A model generated the notes under the pieces. It did no database searches and had not been told where the DNA came from. It saw nothing but the letters and a program-made list of their open reading frames with translations. Positions 1 through 64,000 of a stretch of 64,000 nt of DNA are shown here, piece after piece. Each line of letters starts with the position of its first letter. The stretch's first letter is position 1. Source of the stretch: a virus; the IMG/VR virus record IMGVR_UViG_3300044981_000338, positions 1-64,000 of that record; one strand, written 5' to 3'. A program made the translations under genes and the position numbers.

Positions 1-242
1 TCAACTGGACCTGCGCGTACTGCTTGCGGACGGGGTTGAAGTTGACACAGGAGCACGTCATCCCTGTCTCTCGCGGGGGCGGAACAACGGCCGAGAACAT
101 CGTGCCGGCTTGCGGCAAGTGCAACTCCAGCAAGAAGGACCGAGGCATCTTGGTGATGTTGCCTATTACTACCCGAGGATGGCCCTCGCGAACTGAAGAG
201 CAGCCACGTAGTCCTGGATTGCTTTTTGTTTCCTGCCCCTAG
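1..242 (+). CDS. HNH endonuclease, C-terminal part (truncated by window edge)
   Basis: The reading frame is open from base 3, so the true start lies before the window. The visible 79 residues hold a CxxC pair (TCAYC), then EHVIPVSRGG and a second pair in PACGKCNSSK. This is the zinc-bound beta-beta-alpha core of HNH nucleases, with the His of EHVIP as the likely catalytic residue. Phage HNH enzymes are mostly free-standing homing endonucleases that nick DNA and spread by gene conversion. The last 20 or so residues after the core look non-conserved. The stop lies 73 bases inside the convergent gene ending at 169, so the tail may be incidental read-through. Family assignment is firm; whether it homes or serves packaging is unknown. 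Confidence 0.75.
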   Translation, partial: NWTCAYCLRTGLKLTQEHVIPVSRGGGTTAENIVPACGKCNSSKKDRGILVMLPITTRGWPSRTEEQPRSPGLLFVSCP

Positions 243-3216
243 TATCGGCTTTCTGTGCCACTGTCGACCCACGTTTTATCCCGAGCACGTTCTCAATATC
301 AGGGGTCACGAGCCCGAACAGATCATTGTACGGGCCGAACGCGCGGGAGTGCATCCCTTCGATGCCCTGCACCACATGCTGTCCGGTTTGATCTAGTACC
401 AGGTCACTGCTCCCAAAGAGATCAACCATGCTCGCGATGGGGCGCCAGTTGTAGCTCCGGATGTACTCGTCGACGTCGAGACCCGGCTGCTGCTTGATGA
501 GCGAGTAGGTCTCGACGATGAACGCGACAGCATCCTGGATGGTGGAGTTGCTGTCGAGGGCGAGCAGGCCAGGTGCGTTGGCGTTCGGATCGTCAGCATC
601 AACGGCTTGCTGCTGCGTCGATAGGGCCTGCTGCGCCTGATCTCCCTGCACACCGACAGAACCAAAGTTGCTGAGCGTGACTTGGCGCTGGTCGGTGATG
701 GCGCTCGTCTGGAAGAACTGCTGGTAAGCCTGACCAATCTTCGCCGGCGCCCAGATGTCGCCGTACCACCCCGGCCGGATGTACTCCTCGGCTGGCAGGT
801 CGACGGTCTCCTTTCTGTAGCGCGGGATGCTCTCGGTGATGCGGTAGGCGCGGAAAGTCACGAGCGCAGTCGGGTTTCCGATGAGGCTCACAACACCCTG
901 ACCGTAGTCGCCTGCCGCCGCAGTGATCCCTATGGGAACACTTAGGGATGCCTGCGTCGTACCTGCACGAGCCGGCCCTTGATAGAGCGGCAGCTTCTGC
1001 GCGGTGGACAAGTCCTGCCCCGAGTACGCAGCCGTCACATCTTGCACCGCGGTGATGTTGCCAAGGTTCGGACCGAGCGAGTTGACACTGGGCGGATCGA
1101 CGGCGGCCACGACCGACACGCGCGTCGCGTCCGTATCGAAGCGCTTGTGTACCGTCTGGTCCTGCCTGAGCACGCCGAGAAACTCCACCGACTCCTCGGG
1201 CTGCCGTGCGTAAGAGCAGTTGAGTGCTGTCGTACCGTCGTTCTGGCTGACGTTGTGCGAGACCTCGGTCAGGTTGCAGAGGAAGTGTGCGCCTAGCAGC
1301 TGGTTGATCTCCGGTGTCGGTCCCCCACTCTGCGCGAGCAGCTGCTGTCGCAGGGTGATCGTGTCCTGGTCGACGTATTTGTCGATGACGAGGGCCGGGA
1401 ACCCGCATGCCAGGTACGGGTTGAACTTGCCTGAGAGCGTCAGCTGACGCGCCGCGAAGCGGTACTTGAAGTAGAGGAAGTTGCACGAGCGCTGCGCGAG
1501 ACCGATCTTCGGGACCTTGCCGTTCACAGTGCCCGAACGCGCGGCGAAGATGTTGAGCTCCCCCATCTTCTCGAAGACCGGCAGGATGCCAGAGAAGAGC
1601 TCGTGGTCGAGCAGGTCGTTGCTCAAGATGTTCTGCAGCTCCCGGCCTCCCGTCTTCAGAGTGAAGCCCTTGGGAGCGAAGTAGAACTGGTCGAAGAGTT
1701 CGTCCTCACCGAAGAACTCGTCGTTGGTCTTGAGAAGGAGGCGCGTCGGCTCTTGAAGAAAAGAGCGCGCGTAATTGAGTGAGTTGTAGTGCTCAGGGAA
1801 GATCACGTTGCAGCACGGCGGGGCGCTGAACCACACATCGGGGCGGAAGATCTGCTGGTTGAGACGCGCGGCGACTACCTGCTTGGTGGTCATCGAGACG
1901 GTGAAGTTCGATGCCTTCTGCAAGTTCGTCTGGGCATTGGAGAGGTCGCTGTTGATGCTCGAGACGATGTTCGGGTTCGCCCCCGGCCGCCAGTTGTGCG
2001 CCTTGGCCTGCGCCTGGGCAAGAGAACGAGAGGCACTGGCGTAGTAGGACTTGGCGCCAGCGACAGTCTTGCCTGTGATCATGTTGGTCGTACTGTCACA
2101 GAGCGACTTCATGGCGGAGAGAGATGCAAGAACGGCCGCTTGCTGCTCGTCGCTCGTCCCTGCTCCAGAAGGAGAGGACAAGGTCGACTGCACCTGCGAG
2201 ATGGACTGCAGCAGGCCATCGGCATTGGTCGCAATGAAGCCAAAGTCCGCATCCTGCCTAACACTCAGCTGCGTCTTACCGGACGGCACGTTGCCCGAGC
2301 CGGGGACGTAGAGTGGGCAGCATTGGGCGTAGGTCTCGTGAAAGATGATGCCCATAAGCGCATTGATGGCCTGACGAATGGAGACCTGCTGACCAAGGTC
2401 ACCGAGGGTACGACCGAGCAGTGAGTCGTAGCCAGCGGCCAGCAGGCGACTCGCGGTCGGGTCGTTCTCGTAAGCCGTGATCATCTGGGTGATGTGCAGA
2501 CGGAGCTCGGCTAGTGAGAAGAAGATGTTCTCACCGGCGAACTGCTTGCCTTGGTAGTAGCTGCCACCGATGGCCTCGAGCAGGTGCACGATGCCACCGA
2601 GCAGACCCTTCAAGTTCGGGTACTGCACACTCGGTGTCTGGATGATGCGGATGATGGCCGAGCCCTCGTCCTCGAGGAAGTCGGTGAAGAGGTTGGTCGA
2701 ACCTCCAGAGAACATCGCCTTGACGCCCGGACCAAAGAGGTCGGTGTTGTTCCACTGGTAGGCGTAGTCCCAGTAGTTGCTCCAGTCCTGGCACTGAAGA
2801 ACAAGCGAGCGGTTCGAGGCGTTCTTGGTCCACTGAAAGCCGACCACCTCGCCACCGAAAAGCAGCTTGTAGCGCGCGTTCTGGATGTCCTGGGCATCGC
2901 CCACACCAGGCGCTTGCGCCACCGTGAGAGGCGCCGGGTTGTTGACGTTCTCGTACGCCGTCGGACTCTGGTTAGTGTTCGTGTTGGGCGCACCAGTCTG
3001 CGTCGTGAACGGGGACTGCACCTCATAGAAATCGAGGAAGAAGAGGTGCACGAGCGAACGAGGGAAGATGTTCGTACCTGAGACGAGCGGAGGGATCTGG
3101 ATGGAGCACGCCGCCGGCGAGTTCGGAACGACGTTCACCTGTGCGGCGATGACAGGTACTTCTACCCCTTCGATGAAGAGGCGAAGTCGCATCCGCTGGC
3201 CGACACCACCGGCCAT
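169..3216 (-). CDS. large tail/baseplate structural protein, hub candidate
   Basis: A 1015-residue protein at the downstream end of the tail cluster. The first 40 residues (RLRLFIEGVEVPVIAAQVNV) form a beta-rich start, and around residue 140 a segment reads FGGEVVGFQW followed by LVLQCQDWSNYWDY. This loosely recalls the 'G-E-V ... D-W' pattern of phage hub (gpD/gp27-type) domains. Two low-complexity Gln/Ala/Ser-rich stretches look like linkers. The start overlaps the stop of the gene at 3216-4820 by one base (TGATG), implying translational coupling, and no strong independent RBS is visible. The C-terminus overlaps the HNH frame on the opposite strand. Virion role is inferred from position and composition; the hub assignment is tentative. 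Confidence 0.5.
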   Translation of the reverse strand: MAGGVGQRMRLRLFIEGVEVPVIAAQVNVVPNSPAACSIQIPPLVSGTNIFPRSLVHLFFLDFYEVQSPFTTQTGAPNTNTNQSPTAYENVNNPAPLTVAQAPGVGDAQDIQNARYKLLFGGEVVGFQWTKNASNRSLVLQCQDWSNYWDYAYQWNNTDLFGPGVKAMFSGGSTNLFTDFLEDEGSAIIRIIQTPSVQYPNLKGLLGGIVHLLEAIGGSYYQGKQFAGENIFFSLAELRLHITQMITAYENDPTASRLLAAGYDSLLGRTLGDLGQQVSIRQAINALMGIIFHETYAQCCPLYVPGSGNVPSGKTQLSVRQDADFGFIATNADGLLQSISQVQSTLSSPSGAGTSDEQQAAVLASLSAMKSLCDSTTNMITGKTVAGAKSYYASASRSLAQAQAKAHNWRPGANPNIVSSINSDLSNAQTNLQKASNFTVSMTTKQVVAARLNQQIFRPDVWFSAPPCCNVIFPEHYNSLNYARSFLQEPTRLLLKTNDEFFGEDELFDQFYFAPKGFTLKTGGRELQNILSNDLLDHELFSGILPVFEKMGELNIFAARSGTVNGKVPKIGLAQRSCNFLYFKYRFAARQLTLSGKFNPYLACGFPALVIDKYVDQDTITLRQQLLAQSGGPTPEINQLLGAHFLCNLTEVSHNVSQNDGTTALNCSYARQPEESVEFLGVLRQDQTVHKRFDTDATRVSVVAAVDPPSVNSLGPNLGNITAVQDVTAAYSGQDLSTAQKLPLYQGPARAGTTQASLSVPIGITAAAGDYGQGVVSLIGNPTALVTFRAYRITESIPRYRKETVDLPAEEYIRPGWYGDIWAPAKIGQAYQQFFQTSAITDQRQVTLSNFGSVGVQGDQAQQALSTQQQAVDADDPNANAPGLLALDSNSTIQDAVAFIVETYSLIKQQPGLDVDEYIRSYNWRPIASMVDLFGSSDLVLDQTGQHVVQGIEGMHSRAFGPYNDLFGLVTPDIENVLGIKRGSTVAQKADTRGRKQKAIQDYVAALQFARAILG

Positions 3217-4820
3217 CAGACAAAGACCCCCGTCGTGTTTGTGTACGAGGAGACGCCACCTGGACCGATGAAGAACCCAGACTGCACGGTGCCTGCTGCC
3301 ACAAGAGAGCCAGGAGCGACGTACGTGGAGAATGCGCTCGGCGCACCTCCCACACTGATGGCCGCGCCGTACGCTGACACCCCACCGCCGTAGCCCGCTG
3401 AGGAGTTGTAGCCGTTCGGGTAGGCGTAGCTACTGCCTCCTGTGAATTGGGGTAGTGTGCCTGGACCGTTGGGCCCGATGCCGCCGCTCATCCCGAGTGG
3501 GATGCCGCCACCAATGCCAGTGCCAGAGACGACGCCTCCCTGCACAATGACGCCGTTGCCGTAGATCTGCGGCTGCTGCCCAGGGAAACCTGTGGCGAAG
3601 AGAGGCGTCTGCCCAGGGATGCCGAAGAAGGGCTGACCTGGTACTCCGAGTACAGGTTGCGGTCCAGGGAACCCGAAGAAGGGCTGCTGGCCAGGCACAC
3701 CAAAGACAGGTGTCTGCCCTGCGAAGGGGGAGACAGAAGCCACCGGCGCCGCTGCCACCGTCTGCTGCGTGAAGACGCCCGTGAAGCCGATGCCGCCGTT
3801 GATCCCGCCGCGGTAGCCAGAGCCGAACGAAGACACGCCCAGGACGCCAAAGCTGGCAACGGCGCCGACGGCGCCGAAGACACCGAACCCTGTGGCCGTC
3901 GAGAAGTAGGGCCCCATTCCGAGCAAGCCGAAGGCCCTGGGGTTGTTGATGTTCGCCCCATACGCGCTCAGCTGCTGCACGGCCGTCTGCCCGAGGTCCG
4001 CTGCGTCAGGCTGACCTGCCGTGTCCTGCTCCTGGTCTTGCTGGTCCGATGGTGGGAGCGGCGGCAGCTCTTCAGGTTCGGCGCCGGTGAACTCGTCGAC
4101 GTTCTGCGCGATAAACCCTGTGGCTGGAGGCGAGAAGGGGTCGACGGAGTTGGCCGGCGTGCCGTCGGAAGGGATGGTGACGGGAGGGTAGGCGGGGCGC
4201 GTAGGAAACCGTGGGTCGGCCGAGGCGCCACCGGTGATGGTGATGTTCGAATAGTTGGTGAGGTACAAGCGGAAGGTGAGCGAGGCCTGCAAGGGCTGCT
4301 CGGCCGACTTGCCTGTCTGGGCCATCAGCATGTACCCCTCGACGATGTTGTCGTCGTAGAAGAGGTAGGTGCGCGCGCCCATCTCGACGCTCTTCGTACC
4401 GCGCAGGTAGCGGTCGTAGTTCTCCCACCACTCCGCATACCAGTTGAAGTCGAGCGAGTCGACGAGGACCGCGGTCACGTCGAGAAAGCGCGGGCTCTCC
4501 CCGAAGAAGAAGATGTAAGGCTCACCAAAAGTCTCGACGATCTGGTGCTTCTCCATCCGCGCTTCGCGCACCGACTGCAAGATGAAGTTGGTGTACGAGG
4601 TCGACGTCCCACTGAAGGACCCGGAATCGAGCAGAGGAAGCTCCGTGCCATCGGCTTGCACCACCTTGAGGACGGCGTACGTATCGTCCTTGACCTCGAG
4701 GCCTCGAAGCGGTCGGCGTGCCTGTGACGTGCCCGCACGACGGGCAGCCTTTGCAGAAGAGCTGCTCTTGTTGAAGTTGTTCGCGAAGGCGTCTGTGGTG
4801 AGTTCGACGAAGACGGCCAT
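3216..4820 (-). CDS. baseplate-type protein with Gly/Pro/Phe repeat tail
   Basis: A 534-residue protein. Residues about 35-205 form a compact globular domain with the run RFLDVTAVLVDSLDFNWYAE, consistent with a baseplate or tail-adaptor domain. After residue 240 the protein becomes acidic and disordered. From about 290 on it is very rich in Gly, Phe, Pro and Val, with an approximate PGQxPxFGxPGQ repeat near residues 360-430. A GAGG ribosome site lies five bases before the ATG, and the gene follows the small gene at 4828-5091 with a seven-base gap. The repeat tail could be a flexible fibre, an adhesive or an assembly linker. No enzymatic motif is visible. Confidence 0.5.
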   Translation of the reverse strand: MAVFVELTTDAFANNFNKSSSSAKAARRAGTSQARRPLRGLEVKDDTYAVLKVVQADGTELPLLDSGSFSGTSTSYTNFILQSVREARMEKHQIVETFGEPYIFFFGESPRFLDVTAVLVDSLDFNWYAEWWENYDRYLRGTKSVEMGARTYLFYDDNIVEGYMLMAQTGKSAEQPLQASLTFRLYLTNYSNITITGGASADPRFPTRPAYPPVTIPSDGTPANSVDPFSPPATGFIAQNVDEFTGAEPEELPPLPPSDQQDQEQDTAGQPDAADLGQTAVQQLSAYGANINNPRAFGLLGMGPYFSTATGFGVFGAVGAVASFGVLGVSSFGSGYRGGINGGIGFTGVFTQQTVAAAPVASVSPFAGQTPVFGVPGQQPFFGFPGPQPVLGVPGQPFFGIPGQTPLFATGFPGQQPQIYGNGVIVQGGVVSGTGIGGGIPLGMSGGIGPNGPGTLPQFTGGSSYAYPNGYNSSAGYGGGVSAYGAAISVGGAPSAFSTYVAPGSLVAAGTVQSGFFIGPGGVSSYTNTTGVFV

Positions 4821-4827
4821 GGTCGCC

Positions 4828-5091
4828 TCAGATCTGGACGTTCGACTTCACCAACACGTCGCGAAGACTTCGGTCAGGGGCGCTGCCAGCGTACGGCTCT
4901 CCTTGCTGTATGGCAAAGGCCTCGGCTTTGACGAGAACAAGGTAGGGGTCCTCTACCGAAGTCTTGTCTCGAAGCTTGAAGGTGTAGAGCCGCCCGAACT
5001 TGCGGATGACGATGGACACCTCCGTTCTGCACGGCGAGCAGCCGGGAGGCACACCAAACGGCAGGTCGCCGGTGAACAGAAGGGACTTCAC
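4828..5091 (-). CDS. small conserved-looking tail-cluster protein
   Basis: An 87-residue protein beginning with GTG. The start is supported by GGAGG seven bases upstream and by a four-base GTGA overlap with the stop of the tape-measure-like gene. It contains a CSPC pair near residue 20 and beta-strand-rich sequence (VSIVIRKFGRLYTFKLRD). Its place between tape measure and baseplate genes suggests a small baseplate or tail-tip component, but I do not recognise the family. Confidence 0.6.
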   Translation of the reverse strand: MKSLLFTGDLPFGVPPGCSPCRTEVSIVIRKFGRLYTFKLRDKTSVEDPYLVLVKAEAFAIQQGEPYAGSAPDRSLRDVLVKSNVQI

Positions 5092-8000
5092 TTCTTATCC
5101 TCCGGGTTGTCTGTGCCGTTCTTCTTGATCTCGTTCAGTGCGGCCAGCGACAAGGTGTTGCCCTTCACAAGTGCCTCGAGGAACTGGTTGGCCTTATCAC
5201 TGTTCTTCTTCATCTCACCGGCGAGCTTGCCTTCGGGACTACTCTCAAAGGCTTCGCTACGCTTCTTCTCGGCTTCCTGTCCCGCCGCGCTTTCCTTGAT
5301 TCGACGAAGGACCTCGGCGATGGAACCTGCTCCCTTGCCTACGGCTCCCGAAAGTGACGCGACGTTCTCTTCGCTGGCCAAGCCTGCACGACCAAGCAAG
5401 GCCTTCACGTCCTCGGGGCGGGTGAGGTTCAGGTTCTTCAGCTCTTCGGGGGAGAGGGAGATGCCGAGCGAGCGCGCGACAGCTCCCTGTCCTCCGTAGC
5501 GCTTCGACATCGTCATGAACTTCTGCTGCTCGGCGGCTGACCGACTGAGCTCCGCAGCTCCCTCACTTCCTGCGAGCGCCTTGGCTGCCTTTCTCTTCTG
5601 CTCGACAGTCATGTGCTCGAGGATGTCACCACGTCGTGAGGCATCATCAGAGATACTCCCCATGATGGCCCGGTCTGCGTCAGAGCCGGTACCTGTGAAG
5701 GTGCCCTCCTTTTCCGTGATGCCAACCGAGAGGCGGGCGAACTCGAGAGCAGCCCCGCCAAGTGCTGTGAGCTCCTTGGTCTTGGCTCCTGTCAGTCGGC
5801 CGTCGGCGTCGATGATGCCGTGCATGGAGAGCTGGTCCTTCTCCTGTGCAGAGCTGACCATCAGACGTCGACCTTGTTCTGCCAGGTCTTTCCTCTGGCG
5901 TGTGTCGAGCACCGTGGCCATGCCACCAAGCGTAGACTTCAGCTTGTCGAGCGGAACGCCGAGCTCCTTGGCCTTCGCTGCCTGCTGCTCAGGCGTTGGG
6001 TTGCCCACGCTCATGAACGTGGCGAACTTCGCCGCCTGCAACATGTCACGCTTCACTTCCGTCTCAGGGGTGTCCTCTCCGGTCTGGTTGGCGATGTCCT
6101 TCTGCAGCGAAGCCATGGCCTGCTCAGACACCTTGCGGTCCGCGCTGAGCAGCCCTGCGGACAGATCGCGGAAGGCCTCTCCCTTGATGAACCGCCCGGC
6201 GGCTTGTTCTCGCTCGCCGCTGCCCGTGACCCTCCCGATGATGTCGTGGACAAAGCCGCTGGAGGCTGCGCCGAGCAGCCCTCCAAGCACGGGTCCGAGA
6301 CCAGGGAGCATGGAGAGCCCGGCTGTGATGCCTCCCTCGGCCAGCATCTCCTTCACGCTGCCCTTTCTGCCGAACCCGAGTGCCTTGGCGAAGGCGGCGT
6401 TCTCTTCCCCCATGGACCCAAAGCCGGCAGTGCCTTGCTTGGCTAGGATGCCCACCATGCCACCCTCAGGAAGCCCGTAACGCGCGGCGAGACCTGCCTT
6501 GCCCTGAATGCCCTGCGCGCGTTCGTAGTTCGCGAGCAGGCCCACACGCTCGGCGTCAGACTTGCCGCGCAGCTGGTCCTGCATGGCGCGTGCGGCCACC
6601 GTGTTCGGGTCGTTCGGGTTGCCTTTCGCCTGCTCGTTGATGAGCTTCGTGAGACTGTCGACCCGCGCGTCGCCCTCCCCTTCAACCTTCTTCATGGCGT
6701 AGGCCGCCTGGATGAAGTCGGCCTTGCCTCCCTGCGACCCGATGGCCAGGGCGGCTTCGTTGTAGCCCGTAGCCGCAGCGCGCTGCGCAGTCTGGATGCT
6801 CTGTAGCTTCGACTGAATCTGCTGGCTATTCATGCCGCGCGTCTCGAAGCCAGCCTCACGCAGTTGTTCCGCTCCCGTCTTCTGGAAGAGGCCTCCCGTG
6901 TTGAGCGCTGTCGCGAGGTCCTTTGTGGCAACACCACCAACGCCACCTGTACCCATTGCCTGACGCGCACCGCGGTTCAGCAGCGACCCCACACTACCCG
7001 TCGAACCCACACCGAAAGCGCGCGCCGCGGCGCCGCGGCCCTGCGCACCCCCGCTCAGCATGGAGCGGTAGCTGTCATCGATGTCCTTGGAGTACGTCTC
7101 GACGTAGGTGCCGAAGAGCTTGTTGAAGAAGCTGTCGACGGCCTCGCTGCCGGCATTGAAGATGTCCTGCCCAGCCTTCTCGAGCTTGCCGTTGATGAGC
7201 GACTTGGCCTGCTCGAACTTCTGCTTCACGCCTTCAATGCCCTGCCCCTTGCGCGCCGTCGACAAGGCCTGGAAGTACTGGTCCTGCGACGCCGAGCGCC
7301 GCTCGCGCTCGAGGATCTGCGGCATCGCGTTGGCCATCTTCACGGCTTGGTCGACCTCGTCTCGCCCCATGCCGAGCTGACGCTGGGCGAATAGCATCGA
7401 ACGGTCGTCCATGTCGTTGATGTCGACACCCTTGGACGCCGCCCACTCCTGCAGCTGCAGAGCAGGGAGGAACCCACCGAGGCGCTCCATCGCAGCGCCG
7501 CGCAGGCGTCCCTCGTTCCGGATGAAGTTCGCCCGGTTCACCGGCGCGCCCGCACCTGTCACGTGGGCGCGGTCCTGCCGCATCGTCTCCGAGATACTCA
7601 TCCCCCCACTTAGGATCTGCTGGACAGCGTCCTCGTCCAAGGTGCCGTTTTTGCCCGCCATTGAGGCCAGCATCCGACGTCCGCGCCCGCTCTGAAGGAA
7701 CCTGCCTGACGATGCCATCGCACTTGCGGCGAAGGACTGGCGCCCCTCAGCACCCGTCTGCCCTGTGGTGTTGTAGATGTCCTCCTCCGAGAGGACGCCC
7801 ATCTGCTGGGCGGTGCCGATCTGGCTGATGGTGCGGACGCCAGCCATCGCCCCCTGGCGCCCGAGGCCTCCAATGGAACGGGAGATCTGCGAGCCGATGC
7901 TGGCCGCCCCTGTCACCTCGCTGAGTGCGAGCCCACCCGACACGGTCGCCTGACGCGCAGCGGCCGTGAAGCCGACGGCACGGTTCGCCCCGAAGACACC

Positions 8001-8720
8001 CGAGCTCTTGGCTGCCTGGGCGAACTCCATCGCCCCCTCGAGCGTCGTGCCGAGGTCGGTGGCCATGGTCTTCAGGGACTTGACTATCTCCTTGAAACGG
8101 CTGGTGAAGTCCTTGACGTCACGGACCCCTTGGGCGAAGCCCATCTGGCCCATCTTGCCGGCCAGTCCGGAGAGTTCCTTGAAAGAAGCGATCTCACCGC
8201 CGGGGCCGAATTGCTCGGTCATCTCCCGCACGGCGGACCCGATGGAGGTCATGTCCGACCGACTGAAACCGGTCCCCCCCTGCCTGTTCTGGAAGTTGAA
8301 GGAGCTCCGGAGCTGCGCGTTGAGGTTCGACTGCTGGCTGGCCCCCTCGTACATCTGCCCGCCGACGTACGAGACCGCGGCACCTGCCGCCATGAACGGC
8401 AGCGCCACCGCTCCGCCGGCGAGGGCTGCGCCGCCGAGGCCTGCTCCACTACCGAACGCGCTCATCCCTGCCTTCAGCCCCATCGACATGGGGTCGAGGC
8501 CCATGAGGCCCATGGCGCCGCTCATGAGGGGCGCGCCGACGGCTCCGGCCATCCCCATGGCGCTGCCCATAGCGCGGTCGCCACCGGCACCACGGTAGCC
8601 ACCCCCACCCCCATACACCCCGGCGCCTTGTCCAATGGCGGACGCGTACTGGAGGTTGTTCATCGCCTGGCTCTGGAAAGAGCCGTTCATGGCGGCGATC
8701 TCGGTGCTGCTGAGCGGCAT
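5088..8720 (-). CDS. putative tape measure protein
   Basis: At 1210 residues this is the longest protein in the window. It is Gly/Ala/Met/Gln-rich, mostly helical, with hydrophobic glycine-rich segments near residues 60-120 (GLGGAALAGGAVALPFMAAG) and again near 780-830. Alternating helical and small-residue stretches and position just before baseplate genes fit a tape measure, which sets tail length and occupies the tube lumen. If it follows the family rule of about 1.5 angstrom per residue, the tail would be roughly 180 nm (inference). No peptidase or muramidase motif is obvious. The start has no clear Shine-Dalgarno sequence, so a later internal start is possible. Confidence 0.6.
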   Translation of the reverse strand: MPLSSTEIAAMNGSFQSQAMNNLQYASAIGQGAGVYGGGGGYRGAGGDRAMGSAMGMAGAVGAPLMSGAMGLMGLDPMSMGLKAGMSAFGSGAGLGGAALAGGAVALPFMAAGAAVSYVGGQMYEGASQQSNLNAQLRSSFNFQNRQGGTGFSRSDMTSIGSAVREMTEQFGPGGEIASFKELSGLAGKMGQMGFAQGVRDVKDFTSRFKEIVKSLKTMATDLGTTLEGAMEFAQAAKSSGVFGANRAVGFTAAARQATVSGGLALSEVTGAASIGSQISRSIGGLGRQGAMAGVRTISQIGTAQQMGVLSEEDIYNTTGQTGAEGRQSFAASAMASSGRFLQSGRGRRMLASMAGKNGTLDEDAVQQILSGGMSISETMRQDRAHVTGAGAPVNRANFIRNEGRLRGAAMERLGGFLPALQLQEWAASKGVDINDMDDRSMLFAQRQLGMGRDEVDQAVKMANAMPQILERERRSASQDQYFQALSTARKGQGIEGVKQKFEQAKSLINGKLEKAGQDIFNAGSEAVDSFFNKLFGTYVETYSKDIDDSYRSMLSGGAQGRGAAARAFGVGSTGSVGSLLNRGARQAMGTGGVGGVATKDLATALNTGGLFQKTGAEQLREAGFETRGMNSQQIQSKLQSIQTAQRAAATGYNEAALAIGSQGGKADFIQAAYAMKKVEGEGDARVDSLTKLINEQAKGNPNDPNTVAARAMQDQLRGKSDAERVGLLANYERAQGIQGKAGLAARYGLPEGGMVGILAKQGTAGFGSMGEENAAFAKALGFGRKGSVKEMLAEGGITAGLSMLPGLGPVLGGLLGAASSGFVHDIIGRVTGSGEREQAAGRFIKGEAFRDLSAGLLSADRKVSEQAMASLQKDIANQTGEDTPETEVKRDMLQAAKFATFMSVGNPTPEQQAAKAKELGVPLDKLKSTLGGMATVLDTRQRKDLAEQGRRLMVSSAQEKDQLSMHGIIDADGRLTGAKTKELTALGGAALEFARLSVGITEKEGTFTGTGSDADRAIMGSISDDASRRGDILEHMTVEQKRKAAKALAGSEGAAELSRSAAEQQKFMTMSKRYGGQGAVARSLGISLSPEELKNLNLTRPEDVKALLGRAGLASEENVASLSGAVGKGAGSIAEVLRRIKESAAGQEAEKKRSEAFESSPEGKLAGEMKKNSDKANQFLEALVKGNTLSLAALNEIKKNGTDNPEDKK

Positions 8721-8780
8721 CGGGCGCCAGTAACCCTACCACGAGGGGCCGGGCTCGGTTCCTCAATTCCTGAGCCAAAA

Positions 8781-8797
8781 GGGGCATAAGAGGGATG
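8781..8797 (+). promoter_or_regulatory. ATAAGA-N4-TG element, copy 1
   Basis: The bases read GGGGC-ATAAGA-GGGA-TG, with ATAAGA at 8786-8791. The element lies 15-26 bases before the lipoprotein ATG and overlaps the edge of its ribosome binding site. It belongs to a six-member family on the plus strand only. This copy lacks the GCAAAAG box found upstream of three other copies. Confidence 0.5.
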
Positions 8798-8811
8798 AAG
8801 GAGGCAATTCC

Positions 8812-9459
8812 ATGCAAGCAAACAAGGTTCTTCTGGTGGCGGTACTTCTCTTGGTCAGTGGTTGCGGGGTTGCCGCGGGAGGCACGGGGGACAACCCGTC
8901 AAGCGGCAGCAGCGGTGGAAGTAGCAGCGGCAGCGTCGGGTCCGGCCAGTGCTGCTCGAACCCCGGTGCGGTGGGTCCCCAAGGTCCTGCCGGTCCGATG
9001 GGTGCCCAAGGTCCAGCAGGGGCAACCGGCGCTCGAGGAGCAACAGGAGCCACCGGTCCCCAAGGTCCCGCAGGCAGCCCCGGATCTGACGGCCAGGCCG
9101 GTGCGCAGGGTCCCGCGGGCGCCGCGGGGACGCCGGGCGCGGCGGGCGCGCAAGGACCGCAGGGTCCCGCCGGCGCGGCGGGCGCACCTGGCCTGCTCAC
9201 CAGCAAGGCGAGCATCTACACGGTGACGACCGTCAGCGTCGGTGGCACCAACGGCACGGGCACCGCCGCTGCGAGTTGCAAAGGTGTGAACGACATCCTG
9301 CTCAACGGCGGCTGCTCGGCGGAGGACTTCGGGGTGATCCTCTCGGAACCGACGAACAACCCTGCCGGGACGGCGAGCTACTGGGAGTGTGACGTGAACC
9401 CCGGCATCTCGCCGGTGCCCTCGGTCACGGCCATGGCGACTTGCATCACGGTCCCGTGA
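8812..9459 (+). CDS. collagen-like repeat lipoprotein
   Basis: A 215-residue protein. Residues 1-18 are a lipoprotein signal peptide with lipobox VSGC, the modified Cys being residue 18. A Gly/Ser linker follows, then 26 uninterrupted Gly-X-Y triplets (about residues 52-129) of the bacterial collagen type, rich in GPQ, GPA and GAT. An 85-residue C-terminal domain with several Cys (SCKG, GGCS, WECD, TCIT) may be disulfide-bonded. The start is fixed by AAGGAGG eight bases upstream. Known bacterial collagen-like proteins form trimeric stalks displaying a head; here the stalk would be lipid-anchored in the infected host envelope. It sits on the strand opposite the tape measure and carries its own promoter-like element, the layout of a moron. 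Function in phage biology is unknown; envelope modification or superinfection exclusion are inferences. Confidence 0.85.
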
Positions 9460-9477
9460 GGAAGAAAGGAGAACAAC

Positions 9478-9738
9478 ATGATCAGCATCCTGTGCGTGAG
9501 GTCGGTGGCGAAGGCCTTCTTGGCACTCGACCGTCCCCTCGAACGGCTGCACAGGCTCACCAGCCTGCTCGCAGGCACACGCGAAGTGAAACCGGTGAGC
9601 ATCGGAATCGTGGTCGACCGCGAGCAGCTCCATCGCATCGTCACACACCCGGACGTCGTCGCTGGGTTGGAGCTGGCCGAGACGCTACGGCGCAAAGGCG
9701 TGCTGCATGCCTGCTCTTCTTGTGGAGCGGTCGCGTAG
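9478..9738 (+). CDS. uncharacterised small protein
   Basis: An 86-residue protein preceded by AAAGGAG, 18 bases after the lipoprotein stop, so probably in one operon with it. The N-terminal 30 residues are amphipathic-helical. Residues 40-60 (VSIGIVVDREQLHRIV) look like a strand-helix unit, and the protein ends with a CSSCG pair. No membrane span or known domain is recognised. Confidence 0.6.
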   Translation: MISILCVRSVAKAFLALDRPLERLHRLTSLLAGTREVKPVSIGIVVDREQLHRIVTHPDVVAGLELAETLRRKGVLHACSSCGAVA

Positions 9739-9803
9739 CAAACACGAAGGGCACAAGGGAACAAGAACATAGGGGCGCACTGCCCACCGTAGGAGGCACG
9801 GCC

Positions 9804-10256
9804 ATGGAAGGACAAGAACCTGGACTGCGCGCGCAGCTCAGTGCGCAGCAGAGACGGCAGCTGGAGTACCTCGGACTGACCTCGGAGCAAAAGCCGAGAG
9901 AATCCGGGGATAAGAACAGTGGAAGGACAGTAGTTCCGACCACCCAAACCAAGAAGGAGGACATCCACATGGAAGCCACGACTCAGGAGACGAACAGGAC
10001 GCGCAACGAAGAGAACAGCAGCCACCCGGCGGTGGACGCCGTCGAGCGGAACACGAACCGCATGGCCAACGCCGCCGAGGCTCTGGTCGGCAGGTTCGAC
10101 CGGCAGCACAGCTTCAAGGCCGAGGCCATCCGCGTTGGCGCGACGGCCGTGGCCACGGGCATCGTGACCGGCCTCGTCGTCGTTGGCATGCAGGCGCTGC
10201 TGATGCCGGACACGGTCAAGGTCGAGCAGGTCGTTCCCGGCACGCCGAAGAAGTAG
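9804..10256 (+). CDS. long form of small membrane protein (alternative in-frame start)
   Basis: This frame has two starts, each with an excellent ribosome site. The ATG at 9804 follows AGGAGG by eight bases and would give a 150-residue protein. The second ATG at 9969 gives the 95-residue form annotated separately. The extra 55 N-terminal residues are polar and Gln/Arg-rich (LRAQLSAQQRRQLEYLG), probably helical and then disordered. The ATAAGA element at 9910 lies inside this extension, so the long form could come from read-through transcripts and the short form from the internal promoter. The long form may not be made. Confidence 0.35.
   Translation: MEGQEPGLRAQLSAQQRRQLEYLGLTSEQKPRESGDKNSGRTVVPTTQTKKEDIHMEATTQETNRTRNEENSSHPAVDAVERNTNRMANAAEALVGRFDRQHSFKAEAIRVGATAVATGIVTGLVVVGMQALLMPDTVKVEQVVPGTPKK
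9887..9921 (+). promoter_or_regulatory. GCAAAAG / ATAAGA-N4-TG element, copy 2
   Basis: GCAAAAG at 9887-9893 is followed after 16 bases by ATAAGA (9910-9915), then four bases and TG. The spacing matches copies 3 and 4 to within one base and resembles a -35/-10 arrangement. The likely target is the ATG at 9969, giving a leader of about 45 bases. Confidence 0.6.
9969..10256 (+). CDS. small single-span membrane protein
   Basis: A 95-residue protein starting at the ATG that follows AAGGAGG by eight bases. The first 55 residues are polar and helical (AVERNTNRMANAAEALVGRF). One hydrophobic span (about residues 58-82, VGATAVATGIVTGLVVVGMQ) is followed by a short polar tail ending in KK. An N-in or N-out single-pass protein of this size could be a holin accessory, an antiholin or a host-membrane effector; none can be chosen from sequence. 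It is bounded by promoter element copy 2 upstream and an intrinsic terminator at 10271. Its ribosome site is perfectly complementary over 12 bases to the predicted small RNA transcribed just downstream. Confidence 0.7.
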   Translation: MEATTQETNRTRNEENSSHPAVDAVERNTNRMANAAEALVGRFDRQHSFKAEAIRVGATAVATGIVTGLVVVGMQALLMPDTVKVEQVVPGTPKK

Positions 10257-10270
10257 GTCGGCTGGGTGAG

Positions 10271-10297
10271 AGTGCTGCCCTTCGGGGCGGCACTTTT
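10271..10297 (+). terminator. intrinsic terminator after membrane-protein gene
   Basis: A ten-base-pair stem (AGTGCTGCCC / GGGCGGCACT, one G-T wobble) closes a TTCG tetraloop and is followed by TTTTC. It lies 15 bases after the stop at 10256. This is a textbook factor-independent terminator for plus-strand transcription. Confidence 0.85.
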
Positions 10298-10319
10298 CAC
10301 TTAGCCTCTCAGGGGTTCA

Positions 10320-10354
10320 GCAAAAGCGCCTCACGCCGCGGCATAAGACTACTG
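10320..10354 (+). promoter_or_regulatory. GCAAAAG / ATAAGA-N4-TG element, copy 3
   Basis: GCAAAAG (10320-10326), 16 bases, then ATAAGA (10343-10348), four bases and TG. Unlike the other copies, no start codon with a ribosome site follows closely. The next strong signal is a terminator at 10414-10461, so this element probably drives a short non-coding transcript. Confidence 0.6.
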
Positions 10355-10461
10355 AAGGGTCCCACCGCTCCCAAAGGGCCTCCTCCTTCTTGTCTGCGCG
10401 GGATGCCTTCACTCGGCGCTCATCCCCCTGGCCGTGGGGGGTGGGCGCCGTTCTTTTTTTT
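10355..10461 (+). ncRNA. predicted small RNA with anti-ribosome-site segment
   Basis: This predicted transcript runs from just after element copy 3 to the T-tract of a strong terminator, about 105 nt. It contains the pyrimidine run CCTCCTCCTTCTTG (10379-10392). Of this, TCCTCCTTCTTG is the exact complement of CAAGAAGGAGGA at 9950-9961, the ribosome site of the small membrane protein gene. The 3' part is the terminator hairpin, the usual architecture of bacterial base-pairing RNAs. The island 10257-10558 has no convincing gene, which supports a non-coding role. Ribosome sites are purine-rich, so chance complementarity of 7-8 bases is expected; 12 is more than expected but not proof. Confidence 0.45.
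10414..10461 (+). terminator. strong intrinsic terminator
   Basis: A 15-base-pair stem (10414-10428 with 10436-10450, two G-T wobbles) with a seven-base loop is followed by TTCTTTTTTTTA. It lies between promoter-like element copy 3 and the gene starting at 10559, separating the predicted small RNA from that gene. Confidence 0.85.
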
Positions 10462-10558
10462 AGGGTCTGTGCCTACTGCTCCCCACTTGACATCTTCTTT
10501 TTTACCCTTGCGGTGCCGCGCGACAGAACGTACATCTACAAGAAGAAAGGAGGACGCC

Positions 10559-10822
10559 ATGAACACGATGACCACGGAACTCGACAACGACAGGTACGAC
10601 GCTGCCAACGAAGCCGTCCTCTTCTGTCTGACCTTCCTCTCGGAACGGGAAGAGCACACGGCTGCCAGCTGCATCGAAGGGTCACCGACCAGCGAACGGG
10701 TCGCATCGCATACAACCGCCTCTTGGCGGCGCACCGGTGCACACGTGACGTTGCGGCGAAGTACACGCTCAGCACCGCAATGCACACGGTCGAGCGCGCG
10801 CTTCACGTACAGGCTCTCCTAG
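10559..10822 (+). CDS. small helical protein with apparent internal frameshift
   Basis: The ATG at 10559 follows AAAGGAGG by six bases. The first 41 residues (MNTMTTELDNDRYDAANEAV onward to CIEG) look like an ordinary helical phage protein. After that this frame becomes Ser/Thr/Arg-rich and unlike protein. The -1 frame, from about 10680 to a stop at 10831-10833, continues plausibly with GRIAYNRLLAAHRCTRDVAA and ends VQALLAAS. A one-base change near GAAGGGTCA (10677-10685) would give a single 90-95 residue helical protein. No classical slippery heptamer is present, so a sequence error or real mutation is as likely as programmed shifting. Function unknown. Confidence 0.5.
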   Translation: MNTMTTELDNDRYDAANEAVLFCLTFLSEREEHTAASCIEGSPTSERVASHTTASWRRTGAHVTLRRSTRSAPQCTRSSARFTYRLS

Positions 10823-10834
10823 CTGCGAGCTGAC

Positions 10835-10870
10835 GCAAAAGTCTCCTCCTAGCGCGGCATAAGACCTCTG
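10835..10870 (+). promoter_or_regulatory. GCAAAAG / ATAAGA-N4-TG element, copy 4
   Basis: GCAAAAG (10835-10841), 17 bases, ATAAGA (10859-10864), four bases, TG. It directly precedes the gene at 10909 and is embedded between the arms of a perfect inverted repeat (10841-10854 and 10894-10907). Confidence 0.6.
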
Positions 10871-10907
10871 GCGGACACCAGAGTGTCTGCCGACGCTAGG
10901 AGGAGAC
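10841..10907 (+). promoter_or_regulatory. 14-bp perfect inverted repeat around promoter and RBS
   Basis: The left arm GTCTCCTCCTAGCG (10841-10854) is the exact reverse complement of the right arm (10894-10907), which contains AGGAGGAGA, the ribosome site of the gene at 10909. A smaller nested hairpin lies at 10870-10891 (GGCGGACA / TGTCTGCC, one wobble). In a transcript entering from upstream the ribosome site would be locked in a long stem. A transcript begun at element copy 4 would lack the left arm and leave it free. The repeat could also be a DNA operator. Confidence 0.6.
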
Positions 10908-10908
10908 C

Positions 10909-11589
10909 ATGCGTTGTTTTCAGGTCATGGAAGAAGTGAAGCAGGGCATCCCCGTACTCATCGGGAGTGGAGAAGAAGGGCACGTCGCCCCATACCTACC
11001 AACGCCACCAGGCTGCACCATGCGGCTCCTGCTCGACACGCAGATCACAGACTGCGTCAAGGACTGCTTCAACACCGATCCCGACTATCCCCACGCACTC
11101 AAAGACGTGAACGTCGAGTTCGGCGACGGCTTCATCCTGTTCAGAGGGAAGAAGAAGCACGGAAGGCTACACGACAGGCAGTGCTTGGTACGCGTAGTGA
11201 CTGCCGGGGGTGTTGGCGGCAAGGTAAGGCTTACCTCGAACTCGTACGTGACGCAGCTGAGAGGGCGCAAGGTTCCGGAAGTCCAGAGGGCGTACAACGC
11301 CTTCCCGGACGATGGTGTGCTCACCTTCTGCACAGCTGAAGAGCTCGAGCGCATCAACGAGGGGGTCGCTTACCTCGACGTCGTGCTCGTCATGCACAAG
11401 GGAGCGAGCTTCCGCATACAGCGCAACGGTGCACTGGAGGGGGCCAGTCCCTGGATGTCAATTCAGTGGACAGGTGAAGGTATCTTCATGGACAACCGTG
11501 ATGGTCGCTTCGACCAAAACGGCAACAGGGTCTACCGACGGTCGGCTGCTCCCTTAGTAGAGGCAGCTGTACCAGCCGCGGCTGAGTGA
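10909..11589 (+). CDS. uncharacterised 226-residue protein with regulated RBS
   Basis: The start is fixed by AGGAGG six bases upstream. The sequence is beta-rich and soluble, with no signal peptide or membrane span. Recognisable patches are LLLDTQITDCVKDCF (residues 41-55), VRVVTAGGVGGKVRLTSNSY and AEELERINEGVAYLDVVLVM. The C-terminal 20 residues are Ala/Pro-rich. I do not recognise the family. Its own promoter-like element and the inverted repeat covering its ribosome site suggest expression timed differently from its neighbours. The last 58 bases overlap the convergent gene 11532-11903. Confidence 0.65.
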   Translation: MRCFQVMEEVKQGIPVLIGSGEEGHVAPYLPTPPGCTMRLLLDTQITDCVKDCFNTDPDYPHALKDVNVEFGDGFILFRGKKKHGRLHDRQCLVRVVTAGGVGGKVRLTSNSYVTQLRGRKVPEVQRAYNAFPDDGVLTFCTAEELERINEGVAYLDVVLVMHKGASFRIQRNGALEGASPWMSIQWTGEGIFMDNRDGRFDQNGNRVYRRSAAPLVEAAVPAAAE

Positions 11590-11903
11590 GTAGGGTGGGG
11601 GGTGGAGCCGTTGGCTGCCCCCTTTTCCTTAGCCACCGGCTGGTCCTTCTTGGGAGCCGCCTTGCGGTCCGGAGACACACCCTCTATGCGCTTGCCGATC
11701 TGCTCGAGCAGCGCGCGCACGGTGCGCTGACAGGGCCCACAGAGGTCCTCGAAGGAGACGACGAACTCCTTGCCTTCAGCGTCCTGGAGTCTCGCCGAGA
11801 ACGCGTGGCTCGGAGAGGGAACCGTCTCCGGCTCCACCCCCGGCCGCGTCTCCACCCTCTGGCACCTCGAACACTCGATCTCCACGACTTGTTTCCGGGC
11901 CAT
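11532..11903 (-). CDS. small CxxC zinc-binding protein
   Basis: A 123-residue protein. Residues 7-17 carry CSRCQRVE and residues 53-57 LCGPC, two CxxC pairs spaced as in a split zinc ribbon around a beta domain (FSARLQDAEGKEFVVSFEDL). The C-terminal 45 residues are a Lys/Ala/Pro/Thr disordered tail. The ATG at 11903 has AAGGAG nine bases upstream and is preferred over the ATG three codons earlier. The gene overlaps 11776-12087 by 128 bases in another frame, unusually long. Similar short zinc proteins are common in large phages with unknown roles. Confidence 0.65.
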   Translation of the reverse strand: MARKQVVEIECSRCQRVETRPGVEPETVPSPSHAFSARLQDAEGKEFVVSFEDLCGPCQRTVRALLEQIGKRIEGVSPDRKAAPKKDQPVAKEKGAANGSTPHPTHSAAAGTAASTKGAADRR

Positions 11904-12087
11904 CGCCTTCATCTCCTTCGTTGTGCGTCTTGAAGTACAAGTAGGTCTTCAAGATCGCGATTTCGGATCGAACGAGTGGGTCGTTGCCCTTGGCGCGGAA
12001 CCACGTCTCGAACGCACGGATGTCTTCCTCGACCGTGCTCTCCAGCGTCTTGCCTTCTTCTACAGCTCCTACTACCACCGTCAGCAT
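11776..12087 (-). CDS. uncharacterised small protein
   Basis: A 103-residue protein whose ATG follows AGGAGG by seven bases. Residues 1-55 are protein-like (TVEEDIRAFETWFRAKGNDP, then SEIAILKTYLYF). The remaining residues overlap the next gene's frame and are Gly/Glu/Asp-rich, so the tail is probably non-essential or an accident of overlap. Divergent from the plus-strand gene at 12133, with a 45-base shared intergenic region that holds element copy 5. Confidence 0.55.
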   Translation of the reverse strand: MLTVVVGAVEEGKTLESTVEEDIRAFETWFRAKGNDPLVRSEIAILKTYLYFKTHNEGDEGDGPETSRGDRVFEVPEGGDAAGGGAGDGSLSEPRVLGETPGR

Positions 12088-12123
12088 CACAAATCCTCCT
12101 GCGGTTCGGGGATAAGAAGCATG
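12088..12123 (+). promoter_or_regulatory. ATAAGA-N4-TG element, copy 5
   Basis: CGGGG-ATAAGA-AGCA-TG with ATAAGA at 12112-12117. At the -35-like distance (17 bases) stands CACAAAT, only partly like GCAAAAG. It lies between two divergent genes, 16 bases before the ATG at 12133. Confidence 0.5.
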
Positions 12124-12132
12124 GAGGTCCCC

Positions 12133-12375
12133 ATGTTGAAAGGCTTTGAACTCTTCCACGTTCTCGAGACACTTGATGCGCAGGAGCGCGAAGCGACGGC
12201 CGCCCTACACCAATGCCAGGCGCGCCCACGGCGTGAGCGTCTACCGCAGCTGCAAGCGGCCATCGACAGGCACGAACTGGAGCTCGTCAAGGAGCTGAAT
12301 CGAGTGCGACGTCTGAAGGCCACGACCACGGTGCGGCACTCGGTGGCTGTGTGGTCTGAGGGAGGTAGTTGCTGA
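12133..12375 (+). CDS. small coiled-coil-like protein
   Basis: An 80-residue protein. The ATG at 12133 follows GGAGG by five bases and is preferred over the ATG at 12121, which lies at the expected transcription start. The sequence is strongly helical with heptad-like spacing (LETLDAQEREATAALHQC, LQAAIDRHELELVKELNR), resembling small DNA- or protein-binding helical hairpins. A terminator follows directly. Confidence 0.6.
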   Translation: MLKGFELFHVLETLDAQEREATAALHQCQARPRRERLPQLQAAIDRHELELVKELNRVRRLKATTTVRHSVAVWSEGGSC

Positions 12376-12377
12376 CG

Positions 12378-12413
12378 AATAGCGCGCGCCCGCGAGGGCT
12401 GCGCGCTATTATT
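12378..12413 (+). terminator. intrinsic terminator
   Basis: AATAGCGCGC-CCC pairs with GGG-GCGCGCTATT around a GCGA loop, with a single bulge, followed by ATTT. It lies two bases after the stop of the preceding gene and ends just before the acetyltransferase start. Confidence 0.75.
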
Positions 12414-12422
12414 TAGCCTCCC

Positions 12423-12845
12423 ATGCTTCGACAAGCACTCGACCGCGACATCCCAGGCATCCTCCGGCTCGAGGGGATGCTCTTCTCCAACTCGATGAGC
12501 GAGGAGATGATCGTGCGCGAGCTGCAGGTGGGGCAAGGCTTCGTGCTCGAGGCTGCGACGGAGAACCCCGTGCTCGGCTACATCCTGGTCCGAGACGACG
12601 GCTATCTGCTCGACATTACCCGGCTTGCCGTCGACCCCCAGCAGCAGCGTTCTGGTGTGGGCACCGAACTTCTTCGCCACGTGCTGGCAAAGAACCGGAC
12701 GACGGTTCTCACGGTCAAGAAGAGCAACCATCGCGCGTTCCAGCTCTACACGAAGCACGGCTTCGTGATCACGGGACACTTCATCGAGGAGCGCGCGTGG
12801 GCAATGCGCCGGGACGTGGAGCTTTTGGAGCGCCGAGCGGGGTGA
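12423..12845 (+). CDS. GNAT-family N-acetyltransferase
   Basis: A 140-residue single-domain GNAT enzyme, which transfers acetyl from acetyl-CoA to an amine. Motif A is visible at residues 66-83 (ITRLAVDPQQQRSGVGTE), with the Q/R-x-x-G-x-G/A pyrophosphate-binding loop. Residues 98-115 (KKSNHRAFQLYTKHGFVI) match the motif B helix and the 'Y-x-k-x-G-F' ending typical of RimI-like proteins. Substrate is unknown; phage GNATs may act on host proteins or aminoglycosides, neither of which is evident here. There is no ribosome binding site: the ATG follows a terminator hairpin by only 12 bases, so translation may be weak or leaderless. It converges on and overlaps the gene 12781-13017 by 65 bases. Confidence 0.85.
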   Translation: MLRQALDRDIPGILRLEGMLFSNSMSEEMIVRELQVGQGFVLEAATENPVLGYILVRDDGYLLDITRLAVDPQQQRSGVGTELLRHVLAKNRTTVLTVKKSNHRAFQLYTKHGFVITGHFIEERAWAMRRDVELLERRAG

Positions 12846-13017
12846 CCGTGTACGCAGCGCCACAGCCGCCGCACTTCATCACCTGCTTGCCGTCAGGCAG
12901 TCGCTGCGATGTGCAGAGGTTCTGGCACTTCATGCAACGCTGACGACCAACACCGCCCTCAGGTGTCTTCTGGAAGACGTTGCCTTTGTTGTCCTTGGTG
13001 CCGCGGATGATCTTCAT
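12781..13017 (-). CDS. zinc-ribbon protein
   Basis: A 78-residue protein with CMKCQNLC (residues 28-35) and CGGCGAAY (49-56), a four-cysteine zinc ribbon with a short beta turn between, followed by a Pro/Arg-rich tail. GGAGG lies six bases before the ATG, which overlaps the upstream stop by one base (TGATG). Such ribbons often bind nucleic acid or RNA polymerase, but nothing here identifies a partner. Confidence 0.65.
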   Translation of the reverse strand: MKIIRGTKDNKGNVFQKTPEGGVGRQRCMKCQNLCTSQRLPDGKQVMKCGGCGAAYTVTPLGAPKAPRPGALPTRAPR

Positions 13018-13439
13018 CAGTCGCCTCCGAAGATGATGGGCTCGCCCTCGTTCGCCGCCGCGATGACGTGCTCTTTCACGTGGGTCTTCTCGGCTTCCGC
13101 CTTCGCTTCGGCCGCCGCGAGCTCCTCGATGTACTCCTTGAGGTAGGCATTGAAGTTGATGGCGTTGGTCTCGGTGACAGGGATGTGCCCCTTGATACCG
13201 AACCGCAGCTCGTTGAACAGGTCCTGGGCCACCCGCCGCAGCACTTCTTGCTGCGCCTCGATCATCTGGATGCCGTCGGAGAAGGCCTTCGTGTTGGTGT
13301 TGAAGGCGTCTTCGAGCTGCTTCACGCGCTCGGTGAGCGCCTGCATGGCAGCGAAGACGCTAGGTTGATTCCCCGCCTGTGGGCGGTGGGGTCTTGCTGC
13401 GCTTGCGCTTCTTGCCTTCTTTCGGCGCTGCTGCGTCAT
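13017..13439 (-). CDS. coiled-coil protein with basic N-terminus
   Basis: A 140-residue protein. The first 35 residues are Arg/Lys/Ser/Ala-rich and probably disordered. Residues 38-85 (MQALTERVKQLEDAFNTN and on) form a coiled coil, and a second helical region lies at 105-125. The ATG at 13439 (after AAAGGA) lies inside the upstream gene, an 80-base overlap; the later Met near residue 38 is an alternative start. Function unknown. Confidence 0.55.
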   Translation of the reverse strand: MTQQRRKKARSASAARPHRPQAGNQPSVFAAMQALTERVKQLEDAFNTNTKAFSDGIQMIEAQQEVLRRVAQDLFNELRFGIKGHIPVTETNAINFNAYLKEYIEELAAAEAKAEAEKTHVKEHVIAAANEGEPIIFGGD

Positions 13440-13725
13440 TCGACTGGGTCCTTTGCTTGGGAACGAGTTCGTCTCGATGGATGGTGAGGAAGGCGTCGCG
13501 CTCATCGAGCTCCATGCCTTGCTTCTCCATGATGAAGTTCATGCAGTAGAGGATGGACTCCTGCGCCACGATACGGTCGGCGGGTTCCACCTGCTCACAG
13601 ATGACGGTCTTCTTCGCCTCGGTGTCACCGTCGACGTAGTCCGTCTTGATGATGCGCAGGATGTGCTCGAGGAAAGAGACGTTGTGCGCCCTGAACTTCC
13701 TCTTTTTTTCGTTGCTTTCACTCAT
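13360..13725 (-). CDS. uncharacterised small protein
   Basis: A 121-residue helical protein with charged ends (start MSESNEKKRKFRAHN, end rich in Lys/Arg/Pro/Thr). A four-base ATGA overlap with the upstream gene shows translational coupling. The middle (EPADRIVAQESILYCMNFIM) is amphipathic helical. No known motif seen. Confidence 0.6.
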   Translation of the reverse strand: MSESNEKKRKFRAHNVSFLEHILRIIKTDYVDGDTEAKKTVICEQVEPADRIVAQESILYCMNFIMEKQGMELDERDAFLTIHRDELVPKQRTQSNDAAAPKEGKKRKRSKTPPPTGGEST

Positions 13726-14384
13726 GCGGATAGCAGCGCCTTGAAGCGTCCCAGTAGGTTAGCACCAGAAGAGGTGTCCTTGATGATGTTGCGCAGAGGA
13801 TAGATGAAGACCTCGCGTTTGGCGCGCGCCACCGAGAGCTGCTCGCCCATCAACTGCTTGCTCTGCTCAAGGGTGGCGGCCTTGCGCAAGTCGATCTTCG
13901 GGACCTTCACGTAGATGTCCGCGTTGTGACCGAGGCGCACGAAGTACTTGTAAAGAAGCCGGGCCCAGTTGTCGGTCGACAGGCGTGCGAAGATCTCTCC
14001 ATGCACTTGCGTGCCCTTCCATACCTTCTGGCAGGAGGGGCAGACGAGGTGGCCGTAACCCTGCGACGCATCGGGGATGAGGCCCTGGCAGTCGCTCACA
14101 CCCAAAGTCTTACCGGGGCACAAGTAGATCTTGCAGTCGCCGCCGCCATGCAGCTTGGCGCCGCTCTCCCAGAAGGAGACCGCGCCGGCGTGGGCGGCCC
14201 TACCCGTACGTCGGCTGTTGAAGAACAGCTCGATCTTGTACTTGGCGATCTTGCGAGCGGCGAGCTCCTTCTCGAGCACAATCATTCGCTGCTTGAGCGT
14301 CTCAATGTCCTCCTCGGACAGAGTAGGGGCTGCCTCGATCGGGTTGTCCTCCCCGTACTTGACCTGTTGTGTGATGACCGGCAC
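13722..14384 (-). CDS. zinc-binding protein of unknown function
   Basis: A 220-residue protein starting with GTG, seven bases after GGGGAGG. After an N-terminal coiled coil (residues 20-50), a beta-rich centre carries Cys at DCKIYLCPG and DCQGL, then LVCPSCQKVW, a probable treble-clef or zinc-ribbon knuckle. The C-terminus is helical and basic. The layout resembles small phage nucleic-acid-binding proteins, but the family is not recognised. Confidence 0.6.
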   Translation of the reverse strand: MPVITQQVKYGEDNPIEAAPTLSEEDIETLKQRMIVLEKELAARKIAKYKIELFFNSRRTGRAAHAGAVSFWESGAKLHGGGDCKIYLCPGKTLGVSDCQGLIPDASQGYGHLVCPSCQKVWKGTQVHGEIFARLSTDNWARLLYKYFVRLGHNADIYVKVPKIDLRKAATLEQSKQLMGEQLSVARAKREVFIYPLRNIIKDTSSGANLLGRFKALLSA

Positions 14385-14387
14385 GGC

Positions 14388-14864
14388 TCAACCTCCCCGC
14401 TGCTTCATTGCGACAGCTTCGGGGCCCACCTTTACTGTACCAGAAGGCCCGGCGCCTCGACGGCCCCCCGCCGTGTTGTTCCTGTCCGAGTCGACACCGC
14501 CTAGCGGAATCTCCATGACCTCTGCGCGTGCCGAGGGAGAGGTCTTGATGATGTTCGCGATGTCCGCGTAGTGCCCCGCAATGCCCTCGCCTTGAAGAAG
14601 GATGCGCCAGGCGTACACCATACGGTTAGTTTCCTTCTTGATGAAGTACGACTTCGAGAGGTCGACCTTCCATGGTCGACCGCGCTCCATCGCTTCGAGA
14701 AGGCGCCACATCACGATCTTCCAGTTGTTGCCGTTCAGCCCAAGGCGGCCGTCAGGGATGCGCCCGAGAAGACGCAGCTGTCCCGGCGTCTCACTCTGCG
14801 CGACCACCTCGAACCCCACCTTGGCGCGTAGCGCCGCGATGAGCTCCTTAGCTGTGGTCGCCAT
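14388..14864 (-). CDS. uncharacterised protein
   Basis: A 158-residue protein whose ATG is preceded by GGAGG at short spacing. The first 75 residues form a compact alpha/beta unit (KELIAALRAKVGFEVVAQ, GNNWKIVMWRLLEAM). The last 40 are Gly/Arg-rich and disordered. It overlaps the upstream gene by 17 bases. Function unknown. Confidence 0.6.
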   Translation of the reverse strand: MATTAKELIAALRAKVGFEVVAQSETPGQLRLLGRIPDGRLGLNGNNWKIVMWRLLEAMERGRPWKVDLSKSYFIKKETNRMVYAWRILLQGEGIAGHYADIANIIKTSPSARAEVMEIPLGGVDSDRNNTAGGRRGAGPSGTVKVGPEAVAMKQRGG

Positions 14865-15333
14865 GGGCCTCCACCGTCGACGCCGTGCAGACCATGAAGG
14901 CCTTCTTGTCTCCGAAGAACAGCTCGCGTACGTCCTTGAAGAACACACGCTTGCCGTCTTCCTCCAAATACGAGAGGCCGTTGGTCAAGAACGTCTCGAT
15001 GGAGTCACTAACCCACGCGATGATGTACTCGCCGAGCGGGGTCTTGCCGTACGTGACGTCGACATCGGTGTCCTGCTGCCCACTGTCCAGATGGAGAAGA
15101 CCGGTGCGTGTCGTCGAAAGGTACTGACGAACGGCCTCGAGGTCGGTCTCCCGAACAAGGACGTACTCCTCGCTGTTCAATGCCGACACGATGAGCGACG
15201 ACGCCGTGTCAAGGTCGACCGGCTCCTCGGCTGCTTCCTCCCCCTTCAGCGCCGGGTTGAAGCGCTGCATCTCCTTGAGCATCGCGGGTGAGACGACACC
15301 GGCCTTGAGCACAGCCTTGGTCAGAGGGGTCAT
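14848..15333 (-). CDS. uncharacterised protein
   Basis: A 161-residue acidic protein with a helical N-terminus (TKAVLKAGVVSPAMLKEMQR) and a mixed alpha/beta body (GEYIIAWVSDSIETFLTNGL). It overlaps the upstream stop by four bases (ATGA). No known domain is recognised. Confidence 0.6.
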   Translation of the reverse strand: MTPLTKAVLKAGVVSPAMLKEMQRFNPALKGEEAAEEPVDLDTASSLIVSALNSEEYVLVRETDLEAVRQYLSTTRTGLLHLDSGQQDTDVDVTYGKTPLGEYIIAWVSDSIETFLTNGLSYLEEDGKRVFFKDVRELFFGDKKAFMVCTASTVEAHGDHS

Positions 15334-15872
15334 TCTTTCACCTGCTGCATGGCAACCTTGTAGCTCTTCTTCGTGTCGATGAGAGCCGCGGCCTTGGAAT
15401 ACGCCGCGCAGAGAATGAGCACGTGGTCCTCGATGAGGCGGTCCGTGAAGAAGGGTACGCCGAAAAACTCGTCATGCGTCACGCACTCGATGCCCGTCCA
15501 GCCCTTGTACCACTGCCACAAGTGCGTGTTGGCGCCGCCAACAAAGGCCACAGGATTCAGCTGGTCGACCGACATCCGATGAAAGAGCCGGCCGACGACT
15601 ACGGCAGCGTTCTCTTGCTCCGAGGGAATTTCCAGCACCTCGCTGTTTCGGATGATGGAGTGGGGCTGCAGCGTCTCGAAGTCGACCGAAAGAGGCTCCG
15701 ACTGCTCGCCGCCTCGAACGAAGCGCCGGTAGGTGACCTTGCCACGAGCATCGACCGAGACCGACTGCACCCTCGACTGCTTGAGGATGGCCTCGATGCT
15801 CTTGAGAAACCCGGTCACCCCTACGTTCTTGGGGACCTCGATAGACCCTTCGACTTCCTCGTACTCCGCCAT
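15330..15872 (-). CDS. uncharacterised protein
   Basis: A 180-residue protein with a beta-rich N-terminal half (VQSVSVDARGKVTYRRFV, FETLQPHSIIRNSEVLEI) and a helical C-terminal half. Its ATG shares one base with the stop of the upstream ribbon-helix-helix gene (TGATG). No motif recognised. Confidence 0.6.
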   Translation of the reverse strand: MAEYEEVEGSIEVPKNVGVTGFLKSIEAILKQSRVQSVSVDARGKVTYRRFVRGGEQSEPLSVDFETLQPHSIIRNSEVLEIPSEQENAAVVVGRLFHRMSVDQLNPVAFVGGANTHLWQWYKGWTGIECVTHDEFFGVPFFTDRLIEDHVLILCAAYSKAAALIDTKKSYKVAMQQVKE

Positions 15873-16051
15873 CAGACTTGCTCCTCGTGATCACGCACAC
15901 CGACGCGTCGCTCCATCGCATCGGACTCTACCAGCTGCTGCAAAAACTGCGTGATGACTGCGGTCAGAGTAGTGTGCCTGCGCTTCACGACGCGGGTCGC
16001 CTGCTCCTTGAGCCGGTCATCGATACGCAGCTGCAGCCGTCCTTCTCTCAT
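15872..16051 (-). CDS. ribbon-helix-helix (Arc/CopG-type) DNA-binding protein
   Basis: A short gene of 59 codons. Residues 4-12 (GRLQLRIDD) form the alternating beta strand of a ribbon-helix-helix fold. Helix one follows (RLKEQATRVVKRR), then a turn with HTTLTAV, and helix two (VITQFLQQLVES). The family dimerises and inserts the paired strand into the DNA major groove; members act as repressors or antitoxins. The start overlaps the upstream stop (ATGA) and the stop overlaps the next start (TGATG), so it is firmly embedded in the operon. No toxin-like partner is evident, so phage transcriptional regulation is the simpler reading. Confidence 0.7.
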   Translation of the reverse strand: MREGRLQLRIDDRLKEQATRVVKRRHTTLTAVITQFLQQLVESDAMERRVGVRDHEEQV

Positions 16052-16311
16052 CGCTCTTGGATGAACTTGATGGCGTCGAGGTAGTCGCGCAGTCCCTCAA
16101 TGGCGCTGTACTTCTCAACGATGAAGGCCACAATCTTGTCATGCGCCTCGTCGAGGACCTTGTCGCTCACCTCTTTGCCTACGAGTTCGGGTCCGATGCG
16201 CTCCTCGAGTTCTTTCTTGAGACTGTTGTCGAGGCCGATGAACGTCGGCGCCCACATGAAGTTGAAGGAAACGGTGAATGGTTTGGTCTCGGTGATGACG
16301 ACGAGTCTCAT
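16048..16311 (-). CDS. uncharacterised small protein
   Basis: An 87-residue protein with a strand-rich start (MRLVVITETKPFTVSFNF) and a helical remainder (EVSDKVLDEAHDKIVAFIVE). GGAGA lies four bases before the ATG and the start overlaps the GroES stop (ATGA). No family recognised. Confidence 0.6.
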   Translation of the reverse strand: MRLVVITETKPFTVSFNFMWAPTFIGLDNSLKKELEERIGPELVGKEVSDKVLDEAHDKIVAFIVEKYSAIEGLRDYLDAIKFIQER

Positions 16312-16637
16312 GCCGTCTCCAGTAGGTAAAGGATGTCGTCCTCGCGGATCATCCCGATGTCCTCCTCCAGCTGCTGCAAGACGCGCTGAATGGCTTTGCC
16401 TTGCTGGTGCTCGAGGTTCTCCCGAAAGAAGCAGACCCGGTCTCCTTGTTTGACGCCCATAGGGCGGCGAGCGTTCTTGCCGTAGAGCCAGCGGCCCGGA
16501 CCGACACGGAGAACCGTGCCCGTACGCTGCCTCTCGGCGCCGCTGCTGCTCTGAGGGAGGACAATGCCTCCTCGAGTCGTCTCAGGCAGCGGATCGAGGC
16601 TGACGACCAGCCAATCGAGAAGAGGCCTGACACGCAT
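16308..16637 (-). CDS. groES: GroES-type co-chaperonin
   Basis: A 109-residue protein with the GroES fold signature: RPLLDWLVVSLDPLPE at residues 3-18 (first strand, cf. 'iRPLhDRViVk'), a mobile-loop region ending in GGIVLP (24-29), the core strand TGTVLRVGPGRW, the 'v-x-x-G-D-x-V' turn in VKQGDRVCF, and a C-terminal MIREDDILYLLE like the 'E-S-D-I-L-A-I-V-E' end of cellular GroES. The ring cap of GroEL controls the folding chamber; T4 gp31 and some jumbo-phage versions replace host GroES to fold the capsid protein. The mobile loop is longer than in E. coli GroES, as in phage versions. The ATG at 16637 follows AAAGG. No GroEL gene is visible here, so the host chaperonin would be the partner (inference). 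Confidence 0.88.
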   Translation of the reverse strand: MRVRPLLDWLVVSLDPLPETTRGGIVLPQSSSGAERQRTGTVLRVGPGRWLYGKNARRPMGVKQGDRVCFFRENLEHQQGKAIQRVLQQLEEDIGMIREDDILYLLETA

Positions 16638-16638
16638 A

Positions 16639-17016
16639 TCAGCCTTTCGCAACGCCGGCGGCGGGAGTGGGTGTGTCCTCACCGAGGACGTCGACCGCAT
16701 CCTCCTTCGGGATGCTGGCCATGTTCTCGCCGGCGATGCGCTCCTCGAGCAGCTTCACCAGCCAAGAGTCGGCCGCGATCCTCTTCAAGGTGGCGGCGTA
16801 GTTCTCTCCGTTCGGGGCGCGGTGCCACACACCTCCGATGCGGTGCATGATCTCGATGTGCGTACGCCCATCGTCGTCGACCCACTCAACCGCGAACTCC
16901 TCGGACCGCGCGATGTTGGTCACGCGGCGGCTACCACCAGCCATCGCACCACGCTGACCTGCCGACTGCCCCACGCCCGTAGGACGACCCGCTACTCCAC
17001 CATCGTTTGCGAACAT
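16639..17016 (-). CDS. uncharacterised small protein
   Basis: A 125-residue protein; AAGGAG stands nine bases before the ATG. The N-terminal 30 residues are Gly/Arg-rich. The middle is an antiparallel beta unit (EFAVEWVDDDGRTHIEIM), followed by a helix (WLVKLLEERIAGENM). It ends one base before the GroES start. Function unknown. Confidence 0.6.
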   Translation of the reverse strand: MFANDGGVAGRPTGVGQSAGQRGAMAGGSRRVTNIARSEEFAVEWVDDDGRTHIEIMHRIGGVWHRAPNGENYAATLKRIAADSWLVKLLEERIAGENMASIPKEDAVDVLGEDTPTPAAGVAKG

Positions 17017-17750
17017 GACGTGCTCTCCTTCTCTTTCTTGTACTCGTCGTACTTCTTCTGGAGGCCTTCACGACTAATCCACGACCTGCCTCCATTCCAG
17101 GCGCGTGGGAAGTAGAACCTATCGAGCTTGGTTCGCTCGAGCAGGTATTCGGTGTCGATGTAACCGAGAGCCTGCTGGCACGTGACAGCGAAGCGCTCCT
17201 TGCACCTCTTCGGGCAGACGAAGATGGTCTTGAAGACCTGACCTGCGCGCTCAGGATCTGCGAGAAGACCGGGAGACGTGAACATCCCCCAGAAGCCGCA
17301 GCCAGGGCACTCGAGCTCGTGACCCCTGACGCGGAAGTAGACCACGTCACCGAACGAGTCAACGAGAGCCTCGTGTCCAACCTGGATGGGCGGCTGAATG
17401 CGCAGCTGCCGCTCTTCACGCACACGACGCACCGTGCTCGAAGGACTGTGGGTTGGGTACTCCATGGCCTGAATGGCCGCCACAGTGTCCTTGCGCAGCA
17501 GCTCCACAGTCTTGTCATCGAGCTTGTACGGCAAGAGGCCTTCTCGGTCCGTGCGTTGAAGTACTACGCCGACAGGCTGTTCTTCCGGGAAGCAGAGAAG
17601 AACCGAGGCGAGTTTTTGCATCATGCGCTTGAACTCGAGGTTCTCGAAGGTCCCTTCCTCGGTAACAAGGCCGTTCTCGTTGCTCTTGATGTCGCCTGTC
17701 GAGCGGTCTTCGGGCGTGCGTCTGTAGGAAAGCGTTACTTCCACGCTCAT
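16992..17750 (-). CDS. zinc-binding protein of unknown function
   Basis: A 252-residue protein. An N-terminal alpha/beta region is followed by a zinc module with ELECPGCGFW (about residues 144-153) and VCPKRCKERF (about 178-187), a split four-cysteine site around a beta hairpin. A basic C-terminus follows (YDEYKKEKE). Start overlaps the upstream stop (ATGA). Possibly nucleic-acid binding; family not recognised. Confidence 0.6.
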   Translation of the reverse strand: MSVEVTLSYRRTPEDRSTGDIKSNENGLVTEEGTFENLEFKRMMQKLASVLLCFPEEQPVGVVLQRTDREGLLPYKLDDKTVELLRKDTVAAIQAMEYPTHSPSSTVRRVREERQLRIQPPIQVGHEALVDSFGDVVYFRVRGHELECPGCGFWGMFTSPGLLADPERAGQVFKTIFVCPKRCKERFAVTCQQALGYIDTEYLLERTKLDRFYFPRAWNGGRSWISREGLQKKYDEYKKEKESTSCSQTMVE

Positions 17751-18241
17751 GAAGTCTTCTCCAGCTGCTTGCCTGCGTACGAGACGGGACGGGTGATGCG
17801 GTAGATGACCGCCCCCTGAGCTCCAGCACCGAAGTACACCCTGGTACCATCCCAGAGCTCGAGGGCGTCGATGATGGTGCGCTCCGCCCCCCGAACATCT
17901 GTTCCGATGATTCGGCGTACCGGCTGTTCTTTGAGCAGTGCCTGCACGGTATCGAGAGAGCAGTGGTGCTCGTCAGGAAAGCCGAGGCCGTTGAAGGCGG
18001 CGAAGGCCTCCTTCGGGGTTGCCTCCTGTACGGTCATGAGCGAGAGAACCTCCGCGTCAACCTCCCGCTCTTTCAGGCCACGGGCCGGCTTGCTGCAGAG
18101 CGGGCACAGATACTTGTCCGGCCAGAACTCACTGCGGGTGCCGACGAGCTGGTCAAGCTCGCGCACGCTCTCCATCGAGGCGACGCTTTCAGGCATCACC
18201 CGGATGGCAGACTTGCATGGTAGGCAGACGACGACGATCAT
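17747..18241 (-). CDS. zinc-binding protein of unknown function
   Basis: A 164-residue protein opening with a zinc-type module: VVCLPCKS at residues 4-11 and YLCPLCSK at 45-52. The C-terminal half carries beta strands (GTRVYFGAGAQGAVIYRI). It is translationally coupled to both neighbours by four-base overlaps. No known family identified. Confidence 0.6.
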   Translation of the reverse strand: MIVVVCLPCKSAIRVMPESVASMESVRELDQLVGTRSEFWPDKYLCPLCSKPARGLKEREVDAEVLSLMTVQEATPKEAFAAFNGLGFPDEHHCSLDTVQALLKEQPVRRIIGTDVRGAERTIIDALELWDGTRVYFGAGAQGAVIYRITRPVSYAGKQLEKTS

Positions 18242-18849
18242 ACCGAGCCCACCCCGTCCTCGTCAGGGTCCCGCCCACCTGTGAACGTAGAAGCGTCGAC
18301 GCCGGCGTTGGGCACAACGGGGTAGCCCTTCTCCGCTGCAGGCACAGTGCGCGATGGCACGACAAGCTTGCCGTTGACCACGCGCTTGTTGTTCCTGCGC
18401 GTCGTGACCTTGACTGCAGGTGCTGTTTCCGCCGCAACAACCGTGGGGCTGCCTTCTTTGAGCAGGAGCTGCTCTTCTTCTGACATAGCGGAATTGTCAG
18501 ACGGAGCGTCCTGCCCACCAAAGACGTGGGTGGGAGTCCCGTCCTCTGACACCACATCTTCCACGACAGCAGGAGCGGGCGCGATTTCTTCAGGCTCGAC
18601 TGAGTCTTCTGGTACCGGTGCTGGCGTCGGAGCCGAGGCTGCCTTGCGAACAGCGGGCGGAACACGAACGGCTGACTTGGGCTGCCCCTTCACCTGAACG
18701 TGCTGCTCCATGACTGTCGCCGCGGCCTCGTCATCCACGGCCACACGCAGGGAGCTGCCATTCGGCAGGACCAGGGTGAGGTAGGTCACCGTGGTGTTCT
18801 GCTCGAAGTCGAGCTCCTGTGCGATGCCCGTGATGGTGCAGTCAATCAT
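18238..18849 (-). CDS. protein with small N-terminal beta domain and disordered Pro/Ala/Val tail
   Basis: 203 residues. Residues 1-55 form a small beta barrel-like unit (TVTYLTLVLPNGSSLRVAVD). The rest is acidic, Pro/Ala/Val-rich and probably unstructured, with a basic patch TTRRNNKRV near 155-163. Overlaps the upstream gene by four bases. Function unknown. Confidence 0.55.
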   Translation of the reverse strand: MIDCTITGIAQELDFEQNTTVTYLTLVLPNGSSLRVAVDDEAAATVMEQHVQVKGQPKSAVRVPPAVRKAASAPTPAPVPEDSVEPEEIAPAPAVVEDVVSEDGTPTHVFGGQDAPSDNSAMSEEEQLLLKEGSPTVVAAETAPAVKVTTRRNNKRVVNGKLVVPSRTVPAAEKGYPVVPNAGVDASTFTGGRDPDEDGVGSV

Positions 18850-19145
18850 CCGCCGCCCTTGGGAGAAGGAGGAGGCGTCTGGGTGGTGCGCGAACGGTCG
18901 GCAGCCTCGGTCTTCGCCCTACGGACGATCTCCGTGCCCATTTGGGCTAGGACGATGAGGTGCTTGCCTCCGCGGTGCGCGTTGACGAGCAGCATGCAAT
19001 TGGCCCACTGCTTGTCCTTGTAGTCGGCGCCTTCTGGCACAGCGTCGAAGGCCATGCAGTCTGCTCCGCACGGGCGCTCCATGTTCAGAAAGCACATGAG
19101 GCCGTTCGGCTGCGGAGGTTCACCCTGGTTGTGCTGCTGCGTCAC
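18846..19145 (-). CDS. small cysteine-containing protein
   Basis: A 99-residue protein with a GTG start, fixed by AAGGAG seven bases upstream. Residues 18-33 contain CFLNMERPCGADCMAF, a three-cysteine pattern that could bind metal with a fourth Cys in WANCML. A C-terminal Thr/Pro tail follows. The pattern recurs in small phage proteins of unknown function (from memory, not checked). Confidence 0.55.
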   Translation of the reverse strand: MTQQHNQGEPPQPNGLMCFLNMERPCGADCMAFDAVPEGADYKDKQWANCMLLVNAHRGGKHLIVLAQMGTEIVRRAKTEAADRSRTTQTPPPSPKGGG

Positions 19146-19569
19146 CGTGCTTCTCCTTCTCGATGGCTGCGCGTGTATCGGCAATGCTCTGGACGATGGC
19201 CTTGGCCGCTTCTACGACGTAGCGAGCCAGGACTTTGCCGAAAGCCGCGGCCGTGCGTGGGTCGGGCTGATCGAGGAAGCCCCACTTGATGAGCAGAAAG
19301 CCGATAGCAGTAGCGAACTGCTGCTGGGCGATGAGCTTTCGCACGTCGATGAAGAACCGCTGAAAAACTTCTTCAGGGGTGCCTCCGTCGTGAGAAAAGC
19401 GGAAGGTGGGCAGGTCCTCCACCCTGCCTGACCAACTGCAGATGTTGCAGCGAGCGTCCCCGCCGGAGAGGGACGATGCAGTAACGTCGGCCCCTCCGCA
19501 GGAAGGACAGAACCAGGCCTGTGCATTCGGCTGCTGGTTCGGGTTTCCGTTGCTGTTGTCGGGCTTCAT
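19120..19569 (-). CDS. zinc-ribbon protein with helical C-terminus
   Basis: 149 residues. FCPSCGGADV (20-29) and RCNICSWSG (40-48) make a classic zinc ribbon. A helical domain follows (EEVFQRFFIDVRKLIAQQ, VLARYVVEAAKAIVQSIA). Its start overlaps the upstream stop by four bases. Overlaps the next gene start by 26 bases. Role unknown. Confidence 0.6.
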   Translation of the reverse strand: MKPDNSNGNPNQQPNAQAWFCPSCGGADVTASSLSGGDARCNICSWSGRVEDLPTFRFSHDGGTPEEVFQRFFIDVRKLIAQQQFATAIGFLLIKWGFLDQPDPRTAAAFGKVLARYVVEAAKAIVQSIADTRAAIEKEKHGDAAAQPG

Positions 19570-20009
19570 ACCGGCACGATCCTTCCGAGCTTCGAGTAGA
19601 GCTTGTTGCTCGCGGCTCTCGACGCTGCTGTTGCCGGCTTGCTGTCCCGGTTCACTGTGACCGTACGCGTCCGGCTACGCATCTTGGTTTCCTGCCATAG
19701 AGGCCTGATGCTCAAGCCACCCTTCTTCACTTCGTCGAGCAGGATGCGAACGTGGTCGCTCCTGTCGCGTTGCTTCTGCGTCTCGAGCCAGGGGAAGGCG
19801 ACCTTCATGTAGTCGTCGAAGACTTCCTTGCCCTTGTCCTTGCTGATGATGGCCTGCGCGAGTGCACGGAGTCGTGCGTGCTCTATCTGCTCCTTCTTGA
19901 GCACGTACAACATGAGGATGGACTCCCGAGGCGACCCCTTTGGGGGCGGCTCGCGCAGGGACGCGAACAACAGGGTTGCTCGTGCCCAGCCCTCGGGGGT
20001 CTCTAGCCA
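19566..20009 (-). CDS. downstream half of a -1 frameshifted gene pair (tail assembly chaperone-type)
   Basis: The open frame has no ATG or GTG start, only a poor TTG at 19970. Protein-like sequence begins well before that TTG (TPEGWARATLLFASLREPP), in the -1 frame relative to the gene ending at 20003. A slippery GGGAAAT at 20009-20015 would fuse the two, appending about 147 residues to the first 408 for a product near 555 residues. The C-terminal half is helical, with EQIEHARLRALAQAIISK and DHVRILLDEVKKG, and ends basic. Tail assembly chaperones of long-tailed phages use this device (lambda G/GT). Function as a separate protein is unlikely. Confidence 0.65.
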   Translation of the reverse strand, partial: WLETPEGWARATLLFASLREPPPKGSPRESILMLYVLKKEQIEHARLRALAQAIISKDKGKEVFDDYMKVAFPWLETQKQRDRSDHVRILLDEVKKGGLSIRPLWQETKMRSRTRTVTVNRDSKPATAASRAASNKLYSKLGRIVPV

Positions 20010-21232
20010 TTTCCCAGCTTCTCCGCGACGAAGAGCTTGCGCACCCGGATGTCGAACCAGAAGTAGTTCACTCCGAGCGACGCGAGCATGTGGAAAGGGA
20101 ACCGCGTGACGTGGTTGAACTTCTTCCAGAAGGCGGCCTCGTCGAAGTTGCCCTCCGCGTCTCGATGGGTCGGAAGCACGTTGCCGTTGATGGCGCGCAA
20201 ACCAATGGTCACGCTCATCATGGAGAACTTGTCGAGCAGATAGCGCTCGGTGATCTCGATGCCCTTACTCTCCTCCATGATGAGGCGTTTGATGGCGAGG
20301 TCCTCTGTACCCTGCATCGACTCGAACTCTGGCTCGAATTTGCCAGGGACGATGGGGACCCTCTGCGTAACGAAGCCGCGCATAACGAGGTCTGTGACAT
20401 CAAGCGGCTTGAGGCGCGCCTCGATGATGTCGCGCTGCTCCTCGTTGTTGATGATGTCCTTCATCATCATCTCGCGGAAGGTGTTGAAGTCGAAGTCGTC
20501 GAGCTTCTTCACGGCTTCCTTGATCGTCGACGACGTCACGCTCGGGTCAGCCTGAGGACCGTCGGTCGGTGAGTTCCCCAAGCGCCCCGCCGCACCGGCG
20601 ACGCCTGCCGCTGCCTCCTGCTCAATAGCCGCGGTCTCGCTCTCGGCCCCCTGCCTCTTCTTCTGCAAGTCGTTGATGGTCTGCAGGTCGGCAAGGGCCT
20701 TGGCCCCCAGACCTTTGCGCGCCGTGCCAAGAGCCTGGGGAGCGACACGCTGACCGTTACGCACGACGCCGTACTTCAATGCCAACGCCGGCTGGGAGCT
20801 GGCGTACATGCTCCCCTGCCCTTCCTTGAAGTCGGGGTCGCTCCTCGCCTCGTTGGGCAAGATGTCGCCCGGCAGAATGCCGATGGGAGGAGGACCTGAA
20901 CGCGCGGCTGAGGGAGCCGCTGCTGTTATCGGCGGGGCGGGGTCTTGAAAGAGCCCTGTCCTCGGTGGCTGCGCGCCCGCTCGCTGCACGTTGGCCTGAT
21001 CGGCCATGGTGCTGCCGTCAGTCGCAGGCATGTCGAGGCGAGGGATGGGAGGCGCCTGGCCTCCGGCCACGGGCGTCGTGTACTTCGGCGGCCCTCGACG
21101 GGCGGCGACTTCGGCCGCGTACCTCACGGCCGCAGGGTCGGTAACACCAGGAGAAACAACAGGGGTACCGAACACCACAGGGTTGTTCACGTCCTTGTTG
21201 ACCGCCTCAGTCGACTCAGGGTTGCGCCTCAT
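20003..21232 (-). CDS. upstream half of frameshifted gene pair, putative tail assembly chaperone
   Basis: 409 residues. The first 220 are Pro/Ala/Gly-rich and likely disordered, with a short coiled coil near 185-210. The C-terminal domain starts at about 240 with VKKLDDFDFNTFREMMMKD and ends with HMLASLGVNYFWFDIRVRKL. Translation normally stops at TAG 20003-20005; the codons just before (CTG GGA AAT GGC) contain a G-GGA-AAT heptamer for -1 slippage into the next frame. The structure and ending fit the short product of a tail chaperone pair, although the gene lies about 11 kb from the tape measure rather than next to it. An intrinsic terminator sits upstream, so it probably has its own promoter. 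Confidence 0.55.
   Translation of the reverse strand: MRRNPESTEAVNKDVNNPVVFGTPVVSPGVTDPAAVRYAAEVAARRGPPKYTTPVAGGQAPPIPRLDMPATDGSTMADQANVQRAGAQPPRTGLFQDPAPPITAAAPSAARSGPPPIGILPGDILPNEARSDPDFKEGQGSMYASSQPALALKYGVVRNGQRVAPQALGTARKGLGAKALADLQTINDLQKKRQGAESETAAIEQEAAAGVAGAAGRLGNSPTDGPQADPSVTSSTIKEAVKKLDDFDFNTFREMMMKDIINNEEQRDIIEARLKPLDVTDLVMRGFVTQRVPIVPGKFEPEFESMQGTEDLAIKRLIMEESKGIEITERYLLDKFSMMSVTIGLRAINGNVLPTHRDAEGNFDEAAFWKKFNHVTRFPFHMLASLGVNYFWFDIRVRKLFVAEKLGNG
20009..20015 (-). other. slippery heptamer for -1 frameshifting
   Basis: Read on the minus strand the bases are G GGA AAT in zero-frame codons (GGA at 20014-20012, AAT at 20011-20009). This fits X-XXY-YYZ and differs only at the last base from lambda's GGGAAAG. 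The zero-frame stop follows one codon later. The -1 frame then stays open for 147 codons of protein-like sequence. Confidence 0.7.
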
Positions 21233-21272
21233 GGGCTCCTTTCTGCCAGCACGATGTGAGTACGACGAGTAG

Positions 21273-21307
21273 CTAAAGAGAAAGGCGTCGTCAATGAAGA
21301 CGACGCC
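21273..21307 (-). terminator. intrinsic terminator
   Basis: On the minus strand GGCGTCGTC and GACGACGCC form a nine-base-pair perfect stem with a six-base loop (21284-21307), followed by TTTCTCTTT. It lies seven bases after the stop of the gene 21314-21715 and before the start at 21232. Confidence 0.8.
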
Positions 21308-21313
21308 CGGGGT

Positions 21314-21715
21314 TCACTGCACAGCGCGAAGAAGTACGGCGCGGACCTCATCGTCAGGCATGCCTCCCGGCACGAGACTGACGCGTGCCAGGACCATGTC
21401 CTGAAGGCGAAGGGGCGGGCTGCTAGGCCGAGAGAAGGTGCCTTTGAGCAGCAGGAAGGGACCGCGCACACGCAAGTCGCCCTCTTTGTGTGGAACCACG
21501 AAGCTCACGTCGGGAGGGAACAGGTCCGAGAGTTTCATACCCTGCGCGACGAGAAGGGCAGCCGTTTGAGAGAAGACGAACGAGGGGGAAGTGACCTTCT
21601 CCCATTCGACTCCGCCGTTACGGCAAGGCCTCTCCCACGAGAACGTGGTGCAGTAGCCGATGGACCCTGACCAGCCGCCTCCTACGAGCTCTACTCGGTC
21701 GGAACCTTGGTCCAC
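21314..21715 (-). CDS. uncharacterised beta-rich protein
   Basis: Protein-like sequence extends upstream of the first good ATG (21539 region), so I take the GTG at 21715, giving 133 residues and a 25-base overlap with the upstream gene; the start is uncertain. Patches include WEKVTSPSFVFSQTAALLVA and SFVVPHKEGDLRVRGPFLLL. No motif recognised. Confidence 0.5.
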   Translation of the reverse strand: MDQGSDRVELVGGGWSGSIGYCTTFSWERPCRNGGVEWEKVTSPSFVFSQTAALLVAQGMKLSDLFPPDVSFVVPHKEGDLRVRGPFLLLKGTFSRPSSPPLRLQDMVLARVSLVPGGMPDDEVRAVLLRAVQ

Positions 21716-21945
21716 CCGACAGGTCCACGCGGTTTCGGCGGCGGCGGGACCCTCACGACCTTCATCAGATGTCTCTTGCATACAGGGCACCTTCCGACGT
21801 CATGGTGCGTCGAGTCGAACGGGATGATCATTCCAAGCGTCCAGCCGGCGCTCATCGCCTGCTCGATCTCGGCCTTGCCGTGGCACCCAGGGTGCGTGCA
21901 TTCCAGTCTGTACGCGAAGAACAGCGGGTTGACCATCTTGGGCAC
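21691..21945 (-). CDS. zinc-binding small protein
   Basis: 84 residues with GTG start, seven bases after GAGG. CTHPGCHGK (residues 16-24) and RCPVCKRH (52-59) form a probable zinc site around a beta/helix unit, with a Pro-rich tail PPPPKPRGP. The first 145 bases of the gene overlap the transglycosylase frame. Function unknown. Confidence 0.6.
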   Translation of the reverse strand: MPKMVNPLFFAYRLECTHPGCHGKAEIEQAMSAGWTLGMIIPFDSTHHDVGRCPVCKRHLMKVVRVPPPPKPRGPVGWTKVPTE

Positions 21946-22357
21946 GGTAGGTCCTCACTTGCTCGCGCACGGCGTTGAAGTACTCGGCGCTGCCTGGATT
22001 GTACGCCCGGAGCCAGCCGAGGTCCTCACAGTCACTTGAGCAAGCCGCCCGGATGCGGTTCAGGAACCAGCCCATTCGCTGGATGTTGGTGTGCCCCTGC
22101 CTGAGCGGACGAATTTCACGTGTGCTGTGCGCGTTGATCTGCCCAAGGCCCACCGAGTAGCTGCCGTCCTTCTCGTGGCGTACGAGTCCAGGCACCCACA
22201 AGGTCTCGCGGTCGATGATGGCCACGAAGATCCACGGGTCGAGGTTGTAGTGCTTGGACTCAGTCAGAATCCACGTCGCGTACCTCTTCGCCCTCGTCTG
22301 AGGTACGGTCGGGTTGGTGTGTCGGATCGCCAGGGCCAGTACCACTTCTGCGAGCAT
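21800..22357 (-). CDS. lytic transglycosylase-like (SLT) endolysin candidate
   Basis: 185 residues. The core matches the soluble lytic transglycosylase / goose-lysozyme fold: WIFVAIIDRET (residues 42-52) with E51 as the likely catalytic acid, SVGLGQIN (68-75) for the 'G-L-x-Q' motif, and RAYNPGSAEYF (117-127) for the 'AYNaG' motif. The family cleaves the MurNAc-GlcNAc bond, releasing anhydro-muropeptides. No signal peptide is seen, so export would need a holin, or the enzyme could be a virion lysin. AAGGAG precedes the ATG. The last 145 bases overlap the next gene in another frame and residues after about 140 may be dispensable; the start also overlaps the upstream gene by 98 bases. Confidence 0.75.
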   Translation of the reverse strand: MLAEVVLALAIRHTNPTVPQTRAKRYATWILTESKHYNLDPWIFVAIIDRETLWVPGLVRHEKDGSYSVGLGQINAHSTREIRPLRQGHTNIQRMGWFLNRIRAACSSDCEDLGWLRAYNPGSAEYFNAVREQVRTYRAQDGQPAVLRVQTGMHAPWVPRQGRDRAGDERRLDAWNDHPVRLDAP

Positions 22358-22667
22358 CCAGCTTCTCCTTGAGCGTGAGGATCTGTTCGAGGACCTCCTT
22401 CTTCGAGAGGTCGCGTAGGGGCGGGTTCGACCCAAGCCGGAGCTCCCCTCGCACGAGGGCCTGCTTGAGGGCCTCCTCGAGCATGGCCAGAAGGTCGAGC
22501 AGGTCGGCGCGGGCTCGGTTGCGAAAGAGCTCCACCAAGTCGAAACACTCAGGGCATACGAAGACGCTGGCTTGCCCGCCAGGGCGGGAAGGCAGGTCGT
22601 TGCTGCCACCGAAAAACTTTGCCACCGCCGGATCGACCGGACGGTGGCAGTTCATGCACGGCATCAT
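22260..22667 (-). CDS. zinc-binding protein with coiled coil
   Basis: 135 residues. CMNCHR (residues 4-9) and VCPECFD (38-44) form a probable zinc site. A long helix follows (FRNRARADLLDLLAMLEEAL, VLEQILTLKEKLDA). The acidic C-terminal 30 residues overlap the transglycosylase start and look disordered. Function unknown. Confidence 0.6.
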   Translation of the reverse strand: MMPCMNCHRPVDPAVAKFFGGSNDLPSRPGGQASVFVCPECFDLVELFRNRARADLLDLLAMLEEALKQALVRGELRLGSNPPLRDLSKKEVLEQILTLKEKLDARRSGTGPGDPTHQPDRTSDEGEEVRDVDSD

Positions 22668-22672
22668 GCGCG

Positions 22673-23212
22673 CTACGACGTCTCACTGCTGTCGTCGGTG
22701 CCTGTCCTCGACGGGAGCACACGAATGGGCGCCGTCATCTTGCGCGTCGCGCGCTTCTGACTGTCAGTCAGACTCTCGCCTACCAAGCGAAGCAGTGCCT
22801 CCTGCTCGAAGCCCGCGGCGTCTGCAGCGATCTTCATGTTGAGCGCGGAGTAGTCCGAGCGCACACGGAAGATGAACTGATCCATCGCCGCGTCAGCAAC
22901 GTGGGCGTGCGCTTGGCAGAAGACCGGAGGCTGCATCATGTCGACCTCCCGACGGTAGCTCGGAGGGGCGGCGAAGTAGTTGCGCAGCCAGTTCCAACCG
23001 CCGCGGTCTCTCTTGAGCACCGGCGCCGGGAAGCGTGCGACCTCGCCACAGACGCACTTCGGGGAGGACTCGTACTCGGCGCGGGCTCGGTCCTCGGCCT
23101 GCAGCAGCTCGATCTGGATTGGGTTTCGTAGCCGCTTCATAAGGACGGCGAGGAAGGCGAGGATGCCACCTATGATGAGGAACCCGGGTCCGTAGTTCTG
23201 CCAGAAATCCAT
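22673..23212 (-). CDS. membrane-anchored protein with cytoplasmic-type domain
   Basis: 179 residues. Residues 8-26 (GPGFLIIGGILAFLAVLMK) form one membrane span. KCVCGE (52-57) and FCQAHAH (98-104) could form a metal site of C-x-C...C-x-x-H type. The rest is helical and soluble. An N-terminal anchor with no cleavage site suggests a host inner-membrane protein. It lies next to the transglycosylase, so a lysis role (holin or spanin partner) is possible but unsupported by motif. Confidence 0.6.
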   Translation of the reverse strand: MDFWQNYGPGFLIIGGILAFLAVLMKRLRNPIQIELLQAEDRARAEYESSPKCVCGEVARFPAPVLKRDRGGWNWLRNYFAAPPSYRREVDMMQPPVFCQAHAHVADAAMDQFIFRVRSDYSALNMKIAADAAGFEQEALLRLVGESLTDSQKRATRKMTAPIRVLPSRTGTDDSSETS

Positions 23213-23583
23213 GATGCGACGTCTCCTTGTTCTGTTTCAGGCGGTGGGAGGGTTGAGAGTAGAGCGGCCCGGTCTCGACGCAAGGCTTCTTCTACTTCCA
23301 CCTTCTCGATCAGCACCTGCAGGCTGTGCAGGTGCTCGTAGAGAGAAGAGCGTAGGTACTCGGTGTTTTGCGTGAGCCGGTCGAGAGCCCGGCGCCCGTG
23401 CTGCTCTGCGCGCTTCAAGTCGAGCAGCACGTAGAACTGGCCGTCGTCGAGAAGCTGCTTGATGGCAGCGCCGTCCTGCTGCGTGAGCAGAGGGGAGCGC
23501 GGCAACCAGTCTAGAAACGGCGTGTCCACGAACGTGCATAGACGAATGATCTTCTCCGCCTCTTCGAGCTGCTCGAGTCTCAT
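23170..23583 (-). CDS. helical protein of unknown function
   Basis: 137 residues, nearly all helix, with coiled-coil-like stretches (RLEQLEEAEKIIRLC at the start, HSLQVLIEKVEVEEALRR later). It overlaps the next gene by 43 bases and the upstream stop by four. No family recognised. Confidence 0.55.
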   Translation of the reverse strand: MRLEQLEEAEKIIRLCTFVDTPFLDWLPRSPLLTQQDGAAIKQLLDDGQFYVLLDLKRAEQHGRRALDRLTQNTEYLRSSLYEHLHSLQVLIEKVEVEEALRRDRAALLSTLPPPETEQGDVASWISGRTTDPGSSS

Positions 23584-23975
23584 GGCTGAACGAAGAAATC
23601 ATTTACTTTGGTCCACCCCAAGAGAGCCGCCGGGTCCGGGGTCACCATGACGTTGACCGCGTTCGACGTCTTCTGCGCCACGATGGCCATGACATCGGAC
23701 TGCGTGATGGGTCTCGAGAGGAACTGGATGAAGTACTGCAGGTTCGGCGGCCAGGTCTTCGGAAAGTTGGTGCCTGGCGGCAGGGGAGCAGTAGGGTCCT
23801 GCCACCGTACCCAGAGCGAGTAGCGAGTGATGCCGTTGGACGACTCGATGTCCTTCAGGGCGGCGTCCAAAGCCAGCGCCCTGTTCTGATCGATGTTCCC
23901 GTCAGGGCACCGCGTCCCGCGCTGCGCGAACGCCAGCAGCGCCTCGTACTGCTCCTGCGAAATAGTGAGGTTCAT
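23580..23975 (-). CDS. uncharacterised protein
   Basis: 131 residues from the ATG at 23975. It begins MNLTISQEQYEALLAFAQRG and contains a Trp/Pro-rich centre (VRWQDPTAPLPPGTNFPK) before a strand region. Soluble, no known motif. Divides the nucleotide-metabolism genes from the envelope-related genes. Confidence 0.55.
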   Translation of the reverse strand: MNLTISQEQYEALLAFAQRGTRCPDGNIDQNRALALDAALKDIESSNGITRYSLWVRWQDPTAPLPPGTNFPKTWPPNLQYFIQFLSRPITQSDVMAIVAQKTSNAVNVMVTPDPAALLGWTKVNDFFVQP

Positions 23976-23988
23976 AGACCGAAGAGTA

Positions 23989-25077
23989 CTACTTGTCGCG
24001 CACCCAGGCCAAAGCAGTAGCTGTGAAGCGCTCCAGCTCATCGAGGGTGCCGTCGTTATTGATCGTGAAGCTGAAGTAGTCCTCGGGGATGGTGCTGAAC
24101 GCGGTCTCGCTGAGATGCTTCGCAGCCGCGCCTTCGAGCGTCGTAGGACGCTTCATGAGAAAGACCGCACCGCCAGCGGCATTGATGGCCCGGACCTCGT
24201 TCTTGAAGCGAACGTCGGAGATGACGACACCCTTGGGTTTCTGCAGCCCTCCCACGAACAGTAGTCCTGACTTCTGCGAGTAGTAGTTCACACCGTTAGG
24301 GTCATCCCGATCATCTGCCAGGAGCCTGGTGGCCGTACGCAGAGCGTAGTCGACCCACACGTCCGGGTAGCAATCACGCCCCCACTCCGTACCGAGGCGC
24401 TGGAGCGCGTAACGCGTCGTGAGCACGCAGTCCGTGTGCTCTTGGCTTCCTTTGATCACGTGCTGGCCGTCCTTCACGTAGATCTCTCTCGACCAGCAAC
24501 CGCAGCGCTGACAGATCGACATCCCTGAGATGATGGGACCCCACACGTGCGGGATGTTCTTGAAGCGCTCGTCCACGGCGTTGCGCTTCTCGCTCGGTCC
24601 CCATAGCTGTTCGTCAGTGAAGGCGAAGACGTCCTTGCAGATGCGCTTCAAGGGGTCTGCGAACGCCACCTTCGCAAAGCCATGGTTCTTGACGAGGAAG
24701 TCCGCCGCTGTGTCCTTGCCGCTGCCTGCCGGCCCGCACAGTCCAATGATCATGTCTTTCTTCTCCTTGAGTTCTTTCGCCCTCGCTTCCGGCATCGTCC
24801 AGCCGGCATCGAGGGCCTTCTTCTCCCAGGGCGCGAGTCCCTTGGGTTTCACAGGGAACTCCCCAGACCAGCGACAGTGGTAACACACAGCCTCGAGGCA
24901 AACGTTGTCGAACGCCTGCCCGTGATCCTCGGTGCCTTCATCTTCGCACTCGCAGATAAACCCCAGGCACCCGCCACGCCGGTTGTGCAAGCTAGCGCAC
25001 TTGTCTTCACCTCCTTTGCCGTGCTTGCTCGGCTCGGCCCCGCACTTCGGGCACGCCCACTTGATCTGTACGGTCAT
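23989..25077 (-). CDS. deoxynucleoside monophosphate kinase with N-terminal zinc domain
   Basis: 362 residues, about 120 longer than T4-type dNMP kinases. Residues 108-362 are the kinase. The P-loop GPAGSGKD (115-122) is preceded by the strand MIIGLC, and VAFADPLKRICKDVF is the usual lid/nucleoside region. VISDVRFKNEVRAI and FLMKRP match the C-terminal core. The enzyme phosphorylates dNMPs with ATP to feed phage DNA synthesis. Residues 1-70 form an added cysteine-rich region (ACPKCG, CYHCRWSG and more), and a further CQRCGC occurs inside the kinase part, so two zinc sites are likely. Start overlaps the upstream gene by four bases, next to dCMP deaminase and MazG-like genes. Confidence 0.82.
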   Translation of the reverse strand: MTVQIKWACPKCGAEPSKHGKGGEDKCASLHNRRGGCLGFICECEDEGTEDHGQAFDNVCLEAVCYHCRWSGEFPVKPKGLAPWEKKALDAGWTMPEARAKELKEKKDMIIGLCGPAGSGKDTAADFLVKNHGFAKVAFADPLKRICKDVFAFTDEQLWGPSEKRNAVDERFKNIPHVWGPIISGMSICQRCGCWSREIYVKDGQHVIKGSQEHTDCVLTTRYALQRLGTEWGRDCYPDVWVDYALRTATRLLADDRDDPNGVNYYSQKSGLLFVGGLQKPKGVVISDVRFKNEVRAINAAGGAVFLMKRPTTLEGAAAKHLSETAFSTIPEDYFSFTINNDGTLDELERFTATALAWVRDK

Positions 25078-25400
25078 ACATCTCTCCGAAGAACGCGCTC
25101 GAACAGGTGGTACACGAGGTCTATACCGCCGTTCTCGCTGCGCTTGATGAACGTGCCGAGGTGCTTGAGTTCCGTGACTGTGTCCTCTGGCAGGCTAGGG
25201 ATCTCGTCACCGGTCAGGCGCACCTCGAAGTCACGCCGCTGCTGTGGCATGCCCGTGTCGACGAGCGCCCACAGGCAAGGGCGCACGCTCATGCCATTCG
25301 ACGCGAAGTCTGCGTGAAGGACCTTCGCATCCATAGGCAGGTCGAGATGGAAGAAGCCGTCTTCATCCGTCTTGATGGGGTACTTGTGAACCGTGCGCAT
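25074..25400 (-). CDS. small beta-rich phage protein (DUF7352-like by eye)
   Basis: 108 residues; AGGAG is six bases before the ATG. The pattern HLDLPMDAKVLHADF, PCLWALVDTGMPQQRRDFEV and GDEIP resembles a family of small phage proteins of unknown function (recalled as DUF7352; not checked). It probably forms a small beta barrel. Confidence 0.65.
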   Translation of the reverse strand: MRTVHKYPIKTDEDGFFHLDLPMDAKVLHADFASNGMSVRPCLWALVDTGMPQQRRDFEVRLTGDEIPSLPEDTVTELKHLGTFIKRSENGGIDLVYHLFERVLRRDV

Positions 25401-25409
25401 GCTGTTCTC

Positions 25410-25922
25410 CTAGTCGCAGTCCGGACAAGGCGGCTCTTGGCCTGCCAGCGAGATCTCGTTCAGCTTGCGCTGCTCATCGAGGATGGCTCGGCGCTCATCG
25501 TCTAGCTTCTGTTCATCGACCTCGATGTACTCGAGCCAGAGCTTGTCGAAGTTCTTGGTAGCCAGCACCAGCTCTTCGCCGATGTACGGACTGTTCGCGC
25601 AAGGTTCTGCGACGACGTACTTCTTCTCTTCGAGCCACTCCATGAACGCACCAACGACGAGCTTGTCCTTGTGTGACGCGCGTAGCTTCTCGCAGTTGGG
25701 GACCTCGAGGGTCTTCGATGTCTTCTTTTCTGCCATGACCTTCCTCATTGGGCAGGCTGTATGCTGCCTCGTCCAGGTCTTGCCTCCATCGGCAGACCAC
25801 TCCACGAAAGAAGTGGGCCTGCCGTTGGGATGTCGAATGGGGCGGCGCTTCATACCGCAGCGCTGACAGGTATCCCCATTGGCGCCGTAGCCGTACCAGT
25901 GGTCAGGTTGTGCCTTGGGCAT
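25410..25922 (-). CDS. zinc-binding protein with helical C-terminus
   Basis: 170 residues from the ATG at 25922. The first 60 form a CQRCGM...TACP zinc-type unit with the beta run SFVEWSADGGKTWTRQ. The C-terminal 100 are a helical domain (DKLVVGAFMEWLEEKKYVVA) ending in CPDCD. A second start at Met 66 (MAEKKTSK) with AAGG just upstream could produce the C-terminal domain alone. Confidence 0.6.
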   Translation of the reverse strand: MPKAQPDHWYGYGANGDTCQRCGMKRRPIRHPNGRPTSFVEWSADGGKTWTRQHTACPMRKVMAEKKTSKTLEVPNCEKLRASHKDKLVVGAFMEWLEEKKYVVAEPCANSPYIGEELVLATKNFDKLWLEYIEVDEQKLDDERRAILDEQRKLNEISLAGQEPPCPDCD

Positions 25923-26067
25923 CGGGCGTCCCCTTGCAGTCGTCTGTATCGGGCGGCTTCGCATTGTGCCCGACGGTGTGCTCCTTCAAGCACTTGGTGC
26001 ACTTGTAGACGTCCTTCTTCGAGAAGGAGTCCTTGATCCAGTCAAGCTGAAACCAATTGTGCTTCAC
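25903..26067 (-). CDS. very small zinc-knuckle protein
   Basis: 54 residues with a GTG start sharing GTGA with the upstream stop. YKCTKCLKEH (residues 21-30) and a later Cys near 44 give a minimal metal site. Trp/Lys-rich N-terminus. Overlaps the next start by 20 bases. Confidence 0.55.
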   Translation of the reverse strand: MKHNWFQLDWIKDSFSKKDVYKCTKCLKEHTVGHNAKPPDTDDCKGTPDAQGTT

Positions 26068-26780
26068 GAGCTGACCCGGCCCTCTAGCACCATCTTCTCG
26101 AGCGGCGTGAGGTCCCACTGCGCGAGCACGGTATAGATCAGCCCCGAGACGTGCTTGAGAAGAAGCGGGTCGGGCGGCGCCATGTGCTCCCACTTCGCTT
26201 CCCAGAGGATGTGGTAGCCAGAAAGCTCGCCCTTCGGACGAAGCATCACCGGGATGGCCGGTACGAGCGCCTTGAATTTCTCCTGGCTCAGACGAGGCAG
26301 GTTGTTCTGCTCGCGCCAGTGCTCGTTGGTGAGCTCGGGCGGGAACATGGCGTCGGGGATGCCGATGGCACCGTTCTTGAACCGACCCTTGTTGTGATCG
26401 TAGGGCACCCAGCGGTCTTTGTAAAAGACGATGTGGTTGCGATCTCGCGACACGATGACGTTCGGCCAGTCGGCCTGCGCTACCGCCAGAAGAGGCAGGC
26501 GCTTGCCTTCGCGCGCGATGCCGGCTTCGCGCATCACCTGCCCTAGGTTCAGAATGCGCTGACCATTGGCCATCACGCGGTACGACTCCATGAGGACCTC
26601 GTCCTCCTTCTCGATGGTCGACTTGAACGAGCGCGCTGAGCGCAGGCTGCGTCCTGCAGCGAGCACCTTCTCTCGCGCCTCCTTCATGCGCGCCTCGCGA
26701 TGCTCACGTACCTTCTTCCGGTAGTCCTTGTAGTGGATGGCGGCGATGCGCGGATCCATCTGGTGCGTGGTGATATTCAT
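26064..26780 (-). CDS. uncharacterised protein
   Basis: 238 residues; AGGAG lies seven bases before the ATG at 26780. A basic helical N-terminus (YRKKVREHREARMKEARE) is followed by a mixed alpha/beta region with NVIVSRDRNHIVFYKDRWVP. No family recognised. Lies in the nucleotide-metabolism operon. Confidence 0.55.
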   Translation of the reverse strand: MNITTHQMDPRIAAIHYKDYRKKVREHREARMKEAREKVLAAGRSLRSARSFKSTIEKEDEVLMESYRVMANGQRILNLGQVMREAGIAREGKRLPLLAVAQADWPNVIVSRDRNHIVFYKDRWVPYDHNKGRFKNGAIGIPDAMFPPELTNEHWREQNNLPRLSQEKFKALVPAIPVMLRPKGELSGYHILWEAKWEHMAPPDPLLLKHVSGLIYTVLAQWDLTPLEKMVLEGRVSS

Positions 26781-26790
26781 AGGCGTTCTC

Positions 26791-27225
26791 CTAGTCCTTG
26801 TACTGACGGTGTTTGATGCCCACGGTGTCGAAGAGCTCGAGACCACGACGGATGCGGTAGTCATTGAGGTAGAGCACTTCGCGAACGTTGCCGAGGTTGA
26901 TGAGAAGCTTGGCGCAGTTCACACACGGAAGGTGCGTGCAGAAGACGATCTTCTCGGTGGCCCTGGGTGCGTCGCAGTTGACGACGGCGTTGGCCTCCGC
27001 ATGGATGCAGCCGCACAGGCCCGGCGTGTCAGAGTCGCACTCGTTGGGTAGCCCCGCGGCGTTGCCGTTGTAGCCCCAGCTCAGAATCTTCCTGAAGTCG
27101 GGGGTGGCGACGACGCACCCGACCTGCACCAGCTTGCCCTCAGAACTGGTACGACGACAAGTAGATCGCCGGCTGAGACTCTCGGCGATGCCCATGCAGA
27201 TGCTCTCGAACGACGGTCGGATCAT
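26791..27225 (-). CDS. dCMP/cytidine-type deaminase
   Basis: 144 residues with the zinc-dependent deaminase signature: HAEANAVV (residues 75-82, H75 ligand and E77 proton shuttle) and PCVNC (100-104, the two Cys ligands). This is the ComEB/dCMP deaminase arrangement, which deaminates dCMP to dUMP for dTMP synthesis. CVVATPDFRKILSWGYNG is the usual substrate-side strand. Extra Cys in CDSDTPGLCGC may form a second zinc site, as in T4 dCMP deaminase. Overlaps the upstream MazG-like gene by four bases. Confidence 0.85.
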   Translation of the reverse strand: MIRPSFESICMGIAESLSRRSTCRRTSSEGKLVQVGCVVATPDFRKILSWGYNGNAAGLPNECDSDTPGLCGCIHAEANAVVNCDAPRATEKIVFCTHLPCVNCAKLLINLGNVREVLYLNDYRIRRGLELFDTVGIKHRQYKD

Positions 27226-27533
27226 TGGCTCTTCTCCAGGGTTTCCTTGTGCCACGTCTTGAAGCGCGCGAGCTTCACGTCGAACTGCAGCTTGAAGGCG
27301 ACAAGGTCGCCGGCCGTGAAGTTCTCGGTCTTGAAGAACTCGATGGCCGCAGACAGATCCGCGAGCTCGCTGACTAGGCGCTCGCGCAGGTTGGTCCCAT
27401 CCCAGTGGTCCTCCTTGCCAGCGTTGCCCATCAACTTGCCGCTTACCTGGGACACCTCCCCTTGTTCTTCGAGTAGCTTGCCGAGGCCGGGCCACACGCG
27501 GCTCCCGAGCATGAAGTCTCCATTGCCTTCCAT
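27222..27533 (-). CDS. MazG-like nucleotide pyrophosphohydrolase
   Basis: 103 residues of all-helical sequence. LEEQGEVSQV gives E22-E23-x-x-E26, and SELADL gives E56-x-x-D59, the EExxE...ExxD magnesium site of the MazG/dUTPase-2 superfamily. These enzymes hydrolyse (d)NTPs to monophosphates and pyrophosphate; phage copies may adjust nucleotide pools or the alarmone level. Coupled to the dCMP deaminase by ATGA overlap, which supports a role in nucleotide metabolism. Confidence 0.75.
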   Translation of the reverse strand: MEGNGDFMLGSRVWPGLGKLLEEQGEVSQVSGKLMGNAGKEDHWDGTNLRERLVSELADLSAAIEFFKTENFTAGDLVAFKLQFDVKLARFKTWHKETLEKSQ

Positions 27534-27838
27534 CAGATGACTCCTCTCACAGTTAGTACTTGCCGGATGCAGTCGCGCGCGTAGTCGCACGCCCTGCGTT
27601 GCACGCGCCACGACAGCGGAGTGCTGCCGTAGGACGCCCCGAAGACTTCTTGCCGCGTGAAGACGCGGTCATGGTGGTGAGGCTCCCCTTTGTCCTCCCA
27701 CTTCACACGCAGCACGAACTCGCCGTTCGGGCGGGCCACGAACTCGACACCGGTCGCCCCCGTCGACCTCCGAATCGGATCGAACCAGCGCTCCAGCTGC
27801 TGACGAAGACCCTGGAGAAGAGCGTCACCTCGGTCCAT
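27533..27838 (-). CDS. uncharacterised small protein
   Basis: 101 residues. Helical start (ALLQGLRQQLERWFDPIR), a beta hairpin (VEFVARPNGEFVLRVKWEDK), then a basic helix. Its start faces the plus-strand gene at 27851 across 12 bases. No family recognised. Confidence 0.55.
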   Translation of the reverse strand: MDRGDALLQGLRQQLERWFDPIRRSTGATGVEFVARPNGEFVLRVKWEDKGEPHHHDRVFTRQEVFGASYGSTPLSWRVQRRACDYARDCIRQVLTVRGVI

Positions 27839-27850
27839 ACTGGCTCCCCC

Positions 27851-28303
27851 GTGGCTGGCGAAGCATACTTCACGTCCGAGCGTTTCATTCACGACGACCT
27901 GGCATACAAGGTCGAGAAGATGGTCATCCTCGCGAGAGGCAAGTACAAGAGGACCGGCAAGTTCGAAAGCTACGCCATCGCCTGGCCCAGCGAGACCATT
28001 ACAGGCGACGACGGCAAGGCCATCGCAGGCTCCGTGCTGATGCGCCTGCAGGACGACACACCGCCGCAAGAAGTGATGCAGTCACTCAAGAAGATGGTCG
28101 TGCGCACCAAGGCCTACGGCCTGGCGCTGTTCGAGAAGAAGGTCGACGCGCTGCGCATACTCTTCGAGACGCACCATGGCGCTAGAGCGTGGATCGTACC
28201 GCTCGAGCGCCATGGAGACCGTCTAGTACCAGGCAAGTACACCATCCGAGACAACGCCGAGTGCCTGGGCCTTCTCTGGCAACCCAGGCGCGGTACCGCC
28301 TAG
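27851..28303 (+). CDS. uncharacterised plus-strand protein
   Basis: 150 residues if it starts at the GTG at 27851, which has no evident ribosome site; the true start is uncertain. The body is clearly protein-like (AYKVEKMVILARGKYKRTGK, QSLKKMVVRTKAYGLALFEK, RLVPGKYTIRDNAECLGLL), alpha/beta and soluble. It has no promoter element of the ATAAGA type and converges on the H1-like gene with a four-base overlap. Function unknown. Confidence 0.5.
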   Translation: MAGEAYFTSERFIHDDLAYKVEKMVILARGKYKRTGKFESYAIAWPSETITGDDGKAIAGSVLMRLQDDTPPQEVMQSLKKMVVRTKAYGLALFEKKVDALRILFETHHGARAWIVPLERHGDRLVPGKYTIRDNAECLGLLWQPRRGTA

Positions 28304-29127
28304 GACGCCGCCTGCTTGTCGAGGGCCTGCGCTGCGGGAGGGATGGGGAACTTCGCTGCCTCGGCGGCCCTCTTCAGCCGTTCGTGCTGCGCCTGAGCCA
28401 CCGGGTCGAGGGTAGCAGAAGGAGGGGCCTCCGGCTGACGCTCAGCCTGGGGCGGGACCACGATGCGTGCCGCACCCGGCTGCGCGACGACTTCGTCGCC
28501 CTGGATCGCCGAGCTCGCGTCATCGTCACTCGGAGGCGTCGGGATGCGCTCGGGCAGCGTGAGACCTTCACGCGCTGCCGCCACGAGACGTCGCGCAGAC
28601 TCCCGCGCGTTCTCGGAGTACTCGGCCGTCGCGATGTCGTAGGCACGCTGCTCGAGCGGGTTGAGCTCGCCCGTGTTGCGGTACGCAGCGATGACCGTAG
28701 AGGCGGCGTGCTGACGCACCGTCGTGGGGTCGTCCCCGTTACCGAGGCGAGGCGGGGTGGGGAAGAGGTCCTGCTGCGAAGACGACGCCTTGACGCCCGT
28801 AACGGGAGTGCGCTTCGGAGCTGCCTCGGTTGCAGGCGCCCGACCGCGCCGACCCGCTGTCTTCTTGGCGGTCTTCTTCACCGCCGGCGCAGCTGCTGCA
28901 GCAGCCGCCTTCTTCGCCTTTTTGGGCTGAGGTCGCGGAGTGACCTCCTTCTTGGTGGCGTTCTTGCCATCGGCGAAGTACTTGTCGGCGAAGTCGTGTG
29001 CGCGCTTCTTGTCCTTCTCGTTCCAGGTCGCCTTGCCGATGGCTCTTCGCGCACCCGTGAGACCGGCATACTTGCCGTTCTGGGCGTTCTCGATGAAGCT
29101 GTCGACGGTGAGTTTCTCGTAGTTCAT
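28300..29127 (-). CDS. histone H1-like basic protein
   Basis: 275 residues in three parts. Residues 1-55 form a small helical domain (DSFIENAQNGKYAGLTGARR...). Residues 60-105 are a Lys/Ala/Pro-rich block (KKAKKAAAAAAAPAVKKTAK) typical of bacterial H1-like and eukaryotic H1 tails. Residues 110-275 are a longer Pro/Ala region with helices. Such proteins coat or compact DNA without strong specificity. A phage copy might protect or condense the genome, or alter host nucleoid structure (inference). Confidence 0.6.
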   Translation of the reverse strand: MNYEKLTVDSFIENAQNGKYAGLTGARRAIGKATWNEKDKKRAHDFADKYFADGKNATKKEVTPRPQPKKAKKAAAAAAAPAVKKTAKKTAGRRGRAPATEAAPKRTPVTGVKASSSQQDLFPTPPRLGNGDDPTTVRQHAASTVIAAYRNTGELNPLEQRAYDIATAEYSENARESARRLVAAAREGLTLPERIPTPPSDDDASSAIQGDEVVAQPGAARIVVPPQAERQPEAPPSATLDPVAQAQHERLKRAAEAAKFPIPPAAQALDKQAAS

Positions 29128-29245
29128 CTGCAGTCTCCTCTTTTGTTTCGCTCGGGATGAGCGAACAAGCCGTCTCTCTAACGAGGGCGGCTGTGCACCA
29201 CGGCACTGGGTGGAAGTGAAAGAACTACTCCCCCTACATCAGAAG

Positions 29246-29416
29246 TCAACCAGCTGGTGTCTTCTTCTTGTGCACTAGCACCAGAACAGAGGCACCCAGG
29301 CCCATGCACAAAAGCCCGACGCGTGCGCCCTTATTCCCTCCGAAGTCGTAGTGCATCTCCAGAAGAAGGCACACAATAGAAGCAGTCAGCATTCCCACAG
29401 CAGCAGCACGAAGCAT
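29246..29416 (-). CDS. two-span small membrane protein
   Basis: A 56-residue protein with AGGAGG six bases before the ATG. Two hydrophobic stretches (AAAVGMLTASIVCLLL and VGLLCMGLGASVLVLV) flank a short charged loop, ending HKKKTPAG. A hairpin of this size with a lysine-rich tail fits a class II holin, but many small phage membrane proteins look alike. It is divergent from the peptidase-fold operon at 29563. Confidence 0.6.
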   Translation of the reverse strand: MLRAAAVGMLTASIVCLLLEMHYDFGGNKGARVGLLCMGLGASVLVLVHKKKTPAG

Positions 29417-29466
29417 CGAGCGCCTCCTGGAGCACGTCGAGTGCTCCGTACATCTTCTTCCGCGTT

Positions 29467-29483
29467 CGGGGAAAAGAATGCTG
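29467..29483 (+). promoter_or_regulatory. ATAAGA-N4-TG element, copy 6 (variant AAAAGA)
   Basis: CGGGG-AAAAGA-ATGC-TG with AAAAGA at 29472-29477. The sequence GTTCGGGG just before is identical to copy 5. It sits about 80 bases before the operon beginning at 29563. A second possible element, TTGCCA...TACAAT, lies closer to the gene but with a 19-base gap. Confidence 0.4.
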
Positions 29484-29562
29484 AGGCGATCTGGCTTGCC
29501 ACAACAGTAGGGGTCGACGCTACAATCCAACTGCTCGTACAACCCCTACTTCAAGGTGAGTC

Positions 29563-30558
29563 ATGCACACAGTCTTCGCTCCGCACCTCAAGTGCAACGT
29601 TGTCATCGGGGCCTGCAAGCTGCCCGATCCGCACGCAATGCGCTTCCACCTCGGCGACTACGTCGACGAAGCCACACTCCCGCCGTCTCCCGCCTCAGTG
29701 GACTACAGCGCCCCCGCCATGTCGGTCATCTCGAACATCGAAGGCAACGACTCGGTGGGTGACTGCGTTCTGGCAGAGGAGGCTCACTTCGTCGGTGTAA
29801 TGACCGGCAACACGGGCCGGCTGTTCTCGTACACACCGGCCCTGACCCTCGCCGCGTACTCGGCCATCACAGGGTACAACCCGAGCGACCCGAGTACCGA
29901 CCAGGGAACCGACCCGACGGTCGCGATGAACTACTTCGTCAAGAACGCCTACGCGGACGGTACCAAGCTCGCCGGCTGGGCCATGGTCGACGCTTCCAAC
30001 AAGACGCTCGTGACCTTCGCCATCAGCGCCCTTGGCAACTTGAAGCTCTGGGTCGGTCTGCCTGATGCGTGGATCAACCCCTTCCCCAGCAAGAACGGCT
30101 TCGTCTGGGACGTCGCTCCTCCCAACGCGAACAACGGTCACTGCATCGGCTCATGCGCCTACAACTCGACGCAGATCACCATCGTGGGCACCAACGCGCA
30201 GGGCGTGCAGGTCATGACCTGGGGGCTCATCGGCACTATCACCTGGGCGGCCTTCGCAGCCCTCTTCGTGCAGAGCGCCGGCGGCGGCGCAGCCGTGCGA
30301 ATCACCCCCGACTGGTTGGCCAAGGGTGCCACGAAGACGCCAAGCGGGTTCGCCTACGCGGACCTCATCTCGGATCTCAACCGGTTCTACGGAAGCAACA
30401 TCCCGGTCCCCACGCCTCCCCCGCAGCAGCTGCCGGCCACCCTCGCCAACGCGCAGATGGTGACGAACAACGCGCTCTCGCGCCAGCTCCCCTTCATCCA
30501 GAGGGGCAACGCGAAGACTCTCGTCGATGCGGCACTCGCCACGCTGGTCTGGCCGTGA
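29563..30558 (+). CDS. papain-like cysteine-peptidase-fold protein
   Basis: 331 residues. NDSVGDCVLAEEAH (62-75) supplies a candidate nucleophile C68, NNGHCIGSCAYN (190-201) a candidate base H193, and VMTWG (217-221) the usual third-site strand. Spacing and motifs match a widespread bacterial and phage family with a papain-like C39/C1 fold, mostly uncharacterised (from memory). It lacks a signal peptide. Roles could be peptidase, transglutaminase-like enzyme or structural protein. The next gene overlaps its stop by GTGA and encodes a lipoprotein, so the two may act together at the envelope. Promoter element copy 6 is upstream. Confidence 0.7.
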   Translation: MHTVFAPHLKCNVVIGACKLPDPHAMRFHLGDYVDEATLPPSPASVDYSAPAMSVISNIEGNDSVGDCVLAEEAHFVGVMTGNTGRLFSYTPALTLAAYSAITGYNPSDPSTDQGTDPTVAMNYFVKNAYADGTKLAGWAMVDASNKTLVTFAISALGNLKLWVGLPDAWINPFPSKNGFVWDVAPPNANNGHCIGSCAYNSTQITIVGTNAQGVQVMTWGLIGTITWAAFAALFVQSAGGGAAVRITPDWLAKGATKTPSGFAYADLISDLNRFYGSNIPVPTPPPQQLPATLANAQMVTNNALSRQLPFIQRGNAKTLVDAALATLVWP

Positions 30559-30803
30559 AGGCGCTGTACTTCCTGGCAGCTGTGTTCCTGACCGGTTGCT
30601 CCAAGCAGCCACCGGCAACCACTCCTGCGCAGCGCGCGTTCGACCTGTTCGTTGAGGCAGGCTGCACTGCCGCCGACGACAGTGGTGCCGGCGCGCAGGC
30701 GTTCCTCGAGGAGTCCATGTCCGACGCAGCTCCTCCCTTCTTCGCCTGTCTGCTCGAAGGAGGCACCATCACGTCCTGCAACGTCAACTGCGCAGGCCAG
30801 TAA
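30555..30803 (+). CDS. small lipoprotein
   Basis: 82 residues with GTG start in GTGA overlap. The signal peptide KALYFLAAVFLTGC has lipobox LTGC with Cys at residue 15. The mature part is helical with four further Cys (AGCT, FACLL, TSCNVNCAGQ), likely two disulfides, as expected in the periplasm. Size fits an outer-membrane spanin, but no inner-membrane partner overlaps it, so spanin is only one option; an accessory of the upstream peptidase-like protein is another. Confidence 0.75.
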   Translation: MKALYFLAAVFLTGCSKQPPATTPAQRAFDLFVEAGCTAADDSGAGAQAFLEESMSDAAPPFFACLLEGGTITSCNVNCAGQ

Positions 30804-30819
30804 CCAACCAAGACACGAC

Positions 30820-30860
30820 AAAGGCCGGGTCCTGCTGAAAGCGGGCCCCGGCCTTTCTCT
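30820..30860 (+). terminator. intrinsic terminator
   Basis: AAAGGCCGGG pairs perfectly with CCCGGCCTTT, with five more inner pairs around a TGAAA loop, then CTCTTT. It follows the lipoprotein stop by 17 bases and precedes a new ribosome site at 30863. Confidence 0.85.
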
Positions 30861-30873
30861 TTGGAGGACTCCC

Positions 30874-31107
30874 ATGGCAAGACGAAACGTGTTCATCTGC
30901 GATGAGACGGGCTGCGGTGCGGTGCTGGTACACCCGGAGGACGGCTTCGTCTTCTACGGCGTCGTGCGCACCACGGACATCGACGGCTCCTCGACAACCC
31001 TCATCACGTTGCCTGAGATGACGTCGTCGACCGACCCACCCGAGACAGTTCTTTGCAAGGACTGTCTCGTCAAGCGACTGCGCCTCGACGGGGTGAAACC
31101 CAAGTGA
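30874..31107 (+). CDS. small zinc-binding protein
   Basis: 77 residues; GGAGG lies six bases before the ATG. ICDETGCGAV (residues 8-17) and LCKDCLVK (60-67) form a split zinc site around a beta unit. Lies after a terminator and ends in a GTGA overlap with the next gene. Function unknown. Confidence 0.65.
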   Translation: MARRNVFICDETGCGAVLVHPEDGFVFYGVVRTTDIDGSSTTLITLPEMTSSTDPPETVLCKDCLVKRLRLDGVKPK

Positions 31108-31964
31108 ACTACGAGCGTGCGCTGGCGACGCTAAACCACGCGCGCACGGGCAAGAGGCTAGAGAGGAAGAAGCTCGAGAACGCCACCTGGGTCCAGCTGG
31201 TCAACGGCGAGCCTCCTTGCATCGATCTCACGCTCTTCCAGAAGCACATCCTCACCTGGTACCCGAACGGCGACATTGCCATCGACAACCACACCTACTG
31301 GGCCTACACAACCAAGGACCGGCTCAACAAGTACATGCCGTCTGGCTTCAGCGTCTGGCAGAACAAACCGTACTGGTACATCCGGACGCCGGCAGCGGTG
31401 CTTCCCTACTACAACCGGATGCACCTGACCAGCAAAGGCCTGGACCTCGCCGTGCCGGACCAGGTGCACGACGTCGGCGTCATCGATATGAAGCGACGCG
31501 CGCACGAGTACGCGAAGGCCTACGCCGCACGCCTGGTCAACGGCAAGATCGCACGCGCGCCGGACTGCCTGGACTGCCGGCTCGATGATGGCTCACCGCT
31601 AACAATGGAGGACCGTCTGCACGCACTGCGACACATGAACAGGCCGGAGTTTCCGAGCAACATTGCCATCAAGGCCATGATGGAAACGACCGTCGGAGAC
31701 CGCCACCACTTCCACAGAGGCAACGCGGTGTCTTCTTCCTTCCTGAGGGACATGCTCCATAAGTCTTGGGAGGAGGCGCAGGTCTTCTGGAGGAAGCCCC
31801 GAACGAAGAAGGAGCTCATCCGCCAAACCGAGAAGAAGATGACGTCGGACCTGGACTTCTCGTTCCCTCCGAACGCGCCGAGCGAGTACAGAACCAACTT
31901 CCGAACGATGGTCGAAGACTACTTCCTCGAGTACATCATCGGCTTTGAAAGAATGTCGGATTGA
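31104..31964 (+). CDS. uncharacterised phage protein with YTTKDRLN motif
   Basis: 286 residues from a GTG in GTGA overlap. An N-terminal small domain contains IDNHTYWAYTTKDRLNKY and FSVWQNKPYWYI, a pattern recalling a family of phage proteins of unknown function. A putative CLDCRLDD metal site lies near 154-161, with His-rich GDRHHFHRG near 200. The C-terminal helical region is charged. No catalytic assignment can be made. Confidence 0.6.
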   Translation: MNYERALATLNHARTGKRLERKKLENATWVQLVNGEPPCIDLTLFQKHILTWYPNGDIAIDNHTYWAYTTKDRLNKYMPSGFSVWQNKPYWYIRTPAAVLPYYNRMHLTSKGLDLAVPDQVHDVGVIDMKRRAHEYAKAYAARLVNGKIARAPDCLDCRLDDGSPLTMEDRLHALRHMNRPEFPSNIAIKAMMETTVGDRHHFHRGNAVSSSFLRDMLHKSWEEAQVFWRKPRTKKELIRQTEKKMTSDLDFSFPPNAPSEYRTNFRTMVEDYFLEYIIGFERMSD

Positions 31965-31978
31965 GCTAGTAGTAAGCC

Positions 31979-32377
31979 ATGGGCACGAAGAAGAACAAGA
32001 ACGCGCCTGTGATGCGCCTGGTTGCTGACATCAACGGCGACGCCTGCATCCTCTTCCGTCTGCTCAGACCCCTCATCAACCAGGAGAGGGAGTTGCAGGG
32101 CAAGCCCCCGACCACCCAGAGGGAGGTGGTCGGGGCGCTCATCACCGCGTATTGTCTTAGCCACCAGGACGACATCCTGGGCATGCTCGATGAAGAACAC
32201 CAACCCGCCTTCGAAGCAGCCCTTCGACGCCACAACGTCCGCACCCAATTTCCGAGCCCCCATCGCGGTCCTGCCCGACCTGCCTCGGCTCAACTTCCCG
32301 TCGCTGGACCAAGTACTGGTGCACCCGTCGAGCCCGCACCCGCTGCTGCAGCTCAGCGAGACGCCGCCGCCGAGTAG
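31979..32377 (+). CDS. helical protein with disordered tail
   Basis: 132 residues. Residues 12-75 form a helical domain (DACILFRLLRPLINQERELQ, VVGALITAYCLSHQDD), with an HTH-like feel but no clear match. The C-terminal 45 residues are Pro/Ala-rich and overlap the next gene by 188 bases. No good ribosome site is seen. A +1 shift near 32257-32261 (CCCCC) would fuse it to the next frame, so the two may be one gene. Confidence 0.5.
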   Translation: MGTKKNKNAPVMRLVADINGDACILFRLLRPLINQERELQGKPPTTQREVVGALITAYCLSHQDDILGMLDEEHQPAFEAALRRHNVRTQFPSPHRGPARPASAQLPVAGPSTGAPVEPAPAAAAQRDAAAE

Positions 32378-32723
32378 CGTCTCGCTCTTCCAAGGCCTGC
32401 TCGGAGGGCGCCTCGAGGTCCTGGTGCAGGACTCCATCGACCACCCAGAGCGCTACGACGAGCCGACGCGGCTGATGCTGCAGGAGCTCGCCGCGGGCGC
32501 GAGCAAGCTCGAGGAGCTGACCGCCGCCGAGCGGGGCATCCTAGACCGGGCGACGATGGACTTCGCCGCCTACAGGCCACCACAGGCGCCCAAGAACGCA
32601 CCAAAGCCACAGCCCCCGATGAAGAAGCCGCGGCTGGTGGAAGCTGCCGACGCGCTCGAGGACGGTCGGGCCCCCCAAGTCGAGGAGCCCGGCGGAACGA
32701 TGACGCCCTACTGGTGGTTGTGA
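32190..32723 (+). CDS. uncharacterised protein, perhaps fused to upstream frame
   Basis: 177 residues if it starts at the ATG at 32190, which has no ribosome site. From about residue 20 the sequence is convincingly protein-like (PIAVLPDLPRLNFPSLDQVL, LLGGRLEVLVQDSIDHPERY, MLQELAAGASKLEELTAAER), then Pro/Lys-rich, ending TPYWWL. Converges on the virion gene at 32725 with one base between stops. Either a separate gene or the second half of 31979-32377. Confidence 0.5.
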   Translation: MKNTNPPSKQPFDATTSAPNFRAPIAVLPDLPRLNFPSLDQVLVHPSSPHPLLQLSETPPPSSVSLFQGLLGGRLEVLVQDSIDHPERYDEPTRLMLQELAAGASKLEELTAAERGILDRATMDFAAYRPPQAPKNAPKPQPPMKKPRLVEAADALEDGRAPQVEEPGGTMTPYWWL

Positions 32724-32724
32724 C

Positions 32725-33792
32725 TCAGGCGTCCTTCTGCTGCGACGCGTCGTACTCGTACTCGATGGCGTAGCGGTGGCCGGCGCCGTGGTAGGTGCCG
32801 GCGGTCAGACCGAGCGTGGTGTTCGCCGTGCTGGTGCCGTTGGCCGCGATGACAAGGGTCGCCGAGGTGTCCTGCAGAGAGGTGGTCAGCGTGAGGTCAG
32901 TGCCGGTCAGCGTGGCGACCAGGCCGGGCCAGGTCACCGCAATGAAGGCGAGCAGGCTCGACTCGGAGTCAGAGCCCGTGGCGCTCGTGCCGTCGAAGGT
33001 GACCGACGCATGGGTGCCGTTGACAGTCATGTCGAGCACCAGGCCCGTGCCACCGCCGGCGAGGGTCCCACCCGTGCCATAGAGGCCTGCGGCCGTGACG
33101 TCCGCCGAGCCCGTGGTCGTCGCCGGCGCCTGGGTGGTCGGTGCGGTGAAGGGTGTGTAGGCCCCGTTGGGCGCATTGGTCGTCGCTGCAACGAGAGAAC
33201 CGGCCGTCGGTACGGTGCCATCTGCAAGCTCTCGGCGAATGAGGCCAACGGCCTGGCCTGTGCGCAGCTTCTGCGGGAAGGCCAGGCCGATAACCACGCC
33301 GTTGAGCACCGAGAAAGTCGCGTCGACGCCACCGCCGTCAGCCGCAGGCGTCACCGTCAGAACTCGTGCAAAACACTTCACGCCAGCATGCGTGCCGGAG
33401 GCATTGGTGCCCGTGATGGTCTCGGAGATGGGGTTGCCGTTCACATCGATCCCAGTGACCACCACGCTATGGCTCATGTGCGTAGGGGTGCCGCTGCTCG
33501 CGACGACCACTTCGACGTTGCGCGGAGGGCTGAGAGCGATGCCGGCATTGCCGTTGACCTTGTACGTCACCGAGGACGTCAAAGTGCTGAGCGTTGCAGC
33601 CAGGAAGGTGATCGCACCAGCCGCCGGGGGATAGTCGTACTCCTCGACAGTCACCGCCACGAGAGGACTCATGGCCACGGCGACGTCCTTTCGCACGTCG
33701 GCTACTTCTCCGGCAATCCCGCCCGCATTGAGCAGGTGCTGCAGCCGTGCCAGCATCTTCGAGAACAGACCAGAACCGCTTGATCCAGACAT
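32725..33792 (-). CDS. virion protein with repeat module shared with tail sheath
   Basis: 355 residues from the ATG at 33792 (AAGGAG nine bases upstream). An N-terminal helix is followed by beta-rich domains. Residues about 235-340 contain DVTAAGLYGTGGTLAGGG and later TANTTLGLTAGTYHG, nearly identical to a module inserted in the tail sheath. The module looks like an Ig-like or flagellin-IN-like surface domain. Placement in the tail cluster suggests a surface-exposed decoration, fibre or sheath-associated protein. Confidence 0.6.
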   Translation of the reverse strand: MSGSSGSGLFSKMLARLQHLLNAGGIAGEVADVRKDVAVAMSPLVAVTVEEYDYPPAAGAITFLAATLSTLTSSVTYKVNGNAGIALSPPRNVEVVVASSGTPTHMSHSVVVTGIDVNGNPISETITGTNASGTHAGVKCFARVLTVTPAADGGGVDATFSVLNGVVIGLAFPQKLRTGQAVGLIRRELADGTVPTAGSLVAATTNAPNGAYTPFTAPTTQAPATTTGSADVTAAGLYGTGGTLAGGGTGLVLDMTVNGTHASVTFDGTSATGSDSESSLLAFIAVTWPGLVATLTGTDLTLTTSLQDTSATLVIAANGTSTANTTLGLTAGTYHGAGHRYAIEYEYDASQQKDA

Positions 33793-33805
33793 GGGGTGAC
33801 TCTCC

Positions 33806-34405
33806 TTACCCGAGTGGTGTTCCAACCTGGGGTTGCCCGTATTGGTTCACCCCGAACGGCAGCTGGTAGCCGACACCACGAACCGGATGTCCCATGCCAT
33901 AGACAGGGGTCGTCGGTTCTTTTGCCATGGCGCGTGTCCCAGCGTGCATTGCCTTGCTCGCTAGGATACCAGTAGCCAGGGTACCTCCGGCAAGAGCCAG
34001 GTTCGTTTTCACGCCGAGCCCTCCGCCGAGCCACTTCTTTCCCTGCGCGAGAAGGTTGCCCGCAGCAGGTACTGCCCCAGTTCCGATGCCACCCATCTTC
34101 GCCAGATCGGCGCCGGCATCGGCGGCAATAGAAGCAAGACGTACCATCGCCTGGTCAGGGATGGGTGTGTAGCGAAGAGCTTCTTCTGCCTGTTGAAGCT
34201 TGGCGAGTTCGTACTCCCGTAGTGCTTCCTGCTGGAGGGCTTGTTCTTCCCGCGCCTTCTGGTCCCCCTTCTGGTTGCTGTGCGCGAGTTCGGCGTTGGC
34301 AAGCCCCGCCATCAAGCTAGCGAGCAGCGGAACTCCAGCCGTCTTCGCCAGGAAGACGTCCTCGGTTCCGTAGCGCTGCATGAGGGCGGGGTTCGGAGTG
34401 TTCAT
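33806..34405 (-). CDS. minor virion protein candidate
   Basis: 199 residues. KTAGVPLLASLMAGLA near 21-36 carries a KTA motif common in this cluster. A long charged helix follows (QKAREEQALQQEALREYELA), then a Gly/Ala hydrophobic region (LALAGGTLATGILASKAMH) and a Gly/Gln/Pro tail. Overlaps the upstream gene by four bases. Probably internal or tail-associated; no enzymatic motif. Confidence 0.5.
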   Translation of the reverse strand: MNTPNPALMQRYGTEDVFLAKTAGVPLLASLMAGLANAELAHSNQKGDQKAREEQALQQEALREYELAKLQQAEEALRYTPIPDQAMVRLASIAADAGADLAKMGGIGTGAVPAAGNLLAQGKKWLGGGLGVKTNLALAGGTLATGILASKAMHAGTRAMAKEPTTPVYGMGHPVRGVGYQLPFGVNQYGQPQVGTPLG

Positions 34406-34632
34406 CGCGGATGAGGCGGAGGCAAGGTCCGGCGGACCAGCGACGTGACGTCGGAGACCTTCTGCGTCGTTGCAGCTTGTACCCGACGGAGTGACTCCAT
34501 GGCTTCTTGTAGCTCTGGGTCTACACCGGGGCTGGTCTTCTCCTCCTCCGTCTCTTCCTCCTCATCGTCTTCTACAGGCGGTTTCGGAGCACTCCCTCGA
34601 GCTGTCCCATGCTTCTTTCGATGGCTCTCCAT
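34402..34632 (-). CDS. small acidic helical protein
   Basis: 76 residues with a basic start, an acidic stretch (VEDDEEEETEEEK) and a helix (ELQEAMESLRRVQAATTQKV). The start lies 61 bases inside the upstream gene. Could be a scaffold or chaperone fragment; function unknown. Confidence 0.5.
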   Translation of the reverse strand: MESHRKKHGTARGSAPKPPVEDDEEEETEEEKTSPGVDPELQEAMESLRRVQAATTQKVSDVTSLVRRTLPPPHPR

Positions 34633-35018
34633 TGTTCCTCCTGGGACTTCACGAACGCAGCGAAGGCTTCGTTGCGTACGTACCTGCTGCCTCTCTCTTT
34701 TAGCCTGTCGATATCAGAGCGCATGCTCCGCAGCTGGTCGTTGAACGTCTCGAAGGGGTCGGGTCGGCTTGCACGCTCTTCCTTGCGCGCAGCGAGCAGC
34801 TCGGCCTGATGCTCCTTTTCCTGCTCTTGTTCGGCCTTGTACGCGTCGAACTCGAGTCGCCAGCCCTTCTGCAGAGCATTGAGCGCGACCTTTTGTTCCT
34901 TGACGCCCTTCTCGGCTGTGCTGAGGCGCATCTTGAAGCGCGCGTAGGAGCCAGCGAACGCGAGCACCGCGGTGATGGCAGAGGTCAGCCCGTGTTGCGA
35001 GAGAGCGTTCCAGTCCAA
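34572..35018 (-). CDS. membrane-anchored coiled-coil protein
   Basis: 148 residues. One N-terminal hydrophobic span (SAITAVLAFAGSYARF, residues 13-28) is followed by a long coiled coil (VALNALQKGWRLEFDAYKAE onward). This is the layout of inner-membrane spanins and of some holin-like or tail-anchored proteins. The neighbouring genes encode virion proteins, so either lysis or assembly is possible. Confidence 0.55.
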   Translation of the reverse strand: MDWNALSQHGLTSAITAVLAFAGSYARFKMRLSTAEKGVKEQKVALNALQKGWRLEFDAYKAEQEQEKEHQAELLAARKEERASRPDPFETFNDQLRSMRSDIDRLKERGSRYVRNEAFAAFVKSQEEQWRAIERSMGQLEGVLRNRL

Positions 35019-35054
35019 GGGGCCTCCTCGCCGTCGGGAGCACCCGAGGCGGCC

Positions 35055-35444
35055 TCATCCTAGCAGCCAGACCCTCACCTGACAGGATGCGGTGAAGGCA
35101 ATGGAGAGGGAAGTGGCGCCCGCAGAAGGCGTGGGGTTGATCCACACAAGGAAACCACCCGGCGCGATCTCGAGCGGCTGCGAGCCACTGTTGAGGGTCG
35201 CGAGGATAGGGGCCGCACCCGACTGCCCACTGTCGTAGCGGACCATGACCCCCTTGGCTCCAGGAGCTCCGATGGAACCGAAGGGCACGGCCTGCGTACC
35301 CGAACCAACGAGGTTGAGGACCGACGACTCCAGAGCGATGAAGCTCGAGGAGCCGTTGAACGGGATGGGGTCCTGCGGAAGCGACTGGTCGGCCGCCAGC
35401 TGCAGCGCGCCAGTGAACGAGAAAGGCTGAGGGGCAGGCGGCAT
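35055..35444 (-). CDS. beta-rich virion-type protein
   Basis: 129 residues of beta-rich, Ser/Gly/Pro-containing sequence (SVLNLVGSGTQAVPFGSIGA, PGGFLVWINPTPSAG), ending in VRVWLLG. No signal peptide. Next to the tail tube gene, it may be a tail or capsid surface protein. Confidence 0.5.
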   Translation of the reverse strand: MPPAPQPFSFTGALQLAADQSLPQDPIPFNGSSSFIALESSVLNLVGSGTQAVPFGSIGAPGAKGVMVRYDSGQSGAAPILATLNSGSQPLEIAPGGFLVWINPTPSAGATSLSIAFTASCQVRVWLLG

Positions 35445-35466
35445 CGACTACTCCGTGGGGGTGGGA

Positions 35467-36225
35467 CTAAGACCCGGGGAGGCCAGGGAACGTGGCGTTG
35501 CCGCCGCCGGCGTTGCTCGAGGTCGTGTTCGAGATGAGGGTGAGGGCCGCGACGGCGACAGGCACCGCGCGCTCGAACTGCACCGCCACCGACTCTTGGA
35601 TGAGAACTCCCTGAGCGTCGGTCGCCCACGAGTGGTTCGGCAGGTAGCAGGCCTCGAAGTACACCGCCGCGAGGGTGTCGAGGTTGATGTCGCGGATGTA
35701 CATCAGGATGCCGATGGGCTGCGCGAACAAGTCCGACGCCAGGTTGACGTAGATGTTCTCGTAGCCGGGCGGGATGATGACGTCGTGAGGGTTCGCAACG
35801 CTCGCCGCGCCGACGTTCGGGAACATCGATGGGACGATGGTCGGCGGGATGAGGTCCTGGTAGTAGGCGTACAGGATCCGCAGCAGCGAGGCGCCGTGGT
35901 AGTAGATGCGCCCGAGGCCGAACTGCCCCACCGTGCGCCCGGCGATGAAGTAGCTGCGCTCCGAGCCGATCTCGAAGATGCGCGAGAACTGCCGCGTGTG
36001 CGAGAGGTTGAAGTTCTGGATGATGCCGATGGGGAAGACGACCTGGTTGGCCGCTTGTCCATTGCCTGCCACCGCCCCCGCAATGGCCGCCGACCCACCG
36101 ATGTTCGCGAGACGGGGAGGCCCCGCCGCCAGCATCGTGAACCCTGCGTTGGCGTAGCGCCCATCGACCAGGCCTGCCTGGACGTAGTTCGAGTACGGCG
36201 CCCAATCACTGAAGTTGCCGGCCAT
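35467..36225 (-). CDS. tail tube protein
   Basis: 252 residues immediately after the sheath in transcription order, the standard sheath-tube arrangement of contractile tails. IGIIQNFNLSHTRQFSRIFE (residues 66-85) and SERSYFIAGRTVGQFGLGRI match the pattern of tube proteins, in which a beta-barrel ring subunit with a long loop stacks into the tube. VNLASDLFAQPIGILMYI forms a core strand. Only 226 bases separate it from the sheath gene. Assignment rests on order, size and motif style. Confidence 0.7.
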   Translation of the reverse strand: MAGNFSDWAPYSNYVQAGLVDGRYANAGFTMLAAGPPRLANIGGSAAIAGAVAGNGQAANQVVFPIGIIQNFNLSHTRQFSRIFEIGSERSYFIAGRTVGQFGLGRIYYHGASLLRILYAYYQDLIPPTIVPSMFPNVGAASVANPHDVIIPPGYENIYVNLASDLFAQPIGILMYIRDINLDTLAAVYFEACYLPNHSWATDAQGVLIQESVAVQFERAVPVAVAALTLISNTTSSNAGGGNATFPGLPGS

Positions 36226-36229
36226 GGTC

Positions 36230-36451
36230 TTACTCCCTCACCTTGGAAACGTAGTTTCCGCCGAGGCTCTCGTACACGTTCAGGGTGTCTCCGGTGTTGA
36301 ACATCGCCGCGACTTTGAGCAGCTCGGGGTCTGCACTCGCCGACTTCTGGAGGAGGACCGTGTCGACGGCACTGAGACGAGGAGAACCGAACCGCTCCTC
36401 GAGAGCAGCCCGGCCCACCACATCAGCAGCCAGTTTACGGAGGTCGTCCAT
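36230..36451 (-). CDS. small tail-cluster protein
   Basis: 73 residues, coupled to the sheath by a TAATG overlap of stop and start. Mostly helical with LLQKSASADPELLKVAAMF, matching the K-x-A motif family in this region. May be a small tail assembly or sheath-tube interface protein; not recognised. Confidence 0.55.
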   Translation of the reverse strand: MDDLRKLAADVVGRAALEERFGSPRLSAVDTVLLQKSASADPELLKVAAMFNTGDTLNVYESLGGNYVSKVRE

Positions 36452-39400
36452 TAGATGGTCAGCGTCAGCCGGATGTAGTTGCAGGGGAAGGGCACGTCGA
36501 GGGTGACGTCGATGAGCACCGTGTCCGGCGCCGACACGTCCTGGATGATGTTGTTCAGGTTCGACCCGATGAGGACTCCTGCCTCGGCGAGGAACCCGAG
36601 CAGTCCGTGGATGACGTGGCCGAGCGAGTCGAGGAAGCCCTGGGTGATGTTGAAGCGCCCGATGAAGGTCTTCAGGCCCGTACGCAGGAACTTCGCGCAG
36701 AAGTCGACGACCTTCGTGATCGAGTCGGTCCTCGTCTCGATGGACGTCATGTCCGTCGTGAGGGCCATCCGGCTGATGAGAGGCGTCGCCGGCGCGTCCT
36801 GGACGATGACGTAGTTGCCGCCAGCCGCCATCACGTTGAGCTGCGGCTCGCTGAAGACACCGTTCGACCCGATGACGCGCGTGAAGCCCGTCATGGGGAA
36901 GTTGGTGAACGACTGCTGCGGTGGCTGGTTGGCGATCAACCCCACAATGGCCGAGTTCAAGTAGAACCCGTCGATGACCTGCTCGACTCCTTGCAGCGTC
37001 GCGGCGCAAGTGTCCGGGAAGGTCGACCACACACGGCGGTCCTGGTAGCCCTGTGCCACCTTCTGGACCGTGATGGCGATGTTGTCGCGGTCGGGGGTCA
37101 CACCGTCAGGCAGGACCAAGGCCTTGCCGCGGATGCGCACAGCGAAGGGCTCGGCGATGAGCGGCGAGGGCAGCGCCGACGTCGCGTAGTACCCGTCGTC
37201 GTTCTGACCAGGCAAGAAGCCCGAGGTCTGCACCGTGACGACCGACCCGACGACGTTGATGATGCTGTAGTGGTTGCCGTCACCGATATCGAGGAAGATG
37301 CCTGCCGTCACGGCGTAGGGGCCGACGCCACTCTCGCCGTTGGCCAGAAGAAGCGCGCCGAGGTTGGCGACGCCCGTGTCGAACACGTTCGTCGTGATGG
37401 TCGAGTTGCCGTTGATGCCCGACGCCACCAGCGTGTCGAGGTAGTGCGTCGGCACCGAGGGGTTGATGAGCACGATGCGCTCGCCCTTGTTCTCGGGAGC
37501 GCTCATCGTGTCGACGTGCGTCTGGAAGACCTGCGAGACGGACGGGTCGTGTGTCAGCGGCGCGATGCCGTAGACCTCGAAGGCCTCGAGGAACGACGCC
37601 GCGCGTGTGAAGCCGGCCACCGTGCCGAAAGGAGAACCACCGCTCGACTCGTCGACACCCAGACCCGTGACCTGCGTGTTCGGGGCGTTGAGCAGCGCGA
37701 AGTAGATGCCCAGAGCGAGCGGGTTGTCCGTATCGACCGGGGAGAGTTGTGCACTGAGCGTCGCCGTGTCGCTGAAGCGCAGCAGTCCGGGGCTCGCCGC
37801 CTTCGACGTCACGTCGAGTCGCAGCGCGTGGTAGGCCACGTAGATCTGGGCGTTCGAGGGGAGGACAGGAGTGCCTTGCGTATTGCGCAGGATCTCCGGC
37901 AGGGTCTTGATGTTGCCCGAGCTGTCGACGTCCAGGTTCGGGAACGGCCGAGTGACGCCCGCCGACGGGGCGTCGGCGTTCAGGTTCTCCGCCATGATGT
38001 ACCAAGCCAGCCCGACGTTGGTCGAGATGGGGACCTGGCGGTTGATCTTCAGCTGGTTCGTGTTGCCGCCCGGCGCGACCTGCACGATGGTCGCGAAGTT
38101 CACGCCGTCGACCCAGAGGACGTCTCCAGGAAGTGGCGCGAAGGGGTTGCCACGCGACACGGTGCCCGCCGTCAGACCAAGCGTCGGGCAGGCGGTGCCA
38201 CCGACTACCTTCACGATGGACTGCTGGCCGAGTGTCGTGTTGGTGAGCGCAAGGTCGGAGCCCGAGAGGCTGGCCAGAAGAAGTCCGCCCGCCACAGCTC
38301 CGAAGAGGGCGTTGATCTGTGCAAGCACCAAGGACGGCGTCGTTGCGCTTTCGAAGGTGACCGTCTGGGGCTCGTTGCCGTCGTCGAGGGTGAGCGTCTG
38401 CCCGTTGGGCACACCACCGCCAGGAACAGCGATGGTTCCGACGATCTGCGCCGAGGTAGGCGAGGCCGTGAAGTTCGCCCCCTGGAACTGCAGGAGTGGC
38501 GTCGTCGCCGCGCCACTCCCGCTGTCGATGGCAACCACGCCGGCGATGCCCGTCGTCGTGCCAGGCGCGACGCCGAGGTGCGCGTTGGCCGTGCCAGCAC
38601 CCACCAGGATGCTTCCCGTTGCACCGACGGTGAGGTCGGTAATCTGCAGGTGGTTGCCCACCGACGTGGAGATGGCCGTGGCAACGGCTGCCACGACCGC
38701 GGTGACCTGTGCCACCGTCGCTGCCATGGTGAGCGCGGGAGCGAAGGTCACGGTGAGCGGCGAGGCCGCGCCGTTGAAGGTGAGGATGAGCGTCTCACCG
38801 TCCAGCGTACCGGCCGTGCCGTTGTACGTGGTCGCCGTCAGGCCGAGCGCAGTGTTGGCCGTTCCCGAGCCCACAACAATGCTGCCACTGGCTCCGATGG
38901 TGTTGTCGGTGAGCACCAGGTGCGTCGCGACCACCGTGGCCGTGAGCGTCGGCCACTGGGTGTTGATGGCCGCGAGCATCGCGGCTTCGCTCGCGTCGTT
39001 GGTGAGCCCAGCGCCGTCGAAGGTCAGCGTCGTCGAACCTGCCCCGTTGACGTTGAGGATCAGGGTGAGCCCCGTCCCGCCACCGGCGAGCGTACCGCCC
39101 GCACCGTAGAGTCCAGAAGCGGTGACGTCAGTCGTACCCGTATGATTCGCCGGCGTCGCGTACGTCAGCGTCGTCATGTCGACGCTGCCCGTCACCGTCG
39201 CAGCCGTGCCGATGCCATTCTCGAGGAAAGCCTCCGTCTGCAGCAGCTCCATCAGCGCGCTGCCCTGGCCTCCGAGGAACAAGAACGCGTGCACGGTCGT
39301 CGGATCGACGACGAGCTGCGAGAGGTTGTTGTTCGGGTTGGGGTAGCTCGCGAACGAGATGTTCGTGATGTGCTGGTCGTAGCCGACGGACCCCGAGTAG

Positions 39401-39909
39401 ACCTTGTTCACGCCGAACCCGAATGCCGCAAGAACTGCGGGCGCCGTGGTGGACAGAACTTCGATGGTCTGCAGGGCGTTGGCTGCGACGGAACGGATGC
39501 GCCACTGCGTCCCGCTGTTCACCGTCTCAGCCGTAAACGACGTCACGCCTGCCGCAGCGAAGGCGAGCAGAACTTGCGCGACGATCTGCGCGGGCGACAG
39601 CGGCGTGCCGGAGAAGTCGATGCTGACGGCGGGCCCGTTGTTCAACGAGAGGTCGAGGTTCAGCGCGTTGAGCCCCGCGTAAACCGGAGGCGAACCCGTG
39701 CCCGCGATCGACAGCGCGATGGCCTGCAGGGCCACAAGAGCCTGAGGGTTGAGGGTTTGCGCACCCGTCGCAGAAGCCACCAGTACGTCGACCACCTGCC
39801 GGCAGACGCCAACGATGCAGGGAACGAGAGTCGGGGTGATGACGGTCGGGGTGACCGTCTGGAACACCTGAATTACTTCGACTCCCGGTCGCGGAAGTTC
39901 GGCCGCCAT
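36451..39909 (-). CDS. tail sheath protein with inserted repeat modules
   Basis: 1152 residues, far longer than usual sheaths (about 400-700). The N-terminus (RPGVEVIQVFQTVTPTVI) and the C-terminal domain (RMALTTDMTSIETRTDSITK, then FLRTGLKTFIGRFNITQGFL, ending VPFPCNYIRLTLTI) have the conserved sheath pattern that forms the inner contractile lattice. Between residues about 70 and 585 lie four beta-rich modules, three ending in a version of T-A-N/C-x-x-L-G. They would project from the sheath surface and may bind glycans or cells. On contraction the sheath shortens and drives the tube through the host envelope. The gene overlaps the next by one base. Confidence 0.85.
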   Translation of the reverse strand: MAAELPRPGVEVIQVFQTVTPTVITPTLVPCIVGVCRQVVDVLVASATGAQTLNPQALVALQAIALSIAGTGSPPVYAGLNALNLDLSLNNGPAVSIDFSGTPLSPAQIVAQVLLAFAAAGVTSFTAETVNSGTQWRIRSVAANALQTIEVLSTTAPAVLAAFGFGVNKVYSGSVGYDQHITNISFASYPNPNNNLSQLVVDPTTVHAFLFLGGQGSALMELLQTEAFLENGIGTAATVTGSVDMTTLTYATPANHTGTTDVTASGLYGAGGTLAGGGTGLTLILNVNGAGSTTLTFDGAGLTNDASEAAMLAAINTQWPTLTATVVATHLVLTDNTIGASGSIVVGSGTANTALGLTATTYNGTAGTLDGETLILTFNGAASPLTVTFAPALTMAATVAQVTAVVAAVATAISTSVGNHLQITDLTVGATGSILVGAGTANAHLGVAPGTTTGIAGVVAIDSGSGAATTPLLQFQGANFTASPTSAQIVGTIAVPGGGVPNGQTLTLDDGNEPQTVTFESATTPSLVLAQINALFGAVAGGLLLASLSGSDLALTNTTLGQQSIVKVVGGTACPTLGLTAGTVSRGNPFAPLPGDVLWVDGVNFATIVQVAPGGNTNQLKINRQVPISTNVGLAWYIMAENLNADAPSAGVTRPFPNLDVDSSGNIKTLPEILRNTQGTPVLPSNAQIYVAYHALRLDVTSKAASPGLLRFSDTATLSAQLSPVDTDNPLALGIYFALLNAPNTQVTGLGVDESSGGSPFGTVAGFTRAASFLEAFEVYGIAPLTHDPSVSQVFQTHVDTMSAPENKGERIVLINPSVPTHYLDTLVASGINGNSTITTNVFDTGVANLGALLLANGESGVGPYAVTAGIFLDIGDGNHYSIINVVGSVVTVQTSGFLPGQNDDGYYATSALPSPLIAEPFAVRIRGKALVLPDGVTPDRDNIAITVQKVAQGYQDRRVWSTFPDTCAATLQGVEQVIDGFYLNSAIVGLIANQPPQQSFTNFPMTGFTRVIGSNGVFSEPQLNVMAAGGNYVIVQDAPATPLISRMALTTDMTSIETRTDSITKVVDFCAKFLRTGLKTFIGRFNITQGFLDSLGHVIHGLLGFLAEAGVLIGSNLNNIIQDVSAPDTVLIDVTLDVPFPCNYIRLTLTI

Positions 39910-39924
39910 CAGAGGCTCCTTTCG

Positions 39925-40917
39925 TCACACTTTGACTGTGCTCGTCCCAGTGCCATTCGCATCGTGTCTCTCACACGATTCTTCCACACTGGGCGCTGCT
40001 ATGGGAATAGACCGACCCCCCATCCCCGGTGGTCGCACGGCCGGACAGTTCGGTCTGGAGGCTCGAACTACAACACGCTGAGCGGGGTTCAGTGGGTGCG
40101 GCGCGGTGAGAAGAACAGGGGCAGTTGCCCCCGGTACAGGCGTATTGCCGTACACGTCACTCGCAAGAGGTGCGAAAGCTGGAGGTCTGTACCCCTGCAC
40201 GCCCACGGGCAGGTTTGCGCCCGCAGCTTCGATGGGTCCACAGTGTCCACCAACGCGCAAGTTCTGCTCGTTGATGGCCCGAAGCTTCAATCGAATTGAC
40301 AGCGTGATCTCCTCGAGGATGTTCTTGCCGAGAGGACTTGCCTGCGACGTCCGATAGAATTGAAAGGGGCAAGTGACCGGCGTGACGTACCACTCGTCGC
40401 CGGAATCCGCGACGATGATGGAACCTGCAGGAGAAGGAGAACCGATGGCAGGCTGTCGGCCAATCTCAAAGAACCCCGCCTGCATGAGCTGCTCTCTGTG
40501 CATCCAGAGTTGTTCGGCGCACACCCAAGCGATGCGTTCGCACTCGAGTGACACGCGCGAGCTGCAATTGATGACCATCGTTCCAGGCACAAGAACGGAC
40601 TTCTTCTTCGTGCCAGTCCGCATGTCGAAGTCGAGCATATCGTCGAGGCCGAGTGAATAGAACTGCACCGGGCCACGCGTAAAACTGACCGCAGGTCGCT
40701 GCCCGATATTCTCGGCGTGAATCGGGTTCTCGTTGGAGATGTAGATCTCCGTCGAGTTCGAGTCTTCCTCCCAGTGGTAGGCACCAATCGGCGCAGCGGA
40801 GAAGAGACCCTGGAAGAAGCCTACAAATAGAGAGCGAGCGTGCTCGAGGGGCGAGTACTTGAAGCTGTCCTCAGGGAAGGCGCCCGCCGGGTTTGTTGTC
40901 GGAACCTTCGAGGGCAT
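39925..40917 (-). CDS. putative tail completion or neck protein
   Basis: 330 residues from the ATG at 40917 (GGAGG nine bases upstream), overlapping the previous gene by 47 bases. The central domain (residues about 40-225) has SFTRGPVQFYSLGLDDMLDF and NCSSRVSLECERIAWVCAEQ, then PAGSIIVADSGDEWYVTPVT, the compact mixed alpha/beta style of tail terminators. The last 80 residues are Pro/Arg-rich. Position directly before the sheath supports a tail terminator role; this is inference. Confidence 0.5.
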   Translation of the reverse strand: MPSKVPTTNPAGAFPEDSFKYSPLEHARSLFVGFFQGLFSAAPIGAYHWEEDSNSTEIYISNENPIHAENIGQRPAVSFTRGPVQFYSLGLDDMLDFDMRTGTKKKSVLVPGTMVINCSSRVSLECERIAWVCAEQLWMHREQLMQAGFFEIGRQPAIGSPSPAGSIIVADSGDEWYVTPVTCPFQFYRTSQASPLGKNILEEITLSIRLKLRAINEQNLRVGGHCGPIEAAGANLPVGVQGYRPPAFAPLASDVYGNTPVPGATAPVLLTAPHPLNPAQRVVVRASRPNCPAVRPPGMGGRSIPIAAPSVEESCERHDANGTGTSTVKV

Positions 40918-41221
40918 TTCGCATCGCCTCCACCTGACGGGCCTGAGCCATATTGTACGCCAGCCCCAGACCCCCACCAAGCATGGGTAGGGCAGCAAGC
41001 GTGAGTGCAGGAGGGATGTCACTCCCCGTGACGTGGCGGTAGGCCTTGTTCGCTAGCTGCCCTGCACCGAAGCCCGCGAGCGTTCCAACCCCCATACCGA
41101 CAGGAGCTGCCAGAAGAGTACCTGCCGCACGCAGATTCTTCTTCGCCTCGCCCTCGGCCATCTTGCAGAGTGCCTCGGCTTCTTTGCGCGGCAGGTAAGC
41201 GAACAGAGTGGGCGTGCTCAT
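40871..41221 (-). CDS. small hydrophobic virion protein
   Basis: 116 residues. A short helical start with LCKMAEGEAKKN is followed by two Gly/Ala-rich hydrophobic segments (LLAAPVGMGVGTLAGFGAG and LTLAALPMLGGGLGLAYNM). This composition is shared with neighbouring minor virion proteins and suggests a membrane-interacting or internal head protein. Start overlaps the upstream stop by four bases. Confidence 0.5.
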   Translation of the reverse strand: MSTPTLFAYLPRKEAEALCKMAEGEAKKNLRAAGTLLAAPVGMGVGTLAGFGAGQLANKAYRHVTGSDIPPALTLAALPMLGGGLGLAYNMAQARQVEAMRNALEGSDNKPGGRLP

Positions 41222-42117
41222 TGCTTGGAGTAGGTGGAGGTGTAGAGGCTGAAGATGCTGGGAATCTCCGAGTCCATGAAGGACTCGAGGTTCATCGGGT
41301 TGGTGTAGTTCCTCGACGGGTTCAGCCAGAGGGTCTTGAGCGGCTGGTCGAGATTGATCGGTACGAGGAACTCGATGTCCTTGGGTGGTACTTCGTGCAG
41401 TTGTACTTCCTGATGCACCACCGCACGCCCTTGCTCGGTCTGGTTGACCTGCACGACACGCCAGCGCCGGTTCTCCGGTTCTACGACGAGATCACGAGGC
41501 TTTAGTGGCGGGTACCAGACAAGTCGAGCTGTCGTATTCGACTGCTGCTGCGCGCCGACATTGGTGTTCTGCTCGCTCTTGGCCGACGGGTCGAACTGCA
41601 TCCACGACTCGATGGGGGACAAGTAGCCTCGCACGAAGCTCGTGTCGAAGCAGAGCCGGCAGCCCGATTGACGCTTCGTGCGCAACACCGGGTTCCAGCA
41701 AGTACAGCGCTGACCAAACGTGCGCGCAGGCAGTACCCAGCACCGGCGTCCAGCGAACTCCCGAAAGAGAAGCTGCATGTGTCGCCGGAGCTCAAGGGCG
41801 ATGAGGTCAGCGTCAGGGTCTTTGGTGACAGGACCGAAGGTCGCTGTGTCCCCTGTCGGAACACGTGTGATGAGCAGCTGGTAGAAGTACTTGCGCCAGC
41901 GGTGCCCTCCCACGAGTACGTTGTCGACGAACGTGTAGATGTCCTGGAAGGGTACCGAAACGTTCTCGAACGGGCCGCTCGGTGACTCACTGCGCTGCAC
42001 CTGGAAGGTGTAGTCGAGGACGTCCTCGCTCGTGTCATCGAGCTTCCACGACAGCTCGTTGTAATCGACGTCTAGAGAGCGACATCGAAACTCGATGACG
42101 TTGAGCGGGACGCCCAC
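41218..42117 (-). CDS. neck/connector-type protein with zinc module
   Basis: 299 residues. The first 90 residues resemble a fibronectin type III beta sandwich (ELSWKLDDTSEDVLDYTFQV, VGGHRWRKYFYQLLITRV). A four-cysteine module follows (CTCWNPVLRTK, GCRLC, about residues 138-158). The C-terminal part is beta-rich. Its place between head and sheath genes fits a neck or head-tail connector protein; the zinc site may stabilise it. Not recognised as a defined family. Confidence 0.55.
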   Translation of the reverse strand: MGVPLNVIEFRCRSLDVDYNELSWKLDDTSEDVLDYTFQVQRSESPSGPFENVSVPFQDIYTFVDNVLVGGHRWRKYFYQLLITRVPTGDTATFGPVTKDPDADLIALELRRHMQLLFREFAGRRCWVLPARTFGQRCTCWNPVLRTKRQSGCRLCFDTSFVRGYLSPIESWMQFDPSAKSEQNTNVGAQQQSNTTARLVWYPPLKPRDLVVEPENRRWRVVQVNQTEQGRAVVHQEVQLHEVPPKDIEFLVPINLDQPLKTLWLNPSRNYTNPMNLESFMDSEIPSIFSLYTSTYSKQ

Positions 42118-42126
42118 AGCTTCTTC

Positions 42127-43212
42127 TTACGCCGCCCGCAGGCGCCCGAGCATCCCGGTCGGCCGCGTGAAGTCGCCGACGTTGGGGGGCATCATGGGAG
42201 AACCTGTGGGCAATCGACTTCCGAGGACGGAGGGGTCGGCCATTCCACCCGGTGAGGGTCGGCGGGCACCGGGGGCGCCTCCCCCCATGAGAGTGCCTCC
42301 ATACCCCTTGGCAGCTTGTCCCAGGGACTGGCCGCCCATCACACGTCCACCGATGCCGCCCGCAGCGTGCCCGAGCGCGGCGCCGCCGAGGGCCCCACTG
42401 AGACGGTGCCCTTCGCCCCCAGCAAGCGCTCCACCGGCCGCACCGAGCGCGGCGCCGGCCATCGCAGGGTTCTTCGCAGCAAAGCCGAGTGCCTTCTGAG
42501 CAAGTGGCGCCGCAGATGCCAGCATCCCCCCAAGACCCGCGGCCTGTTTGGCCATCACCGCACCGGCGTGCCCGCCGTACATACGCAGCAGCTCGACGTG
42601 CGCCGCCTTGTCGAAATCCTGCCGCGCGAGCTCGCGCCCAAGGTTGTCGGCGAAGGCGATCTTCTCCTGTGGAGTCCCGCTGAGCACGGCCGCGGCCGAT
42701 TTGGCGACACCGCCCCCGAGACCCTGGCTGTCGTCCTGCACACCCTCCGCAGGCACCGGCCCGGGAGCCCCGGCTCCTTGCGCAGGAGTGTCTGCGGTCG
42801 CGCCGAGCTCCGCCTTGGTCTTCTCCAGCTCGAGCAGGCGCTTCTTCATGCGGATCTGGTCCTTCATGTCGTAGAGGTTGTCGTCGAGCTTGTTCTGCTG
42901 ACGGCGCTCCTGGCGCTTCTGCATGTCGGTCATCTCGGCCTGCAGCTCCTCCTGCTCGAGGGCGATGGCTTGGTCGAGAAACGGCGTGCCCTTGAACTGG
43001 TCGAGCCAGGTCTTGGGAGTGCCGTCGGACTTGCATTCGTCCATGTACGCCGCCTTCTCGAGGTGCGGCCAGAGGCGCGCGACGGGCGTGCCATCGGCCA
43101 GCTTGCGCAGCTCCTCGGCCGGCAGCTTCTCGAGCAGGGACATGACCTCGACCGTGCTCTCCTTGCGGAGCTGCTCCTCGTAGGCGACCTTCAGAAATTC
43201 GTTCAGCATCAC
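42127..43212 (-). CDS. Gly/Ala-rich minor head or internal virion protein
   Basis: 361 residues. Residues 1-135 are charged and helical with a coiled coil (QEELQAEMTDMQKRQERRQQ). Residues 170-290 are Gly/Ala-rich and hydrophobic (KNPAMAGAALGAAGGALAGG). It has several K-x-A motifs (LEKAAYMD, FDKAAHVE, MAKQAAGL). Resembles the next gene in design, as if the two arose by duplication. Possibly an ejected internal protein; inference. Confidence 0.55.
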   Translation of the reverse strand: MMLNEFLKVAYEEQLRKESTVEVMSLLEKLPAEELRKLADGTPVARLWPHLEKAAYMDECKSDGTPKTWLDQFKGTPFLDQAIALEQEELQAEMTDMQKRQERRQQNKLDDNLYDMKDQIRMKKRLLELEKTKAELGATADTPAQGAGAPGPVPAEGVQDDSQGLGGGVAKSAAAVLSGTPQEKIAFADNLGRELARQDFDKAAHVELLRMYGGHAGAVMAKQAAGLGGMLASAAPLAQKALGFAAKNPAMAGAALGAAGGALAGGEGHRLSGALGGAALGHAAGGIGGRVMGGQSLGQAAKGYGGTLMGGGAPGARRPSPGGMADPSVLGSRLPTGSPMMPPNVGDFTRPTGMLGRLRAA

Positions 43213-44882
43213 GCGGCTCCACGTTGTTGGATGATCGTCTTGATGTCGCTGCCGATGCCCTTGAGGTGCTCGGCTTTGTTCTTCGCCGAAGCGACGAGAC
43301 TGGGGCCCATCTGCGCTCCCGAGATCCCGCCGCCCAGCGCACCCATCCCTATCATCGCAGCTGGGTGCTTCTCAGCAAACTCCCCGATGGTGAGCCGCGC
43401 GCGGCGCTGGGCGAGACCGAGGGTGTCCTTGTAGTTTCGGTTGGGGTTCGCCTCGAGCGCAGAGATCTCCCCACGGAGGGGTTCGTTGCTGGTGAAGGCC
43501 TCGCCGGCGCCCAGGCCCGCGCCGAGCGCGGCGCCCACAGCAGCATGCGGCAGGCGTGCGACGGCGCCGGGCGGGAGAAGGTCCCGCAACGATGCCGTCT
43601 TACCGACGAAAGGGCGGGAGGCCGATGCCAAGACCTCCTTGTTCGGAGTCTTCGCGTCCCCGCTCGGCTCCTTCTGGTTCATGGAGGTCGTCGAGCTCGC
43701 ACCCTCGAAGGTCGGCTCGTTCTTCGACGCCGGAGTGGATACAGTGTCGTCTCCTTCCGGAGCCATTCCCGCCGGGGGGACACCGGGGTTCGGCGCGGCG
43801 CCGGCGGGACCAGCGGTGGGCGCCGGCGCACTGCTCGGACCGGCGGCCTGGCTCGCTGCGGCGTTGGCGGCGTCGGTCGCCGGCGTGGGGGTGAGCGAGG
43901 GGGGCTCCTGCGAAGCGGCCTCGAGGAGAGTACCCCGGAGCTGCTGGAACGCCATGCGCATCGCCGCGGCAGCCTGCTGCTGCTGGAGCACCTGATCCTG
44001 CGCCGTCATGGCCTTCTGCGTCGCATCGGCGACCTGCGCTTGGTACTGCACCGACTGCTGCTCGCTCATCTCCTGCTGCTGCTGGAGGTCCTGCGTCTGC
44101 TGAACGGCAGCCTGCGACTCCTGCCGGAGCGCCTCGAGCTGCTGGCGCAGGTACGCCGATTCGCTCTGCTCGGCCGCCTGATCGCCCGCCATCTGCATGG
44201 CCAGGAACTGCTGGGTTGCTGGGTCGAGGAGGGGCTCGATGCCCTGGGGCTGTGGTGTGGCCGGGGCAGGCGCCCCTGCCTCTGCCGGCGAGGGGGCCTG
44301 CGCGGGAGGCGCCTGGATCATCCCCGCATCGAGCAGAGCGAGCTTGAACGCCGACGCGGCCTTCTCGTACATCTTTCGATCGTGGCCGGCGCCGAGGTGC
44401 TTGCCGACCTGGCCGCCGAGGTGTTCCCCCAACGCCGCGCCACCGAGGGTCGCAACGGGGTTGCCCTTGCCGTAGCGGTGCATCGCCGCGGCGCCCGCGG
44501 CGCCCCCGAGGAGCTTGCCGACGAGGCCTCCCCGGCCCTCCCCCGTGTGGTGTTTCTCTTTCTCGAACTCGGCGCTGAGCGAGGCATGCGCACGCTCCTT
44601 GCCGGTCTCCGAGGGAGACTTGTCCCCTGCCGCCATCTTCATCCCTGGCGAGGACTGCTGCCCCAGCGCAGTCGGGGGGAGTGCGGGAGGAGGCTGGGCG
44701 CGCATGTTCTGTCCGCGCGCGGTCGGAGGCATTGCTGCCGGAGAAGTCATGGGCATCGCCCCCGCGGCGCCGCCAGCGAGGGGCATGGCGTTGGCCTCCT
44801 TGTCCTTGCCGCGGATGCGGATGAAAAAGTCCGCCGCCTCCGCACGAGGGATGCCACGAAGCAGGTGCTGTTCGAAGTTCAT
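43209..44882 (-). CDS. Gln/Gly/Ala-rich internal virion protein
   Basis: 557 residues from the ATG at 44882. Domains: a helical N-terminus, a Pro/Ala/Gly low-complexity region (130-180), a central glutamine-rich coiled coil (about residues 225-330, LRQQLEALRQESQAAVQQTQ), a Pro/Ala linker and a C-terminal helical domain with VGKTASLRDLLPPGAVA. YEKAASAFKLALLD also carries the K-x-A motif. The coiled coil and glycine-rich hydrophobic segments suggest an elongated internal or tail-lumen protein. Overlaps the next gene by four bases. Confidence 0.55.
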   Translation of the reverse strand: MNFEQHLLRGIPRAEAADFFIRIRGKDKEANAMPLAGGAAGAMPMTSPAAMPPTARGQNMRAQPPPALPPTALGQQSSPGMKMAAGDKSPSETGKERAHASLSAEFEKEKHHTGEGRGGLVGKLLGGAAGAAAMHRYGKGNPVATLGGAALGEHLGGQVGKHLGAGHDRKMYEKAASAFKLALLDAGMIQAPPAQAPSPAEAGAPAPATPQPQGIEPLLDPATQQFLAMQMAGDQAAEQSESAYLRQQLEALRQESQAAVQQTQDLQQQQEMSEQQSVQYQAQVADATQKAMTAQDQVLQQQQAAAAMRMAFQQLRGTLLEAASQEPPSLTPTPATDAANAAASQAAGPSSAPAPTAGPAGAAPNPGVPPAGMAPEGDDTVSTPASKNEPTFEGASSTTSMNQKEPSGDAKTPNKEVLASASRPFVGKTASLRDLLPPGAVARLPHAAVGAALGAGLGAGEAFTSNEPLRGEISALEANPNRNYKDTLGLAQRRARLTIGEFAEKHPAAMIGMGALGGGISGAQMGPSLVASAKNKAEHLKGIGSDIKTIIQQRGAA

Positions 44883-44890
44883 CGTGGCTC

Positions 44891-45769
44891 CTACTCGTAG
44901 GTGTAGACCGCGTGCATGTTGTCGTTGCCAGAGTACGCCCACGTCCAGCAGGGCGCTGTAGGCGTCACTTCGGCCGGCGTGTAGAACTTGCCGACCGTGT
45001 CGTTCAGCAGGTCGAAGCCGAGCAAGGTGTTGGCCGTGTTCGTTGCAGCGCCTGTGACAACCGTAGTCGCTGCAGGTAGACCCAGGATGCCGAGAAGACC
45101 GCTCGTACCCGAGACAACCTCGATGCTCGCAGTCCCACCCTGGTCGCTGGATTGCAGGACGAGCTGGTTGAAGCCATTGATGCTCGCCGTGATGCCACCC
45201 GCCACAGTGACTGCATTGATCTGCGTGACGATGGCGCCCTGATTCGCGGGAGCGGCAAAGGTCACAACCAGGTTGCTCCCACCGTCGTGCTTGAGAGTCA
45301 GAACAAGACCGTCGACCGAGCCACCGCTTCCATACGAGAGCGTGCGCAAGTCGACCGTGCCCACCACGGTGGCGTAGCCTCCCACAGAGCCGCCCTTGAG
45401 CACCACTCCGCCCGACGGAGTCGCCTCGCGGATGATCAAGGCGCCGTCGAACATGTTGACCAAGGTGCCTGCGATGTTCGCTTCGATCTGCGCCTTGATG
45501 TCCTTTAAGAGCAGCGTGTACGGGTCGGGGTTGGTGCCTGGCGGCGCGGCACTGCCACCCGCTCCGTCAGCGCGCACGAAGGTCACGCTGGCTGCCGTGG
45601 GCAGCGAGAAGGTGAGCGTTGTACCAACCAAGCCGTTCACCCCTGCGCCGATGTTGGCAGGAGTCCCTCCCCCTTGCGCGCTCTTCAGAACGCTGCCCTG
45701 AATCCCGCCGTTGAGGAAGTTCTGCACTTCGTCGATGGTGCGAAACTTCCGGAGCTTGTTGATGGCCAT
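44891..45769 (-). CDS. virion protein with beta modules related to sheath inserts
   Basis: 292 residues. An N-terminal helix (LRKFRTIDEVQNFLNGGIQG) is followed by two beta modules. The second has VTQINAVTVAGGITASINGF and LGILGLPAA, matching the pattern of the sheath and 32725-33792 modules (N-term 'I-N-x(n)-L-x-L' then 'L-G'). The last part is unique (APCWTWAYSGNDNMHAVYTY). It could be a capsid or tail surface protein. Confidence 0.55.
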   Translation of the reverse strand: MAINKLRKFRTIDEVQNFLNGGIQGSVLKSAQGGGTPANIGAGVNGLVGTTLTFSLPTAASVTFVRADGAGGSAAPPGTNPDPYTLLLKDIKAQIEANIAGTLVNMFDGALIIREATPSGGVVLKGGSVGGYATVVGTVDLRTLSYGSGGSVDGLVLTLKHDGGSNLVVTFAAPANQGAIVTQINAVTVAGGITASINGFNQLVLQSSDQGGTASIEVVSGTSGLLGILGLPAATTVVTGAATNTANTLLGFDLLNDTVGKFYTPAEVTPTAPCWTWAYSGNDNMHAVYTYE

Positions 45770-45779
45770 CTTCTCTTCC

Positions 45780-46277
45780 TCAGTAGGCTGCGTAGGTCGC
45801 GTTCACGGCCCAAAGCTCCGAGTGCACACCGGAGTTGCTCGGACCAAGGATGCCCTCGATGTTGATGGCCACCTTCACACGCTGCTTCATCTGCTCGGTG
45901 AAGGCCTTGAAGTACTGCAGCCAGTTCATGAGCATCGGGGTCTTGTCGTTCACCCCCACGTTGATGCCGCCGTTCGAGTAGTTGATGTGGTTGCGCGTCT
46001 GGAGCAACCCAACCGACTCGATGAGGGAGATGGTGGCCATCCGCAAGATGAGCGCATGCTGGTTTCGCTGAAGAATGTCCTCGAGCGTGAACGACGTGAA
46101 GTGTGGCGTCCCGTTGAAGTCCGCCATCGCGTCGTAGACGGCCCAGGCGATTTGCCGGTCGCTCGACTCCTCGCCGGCGACGATGCGATTGAGCTCATGG
46201 AAGTCCCGATGGTAGAGCCGGACCAACTGGACGAAGTCCCGGAAGGTCTGGCTCATGTTCGGGATGCCCTGGAGCAT
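45780..46277 (-). CDS. head-tail connector/neck candidate
   Basis: 165 residues, helical, with GGAGG eight bases before the ATG. TFRDFVQLVRLYHRDFHELN and LEDILQRNQHALILRMATIS are helical pairs, and QYFKAFTEQMKQRVKVAINI a beta-adjacent one. Size and position fit head completion proteins, which are all-helical. Not confirmed. Confidence 0.5.
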   Translation of the reverse strand: MLQGIPNMSQTFRDFVQLVRLYHRDFHELNRIVAGEESSDRQIAWAVYDAMADFNGTPHFTSFTLEDILQRNQHALILRMATISLIESVGLLQTRNHINYSNGGINVGVNDKTPMLMNWLQYFKAFTEQMKQRVKVAINIEGILGPSNSGVHSELWAVNATYAAY

Positions 46278-46280
46278 GGA

Positions 46281-46601
46281 TCAGCCTCCGAACGACTTCC
46301 TGCGCACCCCCGGAGACGTGGTCGGCTCGGTGAGCTTGGGTGGAAGGGAAGGCGGGCGTGCCGCCTTCACCTCGAGCGCCTTCTTCCTGGCCAGGTAGGC
46401 CGGTGGCAGCTCGTTGGCTGACAGCGCGCCGAGGCCGACGAGCCGCTGCAGCTCCGTACGTAGCGCGCTCTCTTTCTCGGAGGGCAGGTCACCCGAGTCA
46501 CCAGGCCCGAGCAGGAGCGCTCCCACGGCGAAGGTGTGGTTGACCATGCCGTGCTGCTTGAGCACCGGCGTCTCGACGTCCGTCAGGTTGAAGACCTTCA
46601 T
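46281..46601 (-). CDS. small protein of head-tail region
   Basis: 106 residues. The first 55 residues form a beta unit (VFNLTDVETPVLKQHGMVNH), the middle is a helix (ALRTELQRLVGLGAL), and the end is basic and Pro-rich. Overlaps the upstream gene by four bases. Unknown. Confidence 0.5.
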   Translation of the reverse strand: MKVFNLTDVETPVLKQHGMVNHTFAVGALLLGPGDSGDLPSEKESALRTELQRLVGLGALSANELPPAYLARKKALEVKAARPPSLPPKLTEPTTSPGVRRKSFGG

Positions 46602-47218
46602 CGCCTGTTTCTCCTACCCTTGCGGGGCTGACCCTCAGAGGATACTTGTTCCTGGGCAGAAGGAGCAGAGCCCTCCACTTCTCCCCCCTCTTCACCATCG
46701 GCCTGCGCCGCAGCAAGGGCCTCCTCGAGCTCGGCGTCGGTATCGACCGCCTGCGAGGGAGGGACCGGTACGTCGGGTGTGTCGTCGATGGCCTTCTGCT
46801 CGGCGGCGTCGGTCAGAAGGGAAGGCTTCTGCCCGGGAGGCATGACCTGCGGCATGGCCGTGTCGTCACCGACGTAGGGAGGGATGTATTGACCTACCTG
46901 CTTGTCGTCGGCTACCGAATCGAGCTTCGGATGGGGGAGCAGTGGCGTGGGTGCAGCAGGCCCAGGCTCGAGAGTCGCGAGGTCGACGACGCGACCGTCC
47001 ATCATGCGCACCTCGAGGATGTGAAGGGCTGCCTTGCTCCGGAAGTCCTCGAGGTTCCGGCGGAGCATGTCCTCCGTGATGATCAGGGGGCGGCCTGGCA
47101 TGAGGCGCACCTGCTCGGTGCCGAGGTAGTGCTTCTTGCGAAGGGCCGCCGGCAGCTGCGCTCGGTGGGTGCGGTGTGCCGCGGCGCGCACAACGCTGTG
47201 GACTGCGTACTGGGTCAT
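46598..47218 (-). CDS. head-cluster protein with acidic disordered tail
   Basis: 206 residues from the ATG at 47218. The N-terminal 100 residues are alpha/beta (HRAQLPAALRKKHYLGTEQV, FRSKAALHILEVRMMDGRVV). The rest is Pro/Glu/Ala-rich and disordered with a basic end. Overlaps the HNH gene by four bases. Unknown function in head-tail joining is likely from position. Confidence 0.5.
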   Translation of the reverse strand: MTQYAVHSVVRAAAHRTHRAQLPAALRKKHYLGTEQVRLMPGRPLIITEDMLRRNLEDFRSKAALHILEVRMMDGRVVDLATLEPGPAAPTPLLPHPKLDSVADDKQVGQYIPPYVGDDTAMPQVMPPGQKPSLLTDAAEQKAIDDTPDVPVPPSQAVDTDAELEEALAAAQADGEEGGEVEGSAPSAQEQVSSEGQPRKGRRNRR

Positions 47219-47829
47219 GTACCTGTCTCCTGGGCTAGTGTACTCGTGGGAGGGGTGGCGAGAGAAGCAGCGGCCTGTCTTTCCCTCTCGTGAGGGCACC
47301 CACCGTGCGCCTCCGCGAAGTTGCAGTTGAAGCAAAGCACTCGGAAGCCAGACGGATACCCCTGCTGCTTCAACCAAAGGTACATCTGTGAACCAGCCAT
47401 GGAAGTACTTGGTGTATTCCACCCACGCGCTTTTGCGAGCTGACGTCTGTGTTCTGCGCCATCACCGGCAGCGTGGTCAATGCTCAAGAACTCGAGATGG
47501 GTCTCGCCACAGCAGCTACAGAATGCCCCACCATACGCTGCGAAGGCCTCTAGTTTCAGCTGGTGTCGACGCCGCTTCTGCGTTGCCAGGTAGTCATCTC
47601 GGTTGGCGTAGTAGTTCTGCAGTGTGTTCTTCTTACAGTCGGCGCACGTTGGGCTGCCTGCTTCTGCGGGTTCTCCACAAGCAATGCACAGGCCTTTCAA
47701 CCGGAGCGCCGCGCGCCGCGCATTCACGCGCTTCTTGTGGCACTCCTTACAGATGCCTCTGGAAGGGTCGTACGAGTTTTCGGGTGTGAGCTCTATGCCA
47801 CAACCCTCTCCGTAACAGTAACGAGCCAT
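47215..47829 (-). CDS. HNH homing-type endonuclease
   Basis: 204 residues. An N-terminal cysteine-rich region (CYGEGC, CKECHKKRV) is followed by CIACGEPA and CADCKK. The HNH core then has CSCCGETHLEFLSIDHAAG with D118-H119, and CFNCN...GCPH to close the site. This is a phage free-standing HNH of the homing type, which cuts DNA lacking the insertion. It lies between the major capsid gene and the connector genes, the classic invasion point, and directly after the capsid gene terminator. A basic region KKRVNARRAALR may bind DNA. Confidence 0.85.
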   Translation of the reverse strand: MARYCYGEGCGIELTPENSYDPSRGICKECHKKRVNARRAALRLKGLCIACGEPAEAGSPTCADCKKNTLQNYYANRDDYLATQKRRRHQLKLEAFAAYGGAFCSCCGETHLEFLSIDHAAGDGAEHRRQLAKARGWNTPSTSMAGSQMYLWLKQQGYPSGFRVLCFNCNFAEAHGGCPHERERQAAASLATPPTSTLAQETGT

Positions 47830-47856
47830 CGTCTTAGTGTTTCCGGAGAGCGCATG

Positions 47857-47884
47857 AAAAAGGCGGCACTAGGCCGCCTTTTTC
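47857..47884 (-). terminator. intrinsic terminator after major capsid gene
   Basis: AAAAAGGCGGC and its complement form a ten-base stem with a short loop (AAAAAGGCGG...CCGCCTTTTT), T-tract on both sides, so it works on either strand. On the minus strand it follows the capsid stop by 18 bases and precedes the HNH gene. Confidence 0.85.
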
Positions 47885-47901
47885 ACTACCTCCCTTGTGA
47901 C

Positions 47902-49026
47902 TCAGAACTGCGTCACGTTGGGAAATTTGAGACCGGCGTCGACTTTGTTATTCGGCGTGCCGAGCGAGTCCTCGGACACCGGCACGAAGTTCGTGAGCAG
48001 GCTGTCGGCGTTCGTGGTCGGGTTCGCGTCCGCCGAGTACAGCTCGAGCTTGCGCACCGAGGCGATGTTGATGACCGCCATCGCGATGTCCTCCCAGGCC
48101 TGGAAGGTGATGATGTTCGCGATCTTGTCGATGTAGAACTTCGTGTTGTTCAGGACGTAGAACTTCCCGAAGAACTCCGGCTTCGTGAAGACGTACACGT
48201 TGCCGGGACGCAGGATGTCCGTCTTGACGGTACGGATGTACGCACGCCCGAAGAGGGTGTTGTACTTGTACCCGTCGACCGCCGTCTCCGACTGGAGACG
48301 GTCGCCGAAGTCCTCGAGCGTCCACTGGAGGATGTCGTCCCAGTCGACCTCCGTCATCAGCAGGCGTTCGCTGCGCAGGCGGTTGCCGTCGAGCAACTTG
48401 AAGAGGTTGATGACGTCGGGCCGCTGGACGGGGCGGACCGTCGCATCGTTGGTGCTGGCCGCACGCGCGAGCTCGCCCTTGCGGATCGAGAACTCGACGA
48501 CGCCGGGTCCTTGGATCTGCGAGGCGTTGAGCGGGGTCACGATGCCGCCATTCGCCTGCAGCTGCAGGGCCTGAACCGAGGCCTCGATGTTCACCGTGAA
48601 CTCGCGGTCCTCGACCTCCTGGATGTCCTTCACCGAGTTCTCCTCGATGATCTTGGTGATGGGCATCTCGTAGGCGAGAAGCTCCTGCTCCGTCTTCTGG
48701 AAGATCTCCGAGCTGACGGTGTAGAAGCCGACCTCTGCCTTCGAGCCGCGGATGAACCGCGCCGTCGGGCTGCCTCGGAAGGTCATGGTGAGCGCGCGGG
48801 ACTGCGGCTCGACGTCCACGATCTTCACGAGTGTGTCGTGGTTGACCGACCGCTGGCAGTCACTGCGCGTGACTTGCTCCGGCGGGATCACCTTTCGGGC
48901 GTAGGAGACCTCGCGCAGTCGGTCGCGGATGTACGAGCCACCGTACTCCGCCATCTTCTCTTTGCCCTCGGACGAACCGAGCTTCTGCGTGAAAAGCTCG
49001 TTGAGTACCCTTGCCGGAACGCTCAT
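47902..49026 (-). CDS. major capsid protein
   Basis: 374 residues from the ATG at 49026 (AGGAG seven bases upstream). It is a well-balanced alpha/beta protein with no low complexity. EDREFTVNIEASVQALQLQA and VNLFKLLDGNRLRSERLLMT-type strands and helices fit the HK97 fold, with YNTLFGRAYIRTVKTDILRP near the typical A-domain. Context is decisive: decoration-like gene, scaffold-like genes and maturation protease lie upstream, and a terminator downstream. No cleavable N-terminal delta domain is obvious, so scaffolding is probably separate. GroES (16308-16637) may assist its folding. Confidence 0.75.
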   Translation of the reverse strand: MSVPARVLNELFTQKLGSSEGKEKMAEYGGSYIRDRLREVSYARKVIPPEQVTRSDCQRSVNHDTLVKIVDVEPQSRALTMTFRGSPTARFIRGSKAEVGFYTVSSEIFQKTEQELLAYEMPITKIIEENSVKDIQEVEDREFTVNIEASVQALQLQANGGIVTPLNASQIQGPGVVEFSIRKGELARAASTNDATVRPVQRPDVINLFKLLDGNRLRSERLLMTEVDWDDILQWTLEDFGDRLQSETAVDGYKYNTLFGRAYIRTVKTDILRPGNVYVFTKPEFFGKFYVLNNTKFYIDKIANIITFQAWEDIAMAVINIASVRKLELYSADANPTTNADSLLTNFVPVSEDSLGTPNNKVDAGLKFPNVTQF

Positions 49027-49057
49027 GGTCTTCTCCTCTCTTTTCCTGTCGTTCCGG

Positions 49058-49606
49058 TTACGAGCGCCAGCCCGAGATGAACCGGAGCTGCCCACCGTTG
49101 TTGGTGGACAAGCGAGTGACGTAGCCGACGACCGGGTCGGTGTCGGAACCCGAGAGGGCGCCGTGACCGACCAGGCCCGTGAAGTTGCGACCGCCGAACG
49201 TGATGGTGGCGATCTTCAGCGGCTGCATGACGGCCGTGATGGCCGCGCCACCATGGACGACTGCCGACGCGTCGAAGATGCGGGTGTCGAACTCGTAGTC
49301 GCCGCGCCACAGGATGGGCATCTTGGGAGAGGAGAGGGCCTGCACGTCGTAGCGACCACGCTCGGCGAAGAGCGGGAAGCTGCGGGGCGGGAAGGCGGCG
49401 CCCGCGGGCTGGTAGGCGCCGACGGACGTGATGTCCGATGCCCGGACGATCTGGTAGGAGGAGTTGAGCGTCATCCACTCGCCATCGACCAGTGCGACGG
49501 CGTTGAGTGGATTCGCCAGCGTGGGGTCAGAGAGGGGAAAGTCCCTGCGCTGAACCAGGAGGATGTCCGAGACGGGCGTGAAGTTGATCTTCTGCAGAGT
49601 CGACAT
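49058..49606 (-). CDS. putative capsid decoration protein
   Basis: 182 residues, beta-rich (VALVDGEWMTLNSSYQIVRA, RGDYEFDTRIFDASAVVHGG, ITAVMQPLKIATITFGGRNF). It precedes the major capsid gene with a 31-base gap, the common place of a decoration or head-stabilising protein. No recognised family. Confidence 0.55.
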   Translation of the reverse strand: MSTLQKINFTPVSDILLVQRRDFPLSDPTLANPLNAVALVDGEWMTLNSSYQIVRASDITSVGAYQPAGAAFPPRSFPLFAERGRYDVQALSSPKMPILWRGDYEFDTRIFDASAVVHGGAAITAVMQPLKIATITFGGRNFTGLVGHGALSGSDTDPVVGYVTRLSTNNGGQLRFISGWRS

Positions 49607-49647
49607 GGCCTAGTTTCTCCTATCCGTTGGTCGTTGGTCGGAGCGGT

Positions 49648-50019
49648 TCAGCCCACGCCCCCGACGATGAACCGCTCGAGATCCGACGATGTGGCGGGAG
49701 ACGAACCCGACTCGGCGTCGTTCGTGAGTGATGCGAGCTTCTGCCCCATGTCGGGGCCTACGAGGTCAACGGCCTGTTCGACGGCGTCGAGCTTGCCCGC
49801 CTCGGCCGCCTTCTCCAGACGGGTGGCCAGGTCGTCGACGCTCGTGTCGAGCTCGAGGCCCTTGCGGTGCATCTCGCTCGCGAGCTTCTCGACCCGGTCA
49901 CGTCGGTCTTTCGAAGCGAGCTTCTCTTCGAGCTCGCCGATGTACGCGCCCTGCGCTCGGAGCGCAGCGGAGGCATCGGTCAGAACCTCCGCAATCTGAG
50001 CGTGGCTGATCTTATCCAT
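49648..50019 (-). CDS. small helical head-cluster protein
   Basis: 123 residues from the ATG at 50019 (AAGGAG). All helical and charged (ALRAQGAYIGELEEKLASKD, VDDLATRLEKAAEAGKLDAV), like a scaffold fragment or scaffold co-factor. Carries EKLAS and EKAAE motifs. Function unknown. Confidence 0.55.
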   Translation of the reverse strand: MDKISHAQIAEVLTDASAALRAQGAYIGELEEKLASKDRRDRVEKLASEMHRKGLELDTSVDDLATRLEKAAEAGKLDAVEQAVDLVGPDMGQKLASLTNDAESGSSPATSSDLERFIVGGVG

Positions 50020-50029
50020 GTGCTCTCCT

Positions 50030-51442
50030 TCACACTCTACCAGGCGCTGCCGCACGGGTGGAAGTACCCGGAGCCTGCTTCTCGTCGATGGATGCTGCGA
50101 GCTTGGTGAGAAGAACGCGCGCGGCGGCGGTCTTCACACTGGCCGCGGCGGGAGTGACGATGACCTTCTCCTCGGGAGCGGAGGCGATCTTCGGTCCGGC
50201 CTTGCCTGTGTTCTCGAAGGCGACCTGCAAGACGTTGTCGTGTTCGGCACTGAGCGCAGGCTCCTGGAAGTACTGACGCAGGTCGTTCTTCCGGTTCGCG
50301 TAGGCCGTGCCCTTGGTGTAGTCGCGCGCGGCCTCGGACGATGCAACGAGTCCAGTCGGTCCCTGCGGTGCACCGCCGGCGGGAGCGCCTCCCGACTCGC
50401 CCGCTGCGGACGTGTCCGGGGGAACCGCGGCGCCCGCGGAGATCTGCGCCGGGTTGATGGCGTCCTCTGCCTGCTTGACCCGCGTGAGCATGTGGTCGAC
50501 GAGCGATACGGGCGCGGCGCCCGCCTCCTTGCCCTTGTTCTCGGGCTCACTCTTGTGCGCGGCCTCAGCGGTCTCGAGGCCCTTCTTGGCCTCCTCGAGT
50601 CCCTGGGTCTCCTTCTTCTCGTGCTCGTCGGACGCGATCTTGGCGCGGATGAGCGAGACGACGTTCGCGTGCTTCTTGCCGTAGTTGGTCTCGATCATCT
50701 TGCCAGCGACGGGGTGCGCCTGGTTGTTCTCCATCTGCGTGCCGCCGTGCTCGGACTTCATGGCCTTCTGCTCACCAGGGTGCATCGGCACGGTGTGCAC
50801 ACCCTGACCCTTGTGATCGGGCAGAGGCTTGGATGCCGTCGCCTGCGACACGCCAGAAGGGCTCGTCTGCAGGTGCTCGGTCAAGTTGTGGGGGCCGGCG
50901 AGGCTCGCGCCCTCCTTCAACAGGACCTCGGCGCAGAAGTCGAGCGCACTGGCGAGCTTCTCGACATCGAAGCCACCGAGCTTCACGCCCGACGACGAGG
51001 CCGTCTTCTTTTTGCAAGCCCCATCGTGCTTGTCCATGCCGCACGAAGCGCACTTCTCCTCGGCGGTCTTCTCCTGTTGAATGCGGGCCTCCTCCGAGAC
51101 GCGCACGCGGTCACCCGAGGCGACCATCGCCTGCTTCACCAGGTCTTGCAGCATCGGACGAGCAGCCATCGATCCAGCCATGTTCTCTTCTCCTGCGGAC
51201 GCCCGCTTCGGCAACATCTCAGCGCCCCGAGGGGCCATGGACTTCTGTTCGGAGGCGCCCGCGTCCATCTGTGGAGGAGCGCCCGTGTTCACCCGGGAGT
51301 AGTTCTGCCGCGGCGAGACCCCCGCCGGCCCCCGCTTCCCGGGAGCGAAGGTCGGGTCGATGCTGGGGGTCGGAACCGGGGAGGCTGCGGTCGCACCTGT
51401 GGAAGACGCCAGCGTGTCCGCGGCGCTCTTCAGATGGGACAT
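50030..51442 (-). CDS. scaffold-like head protein with KTA motifs and zinc knuckle
   Basis: 470 residues, Ala/Lys/Glu-rich and largely disordered. CASCGMDKHDGACKKK (about 130-145) may bind zinc. It carries motifs QEKTAEEK, CKKKTASSSG, DVEKLASALD, VKTAAARVL and LLTKLAASI. Position between protease and major capsid fits a scaffold or internal capsid protein that is processed by the protease. Confidence 0.5.
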   Translation of the reverse strand: MSHLKSAADTLASSTGATAASPVPTPSIDPTFAPGKRGPAGVSPRQNYSRVNTGAPPQMDAGASEQKSMAPRGAEMLPKRASAGEENMAGSMAARPMLQDLVKQAMVASGDRVRVSEEARIQQEKTAEEKCASCGMDKHDGACKKKTASSSGVKLGGFDVEKLASALDFCAEVLLKEGASLAGPHNLTEHLQTSPSGVSQATASKPLPDHKGQGVHTVPMHPGEQKAMKSEHGGTQMENNQAHPVAGKMIETNYGKKHANVVSLIRAKIASDEHEKKETQGLEEAKKGLETAEAAHKSEPENKGKEAGAAPVSLVDHMLTRVKQAEDAINPAQISAGAAVPPDTSAAGESGGAPAGGAPQGPTGLVASSEAARDYTKGTAYANRKNDLRQYFQEPALSAEHDNVLQVAFENTGKAGPKIASAPEEKVIVTPAAASVKTAAARVLLTKLAASIDEKQAPGTSTRAAAPGRV

Positions 51443-51478
51443 GACCGAAACCTCCCACGATTCTTCACCGTTCCTTGG

Positions 51479-52228
51479 TTACTTCCACTCGACGGGGTAG
51501 CCCGCCGCTTCGAGCAGCTCGAGTGCTCGCAGACCGACAGCTGCGTCGACGTTGGGCGCCGAGGCGACCTTGCTCTTGCTGTCGGGAGCGAGGCCGAGGG
51601 TGACGACGGCAGCGACCTCGCGGCCGGCGAGGTCCGCATCGAAGCCGCCGTCGGCCGCGAGCTTCTTCGCCTGCTCGATGGCCATCTGATCGAGGGCCGA
51701 AGCCGCGGCCTCCTTCTTCTCCTCTTTCTTCTCTTCCTTCTTCTCCTCGGGCTTGCCCTCTTCCTTGCCCTTCATGTGGGCCTTGAAGGCCTCGGGGATC
51801 TCGGCCACCTTCGGCGTGCCGGCGGCGGCTGCCGCAGCAGCTCCCGGAGTGGCCGCGTCGGCCGCGATCTTGCGCAGCTCCTGGACGTAGGCGTGGGCCA
51901 TGGTGCGCCCGAGGAAGTCTGCCTCCGCGACCTTCTCGGCAGCGGCCTTCTTCTCCTCGTGCTCCTTCTCGGCCTTCTCGCGCTTCTCCTTCTCCTCGTC
52001 CTTCTTCTCTTCGTGCTTGGGAGGAGGGAACTCGGCCGACTTCTGGACCCAGTTGTCGTAGAGCGCCTGGACCTGCTCGTCGGGCATCGACTTGAGGTCG
52101 ATCTTCTGCGCGCTCGCGAGCTTGAAGAAGAGCTCCACAGAGGCCTGCTTCTCGAGGTCCTCGGCGGGGGCCGACGCGGTCTTGTTGGTGCCGTAGTGCT
52201 CGGCGAGGAATGCGTCCATGGTGGTCAT
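51479..52228 (-). CDS. Lys/Glu-rich scaffold-like protein
   Basis: 249 residues dominated by charged helix (EEKKDEEKEKREKAEKEHEE and a second block near 155-175). It opens MTTMDAFLAEHYGTNKTAS and contains EKQASVELFFKLASAQ and SKVASAPNVDAA. Scaffold proteins are typically charged helical coils, and the position is right. A processed internal protein is the alternative. Confidence 0.55.
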   Translation of the reverse strand: MTTMDAFLAEHYGTNKTASAPAEDLEKQASVELFFKLASAQKIDLKSMPDEQVQALYDNWVQKSAEFPPPKHEEKKDEEKEKREKAEKEHEEKKAAAEKVAEADFLGRTMAHAYVQELRKIAADAATPGAAAAAAAGTPKVAEIPEAFKAHMKGKEEGKPEEKKEEKKEEKKEAAASALDQMAIEQAKKLAADGGFDADLAGREVAAVVTLGLAPDSKSKVASAPNVDAAVGLRALELLEAAGYPVEWK

Positions 52229-52231
52229 GAT

Positions 52232-53992
52232 TCAGTATCCTCCAGCAATCTTGCTGCGCATGGCCTGCGTGTTCCTCGAGGGGAATCCCCTCTCCACGAC
52301 GGCGTGTTGTGTCTCTTCTCCCACTTCATCCCAGAAGGCGAGCTTCAAGTAGCCCGCCGACAGAGGGGTGAAGAGGCTGTCCACCTCTGCGGCTGCGAGC
52401 TTGTGCAAACGCTCATCGGACGGCAGCGCCGTCGAAGCGATGAGTGACTGAGCGTGAGCAACAAGTTCCATGATGCCGGTTCGGTACGCGTTGTACGCAG
52501 ACCCTATCTTACGCAAGAGTGGAGAATAAAGGGAAGAAGCGGACGAGCGCTTTTCTTTGAGGGGCTCGGAGGCAACCAGTACCCTCTTCTCGACAGCCGG
52601 TCCTAGTGCTGACCGAGACGACAACAAAGACATCAGGAGTCGCGCCAGAACGGGAGAGAAGAACTCTTCTCCCATGGGTACGGGCAGAGCCTCATCGCTC
52701 TTTGGAAAGACGGTGCCTTCACGTTCCAGCTTGTCGGCGAGAGGACGCTGTCCCATCTGAATGAGGATGATGCGCTGAAATTCCCGAGGCCTCAGCACCA
52801 TCCCGAGCCCTGATGGCGTGGAGAGGGCGCTCTCCAAAGAAGAAGCGCCTAGCGCATCGAGCACTTCCTTGGGCAGGTCCTTCTCATTCTTCGTGAGCAC
52901 AGGCACCGCCTTGCCTACGAACTGGCTCGGCATGACGTCCTTCACGATCTCGGCGTCCTTGTCCTTCGCCTGCTTGCCTAGGAAGGCCATCTTGAGTGCG
53001 TCGGTCGGTGCACTGGCTGTCTTGCCAACAACACCCTCCGGAGCGAACTCCGGCAGAAGAAGCTCGTCTCCATCGGAATAGCCGAGCTTCTCCGCGAGCT
53101 CGGCGCCGCTCAAAAACCAGTAGCTCTGTCCTGCTCCTGCAATCTTCATCATCGTCTTGGCTGTCTTGTCAGCGCCGATGAAGACGAAGCTGATGTCGAA
53201 GAAGCTCGGGTAGTCGTTGTAGACGAAGATCTTCCTGCCGTCGGGCAGGATGCGATTCATTGCGCGCTTGGCGTGGGCGCAGTAGTCGTTGCGCGTGATG
53301 GACACGCCACGGATGCCCTTGCCGTTCTTCTGGATGAGGGCCTTGTGGTAGCGCAGCACGGCGTCACCAGGTGCCTTGTCTCGTCCAGGAGAGAACATGG
53401 ACTGCGCTTTTCGATACGTGTCCCAGTCCAAGCAGATGCTGCACGTGTCGAAGGGCACCTTGCAGCCCATCGATACATCCGGGTACTCACCTGCCTGGAG
53501 CTTGTCCCAGACGCCAGTGCCTCCAAACTTCTGGCAGCGCTCGGAGTCGACGCGCGCTACGAGTTCGACGCGCTTCATTCGCGGGTTCCACGCGGCGAGC
53601 TCCACCTCACCAAAGGCGCGAGAGGCGTCCTTGTTCCGATGGTGCGCGTACGGGTGAGCGGAGTAGAACGTCGGGAACCCGTACGGCCAAGTCTTCGCTC
53701 GGATCTTGTCGATGAGCGGATTGCCGGTCCACTCGTCGGGACGGTGAATGAGCGCGGTCTCCGGGAAGTAGTCGCCGTTGATGTTCGAGCCCCAGTACTC
53801 GCCCGCGCCCATGGCGTTGAGCAGCACGTACTGCGCATCCTTCTGCGGCTTGAGCGTATCGATGTACCGGACCACTTCCGGTAGCAAGTAAGGCGCGGCC
53901 GTCTTCTCGAAGACGGGGGCAGAAGGACCGAACAGCGGGATGGCGTTGTGCCCGTCTTCGTCCTCGCCCTGGAAGAAGGCAACCTTGAGCAT
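52232..53992 (-). CDS. capsid maturation protease (prohead protease) candidate
   Basis: 586 residues. TFYSAHPYAHHRN (residues 108-120) supplies a candidate catalytic His, and AGEYPDVSMGCKV (167-179) a 'v-S-x-G' Ser at 174, followed by beta strands. The block GEVELAAWNPRMKRVELVAR between them matches the S78/U9-type protease layout 'H-x(n)-G-V...v-x-S-x-G'. CSICLDW follows as a possible zinc site. The C-terminal half is helical with KTASAPTDALKMAFLG. Maturation proteases cleave scaffold and internal proteins before DNA packaging. Position directly before scaffold-like genes supports the call; an internal head protein fusion is likely given its length. Confidence 0.65.
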   Translation of the reverse strand: MLKVAFFQGEDEDGHNAIPLFGPSAPVFEKTAAPYLLPEVVRYIDTLKPQKDAQYVLLNAMGAGEYWGSNINGDYFPETALIHRPDEWTGNPLIDKIRAKTWPYGFPTFYSAHPYAHHRNKDASRAFGEVELAAWNPRMKRVELVARVDSERCQKFGGTGVWDKLQAGEYPDVSMGCKVPFDTCSICLDWDTYRKAQSMFSPGRDKAPGDAVLRYHKALIQKNGKGIRGVSITRNDYCAHAKRAMNRILPDGRKIFVYNDYPSFFDISFVFIGADKTAKTMMKIAGAGQSYWFLSGAELAEKLGYSDGDELLLPEFAPEGVVGKTASAPTDALKMAFLGKQAKDKDAEIVKDVMPSQFVGKAVPVLTKNEKDLPKEVLDALGASSLESALSTPSGLGMVLRPREFQRIILIQMGQRPLADKLEREGTVFPKSDEALPVPMGEEFFSPVLARLLMSLLSSRSALGPAVEKRVLVASEPLKEKRSSASSLYSPLLRKIGSAYNAYRTGIMELVAHAQSLIASTALPSDERLHKLAAAEVDSLFTPLSAGYLKLAFWDEVGEETQHAVVERGFPSRNTQAMRSKIAGGY

Positions 53993-54001
53993 GAACGCGC
54001 G

Positions 54002-54484
54002 TTACTTCTTCTTGCCGCCAAGCGCGGCGCGCGTGACCATGTCCCCCATCGGAGAGCGCATCTTGTCGCGAAAGTTCAACGTCTCGACGACCTTGCCACC
54101 CGCATGCACGGGGTCTTCCATCATCTGACGTACGTAGCTACCGGCCACCGTGGGGTCCTTCGAGAACTGCGGGTTGAATGTGCGCAGCGTCGAGAACATC
54201 CGGTTGACCAGCCGAGGGTCCTCCTCGTGCTTGGCTGCAACATCCGGGTTGACCTCGAGCATCGCACGGAAGTCGCGGCTCTTGGTGGCGGCGTCGTAGA
54301 TCGCCCCGGCAGCAGCAACTCCGCCCCCAACGGCAAGCGCGCCGGCGGCGCCCATGGCACCACGGCCGAGCGCGGCGCCCATGCGCCCCGGGTTGCTGAG
54401 GCCGGAGCCTGCCATGAGCCCTTGCCCGAACGACGCGGCCGTCTTCGTCTTCAGGTACTCCGTGACGGGATTCTCACTGCCCAC
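54002..54484 (-). CDS. Gly/Ala-rich internal virion protein
   Basis: 160 residues starting at the GTG at 54484 (GAGG six bases upstream), overlapping the previous gene by 11 bases. YLKTKTAASFGQGLMAG near the start carries the KTA motif. A Gly/Ala hydrophobic stretch (MGAAGALAVGGGVAAAGAIY) is followed by a charged helical domain. Similar in design to neighbours; probably internal. Confidence 0.5.
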   Translation of the reverse strand: MGSENPVTEYLKTKTAASFGQGLMAGSGLSNPGRMGAALGRGAMGAAGALAVGGGVAAAGAIYDAATKSRDFRAMLEVNPDVAAKHEEDPRLVNRMFSTLRTFNPQFSKDPTVAGSYVRQMMEDPVHAGGKVVETLNFRDKMRSPMGDMVTRAALGGKKK

Positions 54485-55673
54485 TTTGGACCTCGTACTT
54501 GTGCCGGAGGTGCGCCGTCGTCCCCGGGATGTTGCGCGCGACGAGGTCGACCGCGCCTCGCGCGCCACGCGCCGGAAGGCTCGGGCTGTTCTGCATGTGG
54601 GTGTAAGCCTCCATGCCACCGATGCCGATGGCAGCTTCCGGCAAACGTGAAACCACCTTCTCGGCCACCGCACCCGCTGTAGGGCCGACTGTCTTCTCAA
54701 CGAAAGGGCGGATGGCCTTGCCTGCCCCCGTGCTCACTCGAGAGGCTGTGTTGTACATGTCGGCGAGAGACGCCTGCTTGAGGTAGTGATCGAGATGCGC
54801 GGCGTGCTGGCGGAGCTCGCGCTGCGCTCCGCGCGTCTCGGCGAGCTTGGAGAGCACCGTGCAGAACTCCTCGAACTCGACGATGAGCGGGTGCTCGGTG
54901 TTCACCACCCTGGCGCTGGCGGTCTTGTCGACCGACGCGACCGCGGCTTCGAGCGTGTGAAAGACCCCGTCACGCAGCAGCCGCGGCGTGATCAAGGAGA
55001 AGGCCACCTTGATGTGATCCGCGCTCGGAGCCACCGTCGACCAGGCCTGCATCACATCACCCAGGCTGACGTCAGAGAGCGCCGCCTGCTTGACCTGGTG
55101 GTACACCCGGTCCCCGAGGTCGGCGTACATGACCTCTAGGCCATCGAGCTGCGTCTGCAGATGGTCCTCGGCGCCGGCGAGCTTGTCCTTCAGCTCGATG
55201 ACTTCCGAGTGCGGATTGGCGTAAGGCAGCTCCGTCTTCAGGTCCGCACCGAAGATGGCACCGAGCTCACGCTCCGCGACGTCCGACTCGATGCTGGCCG
55301 TCTTCGGCGGTGCGTCGTAGTCTCCGGTGCCGCGATCGAAGACCGAGCCCCCACCCCCATCGTTCAGGTCCTGCAGGATGACCGCCGGGTCGGCGGGTCC
55401 GCCCGGGAAGTCGACCACATGGTGCGTGGCGCCTTCCTTCTTGAAGGCCTCGAGGTAAGCCGCCGTGTTGGCAAACTCCGCTACCCTCTTCACCTGCTCG
55501 GGAGAGAGCTGCGCCTGCTTGACCGTGGTGACGACAGCGTCGGTCAGGGTCTTGTGCTCCCCCGCAGTCCAGTCGGCAGCCGCCTTCTTACCCAAAACCT
55601 CGAGGTACTCGCCCGAGTGGGAGTGTGCGTTCATTTGCTGCATCAGGCCGTGCCGGGGAAGGTCACTCATCAC
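54474..55673 (-). CDS. helical internal head protein with KTA motifs
   Basis: 399 residues, helical and Ala-rich. It contains GKKAAADWT, PPKTASIESDV, VKQAALSDV, VDKTASARVV and LKQASLADM. A central coiled-coil-like stretch is followed by a Gly/Pro C-terminus. It lies between terminase and protease, where a portal might be expected, but lacks portal features. Two adjacent start codons (MM) are possible. Confidence 0.5.
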   Translation of the reverse strand: MMSDLPRHGLMQQMNAHSHSGEYLEVLGKKAAADWTAGEHKTLTDAVVTTVKQAQLSPEQVKRVAEFANTAAYLEAFKKEGATHHVVDFPGGPADPAVILQDLNDGGGGSVFDRGTGDYDAPPKTASIESDVAERELGAIFGADLKTELPYANPHSEVIELKDKLAGAEDHLQTQLDGLEVMYADLGDRVYHQVKQAALSDVSLGDVMQAWSTVAPSADHIKVAFSLITPRLLRDGVFHTLEAAVASVDKTASARVVNTEHPLIVEFEEFCTVLSKLAETRGAQRELRQHAAHLDHYLKQASLADMYNTASRVSTGAGKAIRPFVEKTVGPTAGAVAEKVVSRLPEAAIGIGGMEAYTHMQNSPSLPARGARGAVDLVARNIPGTTAHLRHKYEVQSGQ

Positions 55674-55678
55674 TCACC

Positions 55679-55696
55679 AGTCCCTTCACAAGGACT
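55679..55696. promoter_or_regulatory. imperfect inverted repeat between divergent genes
   Basis: AGTCC-C-TT and AA-GGACT form a seven-base-pair stem with one bulge and a CAC loop (bases about 55679-55696). It sits in the 45-base gap between the head gene start (55673) and the HTH gene start (55719), which makes it a candidate operator. It may be chance. Confidence 0.3.
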
Positions 55697-55718
55697 AGAA
55701 TAGACCAGGGCTAAAAAC

Positions 55719-56405
55719 ATGGGAAGACAACCGCCCAGTGACTACGTCGACAAGGTCGAAGCAGCGAAGACGTTGGGCGTGTCCGTACGCACGCTCGACA
55801 ACATGATCCACAAGAACATGATCGTGCCGCACTCCTTTGCCGGCAGCAGGAAGGTCGTGTTTCTACGCTCCGATGTCTCTGCCTTGATGCAGGCCACAGG
55901 TGATGGAGGACTCGACCTGGCCCAAGTGAAAGCGCTGGCCTTGGCTGCGCTGTCGACCTCCCGTCGCAACGAGCAGCGTATGGTGGAGCTCTATGCGCAC
56001 CTGGGCATGGAACTTCTACCCCTCGCGCGTGATACGCATTCGGTGCGTTCGCTCTACGAAGAGGTGAAGCTCGGTGTAGAACCCTCGAGCGTCCACGACG
56101 CCGACTGGCTGCAGTTCTGGACCAACACCTTCTTCTCGATGGACGAGGTCTACCTTGAGCTCGTCACGCATCTGACTGGGGACGTAGAGCCGTGGTTGGT
56201 GTTCCACGACTTAGCGAACGCCATCTTGCGAGAGCTGGATTCTTACGGACTGACACGCCCTGTGCGCATCTTCCGCGCCAGCCGAAACCACCTACGCCAT
56301 GTGAGTTACATGCACTGCCGCAGAGTGAAGGGGGTAGAAACCGCCGGCATCGTATTCGACGGCCGCGCGCGTGCGGTCGATGAGTTGAACGCCCTCATTG
56401 GTTAG
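55719..56405 (+). CDS. HTH DNA-binding protein in the late cluster
   Basis: 228 residues. Residues 10-55 form a MerR/excisionase-type helix-turn-helix: DKVEAAKTLGVSVRTLDNMI, then HKNMIVPHSFAGSRKVVFLR. This fold recognises DNA by a winged HTH. The C-terminal 150 residues form a helical domain not recognised. Plus-strand, converging on terminase with a four-base stop overlap, and divergent from a head gene. No ribosome binding site is evident. May regulate late genes or terminase (inference). Confidence 0.65.
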   Translation: MGRQPPSDYVDKVEAAKTLGVSVRTLDNMIHKNMIVPHSFAGSRKVVFLRSDVSALMQATGDGGLDLAQVKALALAALSTSRRNEQRMVELYAHLGMELLPLARDTHSVRSLYEEVKLGVEPSSVHDADWLQFWTNTFFSMDEVYLELVTHLTGDVEPWLVFHDLANAILRELDSYGLTRPVRIFRASRNHLRHVSYMHCRRVKGVETAGIVFDGRARAVDELNALIG

Positions 56406-58258
56406 CCCTGATCGATGGGACCGCGGTACCCGGTACGAAGCGGACCCTGACCAGGCATCTCCCTGATGGGGCTGATTATATCCGGACGCGGCACGAGGAT
56501 CATCGAGACCATCATGCAGTAGAGGATGGAGTGGAATGTGTCGTCGGGCCGGTCCGGACGGTGCGTGTACTGCAGCATCCTCAGCGCGTTATTGTACTCC
56601 GAGAAGATGTTCAGACAGTCGTTGCCGTAGGGATCCTCGAACTCTTCCCAGCACGGCAAGTCCACCTGCTGGCGCTTGATGGCGTTGAAGATGTCGCTCA
56701 TCACCTCAGTGCGCACCATCTGCCAGCGGCGGAAGTTCTGGTTCCAGAAGACCTTCTTCTTTCCGCGCGCCATGTACTGGTACTTGTGTACGCGCTTTGG
56801 ACCGAACTTCCGGGTCAGGTGGTCATTGCGATCGAAGCCGCCACCGTAGTCGGCGCCGATGAGGCGCACGTTGAAGTACTGCATCATCTCGTCGATCTTT
56901 GCGAGCTGCGGCTCGGGGTCGACGTCTTCTCCTGTGAAGCGATGCACGTAGAAGATGCGGAAGCGCTGGTGCACGTACGTGCCGAGGGAAAGCACCGTGT
57001 ACGTATTTTCGCCTGTGCCCCAATCGATTCCAGCGAAAATAGGCTGCCCTGCACCAAGTGAGTGGTACGCATCGAGCGCGTCCATGTTCATGTGCAAGTC
57101 GGGCTTGCAGCACTCCTTGACCTGGGCGCGTGTCAGCGGACGAAGACCTGAATCGTACGAGACGCCGAGCACCTCGTTGTAGAACTTGGCGCGGTCGTAG
57201 CGTCCGTAGTCGAGCATGATCTCGTCCCACGACCGCCACGGGACCATCAGCTGCGGGATGCGGTAGCACTCGAAGATGCCACCCTCCTGCATCTCGGCCC
57301 ACTGCGCATCCTCGTGCATCGGGTTGATGAGCTGACCGCACTTCTCGCAAGACAGACCCCGCCTCTGGATGTTCTTCTCCCCCAGGATGTTCCAGTAGCG
57401 ACCCGCACCATCGGCCGAGCCGCAGCGGTCGCAAGGCACAACCCACTCGCCCATCGTGCTCATGGCTCGCCCGCGAGAAGTCCCGCTACGGTAGAACTCG
57501 AGGACGTTGTCGAGTCCCTTGGGCGTACCGGCGTAGAGGAAGCGGCGCCACTGCTCAGGAGCGTGGCTGAGTGATTGCTCGATGACGGGGATGTTGTCCG
57601 AGAGCACGTCCTGCAACTCATCGACGGCCAGGCACCAGGCAGGAATGCCTCGGGTACGGTCGGCGTTCAGGAAGGCGTAGCGCATCGTAATCTTCGAGCG
57701 GTTGACGAACTGCTTCTCGAAGACGTTCTGCTGAAGGAGGGTGGTCGTGTAGGCCTTGAGGATGTCGCTAGTCTCGAGCGGTTCCTTGATGCGGTCGACT
57801 GAGAAGGTCTTGGTCTGTGTGGCTGACGGCGACACGTAAAGCGTACGGAAGCCCTGCACCATGCACGAGTAAGTAATGATGCGGTTGCCGAGCAGCGTGG
57901 ACTTCTCAACCTGCCGTCCGCAGAAGAGGAGGACGCGCTTGGCTGGCGTGTCGTAGACCCGGCGCATGTGCCGGCGACCTTCGAAGGTAAAGTTCTCGTA
58001 GCCCATGCCGTCGACACGCGGCATGCGGAAGGCGAACTCAGTGAACTGTGAGGGGAGCACCGCCGGGATGACGGCAGGAGCCTTGCGATCGTCATCCAGA
58101 AACGTGAAGTCGTCGAAGAGGTCTGGCTCTGGGCACCAAGGCTGGCCGTTCTCCGCGTTGTAGAGTTCCTCGTCGGATAGCTCCTCCTCGAGTGCTTCGA
58201 GATCGAGCTCGAAAGACTTCGGCACATGATTGTGCCCGTGGTAGTTGGTACCCAACAT
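56402..58258 (-). CDS. terL: terminase large subunit
   Basis: 618 residues. Walker A is at 113-121 (CGRQVEKST) and Walker B at 209-217 (CLAVDELQD), with a motif III-like LYAGTPKG (241-248). The nuclease domain has acidic residues at 411-414 (IDWG), 468-472 (GADYG) and 572-577 (DDTFHS), the RNase-H triad. It packages DNA by ATP hydrolysis and cuts the concatemer. Between the domains lies an extra four-cysteine module, CDRCG at 276-280 and CEKCG at 304-308, probably zinc-binding. The ATG at 58258 overlaps the divergent gene start at 58257 in a CATG palindrome. Confidence 0.93.
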   Translation of the reverse strand: MLGTNYHGHNHVPKSFELDLEALEEELSDEELYNAENGQPWCPEPDLFDDFTFLDDDRKAPAVIPAVLPSQFTEFAFRMPRVDGMGYENFTFEGRRHMRRVYDTPAKRVLLFCGRQVEKSTLLGNRIITYSCMVQGFRTLYVSPSATQTKTFSVDRIKEPLETSDILKAYTTTLLQQNVFEKQFVNRSKITMRYAFLNADRTRGIPAWCLAVDELQDVLSDNIPVIEQSLSHAPEQWRRFLYAGTPKGLDNVLEFYRSGTSRGRAMSTMGEWVVPCDRCGSADGAGRYWNILGEKNIQRRGLSCEKCGQLINPMHEDAQWAEMQEGGIFECYRIPQLMVPWRSWDEIMLDYGRYDRAKFYNEVLGVSYDSGLRPLTRAQVKECCKPDLHMNMDALDAYHSLGAGQPIFAGIDWGTGENTYTVLSLGTYVHQRFRIFYVHRFTGEDVDPEPQLAKIDEMMQYFNVRLIGADYGGGFDRNDHLTRKFGPKRVHKYQYMARGKKKVFWNQNFRRWQMVRTEVMSDIFNAIKRQQVDLPCWEEFEDPYGNDCLNIFSEYNNALRMLQYTHRPDRPDDTFHSILYCMMVSMILVPRPDIISPIREMPGQGPLRTGYRGPIDQG

Positions 58259-58577
58259 GAGTGCTCAGCCTACTTCAAGACCGGAGGAGATGCTCAACAA
58301 CCTCTTCGCCAGCGTGCAACGAGCGGGCCCTGTCTTCACAGGCAACGCTACCTTGGTGCCTGAAGGAGAGGGCTTCCACATCACGTTGCAACTCGCGCAG
58401 GGCGCGTTCAACCGCAACGATGTCGGCGTGCGCACGCAGAAGGCTTTGAACAGCTACGTCCGTGAGTACTTGAAGACGGCCGGCTGGCGTGTGAAGCACG
58501 CGGGCTTCAAGAAGAACTACTTCGAGCTTTTCACCGCACCGTCCAGAGCTGCGTCGAACTCGTCCAGGAACTTGTAG
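58257..58577 (+). CDS. small plus-strand protein wedged between late genes
   Basis: 106 residues from the ATG at 58257. The start overlaps the terminase start and has no ribosome site, so an internal ATG at 58290 (next to GGAGG, spacing two) is possible. The sequence is alpha/beta (ATLVPEGEGFHITLQLAQGA, ALNSYVREYLKTAGWRVKHA), soluble and protein-like. Its end overlaps the minus gene 58517-58942 by 61 bases. Function unknown; it is positioned to act antisense on terminase expression, which is speculative. Confidence 0.5.
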   Translation: MSAQPTSRPEEMLNNLFASVQRAGPVFTGNATLVPEGEGFHITLQLAQGAFNRNDVGVRTQKALNSYVREYLKTAGWRVKHAGFKKNYFELFTAPSRAASNSSRNL

Positions 58578-58942
58578 ACGAAGAGGTGCGGGTCGAGGAC
58601 GTGCCCGAAGCCGTAGGCGCGCATCCACCAGCTTGCCTTCTCCTCGGTGTACGCGGCCTTGATGCGGGGGTAGGTCGCCTTGAAGTAGCTCTCGACGCAC
58701 GTGGACAACGTGTTCGGGAAGGTCTCCTTCCAGTAGGTCGTCGGGTCAGGCAGCGCATTGATTTCGTCGGTCACGTAGAAGTGAAAGACGATGTCACCCT
58801 CGGTGATTGCAAACTCGAGGGCGAAGGTCGTGTAGTCGGTGCACTGGATGAAGTGCAGCGGCAGTACGGGCAGTGTGCCCTTCGCTTCACTTTCGATCTT
58901 CGCCTGGGCCTGGTCCCGGCTCAAGGGTGCTTGGGTCGTCAT
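58517..58942 (-). CDS. uncharacterised protein of packaging cluster
   Basis: 141 residues, alpha/beta (FALEFAITEGDIVFHFYVTD, YFKATYPRIKAAYTEEKASW). Overlaps the possible small terminase gene by 56 bases at its start and ends against the plus-strand gene. No motif recognised. Confidence 0.55.
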   Translation of the reverse strand: MTTQAPLSRDQAQAKIESEAKGTLPVLPLHFIQCTDYTTFALEFAITEGDIVFHFYVTDEINALPDPTTYWKETFPNTLSTCVESYFKATYPRIKAAYTEEKASWWMRAYGFGHVLDPHLFVYKFLDEFDAALDGAVKSSK

Positions 58943-59861
58943 GCTTGGGATCCTTCAAAGGTGCGAGGTCCACGGTGTGCTGCCCGGCACTCAGCGCCTT
59001 GATGTTGGGCAGCGGTTTGTTCTCCGTACGCAGCGCGATGGACTCGAGCTGACCGAGAAGCTGGTTCTGCGGGTTCGAGGTCATTTGTAGCATCTCGGAG
59101 CTACCGCGTGCGATGTTCAAGTAGTTCAGGGCCTTCTGGCTGTCGCCAGGTCCGTCTTGGTACACCGCCTCAACAGCGCGGCGCGACGAAACATGCTGCA
59201 GGTCGTAGAGCAGGATCTCGAGGTCCTGCTTGCTGCCTGACATGCCGAGGCGCATCTGCGCCAAGGTGGCCGCCGAAGGGGAGTGCGGCAGATCGGCCGC
59301 GACCTTTCGGGCGCTCTTGTAGTAGGCACCACGGAGCGCGCGGCCCATGCCCTTGAAGACCGGGATGTTGTTGGCCGCCTTGTCGACCCGCCACTGCAGA
59401 AGGATCCGCATCGTGTCGTTGTCGAGCAGGTCGATGTTCCAGTAGTAATGCTTGTACACCTCAAGCACTTCCACAGTGCAGTACGTCTTGTACTTACGCG
59501 TCACGCAGTCGGCGATGGCGGCGTAAGGGACCTGCGCCAACATCATCGACTCGATGAACTCCCTGACGCGTGGTTTGTCTTTGGCCTCACCTGCAGCACG
59601 CATCGAGAGGTCCGTTTGAAACGCCCGGTTGATGCGTTCTCTGTGGATGAACTGCGACGAAGCCAGGTGCAGACAGTCGTGGGGGTAGAAGGGCGCAGGC
59701 CACGGCGGGATGCGCGTGCGCACCCAATCGATGTAAGCGAGCGACAGCCAGTCGAGGTCCTCTCCTTCGACGCGCTCCTTGATCTCTTCCGTGGTGTAGG
59801 CGTCGGGGTGGACGATCAGCGCCTTGATGAAGTATTCGGCTGGCGAACGAAGTCGGAACAT
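58887..59861 (-). CDS. terminase small subunit candidate
   Basis: 324 residues, helical. Residues about 108-140 read MLAQVPYAAIADCVTRKYKT then VEVLEVYKHYYWNIDLL, the 'Y-x-x-I-A...v..Y..yFW' pattern of small-terminase-like HTH regions. A helical oligomerisation-like region follows, then a Pro-rich acidic tail. It lies near the large subunit. Small terminases bind cos or pac sites and form rings. The call is by position and pattern and could be wrong. Confidence 0.4.
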   Translation of the reverse strand: MFRLRSPAEYFIKALIVHPDAYTTEEIKERVEGEDLDWLSLAYIDWVRTRIPPWPAPFYPHDCLHLASSQFIHRERINRAFQTDLSMRAAGEAKDKPRVREFIESMMLAQVPYAAIADCVTRKYKTYCTVEVLEVYKHYYWNIDLLDNDTMRILLQWRVDKAANNIPVFKGMGRALRGAYYKSARKVAADLPHSPSAATLAQMRLGMSGSKQDLEILLYDLQHVSSRRAVEAVYQDGPGDSQKALNYLNIARGSSEMLQMTSNPQNQLLGQLESIALRTENKPLPNIKALSAGQHTVDLAPLKDPKHDDPSTLEPGPGPGEDRK

Positions 59862-59862
59862 C

Positions 59863-62082
59863 TCACGACTTCTGAAAAGCGAGAATTTTCAAACCTTCGA
59901 GCACCTCCTCGGTGCATCGAATGGCGCGCTCGAGGGCAGGGATGGGGGTCTCCCGGAGACCGAGACGCGCCGCGAGAAGTAGCTCGCACATCTTGAGCTG
60001 CGCTTCGTCGATGACGGGCATGTACGCGATGAAGGCGCCGAGGTTCTCAGGGTTCAGGAACCCAAGAGACAACACCGTGTCGACAGCAACCGGGTCGGGG
60101 ATGACGGCCGCTTCCTTGACCAAGTCCTGCTTGAGGTCAGGCATGGTCGAGAGCACTTGCGCGGCCTTCTCGAGCGCCTCGTTCAGCTGGTCGGTGGCGA
60201 GCTTGATGTACCGTCCAACGCGCACGTCGACGGGAGTGCTCCACGCGGCGGCCTCCCCCAGCTTCTTCTGTGCGTAGCCGAGGTCGGTACCGAGACCGCC
60301 GAGAAGAAACAGCGTGTCGTCGAGCGACAAGAAGCTCTTCTCGTCGTGCGCGAGCTTGTCGACAGGGAAGCCTCTGAGAGAGAACGTGCTATCCCCTCCA
60401 CAGCGCACCTGCACCGTGTGCAGCGCGCGGGCGACAGCGGCCTCTTTGTTGAAGCCCTGCGGGTCGCCGACGAGCTCCGTTTCCTCGGCCTTGTCGAGGG
60501 GGAGCCAGCAGAACGAGTCAGGGACGATGAGCATCGACCCATCCGGCGTCGGAGTGACCGCCTCGAGGTTCGGCTGGACGCTGACCTGGATGGGTCGCCC
60601 GTCGAACGTCTCGGCATGGAAGACGACCCCGCCGGCGCCGTCCGCGCCTTCCTCGGGAGCATCCATCGAGGCCTTGAGCGTCATGGGGACGGTCGCCTCA
60701 GCACGTCCGTTCGAGAGCAGGTGGTAGAAGACTCCCATTCCCGACGGCTTGCCTTCGAACAGGCTCGCCCCTCCGCCCACATTGATGCCGGCGATGTCAC
60801 CTTGAAGCGCCATCTGGCTGCCGTTGGTGAAGAGGGCGATGGGCAGTGCCGTCCCATCGATGTCGATGAGGTTCGGGAAGACGTAGCCGATGAGGTGACA
60901 TCCCTGACTGTCCTGCACCTTGTAGATGCCGAACTGGCTGACGAGCTCCGCCTTGTCCGCTTCGGGGCTCTCCTTCTCCGCCACGCCCTCCCCTACCGTC
61001 AGCGTGGCCGAGCCGGTCGTATCGGCCGCGAGGACGACCTTCTCCCCGAGAAGGCGAACGGCCTGCCCGCGGTCGAGGGTCTGCTCTTCTGGCAGCCAGC
61101 AACCAAACGACGCCGTCTTGAGCGAGTAGCCCTCGTCTTCTTTGCGAAGCTGCGCCACCGTCGGCTTGAGCTGGATGAGCGCCGCGGCGGCGAGCTTGCG
61201 CGACTCGACGGGCGTGAACTCCGACAGCACCTTCAGGGAATCACGCGTAGCCGCGCCGTTGGCGAGGTACTGCGCCTGCAGCCCATGGTCGTCGGCGAGC
61301 TTCTGAAAGAAGGCCTCGTAGTCGCGCGCATTGATGGTCGGCAGGATGCTCTCGAGGATGGAGGCTGCCTTGGTCGCGCGCTGCGCTGCAATGTTGCCAG
61401 CGAGCAGGTACTTCTGCCCTTTGGCAGCCTCGCCTCCTGCGACTTGCTGCGCACCACGACCAAGCAGCGAACGCGAAGCGCTAGCCAAGGAGTGCGGGTC
61501 AGTCTGCTTCTTCAGATAGGAACCGAGCGTGGAAGGGGAAAGGGCTTCCTTGTTCTCCCCCTCCTTGCCCATGCCCACGTTCATCGTGGCGCCACCACCA
61601 CCGAAGCCGTAGTTCTGGCGGTACGGCGGGTAGAGCTGGCCGATCATCGACATGTCGCCGGGCCCACGGCCCGTGATGTCGAAGACCTGCGGGCGGAAGA
61701 TAGCCTGGCGAAGGCGCGGCTCGGTGAGCGGCATGACCTTCGAGTCAGTTGTGACAACGAGGTCGAGTGGCTGGAGCTTGCGGTCCTTGATGATGACCGG
61801 AATGCGCGCGCTGCGAATGCCGGCGGCGTCCATCGCCTCGGGCTCGGCGCCGTGCTGGATCTCCGTCTTGTTCTGGATCTCGACGTGGCCAAACCCATAG
61901 CCTCGCTCGGCGTCGACGCGGTCCATCGTCACGTGCGGCTCGAAATCCGCGGCGTAAGGAACCTGCTTGAACAGCTCCTGCATCAACTCGTTCGGCCACG
62001 CGTTCGCGTCCTCCGGAAGCATGACCTCTGTGGCCACCTTCTCGAAGTGGACGTCGGGCTCGAAGAACAAAGGCTGGGCCAT
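59863..62082 (-). CDS. large virion protein of head cluster
   Basis: 739 residues. The N-terminus (FFEPDVHFEKVATEVMLPED) carries a K-x-A motif. Beta-rich domains (residues about 60-160 and 380-560) are separated by helical regions (YLLAGNIAAQRATKAASILE, LQAQYLANGAATRDSLKVLS). KTASFGCWLPEEQT and FNKEAAVARALHTV are further motif copies. It is not a recognisable portal. It may be an internal capsid or vertex protein processed by the protease. Confidence 0.5.
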   Translation of the reverse strand: MAQPLFFEPDVHFEKVATEVMLPEDANAWPNELMQELFKQVPYAADFEPHVTMDRVDAERGYGFGHVEIQNKTEIQHGAEPEAMDAAGIRSARIPVIIKDRKLQPLDLVVTTDSKVMPLTEPRLRQAIFRPQVFDITGRGPGDMSMIGQLYPPYRQNYGFGGGGATMNVGMGKEGENKEALSPSTLGSYLKKQTDPHSLASASRSLLGRGAQQVAGGEAAKGQKYLLAGNIAAQRATKAASILESILPTINARDYEAFFQKLADDHGLQAQYLANGAATRDSLKVLSEFTPVESRKLAAAALIQLKPTVAQLRKEDEGYSLKTASFGCWLPEEQTLDRGQAVRLLGEKVVLAADTTGSATLTVGEGVAEKESPEADKAELVSQFGIYKVQDSQGCHLIGYVFPNLIDIDGTALPIALFTNGSQMALQGDIAGINVGGGASLFEGKPSGMGVFYHLLSNGRAEATVPMTLKASMDAPEEGADGAGGVVFHAETFDGRPIQVSVQPNLEAVTPTPDGSMLIVPDSFCWLPLDKAEETELVGDPQGFNKEAAVARALHTVQVRCGGDSTFSLRGFPVDKLAHDEKSFLSLDDTLFLLGGLGTDLGYAQKKLGEAAAWSTPVDVRVGRYIKLATDQLNEALEKAAQVLSTMPDLKQDLVKEAAVIPDPVAVDTVLSLGFLNPENLGAFIAYMPVIDEAQLKMCELLLAARLGLRETPIPALERAIRCTEEVLEGLKILAFQKS

Positions 62083-62091
62083 GAGCGTCTC

Positions 62092-62715
62092 CTATACCGT
62101 TCGGATGATACCAGCCAGGGCGACCGAGGCAGAAGGGACCTTGGTCAGCATGATGACACCGAACACCTGCTCGAAAGGCAGGATGCCACCGATACCGCCA
62201 GAAACAAGAGCTGCGTACTCCGCCACCGAGCTGGCGAGAGTCGAAGGCGAAGCGTAGCCCACCGATAGAAGAACAAGAGGACCCGCCGATAGGTTGAAGC
62301 CTGCAAGCAGGTTCACCAGCGGCAGCTTCACGGACAGAACCGCTTCGATGAGGAACTTGATGCCGCCTATGCGAAGAGAGATCGCACCACCGAGGGAGAA
62401 GGACACACCGAGCGGAGGCAAGATGGGAAGACCGAGAGACAACGCGGCAGCGATGCTCGCCTGCACCTGCAACACCGACGCAAGAAGCGTCTTCAAGTAG
62501 GCGATGGGGTCGACGATCTGCAAAGAGAATGTGACCTGCGCCGCAAGGGCAGCTTGAAGCTGTGCTTGCAAGTCCGCGATGAGAGAACCGAGCCCGAAGG
62601 GACCCGTCAGCATCAGGTCGACTTGTGCCAGCAAGGGACCGATGAGCCCTACCGTTGTGCTCAGCCCGACGTTGATACCTCCAAGGGGCAGGTCGGCGAT
62701 GAAGACGGTGCTCAA
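62092..62715 (-). CDS. hydrophobic virion protein
   Basis: 207 residues, strongly hydrophobic and alanine/leucine-rich along its full length (LQAALAAQVTFSLQIVDPIA, LLASVLQVQASIAAALSLGL), with repeated Gly/Pro turns. It looks like several membrane-interacting or lumen-lining helices. It lies downstream of the spike and could line or plug the tail tip (inference). Confidence 0.5.
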   Translation of the reverse strand: MSTVFIADLPLGGINVGLSTTVGLIGPLLAQVDLMLTGPFGLGSLIADLQAQLQAALAAQVTFSLQIVDPIAYLKTLLASVLQVQASIAAALSLGLPILPPLGVSFSLGGAISLRIGGIKFLIEAVLSVKLPLVNLLAGFNLSAGPLVLLSVGYASPSTLASSVAEYAALVSGGIGGILPFEQVFGVIMLTKVPSASVALAGIIRTV

Positions 62716-63962
62716 GCAAGAACCTTGTTGTTACCTGTGGCGATGGTGCCGGGTAGAGGCAACGCCGGCGGACACTGAATCGTTGCCGCACACGGGGTTC
62801 CTGGTGTAGGCGGATTGGAAAACGTGAGGATGACTGGGGCTGGTACAAGTAGAGGCAAAATGACCTGGTCGCCTAGACGGGCCACGGCTGTCAGTCCCGC
62901 CCCCAGACGAACGGTGTCTCCCTTGATGTGCGAGTACGCACCTCCATCGATGTCGAAGCCGCTTCCCGCCGTCATCTGCGCGTTGCCGCCGAAGTGCCCC
63001 TCGAAGTCGCCCTTCACCTTGAAGGTGAGCTTCTTGTCGACCTGGAGGAGCATGTTGCCCTCCGTGCGCATGAGCGTGTTGCCTGTGCGGTCGAACGTGA
63101 ACTTGAAGACCGAGTTGGCGATGGTGGCCTGACTCGCTGTCTCCCCGCTCTCCGCCACGAAGCCTTTGGGGCTGACGGTCACCTCAAAGATGATGGGGTT
63201 CTTGCCCTTGCCGTCATCGCCTTGACCGACCCCCGCCTCCGCCAAGTTCTGCCCCCCATCCGGTTCGGGTATGGGCGCGAAGACCTTGCCGCAAGCGAGC
63301 TTCACATCAGCAAACTGGTCGGTCGAGAAGACCCGAAAGGTCTGCATGTACTGACCGGGGATCTGTGTCTGGGAGGGTCCTTCCTGGATGCCCCACACAA
63401 CGGAGCCCGCAGAGTTGTGGTGCTCGTAGTTCTCGCTGATGTCCTCGACCAGGTTGTTGAGCGGGATGAAGATGCGCTGAGCGAGCTCGGTTGCACCGAT
63501 CTGCAGTACACCCCCTCGATGCAGGATGACGAAGTTGCCGTCACGCGTGCGCATGACGATGTCACCGGGCTTGGGCTGCAGGCGTCCGCCGGCGAAGGTG
63601 GCGTCGGTTGTGTTGGCAGGCTGCTGTGCATGTGATGTCGTACCGGCCGGCGCGTCGTCACTCGCGTCGTCGATGGTCTCGGACGCCATGAGGAACATGC
63701 TGACGTACGGCGGTGAGCTGTCCGATGGGACGGTGACCGTGCACGTCGCGCCGACTTCTGGAAAGACGTACACGCCCTCCCCGTTCGAGTGGTGCAAGTA
63801 GAGACCACCCACCTGGATGTCGAAGTACTTCTTGCGGTCGAACTGTGCGTTGACGTCGACCGTCCACTTCACGAGGTTGATGTTCGTGATCCGTCCCTGA
63901 ATTACGCGCGCTGGGTCGTGACCCTCTACGTGCGTGAAGGACGTTCTGAACTTCGAGGCCAT
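62712..63962 (-). CDS. baseplate central spike protein (gpV/gp5-like)
   Basis: 416 residues. The N-terminal 85 residues (RVIQGRITNINLVKWTVDVN, FPEVGATCTVTVPSDSS) match the OB-fold of phage spikes. A middle domain contains KPGDIVMRTRDGNFVILHRG and GGVLQIGAT. The beta-helix region follows (KLTFKVKGDFEGHFGGNAQM). Spike proteins form a trimeric needle at the tail tip that pierces the outer membrane. The C-terminal 30 residues are Pro-rich with two Cys. Overlaps the next gene by four bases. Confidence 0.7.
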   Translation of the reverse strand: MASKFRTSFTHVEGHDPARVIQGRITNINLVKWTVDVNAQFDRKKYFDIQVGGLYLHHSNGEGVYVFPEVGATCTVTVPSDSSPPYVSMFLMASETIDDASDDAPAGTTSHAQQPANTTDATFAGGRLQPKPGDIVMRTRDGNFVILHRGGVLQIGATELAQRIFIPLNNLVEDISENYEHHNSAGSVVWGIQEGPSQTQIPGQYMQTFRVFSTDQFADVKLACGKVFAPIPEPDGGQNLAEAGVGQGDDGKGKNPIIFEVTVSPKGFVAESGETASQATIANSVFKFTFDRTGNTLMRTEGNMLLQVDKKLTFKVKGDFEGHFGGNAQMTAGSGFDIDGGAYSHIKGDTVRLGAGLTAVARLGDQVILPLLVPAPVILTFSNPPTPGTPCAATIQCPPALPLPGTIATGNNKVLA

Positions 63963-63965
63963 CGG

Positions 63966-64000
63966 CTAGTAGTGGTGGGACGGTACAGCCTTCAGGTGCT
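63966..64000 (-). CDS. 3' end of an upstream gene (cut by window)
   Basis: An open frame running into the window edge ends with ...HLKAVPSHHY and a TAG stop, four bases before the spike start. Too short to identify; the virion cluster continues beyond the window. Confidence 0.4.
   Translation of the reverse strand, partial: HLKAVPSHHY

Follow-up and report, generated by a model that had tools for sequence, protein, structure and literature searches.

To our knowledge, few trans-acting small RNAs (sRNAs) of large lytic phages have been assigned a phage target. In the c4 RNA of phages P1 and P7, complementary stretches placed in loops pair with the ribosome site of the target and block translation, and base pairing is also how the sar RNA of P22 and the OOP RNA of lambda repress genes of their phages (PMC12197685). 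A review of T4 states that no small trans-acting RNA from that phage has been functionally characterised and asks for candidates from its relatives (PMC3014915). Control in cis is known from T4 gene e: its ribosome site is masked in transcripts that read through from upstream but not in those begun at the late promoter (PMC3014915).

The DNA analysed here (the window) comprises positions 1 to 64,000 of IMG/VR record IMGVR_UViG_3300044981_000338 and is part of the 170,766-base record of a large uncultivated phage. Between the genes gpM and gene S lies a predicted sRNA of about 105 nt that the virus probably uses to turn two neighbouring genes, gpM and gpH, down during infection (Table 1). Like c4 RNA of P1/P7, the predicted sRNA has an anti-Shine-Dalgarno stretch in or beside a loop that would pair with target ribosome sites (PMC12197685). 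Unlike c4, which acts on an antirepressor in immunity, it is a unit apart from its proposed targets, with a promoter and a terminator of its own, and is flanked by these two different genes. The c4 RNA comes from the transcript of the target itself and sar from the strand opposite its target, whereas the predicted sRNA shares its strand with gpM and gpH. It differs likewise from sar and OOP, which are antisense to their targets, in that its complementarity is short, as in trans-encoded sRNAs. By analogy, it may work like c4 and other phage antisense RNAs, yet from the same strand and with its own promoter and terminator.

The RNA had no match above the gathering score of any Rfam family, c4 included. 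The best sub-threshold covariance-model matches were to the Burkholderia sRNAs ncS035 (RF02870; 15.8 bits, E = 0.09) and BcKCsr2 (RF02883; 12.7 bits, E = 0.86), far under the gathering scores of 79 and 40, and the RNA is not a member of either family.

The nearest relatives of the window phage (G000) are IMG/VR phages, and among named phages even the closest are only about 26-28% identical to it in the putative major capsid protein. A search of phage records with the window DNA returned no similar DNA. Searches of viral_contigs and genome_contigs with three baits (gpH, gpM and the zinc-ribbon-like protein encoded downstream) yielded no phage beyond the known relatives. A DNA pattern scan (promoter + GAAGG + CCTCC) gave, among the matches listed, G029 and G007 again and no clear new ortholog. 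Relatives with a counterpart of the unit are G029, G006, G007 and G008.

Table 1. Features of the gpM-gpH locus, in window coordinates
Feature	Position	Strand	Basis
gpM promoter (copy 2), phage-type, inside longer ORF 9804-10256	9887..9916	+	promoter pattern
gpM ribosome site CAAGAAGGAGGA, likely sRNA target in window phage	9950..9961	+	12-base match
gpM, 95 aa, small protein with C-terminal hydrophobic segment	9969..10256	+	sequence
gpM terminator hairpin	10271..10297	+	fold
sRNA promoter (copy 3), phage-type, GCAA...N16...GGCATAAGA	10320..10348	+	PWM score 25.5
Predicted sRNA, ~105 nt	10354..10458	+	start from promoter consensus, end from T-tract
sRNA element CTCCTCCT, complementary to gpH SD AGGAGGAG	10380..10387	+	net -6.9 kcal/mol
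sRNA element TCCTCCTTCTTG, complementary to gpM SD, 12 bp	10381..10392	+	net -11.1 kcal/mol
Intrinsic terminator of sRNA, 15-bp stem and T-tract	10414..10461	+	terminator scan
gene S promoter, TTGC-N19-TAC, 3' of sRNA terminator	10508..10533	+	6/6 close orthologs
gene S, frameshifted versus orthologs	10559..10822	+	ortholog comparison
gpH promoter (copy 4), phage-type	10835..10864	+	promoter pattern
Left arm GTCTCCTCCTAGCG inside gpH promoter	10841..10854	+	inverted repeat
Right arm and gpH ribosome site CGCTAGGAGGAGAC, likely sRNA target	10894..10907	+	inverted repeat, sRNA match
gpH, conserved protein	10909..11589	+	orthologs; AlphaFold model

Promoter, terminator and neighbouring genes

The sequence-only reading had placed a third copy of a promoter element ahead of a terminator, with no gene between them, and this arrangement was confirmed. 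The -35-like GCAAAAG begins at 10320 and GGCATAAGA occupies 10340-10348; the pattern GGSATAAGANNNNYGNARG has four matches in the window, against 0.00 expected. The stem at 10414-10450 holds 15 pairs, 12 of them G-C, and is followed by TTCTTTTTTTT, a long T-tract, making this the strongest of the terminators found in 5000-16000. Within the unit, the ATG at 10403 has no Shine-Dalgarno sequence (SD) and its frame continues through the terminator. Its own promoter, its own terminator and the lack of an ORF are the general features of a trans-encoded sRNA. The ends of the RNA were set from the promoter consensus (10354) and the T-tract (10458).

The word GGSATAAGAA occurs about 100 times in the records of 31 relatives, compared with 7 times for a reversed control. 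A weight matrix (PWM) was built from 102 sites in five phages, giving GCAA, about 16 bases, GGNATAAGA and then TGRAGG at the likely transcription start. At a score threshold of 12, it matched 38 sites in the record of the window phage and 2 in its reverse. The promoter of copy 3 is a real, family-wide phage element. Because neither a sigma-70 region 2 domain nor a sigma factor for the class was found in the record, we infer no more than that GCAA-N16-GGNATAAGA is probably a middle or late promoter. Leaders begun at promoters of this class often open with a hairpin at the start, ahead of the SD, both in the record and in relatives.

Upstream, the terminator hairpin proposed for gpM was recovered as a strong fold (-30.1 kcal/mol, z = -7.8), but its T-tract is short. 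The start proposed for gpM at 9969 has an SD, although it is nested in frame in a longer ORF from 9804 that has an SD of its own. Both in-frame starts have good SDs and promoter copy 2 lies between them; G029, G006 and G004 likewise have an open in-frame extension upstream.

Downstream, the unit lies on the strand of gene S, about 100 nt 5' of it, and contains UCCUCCUU, which is able to pair with the gene S SD. The region could on this basis be a leader or attenuator of gene S, with no sRNA at all and with the terminator at 10414-10450 governing read-through. However, TTGC-N19-TAY occurs 49-55 bases before gene S, after the terminator, in 6/6 close orthologs (random 95-mers, 0.0024). Since gene S has this conserved promoter of its own, the RNA is not taken to be its leader; moreover, no conserved alternative anti-terminator was seen, and G004 has gene S without the unit. 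A leader function is considered very improbable, and an independent sRNA remains the preferred reading.

Two side observations concern this region. In gene S of the window phage (10559-10833), near 10680, the conserved C-terminal part lies in another frame when compared with five orthologs, which would reflect either a broken gene or an assembly error. The word TTAGC tends to follow terminator hairpins in the record and its relatives, most weakly in G007 and G000; a strong hairpin lies just 5' of TTAGC in 16-52% of cases, versus 10-16% for control words.

Counterparts of the unit in related phages

The order gpM, unit, gene S, gpH is also found in G029, G006, G007 and G008. In G000, G029, G007 and G008, a promoter, a structured RNA and a terminator occupy the same slot without an ORF. 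The sRNA promoters of the three relatives score 28.5 (G029), 35.3 (G007) and 23.2 (G008), the last of these (GGGACAAG) although it was outside the seed of the PWM; in all four phages an ORF-free gap of about 35-70 nt leads to a strong terminator. In each of the four records this is the sole strong promoter with a terminator and no gene, a few near-threshold matches being regarded as background. In G006 the RNA and the terminator are present, but no promoter is recognisable (score 2.6).

The RNA of the window phage folds at -55.3 kcal/mol (z = -4.1), and those of G029 and G006 have z = -5.3 and -5.5; the CCUCC is exposed, in or beside a loop. The five sRNA sequences have diverged past alignment. 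As their alignment was uninformative, no covariance model was built, and homology rests on position and anatomy, by both of which the unit is conserved in five phages, as a trans-encoded sRNA should be. The unit is absent in G004/G005 and in the more distant G010, G027, G028 and G034. In G004/G005 the slot holds another ORF (L157 699-983) that by eye resembles a GIY-YIG endonuclease, and a mobile gene may have taken the place of the sRNA there.

The unalignable sequence, the loss of the promoter in G006 and the lack of the unit in several relatives would all be explained if promoter and terminator were a non-functional leftover, stranded by gene loss, with complementarity arising by chance. 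This is improbable in view of the same slot in five diverged phages, the strong folds, promoter scores of 23-35 in four phages and complementarity above chance in shuffles, ortholog ranking and permutations (see below). The independent small-RNA unit is thus well supported from sequence, by its promoter family, its terminator, the synteny across five phages and the conserved promoter that the downstream gene has to itself, and we judge it likely that an independent phage-made RNA of about 105 nt is produced.

Complementarity to the gpM and gpH ribosome sites

As had been noted from the sequence alone, TCCTCCTTCTTG (10381-10392) is complementary at all 12 positions to 9950-9961, the good SD CAAGAAGGAGGA that lies 7 bases 5' of the ATG at 9969. 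Throughout the 170,766-base record, the 12-mer has only one other copy on the + strand (160214) and its complement occurs at 9950 only. When the RNA was shuffled with its dinucleotides preserved, 0.08% of the shuffles gave a run of at least 12 against the gpM ribosome site (p ~0.0008, window phage). Among the 272 ribosome sites of the window phage, that of gpM ranks first by length of perfect run but 36th by plain RNAduplex energy, so that pairing prediction over all sites favours gpM by the former measure and not by the latter. Since plain RNAduplex ranking misses both gpM and gpH in G000, matches were assessed instead by run length, by ungapped energy and by permutation. Complementarity to the gpM site is above chance in the window phage but weak in the relatives (p = 0.087 without the window phage).

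Complementarity, weak for gpM in the relatives, persists and co-varies at gpH, where it is still significant once the window phage is left out (p = 0.0006). The sequence-only reading had missed this gene, which is likely the second and better-conserved target. Perfect runs in G000, G029, G006, G007 and G008 are 8, 8, 6, 10 and 7 for gpH and 12, 7, 5, 6 and 8 for gpM, the gpH match of G006 being 6 bp only. Net energies including opening costs are, in the same order, -6.9, -10.0, -6.1, -10.6 and -3.2 kcal/mol for gpH and -11.1, -2.1, -3.9, -6.5 and -7.8 kcal/mol for gpM. Within the sRNA, the gpH element of G000, G029 and G007 either precedes the gpM element on its 5' side or overlaps it.

Every GGAGG of an SD matches every CCUCC, and the informative bases are for that reason the flanks only. 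Ortholog groups with members in four phages or more, about 87 in all, were ranked by SD complementarity, each member against the RNA of its own phage and with gpH listed twice: gpH ranked 1, gpM 3 and gene S 32. When partners were permuted, the observed run sum was reached in 1/120 (gpH), 2/120 (gpM) and 102/120 (gene S) arrangements, and in 2/14,400 for gpH and gpM jointly; scored by ungapped energy, the support for gpH was weaker (6/120). As the sample is five phages and gpH was chosen post hoc, after three neighbours had been checked, the evidence for gpH is regarded as good, not conclusive. Complementarity to a ribosome site together with covariation, as expected of a trans-encoded sRNA, is in these five phages clear for gpH and comes mainly from the window phage for gpM.

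A real phage sRNA might also carry its CCUCC loop as a general anti-SD, or aim it at mRNAs of the host or at other mRNAs of the phage; its matches to gpM and gpH would then be by-products of shared SD cores. GGAGG is common to all SDs, other ribosome sites in each phage equal or beat those of gpH and gpM in plain duplex energy (several in G000 pair better), and the ortholog group 120274-120930 ranks with gpH. The flanks, however, co-vary with gpH and gpM, whereas gene S, which has the most canonical SD (AAAGGAGGA), shows no such covariation, and the joint permutation points the same way. We consider such a general role rather unlikely, and prefer gpH and gpM as targets.

No family match naming a function, antirepressor included, was obtained for gpM or gpH. 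For gpH, neither Pfam nor PHROG gave a match, and its AlphaFold model, although confident (pLDDT 84), had no structural match at E <= 0.001. A single PDB sequence match of gpH, to a T4 lysozyme chain (E = 0.17), was taken as chance.

Read-through hairpin at gpH and proposed control

GTCTCCTCCTAGCG sits between the two elements of the gpH promoter and is exactly complementary to CGCTAGGAGGAGAC, the gpH ribosome site; the two form the 14-bp arms of an inverted repeat (10841-10907). In the predicted fold of the read-through RNA (-56 kcal/mol, z = -8.1) the ribosome site is hidden; the promoter-started RNA lacks the left arm. Because the left arm lies within the promoter region, the site would be hidden in read-through RNA only. 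In this it is like the hairpins of T4 genes e, soc, 49 and I-TevI (PMC3014915). As at gene e, the left arm lies 5' of the transcription start and the right arm holds the SD. The gpH arms co-vary in relatives, with 2/40,320 (runs) and 1/40,320 (energy) permutations in eight phages. Judged from sequence, gpH carries a T4 gene-e-like cis hairpin predicted to mask its ribosome site in read-through RNA only. Unlike the T4 hairpins, which belong to TATAAATA late promoters and other genes, the gpH device adjoins an sRNA.

Inverted repeats between promoter spacer and SD are not general for the promoter class (mean run 4.40, versus 4.22 in swaps); they are strong at gpH and a few other promoters. On the minus strand at G000:C1:165637, a promoter-like site GGGTAAAAGA has a spacer, ACTCCTCGGG, complementary to the downstream SD CCCGAGGAGG, possibly a second read-through hairpin.

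The following course of events is proposed. Early transcripts that begin at the gene S promoter and read through would yield no gpH. Once the phage promoters fire, gpM mRNA, gpH mRNA and the sRNA would appear together, the sRNA being transcribed from the GCAA-N16-GGNATAAGA class and stopped by its intrinsic terminator. Its 5' domain is predicted to fold such that the CCUCC anti-SD, with variable flanks, sits in or next to a loop. From there it would pair in trans with the ribosome sites of gpH and gpM and block 30S binding, which would lower or time the translation of these genes of the same promoter class. That an independent RNA of about 105 nt from this promoter class represses translation of both genes in trans we hold to be about an even bet, and repression by the predicted sRNA of gpH, of gpM or of both is an equally balanced call. 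More tentatively, and as the less probable outcome, this lytic phage family may use a two-target sRNA in which adjoining elements co-evolve with the ribosome sites of the two flanking genes, with gpH controlled both in cis and in trans.

The locus offers a concrete and testable candidate for a trans-acting sRNA with a co-varying predicted target, and as that target also carries a cis hairpin, the way in which RNA control is shared between cis and trans could be examined in a single phage. If the proposal is true, anti-SD sequences would control the gpH site twice, the promoter-embedded arm acting in cis on read-through transcripts and the sRNA in trans on those begun at the promoter, and the phage would have a timed on-then-off pulse made wholly of RNA.

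Follow-up and report, generated by a model that had tools for sequence, protein, structure and literature searches.

In bacteriophage T4, inhibitory structures over the ribosome site have been reported for genes e, soc, 49 and I-TevI (PMC3014915), and hairpins of the same type are also found at I-TevII, I-TevIII, segB and Aeh1 mobE (PMC2988022). In the case of e and I-TevI, the structure forms in the long transcripts arriving from upstream, whereas translation takes place from the transcripts that begin at a late promoter and do not include the 5′ strand (PMC3014915, PMC2988022). For e, it is in long early transcripts that the SD and the start region are paired, and in relatives of T4 the late promoter of this gene is located within the DNA coding for the 5′ side of the helix (PMC3014915). 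The original prediction, made for an inverted repeat from an uncultured virus, had pointed to a comparable logic used by T4 at some genes, and these publications show that this comparison was correct.

The window analyzed in this work is the first 64 kb (64,000 nucleotides) of this uncultured virus record (IMG/VR IMGVR_UViG_3300044981_000338), which totals 170,766 bases. By analogy, the locus described here would work like the class formed by T4 e and I-TevI. As in the leader of the T4 lysozyme gene e, a promoter-like element sits where an internal RNA, given its putative start, drops the 5′ strand. However, the T4 late promoter is TATAAATA, whereas the element found here is bipartite (GCAA / GGnATAAGA) and does not correspond to a T4 late promoter. 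Furthermore, the gene and its protein are unrelated to gene e by any search made, and the phage has a fused β-β′ RNA polymerase. With its different promoter, and in a phage that has a polymerase of its own, the locus falls outside the T4 late regulon. With I-TevI, I-TevII, I-TevIII, segB and Aeh1 mobE, it shares a hairpin predicted to hide a ribosome site; in those systems, the gene is an embedded one and an internal late promoter yields transcripts devoid of the upstream strand. Their hairpins serve homing endonucleases, whereas the gene found here belongs to a conserved family and occupies a fixed genome place. Another difference is that anti-SD stretches are also present here within further spacers, those of promoters that carry this same element.

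Promoters of other phages encoding β/β′-type polymerases carry TATG at the start (phiKZ) or follow AACA-N6-UR (AR9) (PMC7598289). Like these two phages, the present one combines a polymerase of this type with a phage-specific promoter-like element, but neither TATG nor AACA-N6-UR resembles this element, which consists of two boxes at sigma-like spacing. Overall, the T4 gate is known at several separate genes, whereas the present, probable one has been kept in six phages despite an almost complete change of its arms. It would be housed in the spacer of a promoter class for which we found no description, in phages with a cellular-type RNA polymerase of their own.

The virus record and its RNA polymerase

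A single chain encoded in the record joins the β and β′ parts of a cellular-type RNA polymerase, i.e., Rpb2 and Rpb1 domains (Table 1), and the last bases of the window are the 3′ end of its gene. A relative of this fused polymerase is present in 19 of the 20 related records, which were collected via the DNA polymerase. The record also encodes a family-A DNA polymerase, a DnaB helicase and a primase, and PHROGs revealed two genes of tailed phages, one for the large subunit of the terminase and one for a head protein; the Pfam terminase model PF17289 gave no match. A tailed-phage lineage known to possess β and β′ homologues is mReC (multi-subunit RNAP-encoding Caudovirales) (PMC7481178). The record carries the sequence-recognisable homologues of both subunits that characterize this lineage, a likeness that lies in the polymerase domains. 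No Pfam match to sigma-70 region 2 or region 4 was found in the record, and the search of a phage collection at the DNA level with positions 10300-18000 of the window did not give any match.

The inverted repeat and the promoter-like element

The original prediction was that a perfect 14-base inverted repeat places an anti-SD arm upstream of the fourth copy of a promoter element and an SD arm just before the ATG at 10909. Our analysis recovered both the repeat and this layout (Table 1): the two arms are complementary at 14 of 14 positions and are separated by 39 nt. This pair is the sole perfect inverted repeat of at least 14 nt with a gap of at most 60 nt in the whole record, compared to a mean of 0.2 expected by chance (first-order Markov resampling). 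The predicted fold of the RNA from 10820 to 10930 reaches −64.9 kcal/mol (z −8.3), a stability equaled by none of 200 shuffles, and no part of the window reached the gathering score of an Rfam family.

Table 1. Features of the locus, of its surroundings and of the RNA polymerase gene (positions in the window; the polymerase gene extends beyond it).
Feature	Position	Strand	Evidence or remark
Promoter copy 3 and ~100-nt unit without evident gene	10340-10458	+	Strong terminator at 10414-10450 plus T-run
Small upstream gene	10559-10833	+	tblastn of G001 and G003 proteins; conserved in relatives
−35-like box GCAAAAG	10835-10841	+	Consensus GCAA ~17 nt 5′ of the −10 box
Anti-SD (left) arm GTCTCCTCCTAGCG	10841-10854	+	Occupies the spacer between the promoter boxes; same-place equivalents in G001, G003, G004, G005 and G009
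Extended −10-like element GGCATAAGA (promoter copy 4)	10856-10864	+	Between the two arms
Putative transcription start T10869 / G10870	10870	+	Y/G signature across 133 elements
9-bp 5′ hairpin GGCGGACAC-CAGA-GTGTCTGCC	10870-10891	+	Predicted fold of the internal transcript; starts exactly at the putative first base
SD (right) arm CGCTAGGAGGAGAC	10894-10907	+	Contains the SD AGGAGGAG at 10898-10905; immediately 5′ of ATG 10909
Putatively controlled gene, 226 aa	10909-11589	+	ORF; homologues in G001, G003 and G004 at 38-41% identity
Fused β-β′ RNA polymerase, 2147 aa	63966-70409	−	Rpb2_6 (E 2.6e-59), Rpb1_2, Rpb1_5; intact active-site motif NADFDGD
Arms at the six loci			GTCTCCTCCTAGCG, 14 bp; CTCCTAGT, 8; ACCTCCCA, 8; CAGCCTCC, 8; CAGCTCCTAAC, 11; ACCTCCTTCGCAC, 13

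Such a strong GC-rich stem could in principle be a terminator or an attenuator on either strand, and the minus strand has TTTT after the stem, as read from the −35-like box. However, the plus strand is devoid of any T-run, which led us to reject a terminator or attenuator on this strand, and the site is absent from the terminator-like sites. As for the minus strand, its run amounts to just four T and is TTT at the loci of G001 and G003, at a varying distance from the stem. This explanation is thus extremely improbable.

The element located between the arms follows the consensus GCAA-N16-GGnATAAGA-N4-YG and is a real, oriented signal located 5′ of genes. The motif GGnATAAG[AG] occurs 133 times in seven related genomes, compared to 14-22 times for permuted controls, and 59% of these copies are located within 100 nt 5′ of an SD-bearing ATG (background ~3.5%). 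The plus strand of the window harbors five copies (8783, 9907, 10340, 10856 and 12109) for 0.39 expected. The element was found in 14 of 16 related records, and the reversed pattern is nearly absent. The alignment of the 133 copies on ATAAGA revealed (i) GCAA at −23 to −20 from its first A (G in 79 copies, C in 80, A in 105 and A in 109), (ii) a pyrimidine at +10 (start −1) in 121 copies, and (iii) a G at +11 (start +1) in 118 copies. Since the GCAA box and the Y/G step correspond to the geometry of a two-box promoter, which places the start at G10870, we infer from these sequence patterns that the element is a promoter from which RNA would begin at this base.

A copy of the element is divergent from the RNA polymerase gene in six of the seven genomes, on the opposite strand and 31-78 nt from the start of this gene, and the fused polymerase of the phage itself would be the natural candidate for reading the element. 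No sigma-70-type promoter was found in positions 9000-13000. A search of the open-access literature did not retrieve any description of a GCAA / GGnATAAGA promoter, which may have been described elsewhere. As a putative promoter, the element supplies a concrete start-site signal for these uncultured phages. It should be added that a TTGACA, a T-rich stretch and a CTTGCGG are common to G000 and G001, 5′ of the small upstream gene, which is devoid of the element (position 10486 of the window; L067), and possibly constitute a second promoter class.

Alternatively, the hairpin could be an RNA processing site, the element between its arms being cut by RNase III or another nuclease and the cleavage then freeing the SD. 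According to the fold, a cut between the arms, within the long helix, would likewise yield a product with its SD free. However, the element is present at many genes that lack the long helix, the remote GCAA box, whose spacing is fixed, and the Y/G start signature fit a promoter, and the arm sequences are not conserved. We therefore consider processing to be unlikely, and a promoter remains the preferred interpretation of the element.

Predicted access to the ribosome site

The folding of the RNA with and without its upstream arm had been set beforehand as a check of the claim that only transcripts coming from upstream would hide the ribosome site. The two forms differ as this claim supposed: the predicted probability that the SD is unpaired is 0.0001 in read-through RNA compared to 0.989 in RNA starting at G10870. 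In the predicted fold of the long RNA, the SD pairs with the upstream strand, which forms a 14-bp helix over it. When the 5′ end is located well upstream, the predicted opening of the SD costs 15-17 kcal/mol; this cost decreases when the 5′ end moves inside the left arm and is about 0 past it. The direction is the same at all six loci studied (see below), the effect being the weakest in G003, where the predicted gain is small (from 7.2 to 4.8 kcal/mol). The short 5′ hairpin of the internal transcript is nested between the arms and could therefore form in both RNA forms; comparable 5′ hairpins are predicted in relatives.

Taken together, the locus is probably a promoter-dependent translational gate. 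RNA coming from upstream, for example that of the gene at 10559-10833, would carry the left arm, which would fold the SD of the gene starting at 10909 into the 14-bp helix, so that this gene would not be translated from read-through RNA. In contrast, RNA begun at G10870 would be devoid of the left arm, would carry the short 5′ hairpin and would expose its SD. As the left arm lies between the two boxes, in a spacer whose sequence is not conserved, it would have a dual role: this DNA would act as a spacer during initiation at the promoter, whereas its copy in read-through RNA would act as a lock. The net effect would be to tie the synthesis of the protein to the internal promoter. From the modelled folds, we infer that read-through and internal RNA differ in their translation. 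The interpretation put forward in the original prediction, i.e., an uncoupling of this protein from the upstream transcription, is thus well supported at the level of sequence.

Conservation in related phages

The repeat was also looked for in relatives, as had been proposed with the original prediction. Syntenic loci of five of them (G001, G003, G004, G005 and G009) share the layout and carry arms whose sequences differ but still pair (Table 1). At all six loci, a GCAA-like box comes first and is followed by the anti-SD arm, which occupies the spacer, by GGnATAAGA and the putative start, and then by the 5′ hairpin, the SD arm and the ATG. Because the arms of the six loci lie in different registers, a permutation test of their pairing was chosen over a column-by-column analysis of covariation. 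With complementarity counted in fixed windows of 16-17 nt, the summed complementarity of the true left and right arms amounts to 61 bp, compared to a mean of 39 bp over the 720 possible pairings of six left with six right arms, and solely the true pairing reaches 61 bp.

These data bear on whether the palindrome could instead be a DNA operator or a cruciform, in which case the binding of a protein would control the promoter and the overlap with the SD would be incidental. The palindrome exactly flanks the −10 box, and the operator of T4 I-TevI overlaps its late promoter (PMC2988022). However, a protein site would be expected to conserve its sequence, whereas the arms of the relatives differ and yet pair, and the SD is always within the right arm. 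The maintenance of pairing despite the change of sequence, together with this constant position of the SD, points to an RNA function over the SD rather than to a DNA site for a protein, and makes an operator very unlikely.

The downstream gene and its neighbours

Besides the homologues listed in Table 1, the protein encoded downstream of the right arm has a remote homologue in G005 (hhalign, E 5e-9), and the G009 protein matches the family by its N-terminus and position only. Searches of Pfam, PHROGs, NCBIfam and solved structures with this protein did not give any match, and its AlphaFold model, which has a moderate confidence (pLDDT 66), has no convincing structural match.

The small upstream gene is an ORF of ~85-95 aa in several relatives. 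It lacks an element of its own, and any RNA carrying it would therefore enter the hairpin gene. An alternative is that the ribosomes ending the translation of the upstream gene open the helix, in which case the two genes would be coupled and not uncoupled. In its conserved frame, the upstream gene ends at 10833, 8 nt 5′ of the left arm, and its stop is also located 5′ of the arm in relatives. However, a stopped ribosome covers only ~12 further nt, and one stopped there would not extend beyond the first 4-5 of the 14 bp of the helix. Coupling is thus very unlikely, and a gate that uncouples the two genes remains the favored reading. In relatives, the small upstream gene forms one continuous frame, whereas in the present record it changes frame through a −1 shift around 10681, which may be a sequencing error, decay or a programmed frameshift.

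Further upstream, units similar to the ~100-nt one of promoter copy 3 are found in G001 (37866) and in G003 (143258, minus strand). In each of these three phages, the unit follows a promoter element ~550 nt 5′ of the hairpin gene, carries a C-rich anti-SD block near its 5′ end and ends in a terminator; it is a candidate small RNA. An action in trans of the short RNA at 10340 on the hairpin gene is not supported, the SD of this gene ranking only 21/154, 56/132 and 3/114 among the duplex targets of the three genomes. The first gene of the plus-strand island, at 8812-9459, encodes a collagen-like protein with a lipoprotein-like start; a collagen-like gene is also found near the hairpin gene in G004.

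Wider occurrence of putatively hidden ribosome sites

Our survey included 852 SD-bearing starts from seven genomes, 96 with the element and 756 without it. A stretch located upstream and pairing over at least 8 bp with the SD region was found for 10 of the 96 starts with the element compared to only three of the 756 others (p = 4.6e-8), a comparison that takes in the loci that suggested it, the pattern having been noticed in the same genomes. In all 10 of these element-bearing starts, the element lies between the arms. Furthermore, an anti-SD word is present in the spacer of 20 of 83 promoters, compared to 5.3 expected and to a maximum of 13 in 500 shuffles, whereas a control window located further upstream (−41 to −26) gives six. 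For the short-leader genes with an anti-SD spacer, the SD-opening cost is ~4 kcal/mol lower when the RNA starts at the element. It decreases by ~2 kcal/mol at promoters devoid of an anti-SD spacer, and therefore some of the decrease simply reflects the weaker folding of a shorter RNA.

Six more distant records that had been held out weakly agree in direction: pairing over 8 bp or more was found for two of 35 starts with the element compared to two of 569 without it (p = 0.018), and pairing over 7 bp for three of 35 compared to nine of 569 (p = 0.027). Because the pattern was discovered in the genomes on which it was counted and the held-out agreement is weak, we grade a genome-wide rule below the gate proposed for the single locus; only for the close relatives do we consider such a rule likely. 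We give slightly less than an even chance to anti-SD spacers being a general device, in which many genes would be untranslatable in read-through RNA and each protein would follow its own promoter. If so, the proteins of this lineage with a fused β-β′ polymerase would track their own promoters despite leaky operon transcription. Our results suggest that the lineage as a whole may have a strategy of protecting its genes from read-through. In G004, the regions upstream of positions 147854 and 149020 carry terminator T-runs directly followed by AGCCTCC, which is able to pair with the SD of the gene that comes next, an arrangement that looks as if the leak of the terminators were silenced too.
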